From assembly GCA_021805545.1 (NCBI GenBank), contig JAJZFB010000046.1:1-64000 (forward strand): a stretch of DNA of 64,000 bases, in the 5' to 3' direction. This stretch comes from Pseudomonadota bacterium. GTDB taxonomy: Bacteria > Pseudomonadota > Alphaproteobacteria > Acetobacterales > Acetobacteraceae. Shown one piece after another: positions 1 through 64,000 of the stretch. Every line of letters begins with the position of its first letter. Position 1 is the stretch's first letter. Position numbers and translations under genes: made by a program. A model generated the notes under the pieces. It was not told the origin of the DNA, did not search any database, and saw only the letters and a program-made list of their open reading frames with translations.

Positions 1-64
1 CGGCGCCGCTGCCGCATTGCATGCGGCCGGCATAAAGGTCGAAAAGAAGTATATCCAGTCCTAA
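1..64 (+). CDS. 3' end of an unidentified plus-strand gene
   Basis: The first 64 bases read as an open frame (codons from position 2) ending in TAA at 62-64. The visible tail is about 20 residues, Ala-rich and then Lys-rich, ending KKYIQS. Codon choice looks coding, but too little is visible to name a family. It is convergent with lolD, whose TAG stop lies at 61-63, so the two stop codons overlap. It could also be a chance open frame. Confidence 0.35.
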   Translation, partial: GAAAALHAAGIKVEKKYIQS

Positions 65-735
65 ATCAGCCCCCCACTCTGAAGACTAACCCGGCGGTCC
101 ATCCGCGCGGCAAGCTCTGGGTTGTGCGTTGCAATCAGCGCGGCTACATTTTCAGACCGCACCACGCGCAACAACTCGTCAAACACAATGTTGGCCGTCG
201 TAACATCCAGATTGCCCGTCGGCTCGTCCGCCAGTAATAATCCGGGCCTGTTTGCCAGGGCACGGGCAATAGCCACACGCTGTTTCTCGCCCCCTGAAAG
301 CCTGCCCGGCAAGTGGCTGACGCGAGGCCCCAGGCCAAATTTCTCCAGAAGTTCCGCAGAACGCCGGTCGGCCTGCTTCTGCCCCGCCCCCGCGATCATT
401 TGTGGCAACGAAACATTTTCCAATGCCGTGAATTCAGGCAATAAATGATGGAACTGATACACAAAACCAATCTTGTTCAGCCGGATATTGGTCCGCGCCG
501 TATCGGAAAGGGTCCCCGCATCTTCACCATCAACCATAATGGTGCCACCATCCGGCTTCTCCAGCAATCCGGCCAGATGCAGCAACGTCGACTTCCCAGC
601 ACCGGATGGTGCCACGAGCGCCACGATCTCGCCACGGCGTATATCGAGCGATGCGCCATTAAGCACTGTCAGGGCTTCGGCACCTGTTTTATAGACACGA
701 CAGACGCCACGGATCTGAAGAAACATATCACTCAC
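61..735 (-). CDS. lolD: Lipoprotein-releasing ABC transporter, ATPase subunit LolD
   Basis: Cytoplasmic ATPase of 224 aa that powers release of outer-membrane lipoproteins from the inner membrane to the LolA carrier. Visible motifs: Walker A APSGAGKST (42-50), Q-loop Gln94, signature LSGGE (146-150), Walker B LLLADE (166-171) with a D-loop, and H-loop His204. The first P-loop residue is Ala rather than Gly, which I recall as common in alphaproteobacterial LolD. It starts with ATG inside the end of the permease gene (8-nt overlap), so the two are probably translated together. It is the last gene of the proS-lolC-lolD run. Confidence 0.94.
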   Translation of the reverse strand: MSDMFLQIRGVCRVYKTGAEALTVLNGASLDIRRGEIVALVAPSGAGKSTLLHLAGLLEKPDGGTIMVDGEDAGTLSDTARTNIRLNKIGFVYQFHHLLPEFTALENVSLPQMIAGAGQKQADRRSAELLEKFGLGPRVSHLPGRLSGGEKQRVAIARALANRPGLLLADEPTGNLDVTTANIVFDELLRVVRSENVAALIATHNPELAARMDRRVSLQSGGLI

Positions 736-1978
736 TGCGTAACGTCTCTACAGGGTCAATCTTCGCGGCTCGCCAGCTTGGGTAGATAGTCGCCAGCAGA
801 GACAACGTGCAGGACATGACGATAACCTCCAACACCTGCCTCCAATCAAGCACCGCAGGCAAAGATTCAAGGTAGTAAACTGTGGGATCAAACAGTTTTG
901 TTCCCGTCATGGTTTGCACAAACTCCCTGATTTGCTCGATATGAGCGCAAAACACCACCCCAAGGCCGAAACCAGTAAACGTGCCAATAACACCGACCGA
1001 CGCACCACACATCAGGAAAATCCGCATTATGGCATTGGAACCAGCTCCCATTGTCCGCAAAATGGCTATATCCTTTGCCTTGTCCTTCACCATCATGATC
1101 AACGACGAAATAACATTGAATGCCGCTACAATGATGATGAGCGTGAGAATCAAGAACATTACGTTACCCTCGACCACAACAGCCGCGAACAATGCATCGT
1201 TGGCATGGCGCCAATCACCAATATTTATCGGTGCGTTTGGAAAATCTGTGGCAATCTGCCGCATGATTGCATCATCACGATCTGGGTGTTTCACAAAAAC
1301 TTGTATCTGCGTGGCTGCGTCTGGCTTCTGGAACAAGGTCTGCGCGGCCCGCAATGGCATGAATACATATCCTGAATCGTAAATCTGCATGCCAGTTTGA
1401 AAGATTGCTGCAATTTTGAAGCTTTCTATGCTTGGTATTGTGCCAATAATGGTCTGCTTGCCCTGCGGCATGATGAGGGAAATGGTCTGCCCTATCCTTA
1501 AGTCAAGTTTAGCCGCCAGGCCGGCACCTATTGCAACTGTATCGTCGCCACTCATGTCCGCCAAGCTGCCCGCGACAATGTGGTGAGACACGGTTGGGAG
1601 AGCGGCAAGGCCCGCAGGCGTAATGCCCCGGGCTACCCCGCCAGCAGCCCCCCCCTGCGGGCTGGAGAACAAAACCTCGTTTTCCACAATGGGAAAAGCT
1701 GCGGTGACCCCCCGAATAGCGCGTATCTTCGTGGCCATCTCATCATAGTTTGTCAGGGGCACGCTTGCGCCATACACGGCAATATCACCATTCAACCCCA
1801 GGATTTGCGCCAGTAATTCCTGGCGAAAGCCATTCATTACGCTCATCACGATAATGAGGGTGGCCACACCAAGGGCAATACCTATAAGCGAAAATATGGC
1901 GATTACGGATACAAACCTCTCTCCCCTGCGCGCACGCAAATACCGGGCAGCCACTTTTCTCTCAAACGCATTGAACAT
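728..1978 (-). CDS. lolC: Lipoprotein-releasing ABC transporter, permease subunit (LolC/LolE type)
   Basis: Inner-membrane partner of LolD, 416 aa. It has the family layout: one membrane segment near residues 20-45, a long periplasmic MacB/FtsX-like domain, then three membrane segments in the C-terminal third. Only one permease gene is present, so it probably works as a homodimer (LolF-like) rather than as a LolC/LolE pair; that is inference. The ATG at 1978 is preferred because the first residues (MFNAFERK) match the family and the TAATG junction overlaps the proS stop by one base. A longer in-frame reading to 2098 lies wholly inside proS and is rejected. Confidence 0.92.
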   Translation of the reverse strand: MFNAFERKVAARYLRARRGERFVSVIAIFSLIGIALGVATLIIVMSVMNGFRQELLAQILGLNGDIAVYGASVPLTNYDEMATKIRAIRGVTAAFPIVENEVLFSSPQGGAAGGVARGITPAGLAALPTVSHHIVAGSLADMSGDDTVAIGAGLAAKLDLRIGQTISLIMPQGKQTIIGTIPSIESFKIAAIFQTGMQIYDSGYVFMPLRAAQTLFQKPDAATQIQVFVKHPDRDDAIMRQIATDFPNAPINIGDWRHANDALFAAVVVEGNVMFLILTLIIIVAAFNVISSLIMMVKDKAKDIAILRTMGAGSNAIMRIFLMCGASVGVIGTFTGFGLGVVFCAHIEQIREFVQTMTGTKLFDPTVYYLESLPAVLDWRQVLEVIVMSCTLSLLATIYPSWRAAKIDPVETLRSE

Positions 1979-3270
1979 TAGCCGAGCACCTTGGTCAGCG
2001 CATCTTGCACCGCAAGCTCCCAACGCTCGCCTGTCGCGCGGCGTTTCAACTCTACCAGCCCGTTTACCGCGCCCCGCGGGCCGACAATAATCTGCCACGG
2101 ATGCCCCATGAGATCTGCCTCGGCAAACTTAACGCCGGCACGCTCCTCGCGGTCGTCATACAACCCATCCGCACCAAGCTGCGTGTGCAGATTTTCACAA
2201 ATACCATCGGTAGCAGCATCGCCCTGACGCAAATTGAGTATGGCCGCGCGATAGGGGGCTACCGCATCAGGCCAGATAATACCCGCCTCATCATGCCGCG
2301 CCTCAATGATAGCGCCAACAAGCCGGGAGACACCAATGCCGTAGCATCCCATTTCGGGAAAGAATCTCTGTCCATCCGCGCCCGTTATGGCGAAATTCAT
2401 GGCCTGAGAATATTTCTGCCCCAAATAGAAAATCTGCCCGATCTCAATACCCCTGCCCTCTCGCTGGCGCTCACTTGGGATTTTTGCCCATTGCGCCGTA
2501 TCGTGCTTTTCATCCGTAGCCGCATAAATACTTGTCATTTTCTGATAAAATAATTCCACATCAGTTTCTGCCAGGGCATCGCCGGTCTCGAATGCGGCAT
2601 CGTAAAAAACACCGCTTTCTCCTGTTGACGCAAGAACGTGGAACTCATGAGAAAGATCGCCGCCGATCTGCCCTGTATCAGCACGCATGGGGATTGCCGT
2701 AATCCCCATGCGCTGGAATGTGCGCATATACGCCAGCATCATTTTTTTATACGCCGCCAATGCACCAGCATAATCCACATCAAAGCTGTAAGCGTCCTTC
2801 ATCAAAAACTCACGCCCGCGAAGTACACCAAAGCGCGGACGCACCTCATCACGGAATTTCCATTGAATGTGATATGGTGTCTGAGGAAGGTCGCGATAGC
2901 TTTTTATGGAATCACGCACAAGGCTGGTAATCATCTCTTCATTCGTCGGGCCGTAAAGCAAGTCACGCGCATGCCTATCGGTAATACGCAGCATCTCTTT
3001 GCCGTAGGCGTCGTACCGTCCGCTCTCACGCCACAAATCCGCGCTCTGGATTGTTGGCATTAGCATTTCCTGCGCCCCAGCTTGATCCTGCTCCTCGCGG
3101 ACAATTTGCATGATCTTATTCAGAACACGATACCCAGACGGCAGCCACGCATAAATGCCAGACGCCATTTGCCGGATCATGCCTGCCCGCAACATCAGCC
3201 GGTGCGAGGCAATTTGCGCATCCGACGGCGTTTCTTTGAGGGCTGGAATTAGGCTTTTGGAGAGTCGCAT
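1978..3270 (-). CDS. proS: Prolyl-tRNA synthetase, short alphaproteobacterial form
   Basis: Charges tRNA-Pro with proline. Class II motifs are visible: PTNEEM, the motif 2 stretch beginning RDEVRPRFG, and motif 3 with GIGVSRLVG. At 430 aa it lacks the large INS editing domain (about 180 aa) of the E. coli enzyme, as is typical of alphaproteobacteria, where free-standing proteins clear mischarged tRNA-Pro. Start is ATG 3270 with AAAGG six bases upstream. It lies 2 nt after the acyltransferase stop and overlaps lolC by one base. Confidence 0.95.
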
Positions 3271-3272
3271 TT

Positions 3273-4430
3273 TCAACCTTTGGCGAGAGTTTGAGGGTTG
3301 TTTGTATGAGGGGAAGGGCTTCTCTGCTCTAACCAGCGATCCATCCAGCGCCGGCAAGGCTTTTCCACCAATGCGTAAAGAAAAACTGTGAGAAGCAGAG
3401 TAAGGCCAAGCATACCAGCTACAAACAGCAAAGCATGGCTTTTGGGCGTCCAAGCATTATGCTGGAAAAATTGGCACGTCAGCAGCTCAGCGATCGCAAA
3501 AGTCATGTAAAAAGCGTATGATCGCCTGCCAAACCAGAGCAGGACCGGGTGCTGGCCGAGCATGGGAGGTAGTTCAGTATCTACCTGCATCAAAAAGGCA
3601 AATAATATGAGCCAGAGCCCAACGACAGCCGCCAGATCTACTCCGATCGCCGCGGAAATCAGTGCTAGAATTAAGCCACCGATCAGGCTTGCTCGACGCA
3701 CGATGCGGTAGTCCGCACATTGAGAAACAACCCGGGTTGTCGCCATACCAATGACAAATTCGGGAAAAAACCTTATTAAGCCGCCCGCAAAAGCCAGATT
3801 CAGATTGTACCCGTTGAATACAAATACCAAGCCCAGCAGCGTGGTACTTACAATTAAAAACTGCATCGCCACAAGAGAACTAAAATAGGTTAGCAAGCAC
3901 CATAAAAACGGAAAAACGAGATAACCAGCCCACTCCGTGCTGATCGACCAAGATGGGTAATTCCAAGCCCCGTGACTGCTCCATCCCCACCCTTGTACCA
4001 GGAAGAGATTCTGAGCCAGCGCCGGCAAGCTGAAGCGCCCAGGATCATGCGGCACCCAGCCATACACCCTTCCCGCACCGGCAAGAATGGCAAGAATGAC
4101 AATGGAAGCCAGATGGACCGGATAAAGGCGCGCAAGCCGCTTACCTAAAAAGCTGCCGAATGCCCCTATGGACGGCAATTTGATCCCTGGGAGGGCGAAC
4201 GCGCCCTTGGGCCGGACATACCCATTAAACTCGGCATGAACCCGTGCAAGAATAAGGCCTGACAGGATAAAAAAGCCATCCACACCCAAATACCCATGCC
4301 GGATCAAATCCGCCGCGGGCCCCAGAAAACGGGAAAAATTCAGATACAAATCAACATGGTAAACAAATACCCACAGCGCGAACACCGCGCGGCAGACTGT
4401 AAGATCCGTTAATTCCTGCTTTGTGTTCAT
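3273..4430 (-). CDS. Acyltransferase 3 family membrane protein (OafA/YrhL-like)
   Basis: Integral membrane O-acyltransferase of 385 aa with about ten hydrophobic segments. The N-terminal family signature is visible: Arg15 and the FVYHVD segment, whose His is the usual catalytic residue. Such enzymes acylate (often acetylate) sugars of surface polysaccharides or lipids; the acceptor here is unknown. ATG 4430 is preferred (AGGA about 11 nt upstream) over an in-frame TTG at 4451. It sits between rnj and proS, two genes normally found in a tight conserved cluster, and its composition looks less GC-rich than its neighbours, so it may be an insertion. A terminator-like hairpin lies just upstream of its start. 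Confidence 0.85.
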
Positions 4431-4448
4431 GGGCTGTCTTGTCCTAAC

Positions 4449-4490
4449 CAAATAGAAAGAAGCCCGCCAGCCCTATTTGGGCGGCGGGCC
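4449..4490 (-). terminator. Intrinsic terminator or attenuator between rnj and the acyltransferase
   Basis: An 11-bp GC stem with one bulged A (arms 4462-4473 and 4479-4489, loop TATTT) is followed on the minus strand by TTCTTTCTATTT. This has the form of a rho-independent terminator for transcripts coming from rnj. It ends only about 20 nt before the acyltransferase ATG, so transcripts reaching that gene must pass through it unless a promoter lies within the last bases. Confidence 0.7.
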
Positions 4491-4687
4491 AAGTTCAGGG
4501 AGGAAACGCCAGTCACACGGCAGGATGAAGAACCTAGCTTCACCCTATCGTTATAATGCACCGCACAAATTGCACTCGTCCAGAAAAAAACTTCTCGAAT
4601 TTGCATGTTTTTTAGATAATTAAGCAAAATTTGATCTACATTTAAGTGGAGCCGGCAAAATGAATCCAATATTTGCTCTTTTTTTAA
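4491..4687. other. AT-rich intergenic stretch between rnj and the terminator hairpin
   Basis: About 200 bases, clearly richer in A and T than the flanking genes. It holds poly-A/T runs near 4581-4587, 4608-4613 and 4679-4685. I found no convincing reading frame or RNA gene. A TATAAC sequence occurs on the minus strand (about 4549-4554) but lacks a good -35 partner. The stretch could hold the acyltransferase promoter. Confidence 0.4.
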
Positions 4688-6373
4688 TCAAACCTGGATG
4701 GAGTGTAGCTCCACCAATGGCTTTTTGCCAAAATGCTTGCCTATTATCTTGCGCAAACCAGTCTTGGCTGCGCTGATGAAGGCCGCCTCGTCATTCCGAA
4801 TCTCGGCGCTTAGCCGGCGGAGCAACATGTCGAACTCATCCTGCACCTCATTCCTCAATTCAACTTCGGTCTCATCCAACAAGCCTGGGGCGGAAATTTG
4901 CGGAGCTCCACGCAGCCGCCCGGCACTATCCATGGCAAAACTGCCCACAACAATGCCGTTGAATAACATGCGCCGCCGGCTGACCATAACGCCGCCTTTG
5001 AGGGGAATAATGCGTTCACCATCAACAGCCATCCGTCCGGTGGGCACCGTATCAACAATCGCGGGCCGCCCCGGACCAAACTGCAGCACATCGCCATTTT
5101 CCAGCAGTATGGTGGCAATCCCCGATTCCTGGGCCAAAGCCGCTTGGGCAGAAAGATGCCTCCATGTCCCGTGTGTCGGAACTACATATTGGGGGCGAAT
5201 CAGCCTATATAATTTGCGCAGCTCCTCACGGGCAGGATGCCCCGAAACATGAGTGAACTCATCCTCATCGGTGATAACCGTCACGCCGCGGCGGGAAAGA
5301 CTATCCCGCACCGTTGCTATAGCACGCTCATTGCCTGGAATAACGCGCGAGGAAAAGATGAGCGTGTCTCCTTCTCCCAGCACTGCGTGGGGGTGCGTAT
5401 CAGCGGCGATACGCGCCAAAGCCGCACGCGGCTCCCCTTGGCTGCCCGTAACCAGCAGCAGCAAACTGTTATCTGGCACACCGCCAATGGCTTTTTCCGG
5501 AATAAAATCCGGCACGTCCCGCAGGTAACCTGCTTCCTGGGCCGCGGCTATGTAATTGTTCAGACTGCGGCCTACAAGCGCGATATGACGCCCCGCAGCC
5601 ACACCAGCCTCGACGACCGACGCAACACGGGCAATGTTACTGGCAAAGCATGTAATGGCTACGCGGCCAGGCAAATCCATCAAAAGCGCTTCGAGACTTT
5701 TTTTAACATCCAGCTCGGAACCTGAATATCCTTCCACTGTAGCATTAGTTGAATCCGAAACGATAGCTAGCACACCGGAATCGCCCAGGGCTTGCAGCCC
5801 CGCCTCGTCAGATAATCCTCCAACAACTGGCGCGGGATCAAACTTCCAGTCCCCCGTGTGGAGCACCGTGCCGTAACATGTTGTCAACGCCAGCGCTTGA
5901 GATTCTGGCGTGGAATGCGTCATCGCAAAATAGCGAAGCCGGAATGGACCGAGGGTAAAACCAGCGCCGGGGGAGACCGTGTTTAGCTCCACATCGCGCA
6001 TGAGCCCTGCTTCATTCAATTTGCGGCGGATTAAGGCTGCGGTGAAAGGCGTGGCAAAGACGGGGCACCGCAATTGCGGCCAAAGCCTAGCAATGCCGCC
6101 AATGTGGTCCTCATGCGCGTGGGTAACCACTATCCCCAGCAGGGCATCCCGTTGCCCGGCAATAAAAACAGGGTCGGGAAGCAGTATATCCACCTCAGGC
6201 AGGTCTGGGCCGGCAAAGCCAATGCCACAATCGACCACAAGCCAAGCTCCATCACAACCATAAAGGTTGAAATTCATCCCGATTTCACCCGTGCCGCCAA
6301 GCGGCACAAAGATAAATCCCTTGCTGGCCTCATCCTGCCCCTGATCGAATCTCCTACTCATGGCACGTGCCAT
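4688..6373 (-). CDS. rnj: Ribonuclease J
   Basis: Metallo-beta-lactamase/beta-CASP ribonuclease of 561 aa, with 5' exonuclease and endonuclease roles in mRNA turnover and rRNA processing. The zinc-binding motif HAHEDH is at residues 85-90, with further metal-site segments such as MTHSTPESQA and the SDSTNAT region. Start ATG 6373 has AGGAG five bases upstream; an in-frame TTG at 6406 would extend it into coaX and is not favoured. It follows coaX by 19 nt, in the conserved order nuoN-birA-coaX-rnj. Confidence 0.94.
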   Translation of the reverse strand: MARAMSRRFDQGQDEASKGFIFVPLGGTGEIGMNFNLYGCDGAWLVVDCGIGFAGPDLPEVDILLPDPVFIAGQRDALLGIVVTHAHEDHIGGIARLWPQLRCPVFATPFTAALIRRKLNEAGLMRDVELNTVSPGAGFTLGPFRLRYFAMTHSTPESQALALTTCYGTVLHTGDWKFDPAPVVGGLSDEAGLQALGDSGVLAIVSDSTNATVEGYSGSELDVKKSLEALLMDLPGRVAITCFASNIARVASVVEAGVAAGRHIALVGRSLNNYIAAAQEAGYLRDVPDFIPEKAIGGVPDNSLLLLVTGSQGEPRAALARIAADTHPHAVLGEGDTLIFSSRVIPGNERAIATVRDSLSRRGVTVITDEDEFTHVSGHPAREELRKLYRLIRPQYVVPTHGTWRHLSAQAALAQESGIATILLENGDVLQFGPGRPAIVDTVPTGRMAVDGERIIPLKGGVMVSRRRMLFNGIVVGSFAMDSAGRLRGAPQISAPGLLDETEVELRNEVQDEFDMLLRRLSAEIRNDEAAFISAAKTGLRKIIGKHFGKKPLVELHSIQV

Positions 6374-6392
6374 CACAACTCCTGTTCCGTCA

Positions 6393-7202
6393 CTATTCGC
6401 TGTCAATCAGCTTGGCGCGATCACGCGGCAAAACAGGGGCGGGGTTACGCATGGACAGCAATCGCAATCCATCGAGCGTCAAATCCGCGTCAATCGCCAT
6501 AAATTTACTTGTTCCCTCCGCAAATAACGGTGCCAAGCCACCCGTGGCAATTGCTTTCAAAGGCTTGCCAAATTCAGTTTCAATGCGACTCAGCAACCCT
6601 TCAATAAGACCAACATACCCCCAGTAAGTGCCAGACTGCATAGCTGGTACCGTCGCCCGTCCTATGACGGATTGTGGCCGGCCAATACCAATGCGCGGTA
6701 GACGGGCTGCGGCCTGGTGCAGCGCTTCAATGGAAAGATTAATGCCTGGCGAAATCGCCCCGCCAATATAGGCGCCATCTTCATCAACAACATCGAACGT
6801 CGTCGCCGTACCAAAATCCACTACAACCAGCGGCCCTTTATACTGGTGGTGCGCCGCCAAAGCATTCAACAAACGATCTGCCCCCACCTCGTCCGGATTA
6901 TCCGTCTTAATTTCGAAACCCCACTGTAAGGAAGCGCGCGCAACCAAAGGTTCCACACTGAACCACTCCCTGCAAAGGCGCCGCAGATGATACAGAGCTG
7001 CAGGCACCACAGTGCCAATGACCGCTTTATTCACCTCATGGGTTGCAATACCGGCCCTGGCAAGCAATGCCTGAAGCCAAACGCCATATTCATCGGATGT
7101 ACGTTGCGAAGATGTCGCCAAACGCCATGTACCGCGCCATTCACGTCCATCATGCGCCGCGAAAACGATGTTGGTATTGCCGGCATCAATGACCAAAAGC
7201 AT
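6393..7202 (-). CDS. coaX: Type III pantothenate kinase
   Basis: Phosphorylates pantothenate, the first step of coenzyme A synthesis. The 269-aa protein starts [11 protein letters not shown], the phosphate-binding motif of the ASKHA fold, and contains [11 protein letters not shown] and GADRLLNA motifs typical of CoaX. ATG 7202 is chosen because it places DAGNTN at residues 6-11; longer in-frame extensions run into birA. It starts 11 nt after the birA stop. Confidence 0.94.
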
Positions 7203-7213
7203 GCTAGTGCCCC

Positions 7214-7927
7214 TTATGATGGACCGAGTAAGACCTCTCCGGTACTGATCGCCTCGATACAATTTTCGCGCCGCAACAGCAATTCGCCCGTGGGGGCAAG
7301 CCCCACGAAGCTGCCACACAAAGTTCTGCCCCCTGCCCTTACCTTGATAGGCGTGCCAACCGGATGAGCACGCTCCAGCCATGCCGCCATAATCGCTGAT
7401 CCTGCCGCATTCTGCCACTGGCCTAAATGCCTGAGCACACCCTCGGCCACGAGCGCTGGCGCCAATACTGTCCCTCTTGCCGCAAGAGCAACTGTCTCCC
7501 TCCCCTCAATTCTGGGCGCCTCGCGGAGATTGATCCCGATACCAGCCACTAGCCAGTTAATTTTGTCCGCAGCCGGGGCCGCATCAATCAACACACCCGC
7601 CAGCTTGGCACCACCAAGCAACACGTCATTGGGCCATTTTAACGTGACAGCGACAGCCGCAAGTTCTTCCAGTACTTCCGCCACAACAATGCCCGCGAGA
7701 AGAGCAAACATGCCGGCTTCAGCCAACGGGCGTTCCGGGCGCAGCAAAACAGAAAGGTTCAAATTTCCCTCTGGCGCTTGCCAAACTCGCCCGCGAGATC
7801 CCCTGCCAGATGTCTGCCTGATTGCCATAATGGCTAGCCCGGCAGGCTCCCCCGCACATGCGCGTTCTATGCAAGCTGTAGAGGTCGAAGGCAGCTCTTC
7901 GAAAACCTCCAGCCGCCAGTCCTTCAA
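7214..7927 (-). CDS. birA: Biotin--[acetyl-CoA-carboxylase] ligase
   Basis: Attaches biotin to the carrier protein of acetyl-CoA carboxylase. The 237-aa protein has the catalytic core only: the GRGSRGRVW biotinyl-AMP loop near residue 40 and the [14 protein letters not shown] motif. The N-terminal DNA-binding domain of E. coli BirA is absent, so it should not be a repressor. The start is TTG 7927, overlapping the nuoN stop as TTGA; no suitable ATG exists before the catalytic region. Confidence 0.92.
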
Positions 7928-9342
7928 CCCGCCAAAACTCGGGCCGCAGCGGCAGCAGCGGCAACTAACGGACCTGGCAGTAAAATATACAACACCGTGA
8001 CCACCGCTCCGGCGGACATGACAAACTTCACACTGGCTGGCGTCATGTCAAAATCAGGTGTGCCACGGTCGAAATACATCACCTTGATAACGCGCAGATA
8101 GTAAAACGCGCCTATGATACTGGTGACCACACCTATGATCGCCAACTGTAACAACCCCGCATTCATGGCCGCAGCAAAGATATACAATTTACCAAAAAAG
8201 CCAGAAAGCGGCGGGATTCCGGCCATGGCCCACATAATAATCGCGAAAGCCAAAGCAAACCACGGCCTTTCCCCGGCCAAGCCCGCAAGGTCAGATATCT
8301 TTTCCACAGCCTGTCCCTTGCGGCGCATGGCAATGATACAGGCAAAAGCACCGAAAGACATGACGACATAAAGCGCCATGTATATCAACGTTGCCTGGAA
8401 ACCCTCCACTGTGCCTGCCGCCAGCCCCATGAGGGCGTAACCCATATGCCCAATCGATGAATAGGCCATGAGGCGTTTGATGTTCGTCTGACCAATAGCC
8501 GCGAGAGCACCGAGAGCCATGGAAATGATCGATAAAATCTCGATCAGAGCCTGCCACTGCCCCACCAAATGACCAAACGGGCCAGCCATAACTGAAAGAA
8601 ACAATGCCATGGCCGCGGCCTTTGGCGCTGTGCCAAACAAAGCCGTCACTGGCGTGGGCGCACCTTCGTAAACATCCGGCGCCCACATATGGAACGGAGC
8701 GGCGGAAATCTTGAACGCCAGCCCGATGAGCACGAACACGACACCAACGACGGTACCGTAACCTGCACCATTACCCAGTATGTTTGCCAGAGACGCAAAA
8801 TTGGTCGTCCCAGCAAAGCCATATACCAAAGAAATCCCGTACAAAAGCAAGCCAGAGGCTAAACCACCGAGCACAAAGTATTTCAGGCCCGCCTCGGTGG
8901 AACGCAAGGAGTCCCGTGCGATTGCAGCAGCAATATACAGCGCCAGAGACTGCAGCTCGAACCCTATATAAAGAGTCATGAGATCCGCAGCTGAGACCAT
9001 CACGATCATGCCAAGCACCGCGAAGAGTACAAGAACGGGGTATTCAAATCGAGCAATCTTCTCGCGGCGATTATAATCGAGCGACAAAATAAGGGCCATC
9101 GCAGCGCCGAGATAGACAAGCATATCTGCGAAACGGGTGAAACGGCTGGTCTTGATCAGCCCACCAAATATCGCGCCATCAGGTACAGTCGCGGAAGAAA
9201 TTGCCGCCAGAACCAGCAAAGCCACCGCTCCAAAACTGCAAAAAGTAAAACGATCGCGTTTGGTCAGTACCCCGATCAGCAACAGCGCCATGCCGCCGAC
9301 ACCCAAGATCAACGCGGGAGCAAAAGAAGCATTATAGATCAT
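7924..9342 (-). CDS. nuoN: NADH-quinone oxidoreductase subunit N
   Basis: Antiporter-like proton-pumping membrane subunit of complex I, 472 aa with about 14 transmembrane helices. It has the conserved Glu/Lys-bearing helices typical of the Nuo_proton_antiporter fold (for example YIGFELQSL and the LIGLAFKISAAPFHMWAPDVYEG stretch around the key lysine). Start ATG overlaps the nuoM stop as ATGA. It is the last nuo gene and is coupled to birA. Confidence 0.96.
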   Translation of the reverse strand: MIYNASFAPALILGVGGMALLLIGVLTKRDRFTFCSFGAVALLVLAAISSATVPDGAIFGGLIKTSRFTRFADMLVYLGAAMALILSLDYNRREKIARFEYPVLVLFAVLGMIVMVSAADLMTLYIGFELQSLALYIAAAIARDSLRSTEAGLKYFVLGGLASGLLLYGISLVYGFAGTTNFASLANILGNGAGYGTVVGVVFVLIGLAFKISAAPFHMWAPDVYEGAPTPVTALFGTAPKAAAMALFLSVMAGPFGHLVGQWQALIEILSIISMALGALAAIGQTNIKRLMAYSSIGHMGYALMGLAAGTVEGFQATLIYMALYVVMSFGAFACIIAMRRKGQAVEKISDLAGLAGERPWFALAFAIIMWAMAGIPPLSGFFGKLYIFAAAMNAGLLQLAIIGVVTSIIGAFYYLRVIKVMYFDRGTPDFDMTPASVKFVMSAGAVVTVLYILLPGPLVAAAAAAARVLAG

Positions 9343-10856
9343 TTAGTCACCATGGCCAGCGCCGTATGAGGCATGAGAGAAGCCGTGTGCGCCTGAATAA
9401 GTGCCGCGACCGGTGCAGCGAAAACATGCGTAAAGCTGCTCGGGTAAATACCAAGCCACAATACGAGAGCCGCCAGTGGCAGCATCATTGCATATTCCTT
9501 ACCGTTCAAATCAAGCAGACCCGCCAATTGCGGCCTCGTGAATTTATCGAACAGTGCGGCACGCACCAGCACGAGCATATAGGCCACACTGAGCACCATG
9601 CCAGTTGCAGCGAACAAGGCCACCCAAAAATTCACTTTCAAGGCGCCAACAATCACAAGAATTTCGCCTATGAAGCCTGAGGTCCCAGGCAGCCCCACAT
9701 TGGCGAGCGAAAAAAGCATTAGCAGCGCCGCATAAACCGGCATCTTGGCGGCCAGACCGCCCAGACGGGATAACGCCAGCCCTTGCCCACGCGCCAGCAA
9801 CACACCCGTGCAAACAAATAAGCCGGCGATTACAATGCCGTGAGAAAGCATTTGAAACAGCGCCCCCTCAACACCTTCCACCGTAAAAGTGAAAATGCCA
9901 ATAATGATAATCCCCATATGGGCGACCGAAGAGTAGGCAATCATGCGCTTCATGTCTGTCTGCGCGAGGGCAACAAAAGACACGTAAACAACCGCCACAA
10001 CCCCAAGCACGAACATTAGTGGTGCCGCCGCGGCGGCGGCATTAGGCAGCATCGGAACAGCAAAACGCAGAAAACCATAAGCTCCCATTTTGGAGAGTAC
10101 CGCCGCAAGCATGATTGTGCCTGGAAGCGGCGCCTCACCATATGCGTCGGGCAACCAAGTATGCAGTGGCCAAACCGCCGCCTTAACACCAAAGGAAGCC
10201 AGAAAGGCAAGAAACAGCCACATCTGAACTTTGGGAGGGATGGGTGTGTGGAGCAACGTGGTAATGTTCGTGCTTCCGGCGTTATGCCACATCCAGATAA
10301 GCGCCAGCAGCATGAACAACGATCCTGCCAGCGTGAAGATAAAAAACTTGACCGCCGCATAAATCCGGCGTTCACCGCCCCAAACGCCAATTATCAGATA
10401 CATCGGCAATAAAACGGCTTCAAAGAAAATATAGAAGAGGACCAAATCCGTCGCCGCGAACATGCCGACCGTCATCGTTTCCAGCAACAGTAACGCCGAA
10501 AAAAAGCCGCGCACGCGCCGTGTAATGGAGCCACTAGCCATAATGGCAATCGGCGTCAGAAACAAAGTCAGCAAAATCAGGAACAGACTTATACCGTCAA
10601 CGCCCATCCGGTAGGAAATACCAAACCCCGAAAGCCATGGCAGCATTTCGTTAAATTGATAACCCGGAATGGACGGATCGAAAACGTCCCAGAGATACAA
10701 CCCCAAGGCCAACACCACCAGGCTCGTCACCAGCGCAATCATTCGTGCCCGGCAAGCAATCAGCTCATCCTCACCCTGCAATGTTACCAGCAGAAACACC
10801 CCCACAAGCGGCAGGAAGGTAATAAGCGAAAGGATGGGAAAACCGAGTTGAGTCAT
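9339..10856 (-). CDS. nuoM: NADH-quinone oxidoreductase subunit M
   Basis: Second antiporter-like subunit of the complex I membrane arm, 505 aa with about 14 helices. FYIFFEAVLLPMY carries the conserved helix-5 Glu, and FGVKAAVWPLHTWLPDAYGEAP carries the conserved Lys and the broken-helix signature. ATG start is 3 nt after the nuoL stop, and the 3' end overlaps nuoN by 4 nt. Confidence 0.96.
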   Translation of the reverse strand: MTQLGFPILSLITFLPLVGVFLLVTLQGEDELIACRARMIALVTSLVVLALGLYLWDVFDPSIPGYQFNEMLPWLSGFGISYRMGVDGISLFLILLTLFLTPIAIMASGSITRRVRGFFSALLLLETMTVGMFAATDLVLFYIFFEAVLLPMYLIIGVWGGERRIYAAVKFFIFTLAGSLFMLLALIWMWHNAGSTNITTLLHTPIPPKVQMWLFLAFLASFGVKAAVWPLHTWLPDAYGEAPLPGTIMLAAVLSKMGAYGFLRFAVPMLPNAAAAAAPLMFVLGVVAVVYVSFVALAQTDMKRMIAYSSVAHMGIIIIGIFTFTVEGVEGALFQMLSHGIVIAGLFVCTGVLLARGQGLALSRLGGLAAKMPVYAALLMLFSLANVGLPGTSGFIGEILVIVGALKVNFWVALFAATGMVLSVAYMLVLVRAALFDKFTRPQLAGLLDLNGKEYAMMLPLAALVLWLGIYPSSFTHVFAAPVAALIQAHTASLMPHTALAMVTK

Positions 10857-10859
10857 GGC

Positions 10860-12782
10860 TTATCTCACCCAAAGAAAAAGGCTGAGGAAGGCGATGAGGC
10901 CTACCAGCATAACAAAAGCATAAAACGCAATAGAGCCGGTCTGAAGTTTAACTGTCTGTGCCGAGGCATCAGCCGTAAGCGTAGCAAGCCCCTTCGGCAC
11001 GCCGTCAATAATCTGCTCGTCACCAAAACGCCAGGCGAACTTGGCTAGACGTAGCGCCGGGCGAACCAATAGCACATCGTAAATCTCATCGAAATACCAC
11101 TTGTTGAGCAGGAAGCGATACAGAATACCAAGGCGCTGCGACAGCAGCGCGGGCAAGGCAGGCACGAAGACGTAAAACAAAAGGGCAGTAGCCAGACCAC
11201 AGGAGGCCAGCACCAGAGGGGCAAATGTTACCCAGTTAGGATTCGCATCCAGCGACGTCATGACCGAATGCGCCGGCACCTGTATGCTTTGCCCCCAGAA
11301 GCTGGAAAAATCGGCGCCAATAAAATACTTCCGCAGTTCAAAGCCACTTCCAAGGGCCCCCGTTCCCAGCACAATAAGGGGGGCTAGCATCACCAGCGGG
11401 CTTTCATGCACATGCTCCTGAACGTGCTTGGGCGCTCGCGAACTACCATGGAACGTTAACAGGAAAAGACGGAAGATGTAAAAAGCCGTCAGCCCAGCCG
11501 TAACAACACCGCAAACCCAGCCATAATATCCCACAGATGTATGGACAGCATAGGCCGCTGCTAAAATCGCATCTTTGGAGTAGTAACCAGAGAAAGGAGG
11601 AATTCCCGCGAGAGCTAATGCGCCGAAGAGCATCATCAGCCACGTTATAGGCAATTTGCGCGCAATCCCGCCCATCAGCCGGACGTCCTGCTCATCAGAC
11701 ATGGCATGGATAACTGAACCCGCTGCCAAAAACAGCAGCGCCTTAAAGAAGGCATGGTTGATAAGATGGAACATCGCCACCGGATAAGCGCCAACACCAG
11801 CCGCCAGAAACATATAACCCAATTGCGAACAGGTGGAGTAGGCTATGATGCGCTTAATATCATTCTGTACACAGCCGACAGTACCCGCGAACAAGGCCGT
11901 AGTCGCACCTATAATGGTGATGAATTCCATGGCTACCGGCGCCTGATTTATAAGCGGCGACATACGCACAATCATGAAGACACCAGCCGCCACCATGGTC
12001 GCGGCATGGATGAGCGCAGAAATCGGTGTTGGGCCTTCCATGGCATCCGCCAGCCAGGTGTGCAGGAAAATCTGTGCCGATTTGCCCATCGCACCAATGA
12101 ACAGCAGGAAGGCAATCACCTCAAGCGCAGGGAAAGTCGTACCAAACAAGTCATAATTATCAGCAACATGCAAAGGCGCGGCAGCGAAAATTTTGTCGAA
12201 AGAGATGGTCCCGAATACGTAGTAGGTCAGGGCAATACCTATGGCAAAACCAACATCGCCCACACGGTTTACAATGAAAGCCTTGATGGCCGCTGCATTA
12301 GCCGCAGGCTTATCATACCAATAACCAATCAGCAGATAGGAAACGAGACCCACTCCTTCCCAGCCAAAGAACAACTGCAGCAGATTATTCGCTGTCACCA
12401 GCATGAGCATGGCAAAGGTAAATAGCGACATATAAGCAAAGAAGCGTGGCTTCGTCTTATCGTGCGACATATAGCCCACGGAATAGACGTGGATGAGCAT
12501 CGAAACCACGCTGACCATGGCCACCATGGCAAGACTCAACATATCCTGCCGCAAAGACCAAGCAGCAGTAAAGCTTCCGACGGAAACCCACTCTGCCACC
12601 CGCACCGGGCCGGAAATGCCGTGCTGTAGCCCCGCGGCCAGCGTGGCTAGCCCTGCAGCGGCTGAAACTAGCATGAACAATACACTTGTTCCCACAGCGA
12701 GGGATTTGCCGATAAACGGACGTGCCACACCTGAAAGGATGGCACCTACCAACGGCGCAAAAACGGCGATCAGCGTGAGCAT
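10860..12782 (-). CDS. nuoL: NADH-quinone oxidoreductase subunit L
   Basis: Distal antiporter-like subunit of complex I, 640 aa. It carries FFGWEGVGLVSYLLIGYW with the conserved Glu, and GKSAQIFLHTWLADAMEGPTP with the Lys. The C-terminal part should form the long lateral helix along the membrane arm. ATG 12782 is preferred because AAGGG lies six bases upstream; a TTG at 12788 would have no spacing to that site. Confidence 0.96.
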   Translation of the reverse strand: MLTLIAVFAPLVGAILSGVARPFIGKSLAVGTSVLFMLVSAAAGLATLAAGLQHGISGPVRVAEWVSVGSFTAAWSLRQDMLSLAMVAMVSVVSMLIHVYSVGYMSHDKTKPRFFAYMSLFTFAMLMLVTANNLLQLFFGWEGVGLVSYLLIGYWYDKPAANAAAIKAFIVNRVGDVGFAIGIALTYYVFGTISFDKIFAAAPLHVADNYDLFGTTFPALEVIAFLLFIGAMGKSAQIFLHTWLADAMEGPTPISALIHAATMVAAGVFMIVRMSPLINQAPVAMEFITIIGATTALFAGTVGCVQNDIKRIIAYSTCSQLGYMFLAAGVGAYPVAMFHLINHAFFKALLFLAAGSVIHAMSDEQDVRLMGGIARKLPITWLMMLFGALALAGIPPFSGYYSKDAILAAAYAVHTSVGYYGWVCGVVTAGLTAFYIFRLFLLTFHGSSRAPKHVQEHVHESPLVMLAPLIVLGTGALGSGFELRKYFIGADFSSFWGQSIQVPAHSVMTSLDANPNWVTFAPLVLASCGLATALLFYVFVPALPALLSQRLGILYRFLLNKWYFDEIYDVLLVRPALRLAKFAWRFGDEQIIDGVPKGLATLTADASAQTVKLQTGSIAFYAFVMLVGLIAFLSLFLWVR

Positions 12783-12784
12783 AA

Positions 12785-13093
12785 TCAACCCTTCATCATC
12801 GTCACGTCCTCGACCTCGATCGAGCCACGATTACGGAAATAAATGACCAGAATAGCAAGACCTATGGCAGATTCAGCTGCTGCTACGGTAAGCACGAACA
12901 TGGTAAAAACCTGCCCAACCATATCGTGCAAAACACCTGAAAACGCAACGAAATTGAGGTTGGCAGCCAGGAGAACCAATTCGATCGACATCATGATAAC
13001 GATTATGTTCTTGCGGTTCATAAAGATCCCGAAGATACCAATCACCAATAATAGCCCAGCAACAACCAGGTAGTGAGATAGCGGAATTAACAT
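12785..13093 (-). CDS. nuoK: NADH-quinone oxidoreductase subunit K
   Basis: Small membrane subunit (102 aa, three helices) of complex I. The conserved membrane Glu in [16 protein letters not shown] is present, as is the second one in [13 protein letters not shown]. Either ATG 13093 (1-nt TGATG overlap with nuoJ, AGGAGG seven bases upstream) or GTG 13096 could serve; the spacing favours ATG. Confidence 0.95.
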
Positions 13094-13722
13094 CACAACG
13101 CCTCCTTGCCGGGCAGCACCACGCCCTCATTCAGCTTGGCAGGCACCATCACTAGCGTGTCATCCGGCTTGCGGGCATGTTGCATTGCTAGGTTCTGGGT
13201 CCTGGCGCGTTTGCGGTCACGATGGGTCAGCACGATGGCGCCAATCATGGCCACCAGCAGAATTATGCCCGAGAGTTGGAAGAGCGGAAGATAACTTGTA
13301 TAAATCAAGCTCCCAAGTGCCACGGTATTCGTCTCATTCACTGGCATGGGAAACATGCGAGCATACGAAGCCGCTGGCGCCACCGTCCATCCCGCCATGA
13401 CAATGGCCAATTCAGCAAACAGCACCAGCGCCACCAACGACCCCACGGGCGCGTAACGCTGAAAACCTTCACGCCATGCGGCAAAGTCCACGTCAAGCAT
13501 CATAACGACGAACAGGAACAACACCGCAACCGCACCGACATAAACAATAGCCAGAATGAAAGCTAAAAACTCAGCTCCTGCCAGCAGAAACAGAATAGCA
13601 GCGTTGACAAAGGCCACGATGAGAAACAGCACCGCATGCACCGGGTTACGGCTCGTCACCACCATCACCGCCGAAATCAGCAGGATAAAAGAGAATAGAT
13701 AAAAAGCTAAATTCGCAATCAT
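13093..13722 (-). CDS. nuoJ: NADH-quinone oxidoreductase subunit J
   Basis: Membrane subunit of complex I, 209 aa, with five predicted helices in the first 170 residues. The segment [20 protein letters not shown] is the conserved helix 3 with its pi-bulge. A charged, probably cytoplasmic tail follows. Starts 9 nt after the nuoI stop. Confidence 0.95.
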
Positions 13723-13731
13723 GGCTGGCCT

Positions 13732-14220
13732 CTACCGGTAAGGAGCGTCGAGTTCCAGCCGCTTGGCCAATTCCGGCTCCCACCGGTCGCCATTATCAAG
13801 CAGCTTGGCTTTATTGTAGAGCAACTCCTCGCGCGTTTCCGCTGCGAACTCAAAGTTTGGTCCTTCGACAATCGCATCCACCGGGCAAGCCTCTTCGCAA
13901 AGCCCACAATAGATGCATTTCGTCATATCAATATCGTATCTGGTCGTGCGGCGCGAACCATCTTCACGGGGCTCAGCCTCGATCGTGATGGCCTGCGCCG
14001 GGCACACTGCCTCGCACAATTTACATGCAATGCAGCGCTCCTCACCATTCGGGTAGCGGCGTAGCGCATGTTCACCCTTGAAGCGTGCGCTTATCGGATT
14101 TTTTTCATACGGATAATTAATAGTGACTTTCGGCTTGAAAAAAAACTTCAAGGTCAGGGCCAGGCCACTGAGAATTTCCCAGAGTACCAACCCCCATGCC
14201 ATGCGGGCCAAACGATTCAT
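13732..14220 (-). CDS. nuoI: NADH-quinone oxidoreductase subunit I
   Basis: Ferredoxin-like subunit carrying clusters N6a and N6b of complex I, 162 aa. Two complete CxxCxxCxxxCP motifs are visible: Cys63/66/69/73 and Cys102/105/108/112. The N-terminal amphipathic segment packs against the membrane arm. ATG start is 9 nt after nuoH. Confidence 0.96.
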
Positions 14221-14229
14221 TGTGCAACC

Positions 14230-15243
14230 TCACACATTGGGTAGCCACCCGAAATATTCCATCACCCCTGCCACGGCCACGAGATAAACCAGTGAGATCG
14301 GCAGAAACACTTTCCACCCCAGCGCCATCAACTGGTCGTAGCGCAGGCGCGGCAGTGTGGCGCGCACCCACACGAACACGAACAAGCAAAGCAGAACTTT
14401 AAAAAGAAACCAAAAAACACCCGGTATCAAAGTGAACGGGGCAAATGGCAACGGCGAAAGCCATCCACCAAGAAACAATGTCGTCGTCATACCGCTGATC
14501 AAAATCATGTTGGCATATTCGCCCAGGAAAAACAGCGCGAAAGACATTGCGCTATATTCCACAAAAAACCCCGCCACGATTTCCGACTCACCTTCGGCAA
14601 GATCGAACGGGGCACGATTCGTTTCCGCCAGCCCCGATATGAAGAAGATGACAAATAGGGGAAAAAGAGGAATCGCCAGCCAGAGATGCCGCTGCGCCAG
14701 CACAATATCATTAAGGTTTAAGGTGCCGACGCAGACAAGAACTGTAACGATAATAAAACCCATAGATACTTCATAAGATACCATCTGCGCCGCACTTCGC
14801 AGAGCACCCAGAAAGGCATATTTTGAGTTACTCGCCCAGCCAGCAATAATGATTCCATACACACCCAGCGAGGAAATCGCGAACAGATACAAGACACCAA
14901 CATTTATATTGGCAATCGCCCAGTGATCGTTCACCGGAATCACAGCCCATGCCACCACGGCAAGGCCAAAGGTAATCATCGGCGCGATGATGAACAGCAG
15001 ACGATCCGCCCCGGTGGGAATGATCGTCTCTTTGAACAACATTTTCAAAGCATCCGCAAAAGGCTGCCAAAGCCCAAAAGGCCCAACAATATTCGGCCCC
15101 CTGCGCAACTGAATGGCCCCCATCACCCGGCGTTCAAAATAGGTGAGATACGCAACACCAATCAGCAGAGGCACGATCAGCGCCAAGGACTCCAGAACCG
15201 TTAAAATCACGATTCCGAAGTTCGTTTGAAAAAAAGCGCTCAT
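14230..15243 (-). CDS. nuoH: NADH-quinone oxidoreductase subunit H
   Basis: Membrane subunit (337 aa, eight helices) that forms much of the quinone chamber where the peripheral and membrane arms meet. The conserved loops [21 protein letters not shown] and [21 protein letters not shown] carry the charged residues of the E-channel. Start ATG overlaps the nuoG stop as ATGA. Confidence 0.96.
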
Positions 15244-17300
15244 TCCGCAGCCTCCGCCGCAGCTGGCACATGAGCAGCGATGCAGGCCGCCATGGTGGGG
15301 CTGGCACGGCTGATGGAGTCCGTTTGATAGTAATTAGGAAATACGGCCGTCAACGGCGCATCGTCCATCGCCGTCATATCACCGGCTGGAGCCGTGATGC
15401 TGGTTCCGGCAAATCGATGGAATCCATTCTCAACCGAAAAAATAGGGTACAACACCGCCAGATGCGCGCGCAACTCGGACAGCGTATCATACGGCAGCGC
15501 GTAACCCATGTAGGCGCTAAGCGCACGGATAATACGCCAATCCTCACGGGCATCACCTGGAGGCTTTACCGCCATAGCGCTGTATTGCACGCGCCCCTCG
15601 GTGTTTACGTAAGTGCCATCTTTTTCAGTATAAGCGCAGCCGGGTAAAATCACATCTGCCCGCGCCGCCCCCGCATCACCATGGTGCCCCTGATAAATAA
15701 CAAACGTTTCCTTACCAATGGCAGCAATATCCAACTCATCGGCGGCCTGTAGCCACAACACATCAACACCGCCGGACAACATCTGTACCGTTGCCTTGCC
15801 AGCCTCACCCGGCACAAAACCTATATCCAGCGCCCCCACGCGCGCTGCGGCATGGTGCAGCACGTTAAAGCCATGCCATTCCGCATTGAGCATATTGTAC
15901 TTCAGTGCCAACTGCCATGCGGCGGAATGAATAGCCGCGCCATCGGGCCGGGCCAACATACCAGCGCCAAGAATAATCACCGGCTTCTTTGCCGCCGCAA
16001 GAATATTCGCAAATGGCGCTGTACCTTCCAGCAGCGCTTTAATGGCCCCACTCCCAGCGCCAACCTGCTCAACCGGATAGGTAAGCTGGTTCGGCATGCC
16101 AATCAGTCCCGCCGTAAACCCGCCAGCCAGCCAACGCTTACGAATACGGGCATTCAACACTGGCGCCTCATGGCGAGGGTTGCTGCCGATAATCAGCAAT
16201 GCATCCGCCTCATCGATTCCTGCAATTGTAGAATTGAAAAGGTAAAAACTTCGGCACGAACTATCGAAAACAGCACCATCCTGCCGGCAATCTATATTTG
16301 GCGAACCCAGCGCCGTAAAAAACTGCTTAAGCGCCAATAGGCTTTCAACATCGCATTGATCACCCGCAATAGCACCCAACCTGCCAGGCGCCACGCTTTT
16401 CATACGGGCAGTAATCACTTCAAATACTTCATCCCAGCTCGCAGGCCGCAACTTTCCGTTTTCCCGCAGCCAGGGACGATCCAAACGCCGGCGCTTCAGT
16501 CCATCAACCGAGAAGCGTGACTTATCGCCTAGCCATTCTTCATTCACTTCATCATTGATGCGCGGCAAGATCCGAAGCACCTCAGCACCGCGCGCATCAA
16601 CACGGATATTCGCGCCGACGGCGTCCAGCACATCAATACTATCCGTTTTACGCAACTCCCACGGCCGGGCCGTAAATGCGTAGGGCTTGGAAGTCAGCGC
16701 GCCAACAGGGCAAAGATCGATAATGTTCCCCGACAGCTCCGAGCTCAAAGCTTTCTGTACATAAGTGCCAATCTGCGTGCTCTCGCCACGAAAAGTCGCG
16801 CCCAACTCGGCAACACCAGCAACCTCTGCCGTAAAACGGACACAGCGTGTACAGTGAATGCAGCGCGTCATGGTCGCCTTAACCAGAGGCCCCCAATCAG
16901 GTTGGGCTACGGCACGCTTGGCTTCATCATAGCGCGAATAATCGCGGCCATAACTTACCGCCTCATCCTGCAAATCGCACTCGCCACCTTGATCACAGAT
17001 CGGGCAATCGAGCGGATGATTGATGAGCAGAAACTCCATCACGCCACGCCGGCCCTTACGGACCATTTCTGTGTCAGTATGAACCACCATGCCGTCGGAC
17101 ACCGGCATACCACAAGCCACCTGCGGGCGCGGCGGCATCTTCTCGATCTCGACCAAACACATACGGCAATTTCCTGCAACGGATAGCCGTTCATGATAGC
17201 AGAAACGCGGAATCTCGACTCCTGCAGCTTCTGCGGCCTGTATAACAGAGGATCCGTTCGGAACCTCCACCTCGATACCATCAATTGTGACTTTTGCCAT
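15240..17300 (-). CDS. nuoG: NADH-quinone oxidoreductase subunit G
   Basis: Iron-sulfur subunit of the peripheral arm, 686 aa, the shorter form usual in alphaproteobacteria and mitochondria. It has an N-terminal 2Fe-2S domain (Cys34, 45, 48, 63), the His95/Cys99/Cys102/Cys108 N5 site, and CIHCTRC (147-153) for N4. The extra N7 cluster motif of E. coli NuoG is not seen. The rest is a degenerate molybdopterin-oxidoreductase domain. Starts 3 nt after nuoF. Confidence 0.96.
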
Positions 17301-17303
17301 GGC

Positions 17304-18599
17304 CTACTCCGCCGCCTGCGCCACTGGCTGTAGCGGCCGATAATCCGTTGCTCTTGCCTCCACCTGCGGCCTGAAGGCTCGCATCATCCCCTGAATTGGC
17401 CATGACGCAGCTTCACCGAATGCACAAATCGTATGCCCAGCAACCTGTGTTGTCATCTGCTCCAGTAAATGAATGTCAGCCAATGCTGCCTTACCCTGCA
17501 CAACACGGTCCATCATACGCATCATCCATCCCGTACCCTCACGGCACGGCGTGCACTGGCCGCAACTCTCATGTTTGAAAAATTTTGAGAGACGCCAAAT
17601 TGCCTTCACCACATCGGTGGATTTATCCATGACAATAATGGCCCCCGACCCCATTCCGCTTTTTACCGCGGCCAAGGAATCAAAATCCATTAGCTGAGTG
17701 TCACACATTTCCTTGTTCAGGATCGGCATGGAAGCGCCACCCGGAATAATGGCCTGCAGATTATCCCAGCCGCCGCGTACACCACCTGCGTGCTTCTCGA
17801 TGAGATCCTTCAACGGGACTCCCATCTCCTCTTCAACGTTACAGGGATTATTCACATGCCCGGAGATACAAAAAATCTTTGTTCCGGAATTTTTGGGCCG
17901 CCCCAGTGCTGAAAACCAAGCCGCACCACGCCGCAAAATCGTCGGCACCCCTGCAATGGTCTCGACGTTATTCACGGTGGTTGGGCAACCATACAAACCC
18001 ATGGCCGCGGGGAAAGGCGGCTTCATGCGCGGCATTCCCTTTTTGCCTTCCAGACTCTCCAGCAACGCCGATTCTTCGCCGCAAATATAAGCGCCAGCGC
18101 CGCGATGTAAAATCAGGTCAAAATCCCAGCCAGAACCTGACGCATTCTTGCCGAGCAACCCCGCCGCATACGCCTCATCAATCGCCAGCTGCAGCCGCTG
18201 GGCCTCGTTATAATATTCGCCACGGATATAAATAAAGCCAGTATGCGCCCCCATGGCGAAACCAGCAATTAAGCTACCCTCTATCAGTTTTTGCGGCTCG
18301 TGCCGCATAATGTCGCGGTCCTTACAAGTACCTGGCTCGCTCTCATCCGCATTCACAACCAAATAATGCGGGCGGCCATCGCTTTCCTTGGGCATGAACG
18401 ACCATTTCATACCTGTCGGAAACCCCGCACCGCCACGTCCCCGCATACCCGAGGCTTTCACCTCCTCAATAATGGCATCGCGGCCACGCGCCAAAATCGC
18501 CGCAGTACCATCCCAATCCCCGCGCGCGCGAGCCCCCTGCAGCCGCCAATCAAGCTGGCCGTAGAGATTTTTATAGATCCTGTCAGAATCATTCAGCAT
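17304..18599 (-). CDS. nuoF: NADH-quinone oxidoreductase subunit F
   Basis: NADH-binding flavoprotein of complex I, 431 aa. The Gly-rich [13 protein letters not shown] segment binds [23 protein letters not shown] lines the FMN site, and ESCGQCTPC plus a later Cys in HTICAFGE ligate cluster N3. Starts 2 nt after the nuoE stop. Confidence 0.97.
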
Positions 18600-18601
18600 A
18601 G

Positions 18602-19225
18602 CTACTCCGCTTGGCCGTTAGCAGGTAGAAGTGTCGTCTGGTTCGCAATCGGCGCTGAGGTCTGACGCCCAATTGTAGAGCCAGCAGGAGGAAGAGCGCC
18701 GCCGGTTTTCAGACCATCAAGCAACTTTTCTATGCGCACGGCATCGAGGTCTTCGTAGTAATCATCATTGATCTGCAGAATCGGTGCATTTACGCAAGCC
18801 CCCAAGCATTCAACCTCGGTCAGCGTAAACAGGCCATCCTCACTCGTCTGCCCAAAGCTCGCAATACCCGTTGCTGACCTGCAGGCATTTACAATGTCAT
18901 CTGAGCCGCGCAGCCAGCATGGGGTCGTCGTGCAAACTTGTAGATGATATTTACCAACAGGTTTAGTGTTGAACATCGTATAAAAAGTCGCGTTCTCATA
19001 AACGCGAATGGGTGCAACGCCCAAGTGCCGCGCAATCGCATCCATCGCGGCCTGCGGCACCCAGGCAACCCCCGTTAGCCGCGCCATCTGCCGCTGCGCG
19101 ATGTCCAGCAACGCTTTTACCGCGCTCATCTGCTTGCCCGGCGGATACAAAGCAACCGCTTTGGCCACCGCTTCTTGAGAAATACTGTCAAACGAAAAGG
19201 TTTGAACTTCCACCTGCGCACTCAC
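18602..19225 (-). CDS. nuoE: NADH-quinone oxidoreductase subunit E
   Basis: Thioredoxin-like 2Fe-2S subunit (cluster N1a) of complex I, 207 aa. The four ligands are Cys98, Cys103, Cys140 and Cys144. The C-terminal 40 residues are a Pro/Ala-rich extension beyond the core, common in alphaproteobacteria. The start is GTG, overlapping the nuoD stop as GTGA. Confidence 0.95.
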
Positions 19226-20424
19226 CGGTCAATCTCGCCAAACACTATGTCCAAGGAACCAAGAATCGCTACCATGTCGGCCAGCATGTGGCCCTTACAC
19301 AGCTTCTCCGTCGCTTGGAGATGCGCAAATCCCGTGGCGCGAATCTTACAGCGATATGGACGATTTGTACCATCTGAAACCAGATAGACACCAAACTCCC
19401 CCTTCGGCGCTTCCACCGCCGTATAGGTGGCACCCGCGGGCACATGATAGCCTTCAGTATAAAGTTTGAAATGATGGATCAACGCTTCCATCGAATGTTT
19501 CATTTCTGCACGTGCCGGCGGTGTGAATTTGCGATCCTGAACTTTGACCGGACCGGGCTTCATTTTCGCAAGGCACTGTTTAACAATCTTAACGCTCTCC
19601 CTCATCTCCGCCATTCGGACGAGATAGCGGTCATAACAATCACCATGCTTACCCGTAGGAATATCGAATTCCACTTCGGCATACTTGTCGTATGGTTGAG
19701 CGCGGCGTAAATCCCACGCCACACCAGATCCTCTAAGGGCAGGCCCGGAGAAGCCCCAAGCCAACGCGTCCTGCGAGGAAATCACACCAATATCAACAAC
19801 ACGCTGTTTCCAAATGCGATTCGCATTCAACAGGCGTTCAATGTCGTCAATAAAGTTCGGAAACTCTTCTGCCCAAACCGCGATCCTAGTTGTCAGCCCC
19901 TCCGGCAAATCCTTAGCAACACCACCAGGCCGGAAGTAATTGGCATGGAACCGGGCGCCCGACGCCGCCTCATAAAATTCGAGGAGCTTTTCACGCTCCT
20001 CGTAGCCCCAAAGTCCCGGCGTTAACGCACCACAGTCAAGCGCAAAATGTGCAACGCTGAGCAGGTGATTCAGCACTCGCGTCAACTCCGCGAACATCAC
20101 GCGAATCCACTGCGCGCGATCGGGCACAATCACACCAAGCAATTTTTCCGTTGCAAGCGCAAAAGCGTGCTCGCAACCCATTGGGGAAACATAATCAAGC
20201 CGGTCAAAATAAGGCAAGGCCTGCAAATAGCTCTTATATTCAATCAGCTTCTCGGTGCCACGATGTAGAAGTCCGATATGCGGATCGGCCCGCTCAATCA
20301 CTTCACCATCCATTTCAAGAATTAGGCGTAACACGCCATGTGCGGATGGGTGCTGCGGACCAAAGTTGATCGTGTGGTTGTCAATCTCCACCGTTTTAAC
20401 AGGCGGCGCCATAATTTCATTCAT
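19222..20424 (-). CDS. nuoD: NADH-quinone oxidoreductase subunit D
   Basis: 49-kDa-type subunit forming the quinone site, 400 aa. The [15 protein letters not shown] segment with the conserved His, the [10 protein letters not shown] motif and a C-terminal DIVFGEIDR are diagnostic. Separate nuoC and nuoD genes are present, unlike the fused nuoCD of E. coli. ATG start overlaps the nuoC stop as ATGA. Confidence 0.97.
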
Positions 20425-21026
20425 TGGCCACCTCCACGCGCCTTCTCGTCACCCGGCAGGGTGCTCATCCCTTCCCAAGGAGACAAAAAGTCGAAATTCC
20501 GAAATTCCTGTGTCAGGCGGACTTTATCGTACACAACCGATTTTCGATCATCATCATAATGAACTTCCACAAATCCCGTTAGCGGAAAATCCTTACGCAG
20601 GGCGTGACCTTCAAAATTATAGTCACTCAGAATGCGGCGATGGTCGCCCAACCCTTCAAAGCGCACTCCAAATAAATCCCAAACCTCGCGCTCCCACCAA
20701 GTGGCACATGGCCATATCGAGGAAACCGACCGCACAGGAAGAGAATCATCCGTCCGCACAATCGCCCGAATTCGCCGGTTACGTGTCACAGACAAAAGAT
20801 TGTAAACAACATCAAAGCGCGGCTGACGCTGCGGATAATCAACCCCGCAAATATCCATTATTTGCTCAAAGGCAAAGTTTTCTTTCAGTTGAAGAAAAAC
20901 ATCTTGCGCCGTATCGCGGCTAAGCTCGATTACCAGCTCATCCAACTCGCGCCATGCATTCGTTACGCCCGGCAACGCCGCAACAGCTTCACGCTCACCA
21001 TCGGGGATCATATTCTCGTCAGCCAC
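20421..21026 (-). CDS. nuoC: NADH-quinone oxidoreductase subunit C
   Basis: 30-kDa-type subunit of the hydrophilic arm, about 201 aa. The signature is in the C-terminal half: [17 protein letters not shown] then [16 protein letters not shown]. The probable start is GTG 21026, overlapping nuoB by 8 nt with GGGGA nine bases upstream; ATG 21011 is an alternative giving 196 aa. A longer reading to 21182 lies inside nuoB and is rejected. Confidence 0.94.
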
Positions 21027-21585
21027 GCAATACGGTCCCCGTCCGCCGGATTTTTTTCTGCAACTGCATGATGCCATAAACCAGGGCTTCCGCCGTTGGC
21101 GGGCAGCCTGGTACATAGACATCCACAGGCACAATGCGGTCACACCCACGCACAACTGAGTAGGAGTAATGGTAGTATCCACCCCCGTTGGCGCAACTCC
21201 CCATTGAAATTACCCACCGCGGCTCAGGCATCTGGTCATATACCTTACGCAAGGCTGGCGCCATTTTATTGGTCAGGGTACCCGCCACTATCATCACGTC
21301 ACTCTGGCGCGGGCTGGCACGGGGGATAATCCCGAACCGGTCAAGATCGTAGCGTGGCATGTAAGCATGGATCATCTCCACCGCACAGCACGCCAAGCCA
21401 AAAGTCATCGGCCAAAGGCTGCCCGTGCGCGCCCAATTCACAACCTTGTCGAGATTAGCGACAACGAATCCCTTCCCCGCAATCTCGCCTGTAATTCCCT
21501 TAATTACGGCATCCTGAGCCACTCCAGGGGCCAAATAATCCTGGTTCCAGGCAATTTGCTGCGCATCATCCGAAGCCACCTTCAT
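21019..21585 (-). CDS. nuoB: NADH-quinone oxidoreductase subunit B
   Basis: PSST-type subunit carrying cluster N2, the last iron-sulfur centre before quinone; 188 aa. Ligands are the adjacent Cys66-Cys67 pair, Cys131 and Cys161. ATG 21585 is chosen because GGGAG lies eight bases upstream; upstream GTG codons fall in the end of nuoA. Confidence 0.95.
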
Positions 21586-21590
21586 ACGGC

Positions 21591-21956
21591 TCACTCCCAA
21601 TCCAGCGCGCCCTTGTTCCACTCATAAATAAAGCCAACCGTCAAAACGCCCAGAAAGCCCAGCATGGAAAAAAACCCAAGCAGACCAATCCGGGAGAGGC
21701 TGACCGCCCACGGGAACAAAAAGGCAACTTCAACGTCGAAGATAATAAACAAAATAGCGACTAGATAGAAGCGCACATCAAACCTGCGGCGCGCATCTCC
21801 AAACGCCTCGAAGCCACACTCATATGCCGACAACTTGGCGGCATATGGCTTCTGCCGGGCAGCAAAGAGAGACCCGAACACCAAGGCCAGCCCCAATAGA
21901 GCAGCTATGGCTACAAATACAAGGATCGGAAAGTACTGCGAAAGGACCGGCTGCAC
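21591..21956 (-). CDS. nuoA: NADH-quinone oxidoreductase subunit A
   Basis: First gene of the nuo operon: a 121-aa membrane protein with three helices and the conserved [34 protein letters not shown] region. The start is GTG 21956, supported by AAGGAG eight bases upstream. The 126-bp gap to tRNA-Asp contains a 5-bp hairpin (cgggc/gcccg, about 21978-21994), but I saw no convincing sigma-70 promoter. Confidence 0.94.
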
Positions 21957-22082
21957 TTGCTCGTCTCCTTAACCGTACGGGCCGGACAAGCCCGCCCAGA
22001 CAAATACATGGTGCCGTGTCGCACCGCAGCACACGTTGGTCAAGTCTCGATCCACGAAGGGGGGATGGGCTTCACCTTAAAC

Positions 22083-22159
<77 letters not shown>

Positions 22160-22259
22160 AATCAGTAAGCGGCCGTGTAATGGGCAACGCGTTCAGCGTC
22201 AAGCAGATTACACAATCTAAATTAGCCGGCGTGAAAAAACTTACTCAGGTATAAAGGTA

Positions 22260-22331
22260 TGGGCGGTGACGGGTTCGAACCGCCGGCCCTCTCGGTGTAA
22301 ACGAGACGCTCTACCGCTGAGCTAACCGCCC
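22260..22331 (-). tRNA. tRNA-Val (TAC)
   Basis: 72-nt cloverleaf: acceptor GGGCGGT/ACCGCCC, D-arm GCTCAGCGGTAGAGC, anticodon TAC in loop TTTACAC, T-loop TTCGAAC. The 3' CCA is not encoded (ATAC follows the acceptor), unlike the other three tRNA genes here. It lies just downstream of hup. Confidence 0.96.
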
Positions 22332-22365
22332 ATAATTTTGGGCGGCACAAGGCCACCCGCAACCA

Positions 22366-22638
22366 TTAATTCACTGCATCTTTCAGCGTCTTACCCGGCT
22401 TGAATCGGACAGACGTGGAAGCCGGAATATCAATTTCCTCACCGGTGCGCGGATTACGCCCCTTTGAAGCCTCACGTTGCGCAGTGGCAAACGTGCCAAA
22501 ACCAACCAGGCGAACCTCTTCTTTCTGCTTCAACGCACCTTCAATGGCAGAAAAAACAGCATCAACCACTTCAGTTGCCTTGCCTTTGGAAAGTTCCGCG
22601 CCTTCGGCAACGGCGGCAATCAAATCATTTTTATTCAC
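22366..22638 (-). CDS. hup: DNA-binding protein HU
   Basis: 90-aa histone-like protein that bends DNA and compacts the nucleoid. The full family pattern is present: an N-terminal helical half (NKNDLIAAVAE) and the beta-arm GRNPRTGEEIDIPAS with the intercalating Pro. Start GTG 22638 has GGGAG seven bases upstream and gives the exact HU length; a TTG at 22644 is too close to that site. Its place after lon is conserved in many proteobacteria. Confidence 0.96.
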   Translation of the reverse strand: MNKNDLIAAVAEGAELSKGKATEVVDAVFSAIEGALKQKEEVRLVGFGTFATAQREASKGRNPRTGEEIDIPASTSVRFKPGKTLKDAVN

Positions 22639-22751
22639 GGGCAAACTCCCTGTTTAACGTACACATAAATTATCCCGCAAAAATTGCGGAAGAGCCACGA
22701 GAGGGCGCGCACGTAGATAGCGAACATGCACGCCCCCCGTCAAACCAAGCC

Positions 22752-25163
22752 TTAATGCGGCAATAATGCTGCAGCTGCTCCTTCGCCAGACTTCGCCACG
22801 TCCTCCAACTCATCCTCCCAATGAATGGGCTCTGGTTTACGTACCAAAGCCCTTCCAATCACTTCATCAACATGAGACACCGGAATGATCGTCAAATTTT
22901 TCTTAACATTCGTGGGGATATCCGCCAAATCCTTTTCATTGTCTTTCGGAATGAAAACAGTGGTAATCCCCGCTCGCAATGCGGCTAGAAGTTTTTCCTT
23001 CAGGCCACCAATTGGTAGCACACGACCGCGCAAAGTAATCTCGCCTGTCATGGCCACATCCTTACGTACGGGTATCGAAGTAATGGCGCTCACGATCGAC
23101 GTAGCCATGGCAATGCCCGCAGAAGGCCCATCTTTCGGCGTTGCCCCTTCCGGAACATGCACATGGATGTCCCGCTTATCAAAGAAAGGCGGCTTAACCC
23201 CAAATTGCACCGAACGCGAGCGGATGTACGAATACGCCGCCTGCACGCTCTCTTGCATTACGTCACCGAGTTTACCAGTCTGTTTAATGCTGCCTTTACC
23301 AGGCAGCAGCACGCTTTCTATCGTCAGTATCTCACCGCCCACTTCAGTCCAGGCTAAACCGGTGACAACACCAACCATGTCCTCGGCTTCCGTTTCCCCA
23401 AAGCGGAATTTGGGAACGCCAAGAAATTTCTCAAGATTCTTCTTGGTAATGACAACTTTTTTGGTCTTTGAGGTAACAATCTCTTTTACCGCCTTGCGGG
23501 CCAAGGTCGCAATCTCGCGCTCCAGATTACGCACCCCCGCTTCACGTGTGTAAGTACGCACAATTTCCAGCAAAGCATCGTCGAAAATCGACCACTCCCC
23601 CTTCTTCAATCCATGCGCGTCTTCCTGCTTCGGTAAAAGATGCCGCTTCGCGATCTCAACCTTCTCATCCTCGGTATATCCTGGAATACGAATGATCTCC
23701 ATACGATCCAGCAATGGCTGCGGCATACGCAGGCTGTTTGCCGTCGTCACGAACATCACATCAGACAGATCATAATCCACTTCCAAGTAATGGTCGGCGA
23801 AACTGCCATTCTGCTCAGGATCCAAGACTTCCAGCAGCGCCGAAGCCGGGTCACCGCGCCAATCCGCGCCAAGCTTGTCGATCTCATCAAGCAGAAACAG
23901 CGGATTCGACGTCTTCGCCTTCTTCATCCCCTGGATGATCTTACCCGGCATGGAACCGATATAAGTGCGGCGATGACCGCGAATCTCAGCCTCATCACGC
24001 ACCCCGCCCAGCGACATACGAACGAAATTGCGCCCCGTGGCCTTAGCTATAGATTTGCCTAGCGAAGTCTTACCAACACCCGGTGGACCAACCAGGCACA
24101 AAATAGCGCCGCGCAATTTCGGGCTGCGCGCCTGCACCGCCAAATACTCGACAATACGCTCCTTAATCTTATCCAAGCCATAATGGTCAGCATCGAGAAT
24201 TTTCTCGGCCTCAACCACGTCATTCTTGATCTTGCTACGCTTTTTCCAGGGGATTCCTACAATCCAATCAAGATAATTGCGCACCACCGTCGCCTCGGCA
24301 CTCATAGGGCTCATGCTGCGTAACTTTTTCAGCTCCGCCATCGCCTTTTCATGCGCTTCCTTGGAAAGCTTGGTGGCCTTGATCTTGGCCTCTAATTCAG
24401 CGGTTTCGTCCTTACCGTCCTCGCCCTCGCCCAACTCCTTCTGAATCGCCTTAAGCTGCTCGTTCAAGTAATATTCGCGCTGAGTTTTCTCCATCTGGCG
24501 TTTCACACGGTTTCGTATCTTCTTCTCAACCTGCAACACGCCAATCTCAGCTTCCATATGGTTGAACACCCGCTCTAACCGCTCGGCGGTACTGTCCAAC
24601 TCCAATAGTTCCTGACGTTCAGCAATCTTCAGACCAAGGTGGCTGGCAACCGTATCCGCCAGCTTCGATGGCGACTCTATCTGGTTGACCGAGACCAATA
24701 CTTCCGGTGCTATCTTCTTGTTCAGTTTGATATATTGCTCGAACTGGGCAACCACCGTGCGCCCCAGCGCCTCGACTTCCTTGCCCTCTTCCGCTTGGTC
24801 TTCAATAGGCTCGGCAAACACCTCAAAGAAATCCTCGGTTTCCTTGAAGCCTTTGATCCGTGCACGGCGCAACCCTTCCACAAGTACTTTCACTGTGCCG
24901 TCAGGCAACTTCAGTAATTGCAGGATCGTCGAAATTGTCCCGACAGAATAAATATCCCCCGCAGCCGGATCGTCCTGGGCCGCGTTCTTCTGCGCCACCA
25001 GAAGGATCTGCTTGTCCTCCTTCATCACACTTTCTAGCGCCCGCACCGATTTTTCGCGCCCAACAAATAGCGGCACAATCATATGCGGAAATACGACAAT
25101 ATCCCGTAATGGCAACACCGCCAGCGTCTCGCCTTGGGGCGCAGCTTTCTTAACGTCCGACAT
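22752..25163 (-). CDS. lon: ATP-dependent protease Lon
   Basis: Degrades misfolded and regulatory proteins in the cytoplasm. The 803-aa protein has the N-terminal substrate domain, a AAA+ module with Walker A GPPGVGKT and Walker B FLLDEID, and a protease domain with catalytic Ser681 in DGPSAGIAM and a Lys in [12 protein letters not shown]. Start ATG 25163 has GGAAG five bases upstream. Lies between clpX and hup with 100-130 bp gaps, where no clear terminator was seen. Confidence 0.97.
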
Positions 25164-25296
25164 CACAACTTCCCTCTCGTCTCATCGGCTGCCCGCATTG
25201 GCACAACCCATGGCGCCGGACATCCGGCCACGCATGACATATCGGCACGGCCGCCTACCGGAACAAGCCCCATCACGCCATGAGGCAAAAGCCTGC

Positions 25297-26559
25297 TCAG
25301 GACGCCGTTTCCGCACGCTTCTCAGAGTATAAATATAGCGGCTCCGCCCGGCCTTCGGCCACCTCTCCGCTGATAACCACCTCGACTACCCCATCCAGCC
25401 CAGGCAGGTCGAACATAGTCGTCAGGAGAATCGATTCCATAATTGAACGCAGGCCCCGCGCTCCGGTCTTGCGCTTTATCGCCCGTCCAGCAACAACTTT
25501 AAGCGCATCATCCGTGAAGGTAAGTTTAACCCCCTCCATCTCGAACAGGCGCGCATATTGCTTCACCAAAGCGTTCTTTGGCTTCGTCAAAATCTCGATC
25601 AACGCCACCTCATCAAGGTCTTCCAGCGTCGCAACTACCGGCAAACGGCCAATAAATTCTGGAATCAACCCGAATTTCAGTAAATCTTCGGGTTCCAGCT
25701 CGCGCAAAATCGCTCCAGTCCGGCGCTCATCCTCGCTGCGCACTTCAGCGCCGAATCCAATTCCCGCACCCTTCTTGCCACGCTGGCCGATAATCCTCTC
25801 TAGCCCCGCAAAGGCACCGCCGCAAATAAACAAGATGTTAGTCGTATCGACCTGCAGAAACTCTTGCTGCGGGTGCTTGCGCCCGCCCTGGGGCGGCACC
25901 GAGGCCACCGTACCCTCCATAATCTTAAGGAGCGCCTGCTGCACACCCTCACCGCTTACATCACGGGTAATTGAGGGGTTATCCGACTTACGGCTGATCT
26001 TATCGACTTCATCAATGTATACAATCCCACGCTGCGCCCGCTCGACGTTATAATCCGCCGCTTGCAGCAGCTTGAGGATGATGTTCTCCACATCCTCGCC
26101 AACATAACCGGCCTCGGTCAGCGTCGTCGCATCGGCCATCGTAAAGGGCACATCAATAATCCGCGCCAACGTCTGCGCCAGCAGGGTCTTGCCCGAGCCC
26201 GTCGGCCCGATCAGCATGATGTTCGACTTCGCGATCTCGATGTCGTTACTCTTGGTGGCGTGCGACAAACGCTTGTAATGATTATGTACAGCCACGCTCA
26301 GCACACGCTTGGCATGGTCCTGCCCAATCACATAATCATCAAGCACCTTGCAGATTTCACGCGGCGTCGGAACCCCGTCACGGGATTTCACAAGGTGAGT
26401 CTTATGCTCCTCGCGGATGATATCCATGCAGAGTTCGACGCATTCATCGCAAATGAACACCGTCGGGCCCGCAATCAGCTTACGGACCTCGTGCTGCGAC
26501 TTGCCGCAGAAAGAACAATATAGCGTGTTCTTCGTGTCGCTCGATTTGCTGCCTGTCAT
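25297..26559 (-). CDS. clpX: ATP-dependent Clp protease, unfoldase ClpX
   Basis: Unfolds proteins and feeds them to ClpP. The 420-aa protein has the N-terminal zinc finger (Cys15, 18, 37, 40), Walker A GPTGSGKT (118-125), pore loop GYVGED and Walker [14 protein letters not shown] 26559 has GGAG five bases upstream; an in-frame extension to 26619 is rejected. A hairpin (26615-26633) lies in its leader, and a terminator separates it from clpP, so it may be transcribed separately. Confidence 0.97.
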
Positions 26560-26654
26560 AACCACTCCACAGCGCGTAGTATAAGAGAGAACACTAATCC
26601 GCCCTGCCCGGACACACAAGCACCGGGCTTGTGGCAGAAAATCTCTTACTTTTC

Positions 26655-26684
26655 ATATAATTAACAACCCCGTCGCCGTAGCAA
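26655..26684 (-). promoter_or_regulatory. Candidate clpX promoter
   Basis: On the minus strand TTGCTA (26679-26684) and TTATAT (26655-26660) are separated by 18 bp in an AT-rich stretch about 95 bp before the clpX ATG and just after the clpP terminator. The match to sigma-70 consensus is moderate. A 7-bp hairpin (26615-26633) would lie in the transcript leader. Confidence 0.3.
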
Positions 26685-26723
26685 CACTAAAAACGCAGAA
26701 CCGTCACGCGCAAATTCCACAAG

Positions 26724-26757
26724 AAACCGCTCCGAATCGGCCGATTCGGAGCGGTTT
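26724..26757 (-). terminator. Palindromic intrinsic terminator after clpP
   Basis: A perfect 34-bp palindrome (17-bp arms meeting at 26740/26741) with A tracts on one side and T tracts on the other. Read on the minus strand it lies 22 nt after the clpP stop and is followed by TTTCTTG. Because it is symmetric it could stop transcription from both sides. Confidence 0.75.
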
Positions 26758-26779
26758 TCCTTCCTGTTTACTTCTTCTA

Positions 26780-27466
26780 CTACGAAAGATCCGCCGCCTT
26801 CGGTGCCTCAACCTTGCTTTCAGAGAGGGGCGGCTGGTTCTTCACCACCTCATCCACAAGCCCAAACTCCTTGGCCTCATCAGCAGACATATAAGTGTCG
26901 CGCTCCAGCTTGGCCTCGATCGCCTCCAACGGCTGGCCAGTATGGTCCACATAAATCTGGTTCAGGCGCTTCCGCAGATTCAAAATCTCCCGTGCCTGAA
27001 TTTCAATATCCGTGGCCTGCCCCTGCGCGCCACCCGAAGGCTGATGCACCATGATCCGCGCATTCGGCAGGGCAAAGCGCTTACCCTTTTCACCGGCGCA
27101 TAGCAGCAAGCTGCCCATCGAGGCCGCCATGCCGATGCAAACCGTGCTCACCGGCGAGCGAATATACTGCATCGTGTCGTAAATCGCGAGACCAGACGAC
27201 ACCACGCCACCCGGGCTATTGATATAAAACGAAATTTCCTTGTTTGGATTCTCACTCTCGAGAAACAGCAGCTGGGCGCAGATCAACGAACTGACCTGGT
27301 CATAAACCTGGCCGGTCAGGAAAATAATCCGCTCCTTCAGCAGCCGGGAGTAGATGTCATAAGAGCGCTCGCCGCGCGCAGTCTGCTCCACAACCATCGG
27401 TACGAGGTTGTTGTTGTAAATTTCGACTGGATCCCGGTCCCTCATCGTCTCAATATCCCCATTCAT
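26780..27466 (-). CDS. clpP: ATP-dependent Clp protease, proteolytic subunit ClpP
   Basis: Serine protease that forms the 14-mer chamber used by ClpX. About 228 aa, with the catalytic triad Ser116 (GMAASMGS), His141 (MVHQPSGG) and Asp190. ATG 27466 is chosen; ATG 27445 is a plausible alternative, since the N-terminus is a short propeptide. It is followed by a strong terminator and preceded by tig, the usual order tig-clpP-clpX-lon. Confidence 0.95.
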
Positions 27467-27574
27467 ATAACCGCCCGCCCCGGCTGCACACCGCGCCACT
27501 TAGGGCCACGATGCGAGCGGAACGGGCGTCACACCGTCACGTTAGAGGATCATGCAGCCGCGTCTAGTGCCGCA

Positions 27575-28897
27575 TTAAGCTTCCGGATCAGCAGCCAGCT
27601 CTTCCGGGGTCACGATCACTTCTTCATGCTTCACCTTGCCAAGCAGCAAATCCACGACCTTATCCTCAAAAATCGGGCCGCGGAAACGCTCCATCTGCTG
27701 CGGATTCTTGCGGAAGAACTCCACCACCTGCATGGCTTGCTGACCATAGCGCATGGCTTCATTGAACATGGCGCGCTGCAGCTCCTGGTCGGTTACCTGC
27801 ACCTCGTTGGCACGGCCAAATTCCGCCACCAGCAGCCCCAGCCGCACGCGGCGGTCGGCAATCGCCTTGTAATCGGCCTTCAGCGTCTCTTCTTCCTTGG
27901 CCGCATCCTCGGGGTCTTGCTCTCCTGCGGCCTTAGCCGCCTCAACCTGGCGCCAGATCTCGGCAAATTCGGCGTCAACCAGCGAAACCGGAGCATCAAA
28001 TTTGGCACGCTCGGCCAGCGCATCCAGCAAGCCACGCTTCATCTTGATGCGGCTTAACTGCTCAAACTCACGGCCAATTTGCTCAGCCACCTTGCCCTTG
28101 AGGTCCTCAAACGACTCCAGCCCCATGGACTTGGCCAGCTCGTCATCAAGCGCCGGCACCTCGGCAACCGCCAGCTCCTTCGCCGTAATCTCAAACTCGG
28201 CGTCCTTGCCCGCCAGCTCTTTCGCGCCGTAATCCTCGGGGAAAGTCACCTTGATCGTGCGGGTCTCGCCAGCCGAGACGCCTTCAAGCTGCTCGGTAAA
28301 GCCGGGAATAAAGCCAGCCCCAGCCACAATCACGCTAACATCATTAGCTGTGCCGCCGGCAAATGCCGCGCCATCAACTCGGCCGATAAAATCCACCTTC
28401 AACTGCTCTCCAGCAACGGCGGGGCGAGCCTCCTCAACCGGCTTGTAGCTCTTGCGCTGCTCGGCAATGTTCGCCAGCGACTTGGCGACAGCCTCATCAT
28501 CCACCTTGGCCACAGGCTTCTGCAGCGTAATGTCTGCCACTTCCGGCAGCTCCACCTCCGGCAGAACCTCCATCTCCACGGTGAATTCCAGGCCGGAATC
28601 GTTGCCCTGCTTCGTAATCTCCAGCTTGGGCTGCATCGCAGGGCGCAGGCTGCGCTCGGAAAGCAAGCGGTCAGAAGCGTCATTCACCGCCTCCTGCATC
28701 ACTTCAGCCGCCACCGCATCGCCATAACGCTTACGCACCATGGACATGGGCACCTTGCCAGGGCGGAAGCCCGGCATCTGCATGGTTTTGCTCAGCTCAG
28801 CCAAACGCTTCTCACGCTTGGCGGCCAGCTCGGGTTCAGGAACCACGACCGTGAAGCCGCGCTTCAAGCCGTCGGAGAGCGTTTCGGTAACCTGCAT
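27575..28897 (-). CDS. tig: Trigger factor
   Basis: Ribosome-bound chaperone and peptidyl-prolyl isomerase for nascent chains, 440 aa. The ribosome-docking signature GFRPGKVP is in the N-terminal domain; an FKBP-like domain follows around residues 155-235, then a long helical C-terminal domain. Start ATG 28897 is preceded by GAGGA 11 nt upstream. It lies 40 nt after tRNA-Leu. Confidence 0.96.
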   Translation of the reverse strand: MQVTETLSDGLKRGFTVVVPEPELAAKREKRLAELSKTMQMPGFRPGKVPMSMVRKRYGDAVAAEVMQEAVNDASDRLLSERSLRPAMQPKLEITKQGNDSGLEFTVEMEVLPEVELPEVADITLQKPVAKVDDEAVAKSLANIAEQRKSYKPVEEARPAVAGEQLKVDFIGRVDGAAFAGGTANDVSVIVAGAGFIPGFTEQLEGVSAGETRTIKVTFPEDYGAKELAGKDAEFEITAKELAVAEVPALDDELAKSMGLESFEDLKGKVAEQIGREFEQLSRIKMKRGLLDALAERAKFDAPVSLVDAEFAEIWRQVEAAKAAGEQDPEDAAKEEETLKADYKAIADRRVRLGLLVAEFGRANEVQVTDQELQRAMFNEAMRYGQQAMQVVEFFRKNPQQMERFRGPIFEDKVVDLLLGKVKHEEVIVTPEELAADPEA

Positions 28898-28937
28898 GGA
28901 CAAAAAAATCCTCAAAAATCAACAACAAAACCAAGCC

Positions 28938-29022
28938 TGGTGCGGGCGGAGGGACTTGAACCCCCATGACTTTCGTCACCAGAACCTAAATCTGGCGTGT
29001 CTACCAGTTTCACCACGCCCGC
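28938..29022 (-). tRNA. tRNA-Leu (TAG)
   Basis: 85-nt class II tRNA: acceptor GCGGGCG with its 3' partner, anticodon TAG in loop TTTAGGT flanked by CCAGA/TCTGG, a variable arm (TGACGAAAGTCA), T-loop TTCAAGT and an encoded CCA. It is the first element of the minus-strand block that continues into tig. Confidence 0.97.
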
Positions 29023-29045
29023 TTCAGTCCCACTCCAAGCCGCGC

Positions 29046-29074
29046 CGTCTAGCGCGACTTTCCAGACTTCACAA
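29046..29074 (-). promoter_or_regulatory. Candidate promoter of tRNA-Leu/tig
   Basis: TTGTGA (29069-29074) and TAGACG (29046-29051) on the minus strand are 17 bp apart and would start transcription about 15-20 nt before the mature tRNA-Leu end. The -10 match is weak. It lies in the 97-bp gap that also serves the divergent AsmA-like gene. Confidence 0.33.
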
Positions 29075-29119
29075 GCATGCCCCTCGTATATCCGGGTAAA
29101 ACAGATTATTTGGCGGCGC

Positions 29120-31624
29120 ATGACCCAGCAGCGCGAGAATGCCAAAGCCGGCCAGCCCCTCCACAAATTTCTCTTGTGGCGCCTCGTGGCGGTCATCGCC
29201 ATCCCCCTGCTCATCCTGCTTTTTGGCACTGTTTTCGTTTTACGTAACTTTAACCCCAACCGCTACGCTCCGGCGCTGGCCGCAGCGCTAGAGCAAGCCA
29301 CGGGGCGCCATGTAACCCTTAACGGTACAGTCAAAATCCATTGGTCTCTAACTCCGGCCATTCAGGCCAACGGTATCACAATCAGCAACCCGCCAGGCTT
29401 TACCGGCCCACCTGTACTCACACTCGGCGGGCTGCGGGCAGAAATCTCCCTGCTGCCACTCATCTCCCACCGTTTGGACATACTGCGGCTGATCCTAATT
29501 GACCCGCATTTGACTCTGGAAAAACTGCCAGACGGTCACGCCAATTGGAATTTATCCCAAGCCCCGCGCCACAATGGCATCATGTCTTTCATCAATGCCC
29601 GTTATAAGCTTGCCTTGGAAGCAGTCGACGTCCGAAACGGCTTTCTAACGCTGCGCAGCAGCACCGGTGTTACCATTGGCACCATCAATTTCACCAAACT
29701 CACCGGCACGGCGGCTTCCCTTTCCTCGCCTCTGCACCTTACCGCCCAGGCGCAATTTGGTGATACTCCCTTCACACTCAACGGTGACGTCGGCCCAGTG
29801 GAGCGTTTCTCGCGCACCGGCTCAACGCCCTGGCCGCTCGACCTCAACATCGCACTAGCGAATGCGGCCCTGCACGTTACCGGCACCATCGCGCACCCGC
29901 GCAGCGCCAGCGGCTATGACCTTACGGCCAGGCTCCTCATCCCCAATTTAGCGGTACTTGGCCAAGCGCTCCCCTCTAGCATCAGGGGTAATCATCCGCT
30001 CCCGCCACTCCAAAACATCGTCGCGGAAGCACAAATTAAAGACCGAAACGCCACATTGCCGGCCATCGACAGGCTCAATATCACGGCAAGCCGGGCCAAT
30101 CTTTCCACATTGCGCCCTGGCCTGACGCTTAATGGGTTAAGCATCCAAATGGCTGCCCTTAACAAGCCCTTAGTTTTCTACGCTAGCGGCACATCCGATA
30201 GCGGTGATTTCAAGCTGCAAGGCCGGTTTGGCGCGGTACAAAGCTTGTTCAGTCCGGCCTGGCTGCCAGCAGGCTCGTCCACCTCGGGCAATTTCCCCGT
30301 CTCACTCACAGCTCAACTGGGCAATGCCAGGGCCTCTATTAAAGGCGCCATTGCAACACCGCACAACCTGTCTGGCGCTGCCCTGGCCATAACCGCCACT
30401 ATTCCTAATCTCTCATCACTTTCGGCCATGGCAGGTATCGAGCTGCCAGCCTGGAAGAATATTTCCCTCCAAACGACGCTGGTCGATCCTGGTGGAAACG
30501 GACTTTACAATATTGCAGGCCTGGATGATCTAACCGTTACGATGGACAATGCCGCTTTCAATGGGGCTGCCACGCTCAACATCACGCCCCAGCCTGATTG
30601 GCAGATTTCTCTTAATTTCATCCAGGCCAATCTAGACTCGTTGTTCGCTTCCTACCCCGCACGGGCCGCAACCGTGCTACCCACAGCGCAAGTCACACCG
30701 CCTGCCGCAGCAACAGCCGCCGCGCCCTGCCCCATCATCCCGAACACAGTTTTGCCGCTGGGTTTCCTCGCCTGGGGCAATGGCAATATCCAGCTTAGCG
30801 CCAATAATCTAACCTGGAAAAAAGCCAGATACACAGCCATTCAGGCCAACATCCAGCTTACGGACAAGGTTCTCGCCATCTCCCCCTTCACAGGAGAAAC
30901 TCCTGGCGGCTACATCTCTGCCAGCGCTTTACTGGACGGGTCTCAAACGCCACCGTCCGAAAAATTATCCATCAAGGCTCCGGCACTGGCACTGGGCCCG
31001 TTATTGAGGACTCTCGGCTTGCAGGGGCAAGCCCACGGCAATGTGCAGCTACAACTCTCCGCGGCGAGCCAGGGTAGCACTCCGCGGCAAATAGCGGCGA
31101 ACCTGAATGGACAACTTGGGGTGGCATCGGTAAACGCCAGCCTGGATGCCAGCCTGCTCAACCGCGCCTTTGGCGCAGCCTTGCAAACGGCCGGACTGCC
31201 GCCACTCACCGCCTCTCCCGTTATGGTCCGCTGTTTCGGCGTATTAATCGATGCCAGCCTAGGGACTGCAGCCTTACAAAACTTTGGCATCGACGCCGGA
31301 GAATTCTCAATTCAAGGCTCGGGCCACCTGAATTTGAGGCAGGAGAACTACTCCATCGCACTGCAACCCGCCCACGGAATGCCAATTCTGCTCGGCGGCA
31401 GCTTCGCCCGGCCCGTCTGGGCGCGTGCGCCAACCTCTCTTGTGGGGCAACAGCAAGCTGGCGCTACACCGCACCAAGATTTCTGCCCGGCCATTTTGGC
31501 CGCCGCGCGGCTGGGGCAAGCAGGCCCCGCCCCCGCGTCCCAGGCAAACACCACTGTCCCCATGGCACCGGCAAACCCCGGCAGCCCAAAAAGCCTGTTA
31601 AACTCGTTGTTGATGGCACCATGA
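29120..31624 (+). CDS. AsmA family protein
   Basis: Large envelope protein of 834 aa with one N-terminal membrane anchor (about residues 18-41), a short N-terminal AsmA module (conserved RYAPALAAALEQATGRHVTLNG), a long beta-rich periplasmic body and a C-terminal AsmA-like segment near 690-790. Relatives (AsmA, TamB, YhdP) are bridge-like proteins linked to phospholipid transport to the outer membrane. ATG 29120 is chosen; earlier in-frame starts run into the tRNA-Leu promoter region. Its stop overlaps the next ATG as ATGA. Confidence 0.85.
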   Translation: MTQQRENAKAGQPLHKFLLWRLVAVIAIPLLILLFGTVFVLRNFNPNRYAPALAAALEQATGRHVTLNGTVKIHWSLTPAIQANGITISNPPGFTGPPVLTLGGLRAEISLLPLISHRLDILRLILIDPHLTLEKLPDGHANWNLSQAPRHNGIMSFINARYKLALEAVDVRNGFLTLRSSTGVTIGTINFTKLTGTAASLSSPLHLTAQAQFGDTPFTLNGDVGPVERFSRTGSTPWPLDLNIALANAALHVTGTIAHPRSASGYDLTARLLIPNLAVLGQALPSSIRGNHPLPPLQNIVAEAQIKDRNATLPAIDRLNITASRANLSTLRPGLTLNGLSIQMAALNKPLVFYASGTSDSGDFKLQGRFGAVQSLFSPAWLPAGSSTSGNFPVSLTAQLGNARASIKGAIATPHNLSGAALAITATIPNLSSLSAMAGIELPAWKNISLQTTLVDPGGNGLYNIAGLDDLTVTMDNAAFNGAATLNITPQPDWQISLNFIQANLDSLFASYPARAATVLPTAQVTPPAAATAAAPCPIIPNTVLPLGFLAWGNGNIQLSANNLTWKKARYTAIQANIQLTDKVLAISPFTGETPGGYISASALLDGSQTPPSEKLSIKAPALALGPLLRTLGLQGQAHGNVQLQLSAASQGSTPRQIAANLNGQLGVASVNASLDASLLNRAFGAALQTAGLPPLTASPVMVRCFGVLIDASLGTAALQNFGIDAGEFSIQGSGHLNLRQENYSIALQPAHGMPILLGGSFARPVWARAPTSLVGQQQAGATPHQDFCPAILAAARLGQAGPAPASQANTTVPMAPANPGSPKSLLNSLLMAP

Positions 31625-32316
31625 AACGCTTTTGGACAAACACCGCGATCCTTAACAATGGTACGTCGTTCAGTATTGAACTTGATGGCCGCCCCGTAAA
31701 ACTGCCCAGCGGCACACACCTTGCCGTGCCATATCTGCCCCTGGCCAATGGTATAGCCAAGGAATGGACAGACGCCCCCAAGGATTTTTCCCCAGAGCAT
31801 CTGCCCCTTACCCGTTTAGCCAGCACGGCGCAGGAGCGTGTGGCCTTACACCGGGACAGCATTATCAGCCAACTAGCCGCCTACGGTATGAACGATCTGC
31901 TCTGCTACCGCGCGGACAGTCCCCCCCCACTCGTGGCCAGGCAGAGCGAGGTGTGGGACGAATGGCTGAACTGGGCCAAGGCCAATTACGGAATAGCGCT
32001 ACACTGCACGGCAGGTCTCGTCCCCATAAACCAGCCCCCCTCAACCGCCGCCGCACTGCATGGCATTCTCTCCACACAAGAAAATTACACAATCGCGGCG
32101 CTTGGCGCCGTCATTCCCGCATTGGGCAGCTTCGTCCTCGGCTTTGCCCTCGCCACCAAGGCTCTCTCCGCCGAAGCCGCCTGCAAAGCCGCCTTTCTCG
32201 ATGAACTTTGGCAGGAAGACCATTGGGGCGCCGACGATGAAGCCGTAAACCGGCGTGCCAGCATAATCCATGATGTCAGCCTCAGCGCCCGTTTCATGGA
32301 GCTTTGCGGCACATGA
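31621..32316 (+). CDS. ATP12 family chaperone for F1-ATPase assembly
   Basis: 231-aa soluble protein of the ATP12 family, which in mitochondria binds the F1 alpha subunit before assembly; bacterial members are largely limited to alphaproteobacteria. Family blocks are visible: FSIELDGRPVKLPSG, LPLTRLASTAQERV, a central ELLCYRA-type segment (NDLLCYRADSP), and the C-terminal ALDELWQEDHWG-like motif. Coupled to the AsmA-like gene upstream and to acylphosphatase downstream by ATGA overlaps. Confidence 0.9.
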   Translation: MKRFWTNTAILNNGTSFSIELDGRPVKLPSGTHLAVPYLPLANGIAKEWTDAPKDFSPEHLPLTRLASTAQERVALHRDSIISQLAAYGMNDLLCYRADSPPPLVARQSEVWDEWLNWAKANYGIALHCTAGLVPINQPPSTAAALHGILSTQENYTIAALGAVIPALGSFVLGFALATKALSAEAACKAAFLDELWQEDHWGADDEAVNRRASIIHDVSLSARFMELCGT

Positions 32317-32600
32317 AAAGTCAGCACCTTCTTATTACCGGGCGCGTCCAGGGCGTCGGGTTCCGGGATTGGCTGGTGTACAAAGCCACCCGGCTTGGCA
32401 TTTCGGGTTGGGTCCGCAACTTGGATCACAATACAGTAGAGGCCGTTATCTGCGGTGAGGATGATGCGGTGGATCAATGTATTAATCTGTGCCGCCACGG
32501 GCCAGCGTCAGCTAAGGTCAGCGCGATTAACATAACCAACACCCCTCCCCCCAACCAAACCGGCTTCGTACGGCGCGGCTCCGCATCTACGCAGCTCTGA
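32313..32600 (+). CDS. acyP: Acylphosphatase
   Basis: Small (95 aa) enzyme that hydrolyses acyl phosphates. The two catalytic residues sit in their motifs: Arg18 in GRVQGVGFR and Asn36 in GWVRNLDHNTVEA. Start ATG overlaps the ATP12 stop (ATGA). Family length is 90-100 aa, so it is complete. Confidence 0.93.
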   Translation: MKSQHLLITGRVQGVGFRDWLVYKATRLGISGWVRNLDHNTVEAVICGEDDAVDQCINLCRHGPASAKVSAINITNTPPPNQTGFVRRGSASTQL

Positions 32601-32690
32601 AATAGATCAAGGCAGCCATCTCAACTGCCACGTTTACAGTCTCGTACAAGTTGGTAATGCGTGTGTTTATTATTTTAGGAGTCCCCCCGG

Positions 32691-33968
32691 ATGAGTAAAA
32701 ATTCTGAACTAATGGCACGGCGCACGGCAGCCATCCCCCGTGGCGTTTCTAATACCCATCCCATTTTCGCAACCCACGCCGAAAATGCCACGCTATGGGA
32801 CGCCGATGGCAAGAAATATATCGACTTCGCAGGCGGCATCGCCGTTCTAAACACCGGCCATCGCCACCCCAAAGTAATGGCGGCGGTGGCTGAGCAGCTT
32901 TCCCATTTCTCCCATACCTGCTTCCAGGTCGCGCCCTATGAGAGCTACATCGCCCTGGCCGAACGGCTAAATGCCATCGCGCCCATCGAGGGGCCTGCCA
33001 AAACCATCTTCTTCACCACCGGCGCCGAGGCGCTTGAAAACGCCGTGAAGCTGGCGCGCGCGGCCACGGGCCGCTCCGGCGTCATCACCTTCGCCGGCGG
33101 CTATCACGGCCGCACCCTCCTCACCATGGCGATGACCGGCAAGGTGCTGCCATACAAGAAGAAGTTTGCCCCCCTGCCGTCGGAAGTCTTCCACGTTCCG
33201 TTCCCGCACCACACGTTTGGCGTCACGGTGCAGGAGAGCCTGCGTTATATCGACATGCTGTTCCGCGCCGACATTGAGCCTTCGCGCGTTGCCGCCATCG
33301 CGCTTGAGCCGGTGCAGGGCGAAGGCGGATTCCTGCAGGCGCCTGAAGAACTGCTCACCGGCCTGCGCAAAATCTGTGACGAACACGGCATTCTGCTCAT
33401 CATCGACGAGGTGCAGACCGGCTTTGCCCGTACCGGCAAGATGTTTGCCATCGAACATTCCGTGGTGAAGCCAGACCTCATGACCATCGCCAAGTCGCTC
33501 GCCGGCGGTTTCCCGCTCTCCGGTGTCGTCGGCCGCGCTGATGTCATGGACGCCGCCGAGCCGGGCGGCCTGGGCGGCACCTATGCCGGCTCACCGGTCG
33601 CCGTCGCCGCCGCGCTCGCGGTACTCGACGTTATCGAGGAGGAAAAGCTGGTCGAACGCGCCAATATTATCGGTGCCAGAATGAAGACCAAGCTCGAAGC
33701 CATCTCCCGCCGCAACGACACCGTACCCATCGCCGATATTCGCGGCCCCGGCGCCATGGTCGCTTTCGACATCGTGAAAGCCCGCGGCGGCTATGAACCG
33801 GACCCGGATACCACCAAGCGCGTACTGGCCAAGGCGCGCGAGAATGGCCTCATCCTGCTGTCCTGCGGCGTGTACGGCAACGCCGTCCGCCTGCTCATGC
33901 CGCTGACAATCCCCGATGAGCAGTTGGACGAAGGGCTGAACATTCTGGAAACCGCGCTGACACTCTAA
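32691..33968 (+). CDS. gabT: 4-aminobutyrate--2-oxoglutarate aminotransferase
   Basis: PLP-dependent class III aminotransferase, 425 aa, likely using GABA or a related omega-amino acid. The PLP lysine is Lys268 (TIAKSLAGG), Asp239 pairs with the pyridine nitrogen (LLIIDEVQTGF), and the N-terminal FAGGIAVLNTGHRHP is typical of GabT. AGGAG lies ten bases before the ATG. Succinate-semialdehyde dehydrogenase is not adjacent. The 3' end overlaps the convergent transporter gene by 4 nt. Confidence 0.9.
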   Translation: MSKNSELMARRTAAIPRGVSNTHPIFATHAENATLWDADGKKYIDFAGGIAVLNTGHRHPKVMAAVAEQLSHFSHTCFQVAPYESYIALAERLNAIAPIEGPAKTIFFTTGAEALENAVKLARAATGRSGVITFAGGYHGRTLLTMAMTGKVLPYKKKFAPLPSEVFHVPFPHHTFGVTVQESLRYIDMLFRADIEPSRVAAIALEPVQGEGGFLQAPEELLTGLRKICDEHGILLIIDEVQTGFARTGKMFAIEHSVVKPDLMTIAKSLAGGFPLSGVVGRADVMDAAEPGGLGGTYAGSPVAVAAALAVLDVIEEEKLVERANIIGARMKTKLEAISRRNDTVPIADIRGPGAMVAFDIVKARGGYEPDPDTTKRVLAKARENGLILLSCGVYGNAVRLLMPLTIPDEQLDEGLNILETALTL

Positions 33969-35221
33969 AAAAACAGCCAGCTTATCAGCACATAGATCGG
34001 GGTCATGATCAAAACCATGACCCCGGCATATTCAAAAAACCCCGGCATCCTCACGCCCCGCCGCGCGGCAATCTCGCGGATCATCAGATTCGGCGCATTA
34101 CCCAGATACGTGATGGGGCCGAAAAACACAGACCCCGCTGCAATCGCCGTCAATAACGCCGCCGCGCCGGAAACCAGCTCCTTGGCGTGCCCTCCCGCCG
34201 CTTCAAAAAACACAAGATAGGTCGGCGCTGCATCGAGCACGGCTGACGCAATGCCCGACACCCAGAACCAAACCGCCGGGTCCGGCGCAAGCTGTGCATT
34301 CTTCAGCAGCAAAAAAATCGGCGGAATAGTGGCAAACACACCAAAGAACAGAATATTGATTTCGCGCATCGCGCCCCAGGCGAAACGGTTCTGCGTGCGT
34401 ATCGCCCGTGGCGTGAAAATTTCCGAGATTACGATGCAGACAATCTCGAACAGCATAACCGCAAGCTGCTCGCCCGGCATTGAGAGCGAGAATACATTCA
34501 CATTACCAGGATGCCAAAACCCTTCCACCGGCATCACGAGCACCAGCAGCGCGAGCAGCCCTATGTTCAACCCGCCGCGTATCGAAAACCTCTCCACAGG
34601 CGGGCGCGGCTCCCGCCGGAATAAATAAGCATCCACCCCATAGCAAAGCAGCAATACCGGCACCACCAGTACGATAAGCGGCAAAACCAGGTGCACGGTG
34701 GGCCAGAAAAATGGCACGCCCCGCAAAAACCCAACCAATAATGGCGGATCGCCCAAAGGCGATAGCGCACCTCCGCAATTGCCCACCAAAATAATGAATG
34801 CCAGCACCAGATGGCGCTTTTCTGGCCTGTTGGCATTGGCCGCCAGCAGCGGATGAATCAGCAGCAGCGAGGCGCCGATCGTCCCCATTACAGAGGCCAG
34901 AAGCGTCCCCAGCAGCAGCAGCAGCAGATTACCGCCAGGCCGCCCCCAAGGCCCGCCTTTGAAGGCGATACCGCCCCCCAGCGCATACAAGGCCAGCAAC
35001 AAGGTAATAAACGGCAAAAACGCCGCAACCGTAACCTCGCAAAGTGCCCGTACCGCCCCGCCAAGCCCCAGCACCAGGGCTTGGCCGGCAAAGCCAAGCA
35101 CAATCCAGGTACCGATAATCCACTCGATACGCCGGTGCCAAAAACGCGGCATGGTACCAGGCAAAATGGCGAAGGACAGCAGAATGCCCGCAAATGGCAG
35201 GGCCTGTAACGCCTCACTCAT
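33965..35221 (-). CDS. CitMHS/NhaD-like sodium:proton antiporter family protein
   Basis: Hydrophobic 418-aa protein with about 11-12 membrane segments. The segment VGNCGGALSPLGDPPLLVGFLRGV resembles the conserved GGxxSPxGDPP motif of NhaD and the CitMHS_2 group of ion transporters, and a second symmetric repeat has LGNAPNLMIREIA. The ion carried (Na+/H+ or a carboxylate) cannot be told from sequence. Start ATG 35221; a TTG at 35230 is less likely. Confidence 0.8.
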   Translation of the reverse strand: MSEALQALPFAGILLSFAILPGTMPRFWHRRIEWIIGTWIVLGFAGQALVLGLGGAVRALCEVTVAAFLPFITLLLALYALGGGIAFKGGPWGRPGGNLLLLLLGTLLASVMGTIGASLLLIHPLLAANANRPEKRHLVLAFIILVGNCGGALSPLGDPPLLVGFLRGVPFFWPTVHLVLPLIVLVVPVLLLCYGVDAYLFRREPRPPVERFSIRGGLNIGLLALLVLVMPVEGFWHPGNVNVFSLSMPGEQLAVMLFEIVCIVISEIFTPRAIRTQNRFAWGAMREINILFFGVFATIPPIFLLLKNAQLAPDPAVWFWVSGIASAVLDAAPTYLVFFEAAGGHAKELVSGAAALLTAIAAGSVFFGPITYLGNAPNLMIREIAARRGVRMPGFFEYAGVMVLIMTPIYVLISWLFF

Positions 35222-35250
35222 GGGGGCCAAACTCTCACGCCTTCTCCCAC

Positions 35251-36051
35251 CTAAGCAACTGCGCCATTAAAGTGGCTCACGAACTCAGCTCCCGCGCAAA
35301 CAAGCGCCTCGGCAATTTCCCCGCCTAGCGCTGCATCGCGCTCTTGCCATGCCAAGCCGATGGCTTCCTTGGGAGCCTCGCCAAACTCTACCGGCGCTTC
35401 CACCGTCAAGCCCTGAAAATCAAGCGTGCCAAACCCGCTCACCGGCAGGCCGAGCAACTCCGCCCGCCCTGCCCCGCCAGCCTCCGTCTGCCCAACGCAG
35501 CCCGGCCTTAGAGCCAAATTCAACGCCAATAACGGCTCCGCCCCATGGCCAAACCGCCCATTCGCAGCGCCAATCCGCCGCTCCATCAACTGCCGGGCAA
35601 TTTTCCACAGATAAAAGGAGGGGATCACCACGCCTTGTTCATGCTTCAGCCTCAGCGCGACCTCATGAATCACCGGCACATTGCCGCCATGGGCGTTCAA
35701 AATAACAATCTTGCGCAGCCCATGGCGCAACAACCCGCTCAGCACATCCAGCAGCACACGCCGGAAACTCTCCGGCGCCAAAGCCAGCCCGCCTGGGCTT
35801 GACCCAAAATAATCCGCCACGCCAAACGGCAATGTGGGCGCCACAAAGGCCGCAACCCCTTGCTCACCAGCCCGCCGTGCAATCCGCTCCGCAACCATAT
35901 CCGCCAGCAGATAATCCCCCATGGGCTGATACGCCCCGTGGTCTTCCTGGCTGCCAAGCGGCAGCAAAATAACCGGATTATCCCGGACAGAGAGGGCGAA
36001 CTGGCTGGCCGTCATATCGCCCAGCCGCACATGCGTGATTGAAGCGCTCAT
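35251..36051 (-). CDS. Creatininase family metal-dependent amidohydrolase
   Basis: 266-aa protein of the creatininase/MftE fold. The expected metal ligands are visible: Glu36, His38, Asp46, His121 in NAHGGN and Glu172 in GHGAE. Family members cleave cyclic or peptide amide bonds (creatinine, mycofactocin precursor, riboflavin intermediates). No mycofactocin or creatine genes are nearby, so the substrate is unknown. It ends 29 nt before the transporter start and may share its transcript. Confidence 0.85.
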   Translation of the reverse strand: MSASITHVRLGDMTASQFALSVRDNPVILLPLGSQEDHGAYQPMGDYLLADMVAERIARRAGEQGVAAFVAPTLPFGVADYFGSSPGGLALAPESFRRVLLDVLSGLLRHGLRKIVILNAHGGNVPVIHEVALRLKHEQGVVIPSFYLWKIARQLMERRIGAANGRFGHGAEPLLALNLALRPGCVGQTEAGGAGRAELLGLPVSGFGTLDFQGLTVEAPVEFGEAPKEAIGLAWQERDAALGGEIAEALVCAGAEFVSHFNGAVA

Positions 36052-36090
36052 GACGCCTAGTGTGCCGCGCCACGGCGCTTTCGCAACCCC

Positions 36091-36372
36091 CTACCCTGCC
36101 TCGCCGGGCGCCCGAAGCGATAAGGACAAGGCGTGTAGCCCGCTCTTGAACTCCTCATCCAGCGCCTCATGCACCGCGCGGGAACGCGCCAGCCGCGGCT
36201 GCCCCGCCAAGCTGGCCGCCACCATCGCCACGCGGTAATGCGTTTCCCCCGCAGGCAAGCCCTGCCGCCCGGCATGTTTTGCGTGCTTGCCGCTCTCATC
36301 AATCACTTCCAGCATCTCAGGCTTGAAAACTGCCGTAAGAATTTGTCGAATCCGCTCTTGCCTGGTCGTCAT
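36091..36372 (-). CDS. bolA: BolA family protein
   Basis: 93-aa BolA-like protein; family members bind iron-sulfur clusters with monothiol glutaredoxins or act as regulators. Diagnostic segments are GETHYRVAMVA and the helix-to-strand end SGLHALSLSLRAP. ATG 36372 is supported by GAGGA five to six bases upstream; longer in-frame starts contain that site. It is divergent from the J-domain gene, 92 bp apart. Confidence 0.9.
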   Translation of the reverse strand: MTTRQERIRQILTAVFKPEMLEVIDESGKHAKHAGRQGLPAGETHYRVAMVAASLAGQPRLARSRAVHEALDEEFKSGLHALSLSLRAPGEAG

Positions 36373-36464
36373 TTCATCCTCGTATGCGCGCATGCCGTGC
36401 CCGTATTGCATGCAACGGGCACTGTGGCTGTTGCTTATTGGGGACAAGCGCGCACATTAAGACC

Positions 36465-37052
36465 ATGACGACAACCAGCCGCAAGAGCCGTGCCTTTACT
36501 CCCGACCCCGCCGCGCCAGGACAGCGTTGCGACAACCCAGGCTGTGGCATGGCCGGCGAGTACAAGGCACCAAAATCACGCGAGAGCCTGCGCGACTTTC
36601 ACTGGTTTTGCCTGGACCATGTCCGGGCCTACAATGCGTCCTGGGACTATTATAAGGGCATGGCCCCCGAGGAAATCGAAATGGAGTTGCGCGCCGATTC
36701 CTCTTGGCAGCGCCCCAGCTGGCCGCTTGGCCAGCAAGGCAAGCAAGCACGGCTGGATGACGCGCTGGAAGCAGAATTGCACGCCTTCGCTTTCGGCCCC
36801 CGCCCCAAAGCGCGCACCCGGCAGGACATACCAGCCGAATTGCGCGATGCCCTGGGTATTTTCGGCCTCGTTTGGCCTGTCACCTTCGCCACCGTAAAGG
36901 CCAAATACAAAGAGCTCGCCAAGCGCCACCACCCGGACGCCAATAATGGCAGCAAGCACGCGGAGGAGATGCTGAAGCGCATCAACTTGGCCTATGCCAC
37001 ATTGCGCGCCAAACTAGCCGCCTCCTCCGTCCCGCAGCCCGTAGCCGATTGA
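36465..37052 (+). CDS. J-domain protein with an N-terminal Cys/His motif
   Basis: 195-aa protein with a C-terminal J domain: HPD at residues 156-158, with helix II KAKYKELAKRH and helix III MLKRINLAYATLRA. J domains stimulate DnaK (Hsp70). The N-terminal half carries Cys22, Cys27, Cys49 and His52 in an arrangement that could bind zinc, and a conserved-looking FHWFCLDHVRAYNASW segment. It lies 58 bp before cobS; this J-protein/cobS neighbourhood is recurrent in alphaproteobacteria. Confidence 0.88.
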   Translation: MTTTSRKSRAFTPDPAAPGQRCDNPGCGMAGEYKAPKSRESLRDFHWFCLDHVRAYNASWDYYKGMAPEEIEMELRADSSWQRPSWPLGQQGKQARLDDALEAELHAFAFGPRPKARTRQDIPAELRDALGIFGLVWPVTFATVKAKYKELAKRHHPDANNGSKHAEEMLKRINLAYATLRAKLAASSVPQPVAD

Positions 37053-37110
37053 GAAACAGCCGGAAGAGTGGCAAACCCAATACACGCCGTTAAGTAGTAG
37101 GATGAGTTGA

Positions 37111-38115
37111 ATGAATAATGCCGCCGCGATCGCCGAGCCGTTCACCCCGGCCACCTCGGCCATCAACCTGCCGGATACAAAGGTGAAAGCCCGGGAGATA
37201 TTCGGCATTGATTCCGGCCTTGAAGTGCCTGCCTTCTCCGTCCGCACCGAGCATGTGCCGGAAATCGATCCAGCCTATCAGTTCGACAAAGAGACTACCC
37301 TTGCCATACTGGCCGGCTTCGCCTTCAACCGCCGGGTAATGATCCAGGGCTATCACGGCACCGGTAAATCCACCCATGTGGAGCAGGTCGCCGCCCGCCT
37401 CAACTGGCCCTGCATCCGCGTCAACCTGGACAGCCATATCAGCCGTATCGACCTTATTGGCAAAGACGCCATTGTGCTGAAGGACGGCAAGCAGGTCACG
37501 GAATTCCGCGAAGGCATCCTACCCTGGGCATTGCAGCACCCCTGCGCCCTGGTGTTCGATGAATACGATGCCGGCCGCCCCGACGTGATGTTCGTCATCC
37601 AGCGCGTGCTGGAGGTCGAAGGCAAACTCACCCTTCTCGACCAAAACCGCGTCATCCGCCCGCACCCCGCCTTCCGCCTGTTCGCTACCGCCAACACGGT
37701 AGGTCTGGGCGACACAACCGGCCTCTATCACGGCACCCAACAGATCAATCAGGGCCAGATGGACCGCTGGAACATCGTCGCCACCCTCAACTACCTACCG
37801 CACACGCAGGAAGTGGCGATCGTGCTCGCCAAGCTTGGCCTTGATGCCAATGATGCCGTCTGGAAGAAGCGCACCGAGAGCATGGTCGCCCTGGCCGACC
37901 TCACCCGCGCCGGCTTCATCGCGGGCGACATTTCCACAGTCATGTCGCCGCGCACGGTTATAACCTGGGCGGAAAACACCCGTATCTTCGGCGATGTCGG
38001 CTTCGCCTTCCGGCTGACCTTCCTCAACAAATGCGACGAAGCCGAGCGCAACACGGTAGCGGAATATTACCAGCGCTGCTTCAACGAGGAAATACCAACC
38101 GGCCTGAGGCAATGA
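37111..38115 (+). CDS. cobS: Cobaltochelatase subunit CobS
   Basis: MoxR-type AAA+ ATPase, 334 aa. With CobT it drives cobalt insertion by CobN in aerobic cobalamin synthesis. Walker A is GYHGTGKST (80-88), Walker B ALVFDE (146-151), and [10 protein letters not shown] carries sensor 1. AGGA lies eight bases before the ATG. Coupled to cobT by an ATGA overlap. No cobN or other cobalamin gene is in the window. Confidence 0.95.
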
Positions 38116-39989
38116 GCGAGAAGAAAGACCAGGGCCGGGCGGAAGACTTCAAGCGCTCGACTGCCAACACACTGCGCGCCATGGCTGGCGTGCCAGAGGT
38201 GCAGGTTGCCTACCAGCCTGGCCCTGGCGGGCTAGCCGGCAAACGCGCCCGCCTGCCTTCACCGTCCCGCGCCCTGCCCCGCAGCGAAGTCGCCAAGCTG
38301 CGGGGCGCGGCGGATTCCATGGCGCTGCAACTGCGCTACCATAACGATGCCCTGCACCAAGCCCGGCAACCCCAATCCCGCGAAGCACGCGATGCTTACG
38401 ATTCCCTGGAACGCGCCCGTGTCGAGATTGTCGGCGCCCAACACATGCCCGGCGTCACCGCGAATTTGCGCGGCAAGCTGAACGAGGAATGCGAAGGCAA
38501 CGGGCTGGACCGCATGACCGAGCGCGACCAGCTACCACTCGCCACGGCCCTGTCTCTGCTCGCGCGCGACCGCATGGACCCAAAGGCGGTTCCCGCCTCG
38601 GCACAACACATACTCAACCTCTGGCGCAATACGCTGGGACCAAATGCCGAAGCCGCGCTGGATGAGCTGGCAGCTTCCCGTAACGACCAATCCCGCTACA
38701 TCGGCGCCGCCCGAAAATTGCTCGCCGCGGTCGATCTGGCGGAAGGTGAGAACGAACCCGGAGATAACGAAGAATCAGAGGAAGGTGAGGAAAGCAGCGA
38801 GAATACCGCGCAGCAGGATAATTCCCAGGAAGGCCAGAGCCAGAGCGAGGCGGAGGATAATCCCATGCTGGCCTCCGCCCCCGAGATGGCGGAAACCGGC
38901 GCGCCGGAAGAATTCGAGCAGGACGATGCAGATGCCGAAGAGATGGCCGCCGATGCGGGCGACGCACCCGCGGGCCCTCAGCCCCGCCGCAATTCCATCC
39001 CCAACGACGACCACGCCGCCTACCGCGCCTACACCCGCGCTTTCGACGAAGAAGTGTACGCCGAGGATTTGTGCGACCCCGATGAGCTGAGCCGCCTGCG
39101 CCAGCAATTGGACCAGCAATTGCAGCATCTCCACGCCGTGGTGGCCAAGCTCGCCAACCGCCTGCAGCGCCGCCTGCTGGCACAGCAGATGCGCGCCTGG
39201 GATTTCGACCTGGAGGAAGGCATACTCGACGCTGCCCGTCTGTCGCGTGTCATTGTCGATCCGCTGTTAGCGCTTAGTTACAAGCGCGAACGCGACACAG
39301 ATTTTCGCGATACGGTCGTTACCCTGCTCATTGACAATTCCGGCTCCATGCGCGGGCGGCCCATCACCGTCGCCGCCATGTGCGGCGATATTCTGGCCCG
39401 CACGCTGGAACGCTGCGCCGTGAAGGTGGAAGTCCTCGGCTTCACCACGCGCGCCTGGAAGGGCGGGCAGAGCCGGGAGCAATGGATTGCCGCTGGCAAG
39501 CCGCCTTTACCCGGACGTCTGAACGATCTGCGGCATATCATCTACAAAGCCGCAGATGAACCTTGGCGGCGTGCCCGCAAGAATCTTGGCCTGATGCTCC
39601 GTGAAGGGCTACTGAAAGAAAATATCGATGGCGAAGCCCTGCTCTGGGCGTACCGCCGCCTGCTGGCACGCCCGGAAAACCGCCGCATCCTCATGGTGAT
39701 TAGCGATGGCGCGCCGGTTGACGACTCCACCCTCTCGGTCAATCCCGGCAATTATCTGGAACGGCATCTGCGCGATGTCATCCGTGAGATTGAAACCCGC
39801 GACGCGGCGGAGCTTGTCGCCATCGGCATCGGTCACGACGTAACGCGCTATTATCGCCGCGCCGTCACCATCGTAGATGCCGAGGAACTTGGCGGCACCA
39901 TGATGCGCAAGCTGACGGAGCTATTCGACGAGGACGAAGCCCAGCTCTGGTCCAGCATCGCTGGCCGGCAAAGCTCCCTCGTGGTGTAA
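38112..39989 (+). CDS. cobT: Cobaltochelatase subunit CobT
   Basis: 625-aa partner of CobS. The N-terminal half is helical, residues about 213-287 are very acidic (Glu/Asp-rich linker), and the C-terminal third is a von Willebrand A domain with an intact MIDAS motif DNSGS (Asp408, Ser410, Ser412) and the [12 protein letters not shown] segment typical of CobT. The pair CobS/CobT resembles the BchI/BchD motor of magnesium chelatase. A 76-bp gap without a clear terminator follows. Confidence 0.94.
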
Positions 39990-40065
39990 GCCCCCTCCAA
40001 AACCTGCTCCGCTCAGCCATGCGCTACCGTATATCAAGCATCAGAGTGCAGCGTGTCTTGCTCAA

Positions 40066-41091
40066 TCAAGGCCTTGAAAAACGCCCTACATCAATCCTCG
40101 CCGCGGAGGGACATTCCGCGGCCACACGAATCACGGCGTCTGATGGCGGCAAAACCTGCCGCCCTAGTAAAGCCGCAAGATAACGCGCCACAAAAATAGA
40201 GTGCATGAACTGGCACGGCTGAACCAGATGATCCTCACTATTAAAAAAATCCATCCTCGGATATTCGCTATGATCCGGCATCAGCAAAAAGCGTCCACCA
40301 TTGAGCACATAAACCGATCTAATCGCCGCGATCAGCTTACCTGATTGCGGCTGGGTATAACCAACCGGCATCCCTCCCACCACAATAACGCCTTTACGCG
40401 TCTCCCGCGCCACAAACTTGGTAATCAAGGAAGATCCATAGCCACCTTCAATCTCCACCGCCGTTGGTAGATGGCGCGGCGCCAGGGGCAACAATGCGGC
40501 ATCCCGCAATGCCAATAAATTATCCACCCGGTCACCCTGGTCGTCATACTCTCCCGCCAACAGACCCTGCGGCGTGATAATACCTGAGCCGGCCAGCGGC
40601 ATTTCCAGAAATGCTTCACCCAAATCGGCAAGTGTGCAACAAAACACCGCGCCTGCTATGCGCGGCACTGGCAGTTGTACCAATATACTTCTATCATGCC
40701 GCAACAAGAAGGCGCCATCCACCGCGGCGCGATAGGCTGCCGCCGTCATAGTATATTGTGACAGCTCCATCGGCATATACACAACGTCACCGGCGTGGAG
40801 GTAAGGCGCATACCGGATGAAAATGTCATCCAGCCCAATCCCAACGGCAATGCCCGCATTCTCGCAGGGCATGTTCAGCATGGCACCCATCACAACGCAT
40901 GAATGGGAATAAGGGCCATTTGATCCAGCCAATATCACGAGCTTTGGCGATGGAAGCGCCCGGAGTCTCGTCACCTTCTGCAGCAACTCCAGGCGCAGTG
41001 TGCCCAAGGATAATGGCCTGTCAACGAGTAAGCCAAAGACGGCGCTATATACCACCACAGATAAGGCGCAGAGTTTGAGCAGGCGCCACAT
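40066..41091 (-). CDS. SGNH-like protein partner of MBOAT acyltransferase
   Basis: 341-aa protein with one N-terminal membrane anchor, then an extracytoplasmic domain. The start of the domain, VILAGSNGPYSHSC, resembles the SGNH block I around the nucleophile Ser, and FFNSEDHL near residue 295 resembles the terminal Asp-x-His block. It is 2 nt downstream of the MBOAT gene, like AlgJ/AlgX or DltD beside their MBOAT partners. A role in the final acetyl transfer to a surface glycan is inferred. The match to any one family is weak. Confidence 0.65.
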   Translation of the reverse strand: MWRLLKLCALSVVVYSAVFGLLVDRPLSLGTLRLELLQKVTRLRALPSPKLVILAGSNGPYSHSCVVMGAMLNMPCENAGIAVGIGLDDIFIRYAPYLHAGDVVYMPMELSQYTMTAAAYRAAVDGAFLLRHDRSILVQLPVPRIAGAVFCCTLADLGEAFLEMPLAGSGIITPQGLLAGEYDDQGDRVDNLLALRDAALLPLAPRHLPTAVEIEGGYGSSLITKFVARETRKGVIVVGGMPVGYTQPQSGKLIAAIRSVYVLNGGRFLLMPDHSEYPRMDFFNSEDHLVQPCQFMHSIFVARYLAALLGRQVLPPSDAVIRVAAECPSAARIDVGRFSRP

Positions 41092-41093
41092 TA

Positions 41094-42536
41094 TCAGAAC
41101 TGAAAATACAGAAACGGAATGGCCGCTGGTGCAAATAACAGCGCCTGCGCACTCAGCGCAAAGCCTGCAACCAGCGCAATACCTCGCCGACGCGCATTCA
41201 TCTCGTGCAACTGCGGCAGCCCCAGGGCAATAAACCAGCCTAACGCAAGCAATAGCATCCCTTGCGGCAAGCTCATCGTCCTGGCATCCCCCAGATACGG
41301 CAAAACCGGCACGCTATGCCCCACATCGGCAAGAAAAGGGATGAAACTGCATAGAATGCGAGGAATCTCAATGCCGTTGAAGCCGAATAATCCGCGATAG
41401 AATTCCACGGCTGGCGCAAAGCCAGCCGCGCGGAATGGCACCCATGCCATCAATACGCAAAAAAGCGTCACGGCCCATGCCATCAACCGTGGCAAGCGCA
41501 CCCCCAACCGCTCGCTCCAGCCATGGATAACCAAGTAAACGCCGTGCAACCCGCCCCACAGCAAAAACCGCCACGCCGCGCCATGCCATAGCCCGCCCAG
41601 CAGCATTGTGACCATTAAGTTGAAAACCCTGCGCGCGTCTCCACACCGGTTTCCACCAAGCGGAATGTAGAGATAATCACGTAAAAACGCGCTCAATGTT
41701 ATATTCCATCGCCGCCAAAAATCGCTCACACTAATAGCTTTATACGGGCTGTTGAAATTGACCGGGAAATTAACCCCAAACATCCGCGCCAGACCAATGG
41801 CCATGTCCGAATAACCGGAAAAATCGAAATAGATCTGCAGCGCATAAGCCAGCAAAGCCACCCAAGCCTCAATCAGGCTCACAGGCTCCAGCCGGGCTGC
41901 CGCAGCAAAGCCAGGACCAGCAAAGCGCGCCAGCCCATCCGCCAGCACCAGCTTCTTTGCCAGCCCCAGCAAAAAAATTTCCAGCCCGCCAGCCAGCCGC
42001 GCCAGCCAGCCCGCAAACGGCCTCAACCCCGCAAATTGGGGCAATATGTGGCCAGGACGAACAATCGGCCCCGCGATGAGATGGGGGAAAAAACTGATGA
42101 AGCAGGCATATTCGAGGAACGGCGCTGGCCGTATGTCGCCTGTCCTAACATCAGCCAGATACATAATCTGCTGAAACGTGAAAAAACTTATGCCCAGGGG
42201 CAGGTAGATACCCCCAAATGGCGGGGCCAAGCCCAGCGAAGACGCCAACAGCCCCGCATACTTAAAAAAACCTAGCAGGCCCAAATTAAACCCAACGCCA
42301 ACCCCAAGCCACCAGCCGGACCGCGCCACCACTTTGCCCAAGCCGAAATTCGCTACAATGGAAGCCAGCAGCAAAAGCAGCAGCACAGGCTTCCACCACG
42401 CATAAAAAAAAAGGCTTGCGAGCAGTAGCCACCCCAGCGCCGCCCGGCGGCCAAACCGCGCTAACGCATAAAAACCGGCCAAAGCAACCGGCAGAAACGC
42501 CAAAACAAACAGCCTGCTATTGAAAAGCAATGCCAA
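41094..42536 (-). CDS. MBOAT family O-acyltransferase (AlgI-like)
   Basis: 480-aa polytopic membrane protein. Family signatures are clear: FFPHLIAGPIVRPGHILPQF, SVSDFWRRWNITLSAFLRDYLYIPLGGN and GGLWHGAAWRF with the catalytic His. AlgI-type enzymes pass acetyl groups across the inner membrane for exopolysaccharide O-acetylation. No ATG is available: TTG 42536 or, judged by the usual MLFNS start, TTG 42530 must serve. A candidate promoter lies at 42564-42592. Confidence 0.9.
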   Translation of the reverse strand: MALLFNSRLFVLAFLPVALAGFYALARFGRRAALGWLLLASLFFYAWWKPVLLLLLLASIVANFGLGKVVARSGWWLGVGVGFNLGLLGFFKYAGLLASSLGLAPPFGGIYLPLGISFFTFQQIMYLADVRTGDIRPAPFLEYACFISFFPHLIAGPIVRPGHILPQFAGLRPFAGWLARLAGGLEIFLLGLAKKLVLADGLARFAGPGFAAAARLEPVSLIEAWVALLAYALQIYFDFSGYSDMAIGLARMFGVNFPVNFNSPYKAISVSDFWRRWNITLSAFLRDYLYIPLGGNRCGDARRVFNLMVTMLLGGLWHGAAWRFLLWGGLHGVYLVIHGWSERLGVRLPRLMAWAVTLFCVLMAWVPFRAAGFAPAVEFYRGLFGFNGIEIPRILCSFIPFLADVGHSVPVLPYLGDARTMSLPQGMLLLALGWFIALGLPQLHEMNARRRGIALVAGFALSAQALLFAPAAIPFLYFQF

Positions 42537-42563
42537 ACTACCCGCTTAAGTTGTGTTTTAATG

Positions 42564-42592
42564 GCAATATCTTAACATGCGCGCCAAGGCAA
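42564..42592 (-). promoter_or_regulatory. Candidate promoter of the MBOAT/SGNH pair
   Basis: TTGCCT (42587-42592) and TATTGC (42564-42569) on the minus strand are 17 bp apart, about 28 bp before the TTG start. Moderate match to sigma-70 consensus; it overlaps nothing else and sits back-to-back with the hisZ promoter candidate. Confidence 0.33.
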
Positions 42593-42621
42593 TTGGACCT
42601 TGTGGCCAGCAATGCTATAGC
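42593..42621 (+). promoter_or_regulatory. Candidate promoter of hisZ
   Basis: TTGGAC (42593-42598) and TATAGC (42616-42621) are exactly 17 bp apart, and the implied start site is about 15 nt before the hisZ ATG. The short leader would hold only a weak AGG ribosome site. Confidence 0.4.
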
Positions 42622-42643
42622 GCCGCGCCACCCTTAGGTTCCC

Positions 42644-43777
42644 ATGAACGAGACGCCACTACTTCACCCTGCCCTTCTGCCTTCTGGCTTGCGAGATGTC
42701 CTGCCGCCTGAAGCTGAGCTTGAAGCCCGTTCTGTCGCGGCCATTATGGATTGCTTCGCAACCCACGGTTACGACCGGGTCGAGCCGCCATTGCTGGAGT
42801 TCGAGGACAGCCTTTTTGCCGGCTCCGGCGCCGCCACGGCGGACCAGGCATTCCGCCTGATGGACCCGGAAAGCCAGCGCATGATGGCCTTGCGGGCCGA
42901 CACCACCCCGCAAATCGCCCGCCTGGCCGCCACAAGGCTGACCAACGCGCCCCGCCCCTTGCGCCTTGCCTATGCCGGCCAGTGCCTGCGCATTCGCGGC
43001 TCGCATTTGCAACCCGAACGCCAGATCGCCCAAGCGGGCATCGAACTGATCGGCAATGACACGGCGGCGGCGGATGCAGAAATCATCCTCACCGCCGTGG
43101 ACGCGCTGGCGGCCATAGGCCTCTCGAGTTTAAGTATCGACCTCACCATCCCCCGCCTGGTGCCAACCCTGCTAAACGGCACGCCCGCCGGGAGGAAGCA
43201 ACCTCTCGCCCACGCGCTGGACCGTAAGGACGCCGCCGCCGTGGCTGAATTGAGCGGCAACCCGCTGCTGCTACAATTGCTCAACGCCAGCGGCCCCGCC
43301 GAACGCGGCGTGCCTGCTTTACTCGCCCTCGACTTGCCCAGCGATACCAAGGCCCAGGTAGAACGCCTCGCGGATACCGTAGCCGCCATCCGCCGCGTTA
43401 AGCCGGGCCTGCCCATCACCGTCGATCCTGTGGAATTCCGTGGCTATCAATACCATACCGGTATTTGTATGACCCTGTTCGCCCCAGGGCGCCAGGCCGA
43501 GTTGGGCCGCGGCGGCCGTTATGTCTGCGGCGATGCAGAACCAGCCACCGGCATTACCCTGTACCCGGACACCATCACCCGCCTGGCCCCGCGCCCCTCC
43601 TTGCGCCCACGCATTTACCTGCCCTACGGCACCCAGGCCAGCAATGCCGCCGCATGCAGGGCAGAGGGTTTTGCCACCGTCGGCGGGCTTGCACCAGAAA
43701 GCGACCACAAAACCGAGGCGCGCCGCTTGGGTTGCAGCCATATTTTTTTCAACGGAACAAAAACGCCGCTTGCGTAA
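42644..43777 (+). CDS. hisZ: ATP phosphoribosyltransferase regulatory subunit HisZ
   Basis: 377-aa histidyl-tRNA-synthetase paralogue that activates short-form HisG in the first step of histidine synthesis. The N-terminal LPSGLRDVLPPEAE and the motif 2 region MALRADTTPQIARLAATRL are those of HisZ. It lacks the C-terminal anticodon-binding domain of HisS. Adjacent to purA (9-nt gap), a common pairing hisZ-purA; hisG is not in the window. Confidence 0.92.
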   Translation: MNETPLLHPALLPSGLRDVLPPEAELEARSVAAIMDCFATHGYDRVEPPLLEFEDSLFAGSGAATADQAFRLMDPESQRMMALRADTTPQIARLAATRLTNAPRPLRLAYAGQCLRIRGSHLQPERQIAQAGIELIGNDTAAADAEIILTAVDALAAIGLSSLSIDLTIPRLVPTLLNGTPAGRKQPLAHALDRKDAAAVAELSGNPLLLQLLNASGPAERGVPALLALDLPSDTKAQVERLADTVAAIRRVKPGLPITVDPVEFRGYQYHTGICMTLFAPGRQAELGRGGRYVCGDAEPATGITLYPDTITRLAPRPSLRPRIYLPYGTQASNAAACRAEGFATVGGLAPESDHKTEARRLGCSHIFFNGTKTPLA

Positions 43778-43786
43778 GGATTTTCC

Positions 43787-45076
43787 ATGACGAATGTAAC
43801 GATCATCGGCGCACAATGGGGTGACGAGGGTAAAGGCAAGGTCGTCGACTGGCTGGCCAGCCGCGCCGACATCGTGGTGCGTTTCCAAGGCGGGCATAAT
43901 GCAGGCCATACGCTGGTTGTAGGCAACCAAACCTACAAGCTCTCTCTGCTGCCCTCCGGCCTCGTGCGTGGCAAGCTCGGTATTATTGGCAACGGCGTGG
44001 TGGTAGATCCCAGCGCCCTCCTGGCCGAAATAGAGCGTGTATCTGCCCAAGGCCTGCCCGTCACACCAGAAACCCTGCGCATTGCCGATAACGCGCCATT
44101 AATTCTACCCTTGCACGCCGCACTTGATGGCGCCCGCGAGGCTGCACGTGGAGACCGCAAGATCGGCACTACCGGCCGCGGTATCGGCCCCGCTTACGAA
44201 GACAAAGTCGCTCGCCGCGCCATTCGCATGTGTGACCTGGCAGAACCAAACACCCTATCCGCCAAGCTGGATGAGTTGCTCCTGCATCACAACACATTGC
44301 TGGCCGGCCTTGGCGCTCCCACCTTTGAAAAAACTGCCCTTCTGGAAAACCTACTGCAACTCGCGCCCAAATTGCTCCCCTTCATGGAACCTGTGTGGGA
44401 GCGGCTGTCGGCGGCAAAGCAGGCCGGCAAGCGCATTCTATTCGAAGGTGCACAAGCCGTGATGCTCGATGTCGATCACGGCACCTACCCCTTTGTTACA
44501 TCCTCCAACACCGTCTCTGGTACAGCGGCCGCCGGCAGCGGCGTGGGGCCGGGGGCTGTGGGCCGGGTGTTAGGCATCGCCAAAGCCTATTGCACGCGCG
44601 TCGGCTCGGGGCCGTTCCCAACCGAGCTTCACGATGAAACCGGCCAGCTGCTTGGCGAGCGCGGCCATGAATTCGGAACCGTCACCGGCCGCAAACGGCG
44701 TTGCGGCTGGTTCGATGCCGCAATGGTACGCCAAGCGGTTAAGGTCGGCGGCATCGATGGCTTGGCCCTGACCAAGCTGGACGTTCTGGACGGCTTCGCC
44801 CAGCTTAAAATTTGCGTGGGCTATGAGATTAACGGGGAGACCCACAAGCACTTGCCCGCAGGCATGGCGGCCCAATCTGCGGCTAAACCGGTTTACGAGG
44901 TACTGGAAGGCTGGAGCCAATCCACCCGTGGCGCCAGAAGCTGGGCCGAGCTGCCGGCTGCTGCCATTAAATATGTCAAACGGGTCGAGGAGCTTGTCGA
45001 AGCCCCCGTCACATTGCTCTCAACCAGCCCGGAACGAGACGATACAATCCTCGTTCAGGACCCATTCGCCAGCTAA
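43787..45076 (+). CDS. purA: Adenylosuccinate synthetase
   Basis: Converts IMP, aspartate and GTP to adenylosuccinate in AMP synthesis. The 429-aa protein has the [16 protein letters not shown] loop, [21 protein letters not shown] and the [19 protein letters not shown] region. AAGGA lies six bases before the ATG. Its TAA stop overlaps the next ATG by one base. Confidence 0.97.
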
Positions 45077-45561
45077 TGCCCCCCACGACCATGGCCCGCG
45101 CTGCGTCACGCGAGTTGGTAAGCATGCTCGACAAAGGCGTCTCGCTGCTGTCCCGCCTGGGGTTCAGCGAGACCTTTATCCGTTTCGGCATAGTTGGCAC
45201 TCTTGGCTTTTGCTGGGATACCGGCACCGTTTATACACTACGCTCCTTCACCAACCTCTATATAGCCGGAACCTGCGGCTTTCTGGTTTCCGCAACCATA
45301 AATTGGGCTATCAACCGGCTCTGGACCTACCGGCATCACCAGCATTCCGCCCCGCATGTGCAATGGGTACGCTTCCTCACCGCCAACGCCATCGGATTCG
45401 TCTTTAATCGTGGCGCCTATTTCATCTTGATCTCTAAATACTTCATCACCACCGCCAAAACAGATATATTTTACACACAACCTGTGCTTGCAATCGCCGT
45501 GGGGTCAATTTCTGGGCTTTCCTTTAATTATTTTCTTTCCAAGAGGTTTGTGTTTAGTTAA
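45076..45561 (+). CDS. GtrA family membrane protein
   Basis: 161-aa protein with four membrane segments and the GtrA pattern: FIRFGIVGTLGF at the start of the first helix, NWAINRLWTYRH between helices 2 and 3, and NYFLSKRFVFS at the end. GtrA-like proteins are thought to flip polyprenyl-linked sugars. The start at 45076 (TAATG overlap with purA) is assumed; ATG 45091 or 45124 are possible. It precedes a sugar transferase and a glycosyltransferase, consistent with surface glycan synthesis. Confidence 0.85.
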   Translation: MPPTTMARAASRELVSMLDKGVSLLSRLGFSETFIRFGIVGTLGFCWDTGTVYTLRSFTNLYIAGTCGFLVSATINWAINRLWTYRHHQHSAPHVQWVRFLTANAIGFVFNRGAYFILISKYFITTAKTDIFYTQPVLAIAVGSISGLSFNYFLSKRFVFS

Positions 45562-45567
45562 TACAAC

Positions 45568-45586
45568 CATAAGTGAATAACTTATG
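45568..45586. repeat. Inverted repeat CATAAGT-N5-ACTTATG before the sugar transferase
   Basis: Perfect 7-bp arms around a 5-nt spacer (GAATA), in the 42-bp gap between the GtrA gene and the sugar transferase. A third copy of ACTTATG follows at 45597-45603, ending one base before the next gene's ATG. It may be a regulator site or an mRNA hairpin affecting translation. Confidence 0.5.
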
Positions 45587-45603
45587 AAAAACACAACTTA
45601 TGG

Positions 45604-47073
45604 ATGCTGAAAATGACCGAGTTCCACGCTCCCTTAGGCGCGGCGCACGGGTGTTTTTTCATACCCCCAAAAAGCGGTGGAAAGCGCTTCCTACCACCAG
45701 GCGGGGGTGTGCAATGCCTGGCCGATTTTCTAATCATCTTCATTCCTCCGCTCGCCGGCAGCATGTGGTGCCAAAACACAGAAAGCCTAACCAAAAATTT
45801 ATGTTTCTGGTCACTCCTCGCCTTTTTCAGCGTGCTGCTCACCGCCTCACATAAGGGTTATTCAGGCAGAACAGCGGCACAAATAAGGGCACAAGCCGGT
45901 TTGGCCGCCAATTGTTTCCTGGCAACCAGCTTCAGCATGTTCAGCCTAACCGTCATCCTCGGCCACCCCAACATCCTCACCCGGCATTGGGTGGTATTCG
46001 ACCTGATCATCACCCCGTTCCTGCTGATTGGCACACGCGGCGCACTCGCCCAGATTTTCTCAGACGCATCCCTGAGCCCAGCTGAGCCAGGCATTCTCGC
46101 TGTCTGCTACAATACTTGCCCACAGGATTTGGGCAGAGCCCTTACCTCCAAAAATCTGCCCGAGCATATTGAAGGGGTCTTATATCTTGCTCCCACACAA
46201 CCACTCCGGCATCGGCCAGAATGGCCCATCCTGCCCGACCTCACTGCATTAACGGCAAAACTGCGTAGCCGCTCCATCAGGAATGTCGTGTTCGTCCATC
46301 ACCCCGCACTCGACGGTTGCAGCACCAACATAAACTTCCCGCTTTGGGAAGAAGTTCTCTCTTGCCCGGCGCGTATCTGGCTGGCCTTCGACGTTGCCCC
46401 TAGCCTGCCGGAAATGCTGTGCGAAAAATCGGGCGGCTGCAGGCTCATTCCCATCGTAACGGGTCACTTTCTTGACTCGCAGAATATGTTCAAACGCTTC
46501 TTCGATATTGTCGCCGCAAGCATCCTGCTGTCTCTTGCAGCCCCCCTCATGGCCGCTTGCACCGTGGCCATAAGTGCCACAAGCAAAGGCCCCATATTCT
46601 TCCGCCAGCTCCGCACAGGGGCACAGGGGCATCAGTTCGAGGTGCTTAAATTCCGCACCATGACCCACAACCCTGGCTGCTCTGTACAGCAAGCCAGCCG
46701 TAACGACCCGCGCGTTACAAAAATCGGCAAACTCCTGCGGCGCACGTCGCTAGATGAACTACCCCAGCTCATCAATGTGTTATGCGGCGATATGTCGCTC
46801 ATCGGCCCCCGCCCACACGCGCCAGAAACGAAAGTCGAGGGGCTAAGCTTCGAAAACGCCCTGCAACTCTATCAAATCCGCCACCGGGTAAAGCCGGGCA
46901 TGACCGGCCTCGCGCAAATTCGCGGCCTTCGCGGCGAAACACCTGCTCTACGGAATCTTGAGCAGCGTCTCGCCAGCGATCTCGAATATATCCAATCCTG
47001 GTCGATATGGCTTGACCTCTTCATTCTGTTCAAAACAATTCCGGCGGTGCTGAAACAAACCAATGCCTGGTAA
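45604..47073 (+). CDS. Polyprenyl-phosphate sugar-phosphate transferase (WbaP/CpsE-like)
   Basis: 489-aa initiating enzyme of exopolysaccharide or O-antigen synthesis. The N-terminal part has membrane segments (about 40-60 and 68-160), a middle nucleotide-fold-like region follows, and the C-terminal third is the transferase domain: KRFFDIVAASILL, FKFRTM-like VLKFRTM, TSLDELPQLINVLCGDMSLIGPRP with the catalytic Asp-Glu pair, and VKPGMTGLAQIRG. The substrate sugar is unknown. Start could be ATG 45604 or 45613. It is shorter in its N-terminal helices than standard WbaP. Confidence 0.88.
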   Translation: MLKMTEFHAPLGAAHGCFFIPPKSGGKRFLPPGGGVQCLADFLIIFIPPLAGSMWCQNTESLTKNLCFWSLLAFFSVLLTASHKGYSGRTAAQIRAQAGLAANCFLATSFSMFSLTVILGHPNILTRHWVVFDLIITPFLLIGTRGALAQIFSDASLSPAEPGILAVCYNTCPQDLGRALTSKNLPEHIEGVLYLAPTQPLRHRPEWPILPDLTALTAKLRSRSIRNVVFVHHPALDGCSTNINFPLWEEVLSCPARIWLAFDVAPSLPEMLCEKSGGCRLIPIVTGHFLDSQNMFKRFFDIVAASILLSLAAPLMAACTVAISATSKGPIFFRQLRTGAQGHQFEVLKFRTMTHNPGCSVQQASRNDPRVTKIGKLLRRTSLDELPQLINVLCGDMSLIGPRPHAPETKVEGLSFENALQLYQIRHRVKPGMTGLAQIRGLRGETPALRNLEQRLASDLEYIQSWSIWLDLFILFKTIPAVLKQTNAW

Positions 47074-48070
47074 ATGCAGCACCGTCTTGCCGCGCACAGC
47101 CGGCTCCCCCCCTCCGTTAGGCAGCTACGATGCCGACATCATTATCCTCACGCTCAACCGCCAGCACGACACCATAGAAGCCATAAACTCGGCTCTTGGC
47201 CAACGTGGGGGGAGCTTTCATGTTACCGTGCTTGACCAGGGTTCGTCACCAGACATGCTCAGGGAATTACGCAAACTCTTTGCTCACCGTCCAAATTTCG
47301 CCCTCTATGAATCGAAAACAAATCTCGGCGTTCCCGGCGGCAGAACGGCTTCTACGGCACTCGGCCACGGGCAGATCATCGTCGCGCTCGATAACGATGC
47401 CATTTTCGCCACCCCATGGGTCACAGCAAATGCCGTGCGGCTATTACACCGCTCGCCTGACATCGCAGCCATCGGCTTCAACATTCTGGCCGCCGATGGC
47501 ATCCATCCAGACCAGACAAGCTGGGGCTACCCTAAAGCCCTACTCCCCCGCTTCAAAGACCATTTTGACACAACCACCTTTGTCGGTGCGGGCCACGCCA
47601 TAAGGCGCGCCGCCTGGGTTGCTGCCGGCGGGTACGATTCCAGCCTATTCTTTACCTGGGAAGAGTATGATTTCTGCCTGCGCGCCATCGCACTCAACTG
47701 GCGCATCATCTACGCAGGCTCGCTGCCCATCATCCACAAGGTCTCACCCGAAGCGAGGCTGTGCTGGAATGACCAGCGGATGCAATATTTCATGCGCAAT
47801 AGACTCATCATCGGGCGCAAATGGGGTGTCTCCTGGCTGGCACTTTCACCCCTTATCCTCGGCTATCTTATCCGCGCCAAACGCCTGGGGTGCCTGCAAG
47901 CCGCCTGGAACGGCATAAAAGCTGCCTGTAATTCCACCACGCCACGCCAAACAATGCCAAAAGCCATGCGCTCATACATCCACCGCAATGAGACAAAACA
48001 GCACGGCCCCTGGTTCAACCGGCTGAGACTGGAATTTTTCAGCCCTGCTCCCGCGCCAGCGGATGATTAG
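47063..48070 (+). CDS. Family 2 glycosyltransferase
   Basis: 335-aa GT-A fold glycosyltransferase. It has the N-terminal IIILTLNR strand, LDQGSSPD, a DND metal motif (VALDNDAIF) and WEEYDFCLRA as the ED-like catalytic segment. Likely adds a sugar to the lipid-linked chain begun by the preceding transferase. The ATG lies 11 nt inside the end of that gene. Its 3' end runs 32 nt into the convergent xerD gene. Confidence 0.87.
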   Translation: MPGKCSTVLPRTAGSPPPLGSYDADIIILTLNRQHDTIEAINSALGQRGGSFHVTVLDQGSSPDMLRELRKLFAHRPNFALYESKTNLGVPGGRTASTALGHGQIIVALDNDAIFATPWVTANAVRLLHRSPDIAAIGFNILAADGIHPDQTSWGYPKALLPRFKDHFDTTTFVGAGHAIRRAAWVAAGGYDSSLFFTWEEYDFCLRAIALNWRIIYAGSLPIIHKVSPEARLCWNDQRMQYFMRNRLIIGRKWGVSWLALSPLILGYLIRAKRLGCLQAAWNGIKAACNSTTPRQTMPKAMRSYIHRNETKQHGPWFNRLRLEFFSPAPAPADD

Positions 48071-48926
48071 CCCGCACCAACGCCTCTAGCCGTTCAGCCA
48101 GCACATGGGTATAAATTTCCGTCGTGGAAATATCGCTATGCCCCAGCAGCTTCTGCAGGCTACGCAAATCCGCCCCGCGCGCAAGCAGATGTGAGGCGAA
48201 TGAATGCCGCAGCACATGCGGCGATAACCGGGCTGGGTCCAGACCCGCCTCAATGGCTACCTGTTTGAGTAACAAGGCAAATCCCTGGCGTGTCATAGGC
48301 TGGCGCGGGTCCCGGCCAGGAAAAAGATAGCGGGACTTCGCCACCGATCGCCGCAACTGTACCGCCGCTGCCTTCGCCGCCTCGGAAAGCGGGATCATCC
48401 GCTCCTTGCCCCCCTTGCCCTTCACCAACAGCATGGCGGCATCAGTCGACAATGCCTGCGCGGACAATGCCAGCAACTCCGAAACACGCAGCCCGGTGGA
48501 ATAAAGTATCTCTAGTCCCGCCATCACCTTCAGCCCCGAAACCCCCTTCATATCCCGGGCCGCTTGCAGCAGCGTCTCCACCTCTGATTCGCTCATGTAT
48601 TTCGGCAAGGCTTTGGGCAGGCGCGGCATCACCAGCTCCACCGCTGGGTTATCCGTCCGCCGTCCCTCACGCAGTAAAAACAAGTAAAATTGCCGCAGCG
48701 CCGATAACCGCCTGGCCTGCGTGCGGGCGGAAAGCCCCGAATCTCCAAGGCTGACCATATAAGCCGAAAGCTGCGTCCGGTCCGCCGCCTGCAAGCTGCA
48801 GCGCCCGTTCAAAAAAGCCGCGAAATCCTCAAGGTCGCCCCGGTAAGCCGCCAGCGTGTTACCAGCCGCGCCGCGCTCAGCCGCCAGCATTTCCATAAAT
48901 GCTTCCGCTTGGCTATCTATCGTCAT
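48039..48926 (-). CDS. xerD: Tyrosine recombinase XerD
   Basis: 295-aa site-specific recombinase that resolves chromosome dimers at dif. An N-terminal SAM-like core-binding domain is followed by the catalytic domain with Arg147, Lys171, His237, Arg240, His263 and nucleophile Tyr272. The size, complete motif set and position next to aroK fit a housekeeping Xer protein rather than a phage integrase. ATG 48926 has no obvious ribosome site. XerC versus XerD cannot be fully settled here. Confidence 0.87.
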   Translation of the reverse strand: MTIDSQAEAFMEMLAAERGAAGNTLAAYRGDLEDFAAFLNGRCSLQAADRTQLSAYMVSLGDSGLSARTQARRLSALRQFYLFLLREGRRTDNPAVELVMPRLPKALPKYMSESEVETLLQAARDMKGVSGLKVMAGLEILYSTGLRVSELLALSAQALSTDAAMLLVKGKGGKERMIPLSEAAKAAAVQLRRSVAKSRYLFPGRDPRQPMTRQGFALLLKQVAIEAGLDPARLSPHVLRHSFASHLLARGADLRSLQKLLGHSDISTTEIYTHVLAERLEALVRANHPLAREQG

Positions 48927-48954
48927 GCACACAATGTGATATGCGGTTCAGACG

Positions 48955-50598
48955 ATGCCTATCAACAGCGAAATTCCTGCCCACCCTGAACGCAGCATCG
49001 TTCTGGTCGGACTCATGGGCGCCGGCAAAACGGCCATCGGCAAGCGGCTGGCCGCACAGCTAGGTCTGCCCTTCTACGATGCCGACCATGAGATAGAACG
49101 CGCCGCAGGCATGACGATCGCGGAAATCTTCCGTACCCATGGTGAGGCCTATTTCCGCGCGGGCGAAAAGCGCGTGATCGAGCGTCTACTGGGAGGCGGG
49201 CGCATCGTCCTGGCACCCGGCGGCGGCGCTTTCATGGACCCAGAAACACGCCGGACAATCCGCGACCACGCAACCTCAATCTGGCTGCGTTGCCCTCTGC
49301 CTGTTCTACTCCAGCGCGTGCAGGGGCGCACCCACCGCCCCTTGTTGAATACCAGCGACCCGGCAGAAACCCTAGCCAGGCTCTCGGCCGAACGCAGCCC
49401 TATTTACGCCCAGGCGGATATCATCGTCGACGGCACAGAGGATCCTCTTCACGTGACCACAAGCAACGTCATAAACGCCCTTAAAAGCTACCAGGCACCG
49501 CATCGGGTAGGGGTCCAACTCTCACAAAACAATTACGATGTGCTGATTGGCCCCAACCTGCTCAAACGTGCTGGCACATTGCTGGCCCCCCTCGTTCCAC
49601 AGCCGCGCTGTATCATCATCACCGACGAAAACGTCGCCAAATTGCATCTCACCACGCTGCAATACAGCCTGGTGGAAACAGGCATCGCCCACAGCACCCT
49701 CACCGTACCTCCTGGCGAGCCTTCCAAAACACTGCAAACCTGGCAATATCTCGTCGAGTCCCTGCTGGAACAAAAGGTGGACCGGCATACCACCGTTATC
49801 GCACTGGGGGGAGGGGTTGTTGGCGATCTTGCCGGGTTCGCCGCCGCCACGACCCTTCGCGGCCTGCCTTTCGTACAAATTCCCACCACACTGCTCTCTC
49901 AGGTCGATTCAAGCGTTGGCGGCAAAACGGGCGTGAACACCGCGCGCGGCAAAAATCTGGCCGGCGCCTTCCATCAGCCGCTGATGGTCATTGCCGACAC
50001 CGCCTCGCTCCACACTCTGCCACAACGCGAACTCCGTAATGGCTATGCGGAAATCGTTAAATCCGCCCTCATCGGTGATGCTGCCTTCTATGACTGGTGC
50101 GAAGCCCACGGCGCCGCCATGCTGAATGGCGGCGATGCGCTCATGGCGGAAGCCATCACCCGGACTGTACGCTTCAAAGCCTCGGTCGTGGCCGGGGACG
50201 AACGTGAAGCCAAGCCCAATAACGGGCGCGCCCTACTGAATCTGGGCCACACATTCGCCCATGCACTGGAAGCCGAGACCGGCTATGGCAGCGCCCTGCT
50301 GCATGGTGAGGCCGTAGCCACCGGCCTTGTCCTGGCCACACATCTCTCCGCGCACTTAAAACTGTGCCCGCAGGAAGATGTAAGCCGCATTGCCAGCCAT
50401 ATAACACAAGCTGGGCTGCCATCCCGCATTGCCAACCTCAATGCCGATCACCTGCTCGCACATATGAAGCAGGATAAAAAAATGCGCGACGGCAAGCTCA
50501 CATTCATCCTCACCAAGGGCATCGGACGTGCTTTCACTTGTAACGAGGTCCCGGAAGATGCCTTACGCGCCACGCTGGTAGCCAACGGCGCAATATAA
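48955..50598 (+). CDS. aroKB: Bifunctional shikimate kinase / 3-dehydroquinate synthase
   Basis: 547-aa fusion of two enzymes of the shikimate pathway. Residues 1-175 are shikimate kinase (Walker A GLMGAGKT, the GGGAF shikimate loop and RTHRPLL lid). After a short linker, residues about 182-547 are DHQ synthase: NAD site GGGVVGDLAGFAAATTLRG, IPTTLLSQVDSSVGGKT, and zinc ligands in NGYAEIVK, NLGHTFAHALE and LLHGEAVATG. Both halves keep their catalytic residues. Such fusions are known in Acetobacteraceae. It starts 29 nt from divergent xerD. Confidence 0.95.
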   Translation: MPINSEIPAHPERSIVLVGLMGAGKTAIGKRLAAQLGLPFYDADHEIERAAGMTIAEIFRTHGEAYFRAGEKRVIERLLGGGRIVLAPGGGAFMDPETRRTIRDHATSIWLRCPLPVLLQRVQGRTHRPLLNTSDPAETLARLSAERSPIYAQADIIVDGTEDPLHVTTSNVINALKSYQAPHRVGVQLSQNNYDVLIGPNLLKRAGTLLAPLVPQPRCIIITDENVAKLHLTTLQYSLVETGIAHSTLTVPPGEPSKTLQTWQYLVESLLEQKVDRHTTVIALGGGVVGDLAGFAAATTLRGLPFVQIPTTLLSQVDSSVGGKTGVNTARGKNLAGAFHQPLMVIADTASLHTLPQRELRNGYAEIVKSALIGDAAFYDWCEAHGAAMLNGGDALMAEAITRTVRFKASVVAGDEREAKPNNGRALLNLGHTFAHALEAETGYGSALLHGEAVATGLVLATHLSAHLKLCPQEDVSRIASHITQAGLPSRIANLNADHLLAHMKQDKKMRDGKLTFILTKGIGRAFTCNEVPEDALRATLVANGAI

Positions 50599-50699
50599 TA
50601 GCAACCCGCCAAATAATCGTAACCGATGCGAGCGCCCCACCTCGCGGCGCGGCGTTAATTTCTGGACACTGCAGCCCTGAATTTGGGTGAGGTGATATT

Positions 50700-50864
50700 G
50701 TGGATAGAGACGATCCTAATGCCATGCATCAGCACAGTCATCAGGATGCTTGGGCAGAGCAACCGAGTTCAGCTTTGCGTGGACGCGAATCCCGAAAGAT
50801 TGTTAGGGAGCAATCCGAGGACAGACTCGCGCAGAGCCGATCAAAGAACCCCATATTTCGGTAG
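50700..50864 (+). CDS. Hypothetical small protein (54 aa)
   Basis: Starts with GTG 50700 and has GAGG seven bases upstream; ends with TAG 50862-50864. The product is hydrophilic and charged: a His-rich start (DPNAMHQHSHQD) and an Arg/Glu/Ser-rich second half ending NPIFR. No membrane segment, signal or known motif was seen. The good ribosome site and natural codon mix support translation; a role is unknown. Confidence 0.45.
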   Translation: MDRDDPNAMHQHSHQDAWAEQPSSALRGRESRKIVREQSEDRLAQSRSKNPIFR

Positions 50865-50959
50865 TGTCTCAGTTTGAAAATCCCAAGATTGAGACGGTAG
50901 CCAGATAGCTTTTTGCTGCCGTGCGGGCTAGGCTTAGCGGAAAGCATAGGAGCGGCAAC

Positions 50960-51166
50960 GTGAGTGACGTACCACAAAGCCAAAGAGATTTCATCCGTGA
51001 CGCGATATGGCGTCTTGTCGAAAGCAACAAAGGCACCCTTGCGGAAGAATATGCCAATGCTGAGGAACAGGGCTTAGTACCACGCAAAAGTAATGAGTAC
51101 GGCATGGATGCCAAGAAATATGGCGAACGGCTCATTGACGATGCGCGCAGAAAAGGTTGGCTCTGA
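50960..51166 (+). CDS. Hypothetical small protein (68 aa)
   Basis: Starts with GTG 50960, with AGGAG seven bases upstream, and ends in TGA sharing its last base with the next gene's ATG. The protein is acidic/basic mixed and helical in character (RDAIWRLVESNKGTLAEEYANAEE) with a basic end (DDARRKGWL). I do not recognise the family. An ATG at 50921 is in frame but has no ribosome site. Confidence 0.6.
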   Translation: MSDVPQSQRDFIRDAIWRLVESNKGTLAEEYANAEEQGLVPRKSNEYGMDAKKYGERLIDDARRKGWL

Positions 51167-51348
51167 TGCCTAAAGGCCCCAAAGGCGAGAAGCGCCCGGC
51201 TGACGTGATCGGCAACGCCGTGAAGGTCATGCGGATTGCGACCGGCGAGGAAGAGGACGTAACCACGCCCGCCAGCGCAGCGGCAACGTTGGAGGTATTC
51301 CAGATGTGTTCCTCGACAAAAAAGGAAATGTCTCAAAACAACGTATAG
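51166..51348 (+). CDS. Small basic protein, apparently truncated (60 aa)
   Basis: Begins at ATG 51166 in a TGATG overlap with the preceding gene. The first 30 residues (MPKGPKGEKRPADVIGNAVK and onward to RIATGEEED) resemble, from memory, the start of a widespread short alphaproteobacterial protein whose later part has a GRKGGKARA-type basic repeat. Here the sequence departs after residue 40 and ends early, suggesting a deletion or frameshift. Function unknown. Confidence 0.55.
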   Translation: MPKGPKGEKRPADVIGNAVKVMRIATGEEEDVTTPASAAATLEVFQMCSSTKKEMSQNNV

Positions 51349-51357
51349 AACGCCTGC

Positions 51358-51432
51358 TTACTTGGCCTTCTCCTTAGCCGGGCTATGTACCATTTCTTGA
51401 TTTTTGGCTGCGGCATCCGCGTGAGGCTGCAT
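51358..51432 (-). other. Possible very short reading frame or gene remnant
   Basis: A 24-codon minus-strand frame (ATG 51430-51432 to TAA 51358-51360) ending SPAKEKAK. The composition looks protein-like but the length and lack of a ribosome site leave it doubtful. The rest of 51349-51572 shows no gene. Confidence 0.15.
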
Positions 51433-51490
51433 AAGCAGGCCAGATATAACGCAGACTCAGATCTGATTTCCAGAACACCTCATGAACAGA

Positions 51491-51511
51491 TGGCACGGAT
51501 CTGGCACGGAT
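51491..51511. repeat. Tandem direct repeat TGGCACGGAT x2
   Basis: Two copies of the 10-mer at 51491-51500 and 51502-51511, one base apart (11-bp period), about 90 bp downstream of the tRNA-Arg 3' end. Helical phasing suggests a protein-binding site or an attachment-site arm; no partner copy was found. Confidence 0.5.
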
Positions 51512-51572
51512 TGGCCTGAATGTTCCTGGTTTGTCGCGTATCAATCTGAACCGCCAGTGCAGGGCAGGCAAC

Positions 51573-51600
51573 AAAAAACCCCAGGAAACCTGGGGTTTTT
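51573..51600 (-). terminator. Intrinsic terminator after tRNA-Arg
   Basis: Stem CCCCAGG/CCTGGGG with an AAA loop (51579-51595), flanked by six A on one side and five T on the other. On the minus strand it directly follows the tRNA-Arg CCA end and ends in TTTTTT. It could also stop plus-strand transcription from the islet. Confidence 0.85.
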
Positions 51601-51601
51601 A

Positions 51602-51678
51602 TGGCGGACCCGACGCGATTCGAACGCGTGACCTTTGCCTTCGGAGGGCAACGCTCTATCCAGCTGAGCTACGGGTCC
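51602..51678 (-). tRNA. tRNA-Arg (CCG)
   Basis: 77-nt cloverleaf with acceptor GGACCCG/CGGGTCC, D-arm GCTCAGCTGGATAGAGC, anticodon CCG in loop CTCCGAA, T-loop TTCGAAT and an encoded CCA. It is bracketed by two terminators, one for trpS and one for itself. Confidence 0.97.
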
Positions 51679-51697
51679 GTTAGGCTGCTTTTATCCG

Positions 51698-51728
51698 TAA
51701 AACCCGCGTGGAAGCAACTCCACGCGGG
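51698..51728 (-). terminator. Intrinsic terminator after trpS
   Basis: Perfect 9-bp stem CCCGCGTGG/CCACGCGGG (51703-51711 and 51720-51728) with an 8-nt loop, followed on the minus strand by TTTTAC. It starts 20 nt after the trpS stop and ends about 20 nt before tRNA-Arg. Confidence 0.85.
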
Positions 51729-51747
51729 GCGGCTCCTTCTGCCGCTC

Positions 51748-52749
51748 TCAGCGTGGCAAAAACCCAACCAGCCGCTCCGCCTCGGCCACGATTGGCCCGG
51801 CAATCGCCTCGGCGCGGGCGGCACCGTCGCGCAGCACGCGGTCCAGCGCCGGCACATCGTCCAAATATTCCCGCGTGCGCTGGCTTATCGGCCCAATATG
51901 CACCACCAGCGCCTCGGCCAGCTTCTCTTTGAACGGCCCGAAACCAGAACCGGCAAACTGCCCTAGTACTTGCTGCTGCGCCTGGCCCGTAACGGCGGCA
52001 AATATCCCCACAAGGTTGCGCGCCTCGGGCCGCTCCGCCAATTCCTCCATGCGCTCGGGCAACGGCGCCGGGTCGGTCTTCGCCTTGCGTATCTTTGAAG
52101 CAATTATATCCGCCGAATCGGTCATATTTATCCGGCTAAAGTCCGACGGATCGGATTTGGACATTTTCTTCGTGCCGTCACGCAAACTCATCACCCGCGC
52201 GCTCTCCTTCAGCACCAGCGGCTCAATGCGCGGGAAGAAGGGCACCCCGTAATCATGGTTGAATTTCTCGGCAATGTCATTGGCCAGTTCAAGGTGCTGC
52301 AACTGGTCATCCCCCACCGGCACCTTGGTGGCGTGGTAGGCGTGAATATCCGCCGCCATTAAATTCGGGTACACAAACAACCCGGTGGAAACCTCTTCCT
52401 GGTTCTTACCCGCCTTGTCCTTAAACTGCGTCATGCGCTTCAGCCAGCCCATGCGGGCAACGCAGTTAAATATCCAGGCCAGGCGCGTATGGGCGGAAAC
52501 ACCGGATTGGTGGAACAGAATAGAGCGCTCCGGTGAGATGCCGCAAGCCAGCAGCAAAGCCGCCATCTGGCGTGTCTGCTGGCGTAACGCCTCCGGGTCC
52601 TGCCACACCGTAATGGCATGCAGGTCCACCAGGCAGAAGGCGCATTCATCCTCGCCATCCTGCAGCGCCACCCAGTTGCGCAGCGCGCCCAGGTAGTTGC
52701 CAAGCGTGGCAATGCCCGTGGGCTGAATGCCGGAAAATATGCGTGCCAT
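51748..52749 (-). CDS. trpS: Tryptophanyl-tRNA synthetase
   Basis: Class I synthetase of 333 aa. The HIGH-equivalent TLGN is at residues 15-18 after the typical IFSGIQPTG start, and KMSKS is at 195-199. ATG 52749 has GGAGG ten bases upstream; an in-frame extension to 52806 is rejected. It is 105 bp downstream of murJ and ends before a strong terminator. Confidence 0.96.
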   Translation of the reverse strand: MARIFSGIQPTGIATLGNYLGALRNWVALQDGEDECAFCLVDLHAITVWQDPEALRQQTRQMAALLLACGISPERSILFHQSGVSAHTRLAWIFNCVARMGWLKRMTQFKDKAGKNQEEVSTGLFVYPNLMAADIHAYHATKVPVGDDQLQHLELANDIAEKFNHDYGVPFFPRIEPLVLKESARVMSLRDGTKKMSKSDPSDFSRINMTDSADIIASKIRKAKTDPAPLPERMEELAERPEARNLVGIFAAVTGQAQQQVLGQFAGSGFGPFKEKLAEALVVHIGPISQRTREYLDDVPALDRVLRDGAARAEAIAGPIVAEAERLVGFLPR

Positions 52750-52854
52750 GTGCCAATTGCCTCCGTTGTTATAGCTGGGGTTAGCCGCCCGGCCAAAAAC
52801 GGACAATGGGCAAATTCAGCAATACCGGATACCGGCCCTGGCGGGGGCGCCGCG

Positions 52855-54390
52855 TCAAGCCCGCGCGCGGCGGCGGCGCAGCAGGCGCATCAGCATATCC
52901 ACGTCAAAAGCCCGCAGCAGCAGGCCTGGGCCAAAATAAAAAACACCCCCAACCAGGGTAAGCAGCAAAAACGCCGCAATGCCGGCCTTGCCTGGCGGCA
53001 GCAGCCATTCAGCGGCAAACAGGGCGGCGGCCATTATGGCGCCAGCCAGCAGCGTGCGCGGCACACGGGCGCGGCTCAGCGCATCCAGGGCAAAATGCCC
53101 GCGGCGGCGCAACAAAAACACCAGCCAGGCAGCGTTGAAGGCCGACGAAAGAGATGTGGCAAGCGCCGGCCCCATCGCCTTAAGCGGGTGCATGAAAAGC
53201 AAATTAAGGCACAAATTCAGCGCCACCGCGGCAAGGCTAATCTTCAGCGGCGTCATCGTATCGCCCCGCGCGTAAAAACCGGGCGTAAACACCTTCACCA
53301 GCGCGAACACAGGCAGGCCAATGGCGAACGCCGCCAGGGAGTGGCCTGCCAAAATAGCATTATGCTGGGTAAAAGCCCCACGCACGAACAATACATCCAT
53401 CACCTGCCTGCCCGCCACGGCAAGCCCTATGGCCGCGGGCAAGGTCAGCATCAGCACGGTTTCCATGGCGCGGTTCAACGCCCCCAGCGCCGCCCCATGC
53501 TCGCCAAGCGCTATATGCCGTGTCACCGCCGGCAGCAGCACCGTGCCCACGGCCGTGCCAATCACCCCCAGCGGCAACTGGTTCACGCGGTCGGCATAGT
53601 AAAGAATTGAAACAGACCCGGCTGGCAGCAGCGTGCCGATGATAATATCGATGGAAAGGTTGAGCTGCGTCGCCCCTGCCCCCACCAAAGCCGGCCCCAT
53701 CCGCCGGAACAGGCTTTTAATGCGTGGCGAGAAACGCAGACGCGGCCACGTAAAACGCATGCCGGCGCGGCGAATATCCCAAAACACCAGGGCAAGCTGG
53801 GCAATGCCGGAAACACTCACACCCCAGGCAAAAGCATAACCCGGGTTGGGCGCATACGGCGAAAGCCCAAGCAAAAAGCCGATGGAAAACAAATTGAACA
53901 GCACCGGCGCCGCCGCCGCCGCCGCAAACCGCCCCATGGCATTCAACACGCCCGAAAACAACGCGGTGAGGCAGACAAAGAAAAGATACGGGAACATGAT
54001 GCGCGTAAGCGCCACGGCCAGGGTAAATTTGGCGTGGTTGCCAACAAAGCCCGGCGCCAGCACATACAGCACCCAAGGCATGCAAATTTCGCCCAGAATG
54101 GTGAGGCCACCGAGCCAGAACGCCATGACTGCCGTGGCTTCCTCGGCAAAACCGGTGGCGGCGTCCAACCCGTCCTTATGCAGAATGGCGGAAATCGAGG
54201 GCACGAAGGCGGCGTTAAACGCACCCTCGCCAAACAGGCGGCGGAATAAATTGGGCAGGCGCAGCGCCACAAAGGCGGCATCGGCAACAGGCCCGGTGCC
54301 CAGCATGGCGGCAATCAAAATATCGCGCGCGAAGCCGAGCACGCGGCTCGCCATCGTCCAAAGCCCCACTGTAAAGGCGCCGCGCATCAT
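52855..54390 (-). CDS. murJ: Lipid II flippase MurJ
   Basis: Polytopic MOP-family transporter of 511 aa with about 14 membrane segments, moving lipid II across the inner membrane for peptidoglycan synthesis. Signatures: SRVLGFARDILIAAMLG, NLFRRLFGEGAFNAAFVP, and YYADRVNQLPLGVIGTAVGTVLLP. ATG 54390 is preceded by AGGGC; the next codon is also ATG. Longer reading to 54537 lies in the upstream gene. It lies 52 bp after the DUF3576 gene. Confidence 0.95.
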   Translation of the reverse strand: MMRGAFTVGLWTMASRVLGFARDILIAAMLGTGPVADAAFVALRLPNLFRRLFGEGAFNAAFVPSISAILHKDGLDAATGFAEEATAVMAFWLGGLTILGEICMPWVLYVLAPGFVGNHAKFTLAVALTRIMFPYLFFVCLTALFSGVLNAMGRFAAAAAAPVLFNLFSIGFLLGLSPYAPNPGYAFAWGVSVSGIAQLALVFWDIRRAGMRFTWPRLRFSPRIKSLFRRMGPALVGAGATQLNLSIDIIIGTLLPAGSVSILYYADRVNQLPLGVIGTAVGTVLLPAVTRHIALGEHGAALGALNRAMETVLMLTLPAAIGLAVAGRQVMDVLFVRGAFTQHNAILAGHSLAAFAIGLPVFALVKVFTPGFYARGDTMTPLKISLAAVALNLCLNLLFMHPLKAMGPALATSLSSAFNAAWLVFLLRRRGHFALDALSRARVPRTLLAGAIMAAALFAAEWLLPPGKAGIAAFLLLTLVGGVFYFGPGLLLRAFDVDMLMRLLRRRRARA

Positions 54391-54442
54391 GCCATTGCCC
54401 TGCACCAAGAAAAAAACGCGGCAAACCCCGCGGGCACGGGCC

Positions 54443-54985
54443 TTACTGCGTGTTCTGGGCGGCGGCCTGCAAATCGGCGGCGCGGGCCAAAATCCGGTTC
54501 TCCAGCCCATTGGCCAGAGACGGGTCAGCCGGGGCATCCACCCAGCCCGAACCTGTTTGTACCTGGTGGAACACGCTCACCTGAATGGCATTGGCGGTAA
54601 GCTGCTTGCCAAGGATATAGGCGTTGACCTTGAAACGCTCGCCCGGCGTGCCAGGCGGAGAATACCAATCGGTGATAATGACCCCGCCAAACGGATCCGC
54701 CGAAACCAGCGGCATGAAGGAGAGCGTATCCAGCGCGGCACGCCACAAATAGGCGTTCACCTGAATTTGCGCGGCCTGGCCATTTGTGGTGCTGGCCCCG
54801 CCCTTGCCAAACACCCAGGAGAGCCCCCCGGTATCCGCGCCGGCCTGCTGCGGCGGCACGCCCTGGTTCAGCGTGGGGTCGTTAATCTGCGCCTGAGAGG
54901 TCTTTACCCCGCTGCCGCAAGCGCTAAGGCTCAGCAGGCTCACGGCCAGGGTGGCAGACACGGCAATTTTTCCAAAACGCTGCAA
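54443..54985 (-). CDS. DUF3576 lipoprotein
   Basis: 180-aa protein with a type II signal peptide: basic start, hydrophobic core and lipobox LSAC with lipidated Cys23. The mature part matches the alphaproteobacterial DUF3576 pattern (NAYLWRAALDTLSFMPLVSADPFGGVIITDWY and RFKVNAYILG). Function unknown; likely envelope. Start is TTG 54985 with GGAGA six to seven bases upstream. It leads the murJ-trpS group. Confidence 0.88.
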   Translation of the reverse strand: MQRFGKIAVSATLAVSLLSLSACGSGVKTSQAQINDPTLNQGVPPQQAGADTGGLSWVFGKGGASTTNGQAAQIQVNAYLWRAALDTLSFMPLVSADPFGGVIITDWYSPPGTPGERFKVNAYILGKQLTANAIQVSVFHQVQTGSGWVDAPADPSLANGLENRILARAADLQAAAQNTQ

Positions 54986-55064
54986 GTCGACTCTCCAAGG
55001 CGCAAAACTGCAAGCTGTTTAGCGGCAGCACGTTCATCCGCCAAGGGCAGGCGGTAATAGAGCA

Positions 55065-55095
55065 TAAAAAAGGGTGGCGGATTGCCCCGCCACCC
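55065..55095 (-). terminator. Intrinsic terminator after the porin gene
   Basis: Perfect 9-bp stem GGGTGGCGG/CCGCCACCC (55072-55080 and 55087-55095), 6-nt loop, followed on the minus strand by TTTTTT. It begins about 30 nt after the porin stop and separates it from the DUF3576 gene. Confidence 0.88.
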
Positions 55096-55123
55096 CCTTA
55101 CCCAGCAAGCCGGGCTTAAGCGC

Positions 55124-56425
55124 TTACCACTTGATGGTGGCACCGGCGGCCACGCCCTGGGCGTGAGAATTGCCGTGCGGCAGGGTGGTGGCGGTGGAAC
55201 CATGCACGTTGCCGTACATATACTGCACGAACAGGCTCATCGGCTTGGCAACCACATAGTTGGCGCCCACGGCCACACCATATTCGCTCAGCGTATGGCC
55301 CTGCACCTCGGCGCCCACCTTGCCATTGGCTTCCTGGCTATCGAAGAACGAAGCGCCCAGCGCGTAAGGCCCGTTCACGTAAGACGCGCCAACGATATAG
55401 GCCATGGCATCGCGGCCGCCCTTCTTCTTGAACTGATACCCATCAACCACGGAACCCGACTTGACGTTGGCGCCCAGCGTGATGTTGTCAGCATTGGTGA
55501 ACAGGCCGGTGATGGTGGTCTGAATACCCGCCTGGAACACGCCCATCGGCGAATAGGCCTGCGCCCCGGTGGTGTTACCCAGCGGCGAGGAGCGCAGATA
55601 ACCAACCGAGAGCTTGGTATCGAACGCCCCGGCCTTCACGCTGTAGCCGGCCATCGCGTCAAACGTGTTGCGGCGGCGGCTGGCGCTGCCCCCGGCAACG
55701 GCGCTGTTCAGCTCGCTGCTCGAGCTGGAAATGGCCGAAGCGCCTTCCTTGATGCCGTTGGAGTTCGGCTCAAAGCTCACGATAAAGCCGAACTTGCCGT
55801 CCAGCACGGGGTCCTGAATGGACGGGGATATGTAAACGATCTTGTCGGTCGTATACAGCGCCCCTTGGTCGGCATAGATGAAATTGCCCGGATGGCCGGA
55901 CGGCAGCAGGTTGATCAAACCGCCATCGGCGGTCCACTGGGCGCCATCGCCGAACTGCTCAATCACGCCATACTGCATCAGGGTAAAGGCGCCATCGGTC
56001 TGGCCAAAGCGGGCATAGCCATATTCGGCAGTGCCCAGGTAGCCATAAGCGCGGCGGACATACAGCCCGTTCACACCGTTGCTGGAAGCGCTGTTACCGT
56101 TCACGCCATTGCCATTCGCGCTGCTCAGCGCGGTGCGCAGCTCAACCTGGGCGCCATAGGCAATGCCGTTCGTGGTCATGCCGTCAAAGCCGGGGTACAG
56201 GCGCACATCGCCGATCGTGCCCAGCGAGTTGTTCTTGTACGAGGTGGCACCGGAACCGCCGCTCATGCCATTACCGCCGACAACGCCGAACATGTACTGC
56301 AGATACCCGTTCAGATGCACCTTAACAGTACCAGGGGCGACCGGGCTGGCCGCCTGGGCATGTGCCGCGCCGGCGGCGAGCAAAGTACCTGCAGCGGCAA
56401 CAGTGGAAAGAAGAAGCTTGCGCAT
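55124..56425 (-). CDS. Outer-membrane porin
   Basis: 433-aa beta-barrel porin of the alphaproteobacterial Porin_4 type. A 23-residue signal peptide ends AHA before QA; the mature protein is rich in Gly, Ser, Asn and alternating strands, and ends in the aromatic residue Trp (GATIKW) used by the BAM complex. ATG 56425 is chosen because AGGAG lies nine bases upstream; the ATG at 56434 has the ribosome site directly against it. It has its own terminator and a long AT-rich upstream region with a candidate operator. Confidence 0.9.
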   Translation of the reverse strand: MRKLLLSTVAAAGTLLAAGAAHAQAASPVAPGTVKVHLNGYLQYMFGVVGGNGMSGGSGATSYKNNSLGTIGDVRLYPGFDGMTTNGIAYGAQVELRTALSSANGNGVNGNSASSNGVNGLYVRRAYGYLGTAEYGYARFGQTDGAFTLMQYGVIEQFGDGAQWTADGGLINLLPSGHPGNFIYADQGALYTTDKIVYISPSIQDPVLDGKFGFIVSFEPNSNGIKEGASAISSSSSELNSAVAGGSASRRRNTFDAMAGYSVKAGAFDTKLSVGYLRSSPLGNTTGAQAYSPMGVFQAGIQTTITGLFTNADNITLGANVKSGSVVDGYQFKKKGGRDAMAYIVGASYVNGPYALGASFFDSQEANGKVGAEVQGHTLSEYGVAVGANYVVAKPMSLFVQYMYGNVHGSTATTLPHGNSHAQGVAAGATIKW

Positions 56426-56769
56426 GAAATTCATCTCCTAGATCGCCGGTAGCCCGGCATTCGTATCGTTAAAGCCTCGAAAGAGCCGCTTCCGGCCCAC
56501 CCGTCACGGCCATGCGGCCGGACGTTTCCGCCCCTTAAGACCTCACTGAGAAATAGAGGCAATGCTTCCTGGCCTGGTTACGGCCATTTCGGCGCGACTG
56601 TGGCCAAGCCGCAACATGTATATGACATTAGTATGAAATTTTTCGCCGAAATCTCTAGTAAAATCCTCATTATGTCACTTTTATGACAGATTTAACCTTA
56701 ATATAAATACTATTTCTATAGGGAATTATGTAAATTTTCCCCGGGCATGAATCGCATCCATTCCGGGCG
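56426..56769. other. Control region upstream of the porin gene
   Basis: 344 bp without a gene, between the porin start and the end of the ThiE-like gene. The half next to the porin is GC-rich; 56615-56740 is strongly AT-rich and holds the Pho-box-like element (56672-56689) and a weaker related element (56611-56628). No RNA gene or reading frame was recognised. Confidence 0.6.
56672..56689 (-). promoter_or_regulatory. Pho-box-like element or TGTCA-N6-TGACA operator
   Basis: On the minus strand the 18 bases CTGTCATAAAAGTGACAT match the enteric Pho-box consensus (two CTGTCAT repeats with a 4-bp spacer) at 16 of 18 positions by eye. The same bases contain the perfect dyad TGTCA-N6-TGACA, the shape bound by CRP/FNR-family regulators such as CooA. 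A weak -10 (TACTAG) follows at the distance expected for a PhoB promoter. A poorer copy lies at 56611-56628. Confidence 0.5.
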
Positions 56770-57360
56770 TCAAGTTAATTGCCAATTTGGCATAAACACT
56801 TCTATCGCGCCGGCCATGGCGCAGATTTTCCTCAAGCTGCGCACGTTGCGCCCGGTAATGCCGCCCAGCGCCGCGCAACGTGCCGGCCGCGCCAGCCGCG
56901 CGAGGCGGCGCCAGCCCAGCGCCCCCAGCCCAGGGGCGCCAGCATGGCTTTTGGTGGCAAAGGCCGGAGAGATGAATATAACATCCGCCCCGGCCCGGCG
57001 CGCCCGCACCACATCGCGCGCCCTATGGGCCGAAGATGTCACAATCCCCGGCAAGGGCTGCACACCGCGCCGCCCGCCGCGCAAATGCAGCCCGGCCCGC
57101 AGCGCCGCCGCCAGCCGCGCATCGCCCGCCACCACTAAAATAAGGCGCCGCGCCCGGCAGAGCGCGGCCACGCGCCGCGCCAGCGCCACCCGGTCCGCCG
57201 CGCCATCGTGCCGGAACACCACCCCGCACAACCCGCGCGGCAACCGGCCAATAACCGGCAGCGGGTCGGGCAGGCGCGCCTGATCCGTGAAAAACCACAA
57301 GGGCGGCAATGCGGCGGGGCGCTTTACCGCGCGCCCCCAGGCCAGTAACGCTGCATCCAT
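56770..57360 (-). CDS. ThiE/TenI-like protein (thiamine phosphate synthase family)
   Basis: 196-aa TIM-barrel protein resembling thiamine phosphate synthase: LWFFTDQARLPDP at the start, GLHLRGG, ISPAFATKSHAGAPGLG (diphosphate-loop region) and ALGGITGRNV. Key ThiE residues look altered: the QLR-K segment reads VVFRHDG and the IND segment reads VVAGD, so activity is uncertain. It may be a paralogue like TenI or a diverged enzyme. Arg-rich and very GC-rich. The ATG at 57358-57360 shares CATG with the divergent yggS start; AGGG lies six bases upstream. Confidence 0.7.
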   Translation of the reverse strand: MDAALLAWGRAVKRPAALPPLWFFTDQARLPDPLPVIGRLPRGLCGVVFRHDGAADRVALARRVAALCRARRLILVVAGDARLAAALRAGLHLRGGRRGVQPLPGIVTSSAHRARDVVRARRAGADVIFISPAFATKSHAGAPGLGALGWRRLARLARPARCAALGGITGRNVRSLRKICAMAGAIEVFMPNWQLT

Positions 57361-58018
57361 GGCCGACCCTAGCCCGATCGCCGCAAACCTGAAAACCATC
57401 CTGCGCCGCATCGAAGCCGCGGCGCGGGCCGCCGGGCGCGACCCGGCCGGCATCACCCTGGTCGCCGTCAGCAAAACCCATCGCGTGGCGGCGGTGCGCG
57501 CCGCGCTGGCGGCGGGGCAGAGCGTGTTCGGCGAAAACCGCGTGCAGGAGGCAGCGCAGAAATTCCCGCTTCCGGGGGCCAAGCTGCGCCTCATCGGCGG
57601 GCTGCAAACCAACAAGGCGGCGCAGGCCGTGCAACTGGCCGATGCCATAGACAGCCTGGACCGCCCGCGCCTGGCCGATGCCATCGGCAACGCCGCGCAA
57701 AAACAAGGCCGCCTGCCCGAATTGCTGGTGCAGGTGAATATCGGCGATGAACCGCAGAAATCCGGCATCGCCCTTGCCGATGCGGATAATTTCATCCGCG
57801 CCATGCGCGCCCGCTTCGGCACCAGCCTGGCCGGGCTTATGTGCATACCGCCCGAGGGCGAGGATCCTCTACCCTATTTCCAGCACCTCGCCACCATGGC
57901 CGATACGCACGGCCTGCCCGTGCGCTCCATGGGCATGTCGGGCGATTTCGAGGCCGCCATACAAGCCGGGGCCACCCATGTGCGCATCGGCAGCGCCATT
58001 TTCGGCAGCCGCGCCTAG
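57359..58018 (+). CDS. yggS: YggS family pyridoxal-phosphate homeostasis protein
   Basis: 219-aa alanine-racemase-like TIM barrel that buffers PLP in the cytoplasm. PLP lysine is Lys39 in VAVSKTH; GENRVQEA, HFIGGLQ-type LRLIGGLQTNK and SMGMSGDFEAAIQAGATHVRIGSAIFG are the family blocks. ATG 57359 gives the typical N-terminus (IAANLKTIL); its upstream bases lie within the divergent ThiE-like gene and show no clear ribosome site. Confidence 0.92.
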   Translation: MADPSPIAANLKTILRRIEAAARAAGRDPAGITLVAVSKTHRVAAVRAALAAGQSVFGENRVQEAAQKFPLPGAKLRLIGGLQTNKAAQAVQLADAIDSLDRPRLADAIGNAAQKQGRLPELLVQVNIGDEPQKSGIALADADNFIRAMRARFGTSLAGLMCIPPEGEDPLPYFQHLATMADTHGLPVRSMGMSGDFEAAIQAGATHVRIGSAIFGSRA

Positions 58019-58107
58019 CGCGCTTGTAACCGGGGCACGCCTTTTACCCGAAAAACTGTGGCTTTTAGGGTGGAATTACAGTCCTATCCTCTGGGCGCGG
58101 GCATGTT

Positions 58108-58136
58108 TTGGCTGTAATGGCAGGGTCGTTTTGTAT
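58108..58136 (+). promoter_or_regulatory. Candidate promoter of the mreC operon
   Basis: TTGGCT (58108-58113) and TTGTAT (58131-58136) are 17 bp apart, with a start site about 15 nt before the mreC GTG. Two inverted copies of ATTACAG (58075-58081 and 58112-58118) flank and overlap the -35 region, which may hint at an operator. Confidence 0.33.
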
Positions 58137-58156
58137 TTTTGGGAGCTAATGCCCCG

Positions 58157-59041
58157 GTGATCAGGCTATCGGTCCCGTTCCGCCAAGCAGTATCCCGGCT
58201 CAGCCCCGCGCTGATGCTGCTCTTTTCTCTTGGCTTCATCCTTGTCGGCCGGGCCGACCAACGTTTCGACAACCAGCTCCGCTCCGGGCTCAACGACATC
58301 CTCGCCCCGGCCTATATGGCCTTCTCCGCCCCCATCGAGGCCGCGGAGCACGGCACCGGCTTTATCGGCCACCTTTTCTCGCTAAGCGCCGAAAACGCGC
58401 AACTGCGCGAACAAAACGCAGAATTACTGCAATGGCAGGAAGTGGCCATGGCCCTGCAGGCGCAAAATGACGCGCTAAAGGCCGAGCTGCATTACACCCC
58501 CCCGCCCGCGCCGGAATTTACCACCGGCGAGGTGGTGGCCGATACTGGCGGGGTTTACGACCGTTCAGTGCTGGTATTGGTGCCGCCCGCCAATGGCAAC
58601 CCGCAAAGCCTGGTGGGCGCCGTGGCCATGGATGGGCGCGGCGTGGCCGGGCGGGTGGTGGAGGCAGGCGCACGGGCGGCGCGCGTGCTGCTGATTACCG
58701 ATATTAACAGCCGCGTCCCCGTGGAAATCGGCACACATGGCAGCCCAGCCCTTATGGCGGGGCGCAATACGCCCGACCCGTCGCTCATTTACTGGTCTCC
58801 TGGCCATCCGCCGGCAGAAGGGGCAATGGTGCTCACCTCATCCCAAGGCGGCGCCTTCCCGCCCGGCCTGCCTGTGGGGGTGGTGCATTACGATGCGCAA
58901 AACAACCCCGTGGTACTGCCCCTGGCCAATCTCGGCGCGCTGCGCCTGCTACGGTTATTCAGCTACCCGGATAATTTGCCGGTACTAACCCCAATCCCCC
59001 CTACCAAGCCAGCCGCCGCGCCGCGCCACGGCAAGCGGTAG
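58157..59041 (+). CDS. mreC: Rod shape-determining protein MreC
   Basis: 294-aa inner-membrane protein of the elongasome. One membrane segment (about residues 19-36), a coiled-coil (ENAQLREQNAELLQWQEVA) and a periplasmic beta-rich domain (DRSVLVLVPP, VIEAG-like VVEAGARAARVLLITDINSRVPV). The likely start is GTG 58157, about 11 nt after GGGAG; TTG 58139 is a longer alternative. mreB, usually just upstream, is absent here. Confidence 0.93.
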   Translation: MIRLSVPFRQAVSRLSPALMLLFSLGFILVGRADQRFDNQLRSGLNDILAPAYMAFSAPIEAAEHGTGFIGHLFSLSAENAQLREQNAELLQWQEVAMALQAQNDALKAELHYTPPPAPEFTTGEVVADTGGVYDRSVLVLVPPANGNPQSLVGAVAMDGRGVAGRVVEAGARAARVLLITDINSRVPVEIGTHGSPALMAGRNTPDPSLIYWSPGHPPAEGAMVLTSSQGGAFPPGLPVGVVHYDAQNNPVVLPLANLGALRLLRLFSYPDNLPVLTPIPPTKPAAAPRHGKR

Positions 59042-59042
59042 C

Positions 59043-59588
59043 ATGGGCCGGTTGCCTGCTGCACGGCGGCGCCAGGCATTTTGGCGCCAGCTAGACGCCG
59101 CGGCCCGCTGGGCCGTGCCCAGCACAATGCTCGTCCTCGGCTTGTTCCTGCTTGGCCTGCCTTTCCACATTCCCGGACAGGCCCTGCTGCGCCCAGCCTA
59201 CGCCATGGGCTGCGTGTATTTCTGGACACTGTTCCGTCCCGGCTCACTGCCCTCGCCACTCACCGCGCTCATCGGGCTGTTGCTGGATCTCCTGGGCGTC
59301 ACACCAACCGGCCTATGGGCGTTTCTGCTGGTGCTGCTGCAAGCCTCCACCCTGCTGGCCCGCCGCCGCCTGGCGCCCAGGCGCTTCCTGCTCACCTGGG
59401 CAGCGTTTTGCGGCTTCGCCGCCGCCGCCTCCGTACTCTCCTGGGCATTACAATCGGCGCTAACCCTCACCCTGCTGCCTGCCTGGCCCGCCGGGCTGCA
59501 AATCATCATCGCGGCTTGCCTGTATCCGGCCTTGTCCGCGCTGCTGGTGCGCATCCATCGCGGCCCGGCCGCCGTGGAGCTGGCATGA
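59043..59588 (+). CDS. mreD: Rod shape-determining protein MreD
   Basis: 181-aa membrane protein with five to six helices, partner of MreC. It is recognised by size, hydrophobicity, the LTALIGLLLDLLGVTPTGLWAF segment and its place between mreC and mrdA. ATG is 1 nt after the mreC stop; the 3' end overlaps mrdA as ATGA. Confidence 0.87.
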   Translation: MGRLPAARRRQAFWRQLDAAARWAVPSTMLVLGLFLLGLPFHIPGQALLRPAYAMGCVYFWTLFRPGSLPSPLTALIGLLLDLLGVTPTGLWAFLLVLLQASTLLARRRLAPRRFLLTWAAFCGFAAAASVLSWALQSALTLTLLPAWPAGLQIIIAACLYPALSALLVRIHRGPAAVELA

Positions 59589-61465
59589 GGCGCGCGGCCA
59601 AGGAGCGCAATGCCTTTAGCCGGCGCGCCGCGCTCATCGGCGCCGGGCAGGCTCTGGTGTTCGGCGGCATCGCCGCACGGCTTTATAACCTGCAAATCAC
59701 CAACCATTCCAAATACGCGCTCATGGCGCGGCAAAACTCCATCTCAGAACGGCTGGTCGCACCCGAGCGCGGGCTCATCACCGACCGGTTTGGTGTTGTC
59801 CTGGCCGGTAATCAGCAGCATTGGCGCGCCTTGTTCATGAAGGCCATGGCGCCGGAACCAAACGCGGTGCTGGAGAATTTCTACGCGCTGGTAAATATCA
59901 CCAGCGCCGAAAAAGCCCGCATCGCCAGAGATCTGGCCGGGCATCCTGGCTATATTCCGGTGTTGCTGAAAGATTATCTCGACTGGCAGGACATGGCCGC
60001 CATCGAGGTTAACACCCCTAATCTGCCCGGCGTCATCGTGGAGGTAGGGGCAAGCCGCGCCTATCCGCTTGGCCCCGTGGCGGCGCACCCCGTGGGCTAC
60101 GTTGCCCGGCCAAACCAGGAAGAAGCCCAGGCCAACACGGTGCTGGCCCTGCCTGGCATGCGGATCGGGCGCGCCGGCGTGGAAAATGAGCAGGATACCG
60201 TGCTGCGCGGCGTGCCCGGCTTTGTGCAAACCGAAACCAACGTGCATGGCGTGGTGGTGCGCGAAGTGGCGCAGGATTCCGGCACACCGGGCGAGAATGT
60301 AACACTTGGGCTGGATGCCGGGCTGCAGCAACTGGCCGTGCAGAGCCTGGCGGATAATACCGGCGCCGTGGTGATGCTGGATGCCGTTAATGGAGAAATC
60401 CTGGCTTTGGCCAGCACCCCCAGCTTCGACCCTGCCCTGTTCGACACGGGCGTGCCCACCGCGGTGTGGAATAGCTGGATGACAGACCCCAGGCACCCGC
60501 TGCTCAACAAGGCCACTTGCGGCCTGTTCGCGCCCGGCTCCACATTCAAGCCCACCGTAGCGCTGGCGGCCATGAAGGCCGGAACGCTAACGGCGGACAC
60601 TATTCACACCTGCCCCGGCTACCTTAAGCTGGGCAGCCATGTTTTTTGGTGCGACGACCATGCGGGGCATGGCGCCATCAACGTCGTCACCGCGCTGCAG
60701 GTTAGCTGCGACGTGTTCTTCTATAAGGTCGCGCTGGACACTGGCATCGACCCCATCGCGGCAATGGCGCACCGTATGGGGCTTGCCACCGATCTGAAGC
60801 TGGATCTGCCCAACGCGGCCACGGGGCTGGTGCCCACCCATGAATGGGCGCGCGAGCACCGTATCAGCTGGGTTCTGGGCGACACGGTGGTGCAAGGCAT
60901 CGGCCAAGGCTACACGCAGCTCACCCCGCTGCAGCTTGCCACCATGATGGCGCGTATAGCCAGCGGTAACGAGGTACAGCCGCATATAACCAGGCGCATC
61001 GGCGGTGTGCTGCAACCCGCGAGCACCACAGCCGCACCGCCGCTGAATGTGGATGACCAGCATTTGGCCATTGTGCGCAAAGGCCTGTTCGAGGTGGTCA
61101 ACACCCCCAACGGCACAGGCTACGCCGCCCGCCTGCTGCTGCCGGATGTGCAGATGGCCGGCAAAACCGGGACGGCCCAGGTTCACAACAACACTTCCAC
61201 GCAAGAGCGGGATAATTTTAACGACATGCAACTGGCCTGGGCACAGCGGCCCAATGCGCTGTTCATCGCCTATGCGCCATTCGAGACTCCGCGTTACGCC
61301 ATTGCCGTTGTGGTGGAGCACGGCAATTATGGCGCACAATCCGCCGCCCCCATCGCCCATGCCATGATGACCTACGCCCTGCAGCACGACCCGGCCGGGC
61401 GTGACACGCCGCTTACCGGCCCCTTGCAAACCGCCACCCCCGCCCCTCCGGTAACCGGCACATGA
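59585..61465 (+). CDS. mrdA: Penicillin-binding protein 2
   Basis: Class B peptidoglycan transpeptidase for lateral wall growth, 626 aa. One N-terminal membrane segment, the pedestal domain (RGLITDRFG, NEQDTVLRGVPG), then the transpeptidase domain with Ser319-Thr-Phe-Lys322, the SCD triad at 374-376 and KTGT at 527-530. ATG 59585 follows from the ATGA overlap with mreD; a much longer frame reaching back to 59081 lies antiparallel in meaning within mreD and is rejected. Confidence 0.96.
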   Translation: MRRAAKERNAFSRRAALIGAGQALVFGGIAARLYNLQITNHSKYALMARQNSISERLVAPERGLITDRFGVVLAGNQQHWRALFMKAMAPEPNAVLENFYALVNITSAEKARIARDLAGHPGYIPVLLKDYLDWQDMAAIEVNTPNLPGVIVEVGASRAYPLGPVAAHPVGYVARPNQEEAQANTVLALPGMRIGRAGVENEQDTVLRGVPGFVQTETNVHGVVVREVAQDSGTPGENVTLGLDAGLQQLAVQSLADNTGAVVMLDAVNGEILALASTPSFDPALFDTGVPTAVWNSWMTDPRHPLLNKATCGLFAPGSTFKPTVALAAMKAGTLTADTIHTCPGYLKLGSHVFWCDDHAGHGAINVVTALQVSCDVFFYKVALDTGIDPIAAMAHRMGLATDLKLDLPNAATGLVPTHEWAREHRISWVLGDTVVQGIGQGYTQLTPLQLATMMARIASGNEVQPHITRRIGGVLQPASTTAAPPLNVDDQHLAIVRKGLFEVVNTPNGTGYAARLLLPDVQMAGKTGTAQVHNNTSTQERDNFNDMQLAWAQRPNALFIAYAPFETPRYAIAVVVEHGNYGAQSAAPIAHAMMTYALQHDPAGRDTPLTGPLQTATPAPPVTGT

Positions 61466-62622
61466 TGCTCGAATCCTCGCTCTCGCTACGGCGCCCATTC
61501 CGCGATCGTTCCTTTGGCCTCCTGCACAAATTCCTGCGCATTAACTGGCTGTTCGTGTTCTGCGTATGCTTGCTGGCGGGGGTGGGGTACGCAGCACTTT
61601 ACTCGGCGGCGGGCGGCAGCCCGCAGCCTTACGCGCAAGGGCAGATCATCCGCTTCGCCGGGATGCTCGTGGTGATGATCGTCATCGCCATGACCGACAT
61701 ACGGTTCATTGCCAAAATGTCATGGCTGGCTTATGCCGCCGGCATCGTGCTGCTGCTGGTCGTCATGAAATTCGGCCATACCGGGCTGGGCGCCAAACGC
61801 TGGATCGATCTCGGCCCCATCGAGGTGCAGCCCAGCGAGCTGATGAAGCTATTCCTCGCCATGGCGCTGGCGAATTATTTCAAACGCGCCACGCCGGAGC
61901 AGACGGGCAGCCTCCTTTTCGTCGCGCCCGCGGCCTTGGCGATTCTCATTCCCGTTGCACTTATCCTCAAGGAACCTAATCTGGGTACCGCCATCATCAC
62001 CGCCGCCATCGGCGCCACGGTGTTGCTGGGGGCAGGGGTGCGCTGGTGGTGGTTCGCCATCATCATCGCCGTCATGGCCATTGCAGCCCCTGTGCTGTAC
62101 ACGCACCTGCACGCCTACCAGAAGGCGCGCATCACCATCTTCCTCAATCCCGGCGCCGACCCGCTGGGCGCCGGCTACAACATCATCCAATCCAAAATCG
62201 CGCTCGGCTCGGGCGGGTTTTTCGGCCAGGGCTATCTGCACGGCACGCAAAACCAGCTTAACTTTCTGCCCGAGAAACAAACCGATTTCGTCTTCACCAT
62301 CATCGCCGAGGAATTTGGCTATGCTGGCAGCATGGCGGTGCTGGCCCTGCTGTTTTTCATGATCACGCTCGCCTTCCACACCGCCATGACCTGCGGCCAT
62401 ATGTATGGCCGGCTCGTGGCCTTGGGCGTCGGCACCAACCTGTTCATGTATTGCTTCGTCAATCTCTCCATGGTCATGGGGCTTATCCCGGTGGGCGGGG
62501 TGCCGCTGCCGCTTGTCTCATATGGCGGCTCCGCGCTCACGGCGGTCATGCTGGGGTTCGGCGTGCTGCAATCGGTGCATGTGCACCGCGATGTGGAATT
62601 TACCGGCCACACGGATGACTAA
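61462..62622 (+). CDS. rodA: Rod shape-determining protein RodA (SEDS glycosyltransferase)
   Basis: 386-aa polytopic membrane protein that polymerises lipid II with PBP2. Signatures: GAKRWIDLGPIEVQPSELMK, KEPNLGTAI, the large loop with QSKIALGSGGFFGQGY, EEFGYAG and GGVPLPLVSYGGSA. The ATG overlaps mrdA (ATGA); a second ATG follows at once. Confidence 0.96.
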   Translation: MMLESSLSLRRPFRDRSFGLLHKFLRINWLFVFCVCLLAGVGYAALYSAAGGSPQPYAQGQIIRFAGMLVVMIVIAMTDIRFIAKMSWLAYAAGIVLLLVVMKFGHTGLGAKRWIDLGPIEVQPSELMKLFLAMALANYFKRATPEQTGSLLFVAPAALAILIPVALILKEPNLGTAIITAAIGATVLLGAGVRWWWFAIIIAVMAIAAPVLYTHLHAYQKARITIFLNPGADPLGAGYNIIQSKIALGSGGFFGQGYLHGTQNQLNFLPEKQTDFVFTIIAEEFGYAGSMAVLALLFFMITLAFHTAMTCGHMYGRLVALGVGTNLFMYCFVNLSMVMGLIPVGGVPLPLVSYGGSALTAVMLGFGVLQSVHVHRDVEFTGHTDD

Positions 62623-63394
62623 CCCCGCCATGCCCATATTGGTGTTCGATTCCGGTATTGGCGGGCTGGGCGTGGTGGCGCAATTACGCGCACTCGCCCC
62701 TGGCGTGGCGCTTACCTACCTCGCCGATAACGGCTTCTTCCCCTATGGCGAAAAGCCCGACGATATTCTGCTGGCACGCATACTCGATGTGGTTGGCCGC
62801 GCCATCGCGCATCTGCGCCCGCAGGCGCTGGTGGTGGCGTGCAACACAGCCAGCACCATCGCCCTGCCCGCCTTGCGTGAAGCATTTTCACTCCCCATCA
62901 TCGGCTGCGTGCCGCCCATAAAACCAGCCGCCGCCGCCAGCACCAGCAAAACCATCGGCGTACTGGCCACGGCGGCCACGGTAAGGCGGCCTTATCTCTC
63001 AAATCTCATCGCGCGTTTCGCGCCCGCGTGCACCGTGCTCTCACTCGGCACGCCCAGCCTGGCGGAGCTGGCGGAACGCAAATTCCGCGGCGCCAGCGTG
63101 GATGTTGCCCCCGCCATCGCGCCCTTGTTCACCCAGCCGGGCGGCGAGGCCATAGATGCCATCGCCCTGGGCTGCACCCATTACAGCTTTCTGCTGCCAG
63201 AATTCGCAGCGCTTTATCCTGGCATTTCCTGGTTCGACCCGGCTTTGCCCGTGGCACGGCAAACGCTCAGCCGCCTTACGCCGCTGCCGCCGCTGGCGGA
63301 AACAGGGCAGACAGCCTATTTCATATCCGAAACACTACCGCTGCCCCTGCTCGCCCCTTACGGCTTCAACCGTGCAGAAACATGCCAATGGTAA
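62615..63394 (+). CDS. murI: Glutamate racemase
   Basis: Makes D-glutamate for peptidoglycan, 259 aa. Catalytic cysteines are Cys76 (ACNTAS) and Cys187 (GCTHY), and FDSGIGGLGV opens the fold. ATG 62615 overlaps the rodA stop by 8 nt; ATG 62630 is an alternative. Its coding end overlaps the convergent TauE-like gene by 29 nt. Confidence 0.94.
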   Translation: MTNPAMPILVFDSGIGGLGVVAQLRALAPGVALTYLADNGFFPYGEKPDDILLARILDVVGRAIAHLRPQALVVACNTASTIALPALREAFSLPIIGCVPPIKPAAAASTSKTIGVLATAATVRRPYLSNLIARFAPACTVLSLGTPSLAELAERKFRGASVDVAPAIAPLFTQPGGEAIDAIALGCTHYSFLLPEFAALYPGISWFDPALPVARQTLSRLTPLPPLAETGQTAYFISETLPLPLLAPYGFNRAETCQW

Positions 63395-64000
63395 GCGCCG
63401 TGCCAATGGCCGCCACCGCAATGCGCAGCACGTTAATCGGCGCGCGGCGCAGAATCGCCACACCGATATAGCCGCCGATAATCGCGGTAACGCACTGGTC
63501 CGCCGCCAGCCCCCAGGCAACATGGCCGCGCACCACAAATATAACCACGGCGGACACATTCATCACGGCGGCCAGCACATTCTTGGTGGCCCCGGCATGG
63601 CGCACCGCCAGCCCCGCGGCGGTAAGCGCGGCGAGCATGAGAATACCTATGCCGCCCCCAAAATAACCACCATAAACCGCGATAATGAATTGCAGCACCA
63701 CCGCCAGCCTGGGCGGCAGCGCCGGAGCCTCGCCCGCCTGGCGCGGGCGCGCGAAAAAATTACCCCAGACGAAGACAAGCGTGGCGAATAGAATGAGCCA
63801 GGGCACGAGATGGGTGAACACCGTAACCGGCGTTTCCAGCAGCAGCACCGCGCCAATGGCACCGCCAATTATGGAAACAACAAACAAGGTGCGCAAAGAC
63901 AGCCCCGCCACCCCCTGGGCCATGCCACGCCCGGCCCAGCCCATGGTAACCTGCGCCGGAAACAAGGCGATGGTGGAGTTGATATTGGCCGCGCGCGGGT
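63366..64000 (-). CDS. TauE/SafE family sulfite exporter-like permease, 5' end outside the window
   Basis: At least 211 codons are visible; the frame stays open to the right edge, where residues ANINSTIALFPAQ match the conserved internal N-terminal repeat of TauE/SafE proteins, so the true start lies beyond 64000. Seven or so membrane segments are seen, and the second repeat has YGGYFGGGIGILMLAAL. The family exports sulfite or other anions; the substrate here is unknown. Confidence 0.88.
   Translation of the reverse strand, partial: PRAANINSTIALFPAQVTMGWAGRGMAQGVAGLSLRTLFVVSIIGGAIGAVLLLETPVTVFTHLVPWLILFATLVFVWGNFFARPRQAGEAPALPPRLAVVLQFIIAVYGGYFGGGIGILMLAALTAAGLAVRHAGATKNVLAAVMNVSAVVIFVVRGHVAWGLAADQCVTAIIGGYIGVAILRRAPINVLRIAVAAIGTALTIGMFLHG

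Follow-up and report, generated by a model that had tools for sequence, protein, structure and literature searches.

A predicted Pho box in the promoter region of a general porin gene of the Acidocella lineage

The 18 bp at positions 56672-56689 of the DNA analysed here are probably a PhoB-binding site in the promoter of a general porin gene, through which PhoB would change porin transcription upon phosphate starvation; we place the probability of this reading at roughly 0.63. PhoB is a common bacterial regulator of phosphate starvation, and the Pho box consists of two CTGTCAT-like half-sites arranged as direct repeats with an 11-bp period. At the porin, phosphate starvation would lead phosphorylated PhoB to bind the half-sites TGTCAT and TGACAT at this period, perhaps together with weaker half-sites that lie 50 bp further downstream across the core promoter, and the bound protein would alter porin transcription. 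We infer PhoB binding in the cell, the transcription start and the direction of the effect, with induction of the porin rated at about double the likelihood of repression. Support for the Pho-box reading comes from the presence of PhoB and PstS, from Pho boxes of the same type in the genus, and from recurrence of the site at part of the orthologous porins. An earlier examination of the same DNA (the sequence-only reading) had gone further and proposed a phosphate-starvation porin, which exceeds the evidence given the position of the box and of the half-sites near the -10 element.

The porin gene and the elements upstream of it

The window, i.e., the whole 64 kb stretch of DNA that was analysed, lies in contig 49 of a 2.79 Mb draft genome of the Acidocella lineage (G000, the host genome). 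The following features are discussed:

55124-56434, minus strand: porin gene, 436 aa, with a 16-strand general-porin fold (modelled)
56672-56689, minus strand: predicted distal Pho box CTGTCATAAAAGTGACAT, also a TGTCA-N6-TGACA dyad at 56673-56688
56622-56639, minus strand: proximal Pho-like repeat ATTTCATACTAATGTCAT, a better register of the weaker copy in the sequence-only reading
56598-56640, minus strand: core promoter block of 43 bp, kept in 28 Acidocella-type rows
56617-56622, minus strand: likely -10 element TATACA (TATACT in three Acidiphilium rows)
56599-56616, minus strand: dyad TGTTGC...GCCACA directly after the -10 element

Relatives of the porin that carry names are mainly from Acidocella, with Acidiphilium more distant; specifically, a match was found in 25 of 41 genomes (the host genome and 24 congeners), and the 16 genomes of other genera within the class gave none. 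The window protein had no match to Pfam or NCBIfam models, and Porin_4 was matched by 3 of 17 aligned members (best 2.7e-19). The profile of the phosphate-selective porins, Porin_O_P (PF07396), matched one of the 17 weakly (E 0.0025); the window protein did not match it and is not placed in that family. An AlphaFold model of moderate confidence (mean pLDDT 66.9, pTM 0.72) aligned with general porins at Z ~24-25 (e.g., 5o78_A: Z 25.1, rmsd 3.1, 311 residues aligned) and forms a beta-barrel, and on this model the protein is a general porin by fold. OprP and OprO were absent among the best 50 structure matches listed (VIA), which carries no weight as evidence.

The distal element sits 238-255 bp ahead of the porin start (56434), between this start and the end (56770) of a thiamine-phosphate-synthase-like gene upstream on the same minus strand. 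As the sequence-only reading had stated, CTGTCATAAAAGTGACAT lies on the porin strand and agrees with the E. coli-type Pho pattern CTGTCATAWAWCTGTCAY at 16 of 18 positions (2 mismatches). It was the sole match at up to 3 mismatches in the window (expected 0.15; at least one match in 15 of 100 shuffled windows), and the whole genome held one match with 2 mismatches, the distal element, and four with 3, against two for the reversed pattern. The perfect TGTCA-N6-TGACA dyad that had been noticed in the same bases also held up; it is single in the window (expected 0.01), and its near-perfect palindrome is of the kind expected of a CRP/FNR-family operator. Only three perfect dyads occur in the genome, at the porin, upstream of pstS and upstream of a membrane-fusion protein gene.

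The direct repeat TGTCAY-N5-TGTCAY had 33 genome matches at up to 1 mismatch compared with 3 for its reversed control, and 26 loci were read out of the 33 matches. Six were copies of one repeat. Among the other 27, two lie 50 bp from each other within the porin promoter, and pstB-phoU-phoB, pstS and a lipid kinase gene have one apiece. The distal element fits this strict form at 11 of 12 positions, and it is the only 12/12 match in the window to the wider TGHCAY-N5-TGHCAY drawn from Pho promoters of the genus (eight others at 11/12). With a matrix trained on the genus pstB boxes alone, the porin left out, it scored 7.8, fourth in the window, where training sites score 17-30. Where a -10 element would be expected after the distal box, the bases resemble one only weakly, and the box lies ~60-80 bp upstream of the likely transcription start.

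A weaker copy had been placed at 56611-56628 (ATGTCATATACATGTTGC), and this part of the sequence-only reading did not stand: it has 5 mismatches (counted by hand), scores -4.0 with the matrix and reads the core block 11 bp too far downstream. The better unit, 56622-56639, has the top matrix score of the window (10.0) and is among the genome matches to the direct repeat at up to 1 mismatch. It falls within the core block, which is conserved far above its surroundings, reads ATTTMAYANTAATGTCATATACATGTGGC-N6-GCCACAG in the 28 Acidocella-type rows and includes the half-sites TTTMAY-N5-TGTCAT. The proximal half-site TTTCAT (or TGTCAT) stands 10 bp before the likely -10 element, about the spacing of the genus pstB promoters. 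The next half-site overlaps the -10 element, so that this arrangement could as well mean repression, and we refrain from a firm call of induction; the half-sites close to the -10 element do not clearly suit either activation or repression. At the same place, Acidiphilium has TGTCAT-N5-TGACAT (three rows), TGTCAT-N5-TGACAC (one) and TGTCAC-N5-TGAAAT (one), four of them perfect dyads. A scan for sigma-70 promoters gave no match at the core block; since the scan demands a -35 element and a T at position 6, a promoter may nonetheless lie there.

Other features of this region were also noted. The dyad at 56599-56616 is TGTGGC-N6-GCCACA in Acidocella relatives (TGTTGC in the window), and its right arm is not conserved in Acidiphilium; the dyad could be an operator or a hairpin at the 5' end of the mRNA. 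A GCCGG...CCGGC-type hairpin at 56445-56458 (minus strand) lies just before the porin Shine-Dalgarno sequence and shows paired changes in relatives, as judged by eye. RNAalifold returned an empty structure for the porin leader, and no structured 5' leader of the mRNA is claimed. Three eukaryotic snoRNA matches from Rfam (56400-56800) were far below their gathering scores and were rejected.

Pho promoters of the genus and orthologous porin promoters

Both PhoB and PstS were above their family cut-offs in 33 of 38 genus genomes. The phoB gene of the host genome (C17:64550) adjoins phoU and pstB, and CTGTCATCGTACTGTCAC precedes this pstB-phoU-phoB cluster. In alignments with E. coli PhoB chains, among which is the pho-box complex 1gxp, the DNA-binding domain of the host protein keeps the recognition helix RTVDVHIRRLRK. 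There were 24 matches to the PhoB model in the host genome, which indicates many OmpR-family regulators.

Upstream of pstB, CTGTCATNNNACTGTCAY was found at up to 3 mismatches in 29 of 30 regions (from 30 of the 32 genomes above the cut-off), and ~10 bp separate the last half-site from a -10-like element that is conserved. A simple ORF caller gave the pstB frame of the host genome extra N-terminal codons that take in the box; this was taken as wrong because the start MEIASQ comes after the box. Boxes at pstB and pstS share the 11-bp period. At pstS, all 34 loci (33 genomes, G013 twice; the second copy of G020 was left out) have TGTCAY-N5 followed by a hexamer that never carries T at position 3: TGCAAC (23), TGCAAT (6), TGACAC (2), TGAAAC (1), GACAAC (1) and TGCCAT (1). 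TGACAC belongs to the host genome and G019; the host pstS box, TGTCATGGAATTGACAC, accounts for one of the three perfect dyads of the genome and has a TGACA second half like that of the porin. On the Acidiphilium side (n = 7, six genomes labelled Acidiphilium), pstS promoters read TGTCAT-N5-CTTCAY.

A lipid-kinase promoter, read in three genomes, carries half-sites at exact 11-bp steps: TGTCAC-5-TGCCAT-5-TGCCAT-5-CGTCAT in the host genome, TGTCAC-5-TGTCAT-5-TGACAT-5-TGTCAC in G043 and TATCAT-5-TGTCAT-5-TGTCAT-5-TGACAC in G045. One of the four half-sites is TGACAY in each of the latter two. From the pstB, pstS and lipid-kinase promoters, TG[T/A/C]CAY appears to be a fair local Pho half-site.

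The lipid-kinase (YegS/DAGK) loci (L172 at G000:C2:7476, L207 in G043 and L210 in G045) have features of their own. In L172 and L210, two of the three genomes looked at, the kinase is divergent from an LpxH/PlcP-type metallophosphoesterase; the locus is likely, from its gene content and half-sites, a phosphate-controlled lipid locus of Acidocella. In marine bacteria, plcP is described as a gene of phosphate starvation that carries putative Pho boxes (PMC4796936). Elsewhere in the host genome, three Pho-like matches (up to 1 mismatch) lie within 6 kb (L179, L180 and L181; G000:C28:2068, 5525 and 7753). This cluster holds a TonB-dependent receptor, an ExbB-type protein, an RpiR-type regulator and a binding protein with weak similarity to 2-aminoethylphosphonate binding proteins. 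A likely isochorismatase was also noted.

To compare orthologous porin promoters, 43 porin loci less L161 (no 5' gene end), together with the window and L016, gave 44 rows. Promoters were anchored on the core block; eight rows without a recognised block went unscored (L126, L138, L141, L147, L148, L149, L160 and L162, of which L126 shows the block yet was missed by the anchoring search expression), and L133 and L144 were removed as mis-anchored, which left 34. The distal direct repeat was present at up to 1 mismatch in nine of the 34 (shuffled mean 0.01, largest 1 in 400 sets) and at up to 2 mismatches in 13 (shuffled mean 0.14). Conservation upstream of orthologous porins, proposed as a check in the sequence-only reading, is therefore present but partial: the site at up to 1 mismatch was absent from the scanned stretch of the other 25, which include Acidocella aminolytica and A. 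facilis as well as every Acidiphilium row. Since the promoter rows are related, the nine positive rows are not nine independent events.

The dyad pattern was perfect in four of the 34 anchored promoters and present at up to 1 and 2 mismatches in eight and 15, respectively, also above shuffles (means of 0.00 for perfect dyads and 0.04 at up to 1 mismatch). The four perfect dyads are those of the window, L120, L123 and L150 (genomes G000, G019, G013 and G015). The other five of the nine direct repeats (L128, L129, L134, L157 and L016) carry T as the third base of the second half and are not perfect dyads, and two further repeats at up to 1 mismatch, just above the scanned stretch in L124 and L127, also have T there. 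The L016 site, CTGTCATAAAACTGTCAT, has zero mismatches to the 18-bp pattern of the sequence-only reading. Because the distal sites outside the dyad clade are direct repeats, it is the repeat and not the symmetry that is common to the lineages; two-fold symmetry at the same place across orthologous promoters, as would be expected of a CRP/FNR-family operator, was not found.

The distance between the distal box and the proximal unit is 49-53 bp (62 in L157), and the idea of a fixed phasing of the two was dropped as the spacing varies. Absence of pstS did not go cleanly with loss of the porin box, and a link between the two was dropped as well. No pstS was detected in G008, yet its porin site is kept with 1 mismatch (L134). 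This genome, the varying spacing, the promoters that lack the site, the excess of the dyad pattern over shuffles, the modest matrix score and the weak -10-like bases after the distal box all count against the PhoB reading.

Alternative readings of the distal element

The perfect dyad is probably a by-product of the Pho box, with incidental mirror symmetry, judging from the sites compared here: position 3 of the second half is free in the genus (T, A or C), and A at this position yields TGTCA-N6-TGACA, so that a single T-to-A change of a Pho half-site, also seen in the host pstS box, makes the dyad. The sequence-only reading had seen room for two regulators, which is weakly supported; perfect distal symmetry is confined to four genomes of seemingly one clade. 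Alternatively, the dyad would be the operator of a CRP/FNR-family dimer that binds TGTCA-N6-TGACA, which we consider quite unlikely. The most plausible candidate is one of three CRP-family proteins above cut-off in the host genome, a clade-specific protein with an R-Q-x-x-x-R helix (G000:C27:70004-70732); its R and Q at the first recognition-helix positions resemble CooA. Among the other 37 genus genomes, close orthologues (68-95%) occur only in G019, G015, G013 and G050, and G000, G019, G013 and G015 are the genomes that combine this protein with a perfect porin dyad. Perfect dyads number 14 in the five protein-bearing genomes versus 32 in the other 33 (11 repeat copies in G042 left out). This co-occurrence and dyad density are the strongest points against a Pho-only reading. 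Acidiphilium porin promoters, with perfect proximal dyads in four rows, also fit a dyad better than a strict direct repeat. However, the five Acidiphilium genomes searched have only ~30% homologues of the protein, G050 has the protein but yielded no perfect dyad, and other lineages retain the direct repeat rather than the symmetry. TGACAY moreover stands inside the tandem arrays of G043 and G045, both without a close orthologue, and no dyad within 2 mismatches was found upstream of the protein's own gene. Seven of eight dyad loci read in the clade are intergenic, but so are 13 of 23 in other genomes (one locus per genome, same rough ORF caller), and intergenic dyads were dropped as a decisive sign of a CRP regulon. 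One dyad shared by G013 and G015 overlaps the start codons of an orthologous gene, so that one arm may be coding. Four of the five protein-bearing genomes share PstB features that suggest one clade, and a single branch can hold both the protein and the dyad. A separate CRP-type dyad is accordingly graded as unlikely on the sites compared. A composite switch in one Acidocella clade, in which PhoB would read the direct repeat and a CRP-type protein the palindrome, with phosphate and a second signal in competition, seems very improbable.

Several observations concern these proteins and dyads in their own right. The CRP-family protein has an invariant AARQTLNRQLK helix in its five loci (L230-L234 in G000, G019, G015, G013 and G050; five of 38 genus genomes), and downstream of its gene lies an outer-membrane gene, presumably FadL-like, in four of the five (the fifth locus is too short). 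In G042 (e.g., L206) the perfect palindrome TGTCACACGTGTGACA recurs eleven times, probably as part of a dispersed repeat. The dyad TGTCATAGCGTTGACA is identical in four genomes (L208 in G006, L228 in G053, L229 in G010, and G018:C10:854).

Two further readings concern the PhoB site itself. The distal element may be a chance or inert site that PhoB may bind, while the porin is transcribed from the conserved core block with no response to PhoB; this is unlikely. Its distance from the likely -10 element and its absence from many orthologues favour such a reading, as does a report that describes PhoB sites as sometimes transcriptionally inert and inert sites as common in E. coli, though mainly intragenic there (PMC10294691). 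The recurrence at nearly the same place in nine of 34 promoters, against 0.01 in shuffles, argues against it. Some OmpR-family regulators other than PhoB, such as ChvI and CenR, read ~11-bp repeats, and the proximal block could be the operator of a ChvI- or CenR-type regulator with the distal box as its copy. Consistent with this, the core block is kept in the 28 Acidocella-type rows, including genomes without detected PstS, and the 24 PhoB-model matches leave many such regulators to choose from. The distal sites closely match the Pho boxes of the genus, however, and we regard this reading as distinctly doubtful.

Comparison with known phosphate-controlled systems

If the PhoB reading is true, the general porin of an acidophile would be under phosphate control, the PhoE/OprP theme would extend to a porin group barely recognised by Pfam, and TGHCAY-N5-TGHCAY would be a usable Pho-box grammar for Acidocella. 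It would also illustrate how a direct repeat can pass for a perfect palindrome. No report of a PhoB box at a porin promoter in this lineage was found in a limited literature search.

E. coli PhoE and Pseudomonas OprP and OprO are PhoB-activated phosphate-starvation porins. Like these, the window porin combines a 16-strand porin fold (as modelled) and a predicted upstream Pho box with PhoB in the genome; unlike these, it lacks a Pfam match and its box is far upstream. PhoE is described as a PhoB-activated phosphoporin in PMC3511308, and the same source and PMC3616915 state that Pho boxes usually overlap the -35 region. The porin half-sites share the 11-bp period of the pstS, pstB-phoU-phoB and lipid-kinase boxes of the genus, but the strong porin box, unlike that of pstB, is not followed by a conserved -10-like element ~10 bp after its last half-site. 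The two-fold symmetry of TGTCA-N6-TGACA resembles CooA and other CRP/FNR palindromes, but orthologous porin promoters do not share this symmetry. Compared with the porin dyad, the CooA consensus TGTCGGCNNGCCGACA (PMC545781) is also richer in G and C. Overall, a Pho box at this porin promoter would add one more sensible and rather unremarkable case to an established type of gene switch.
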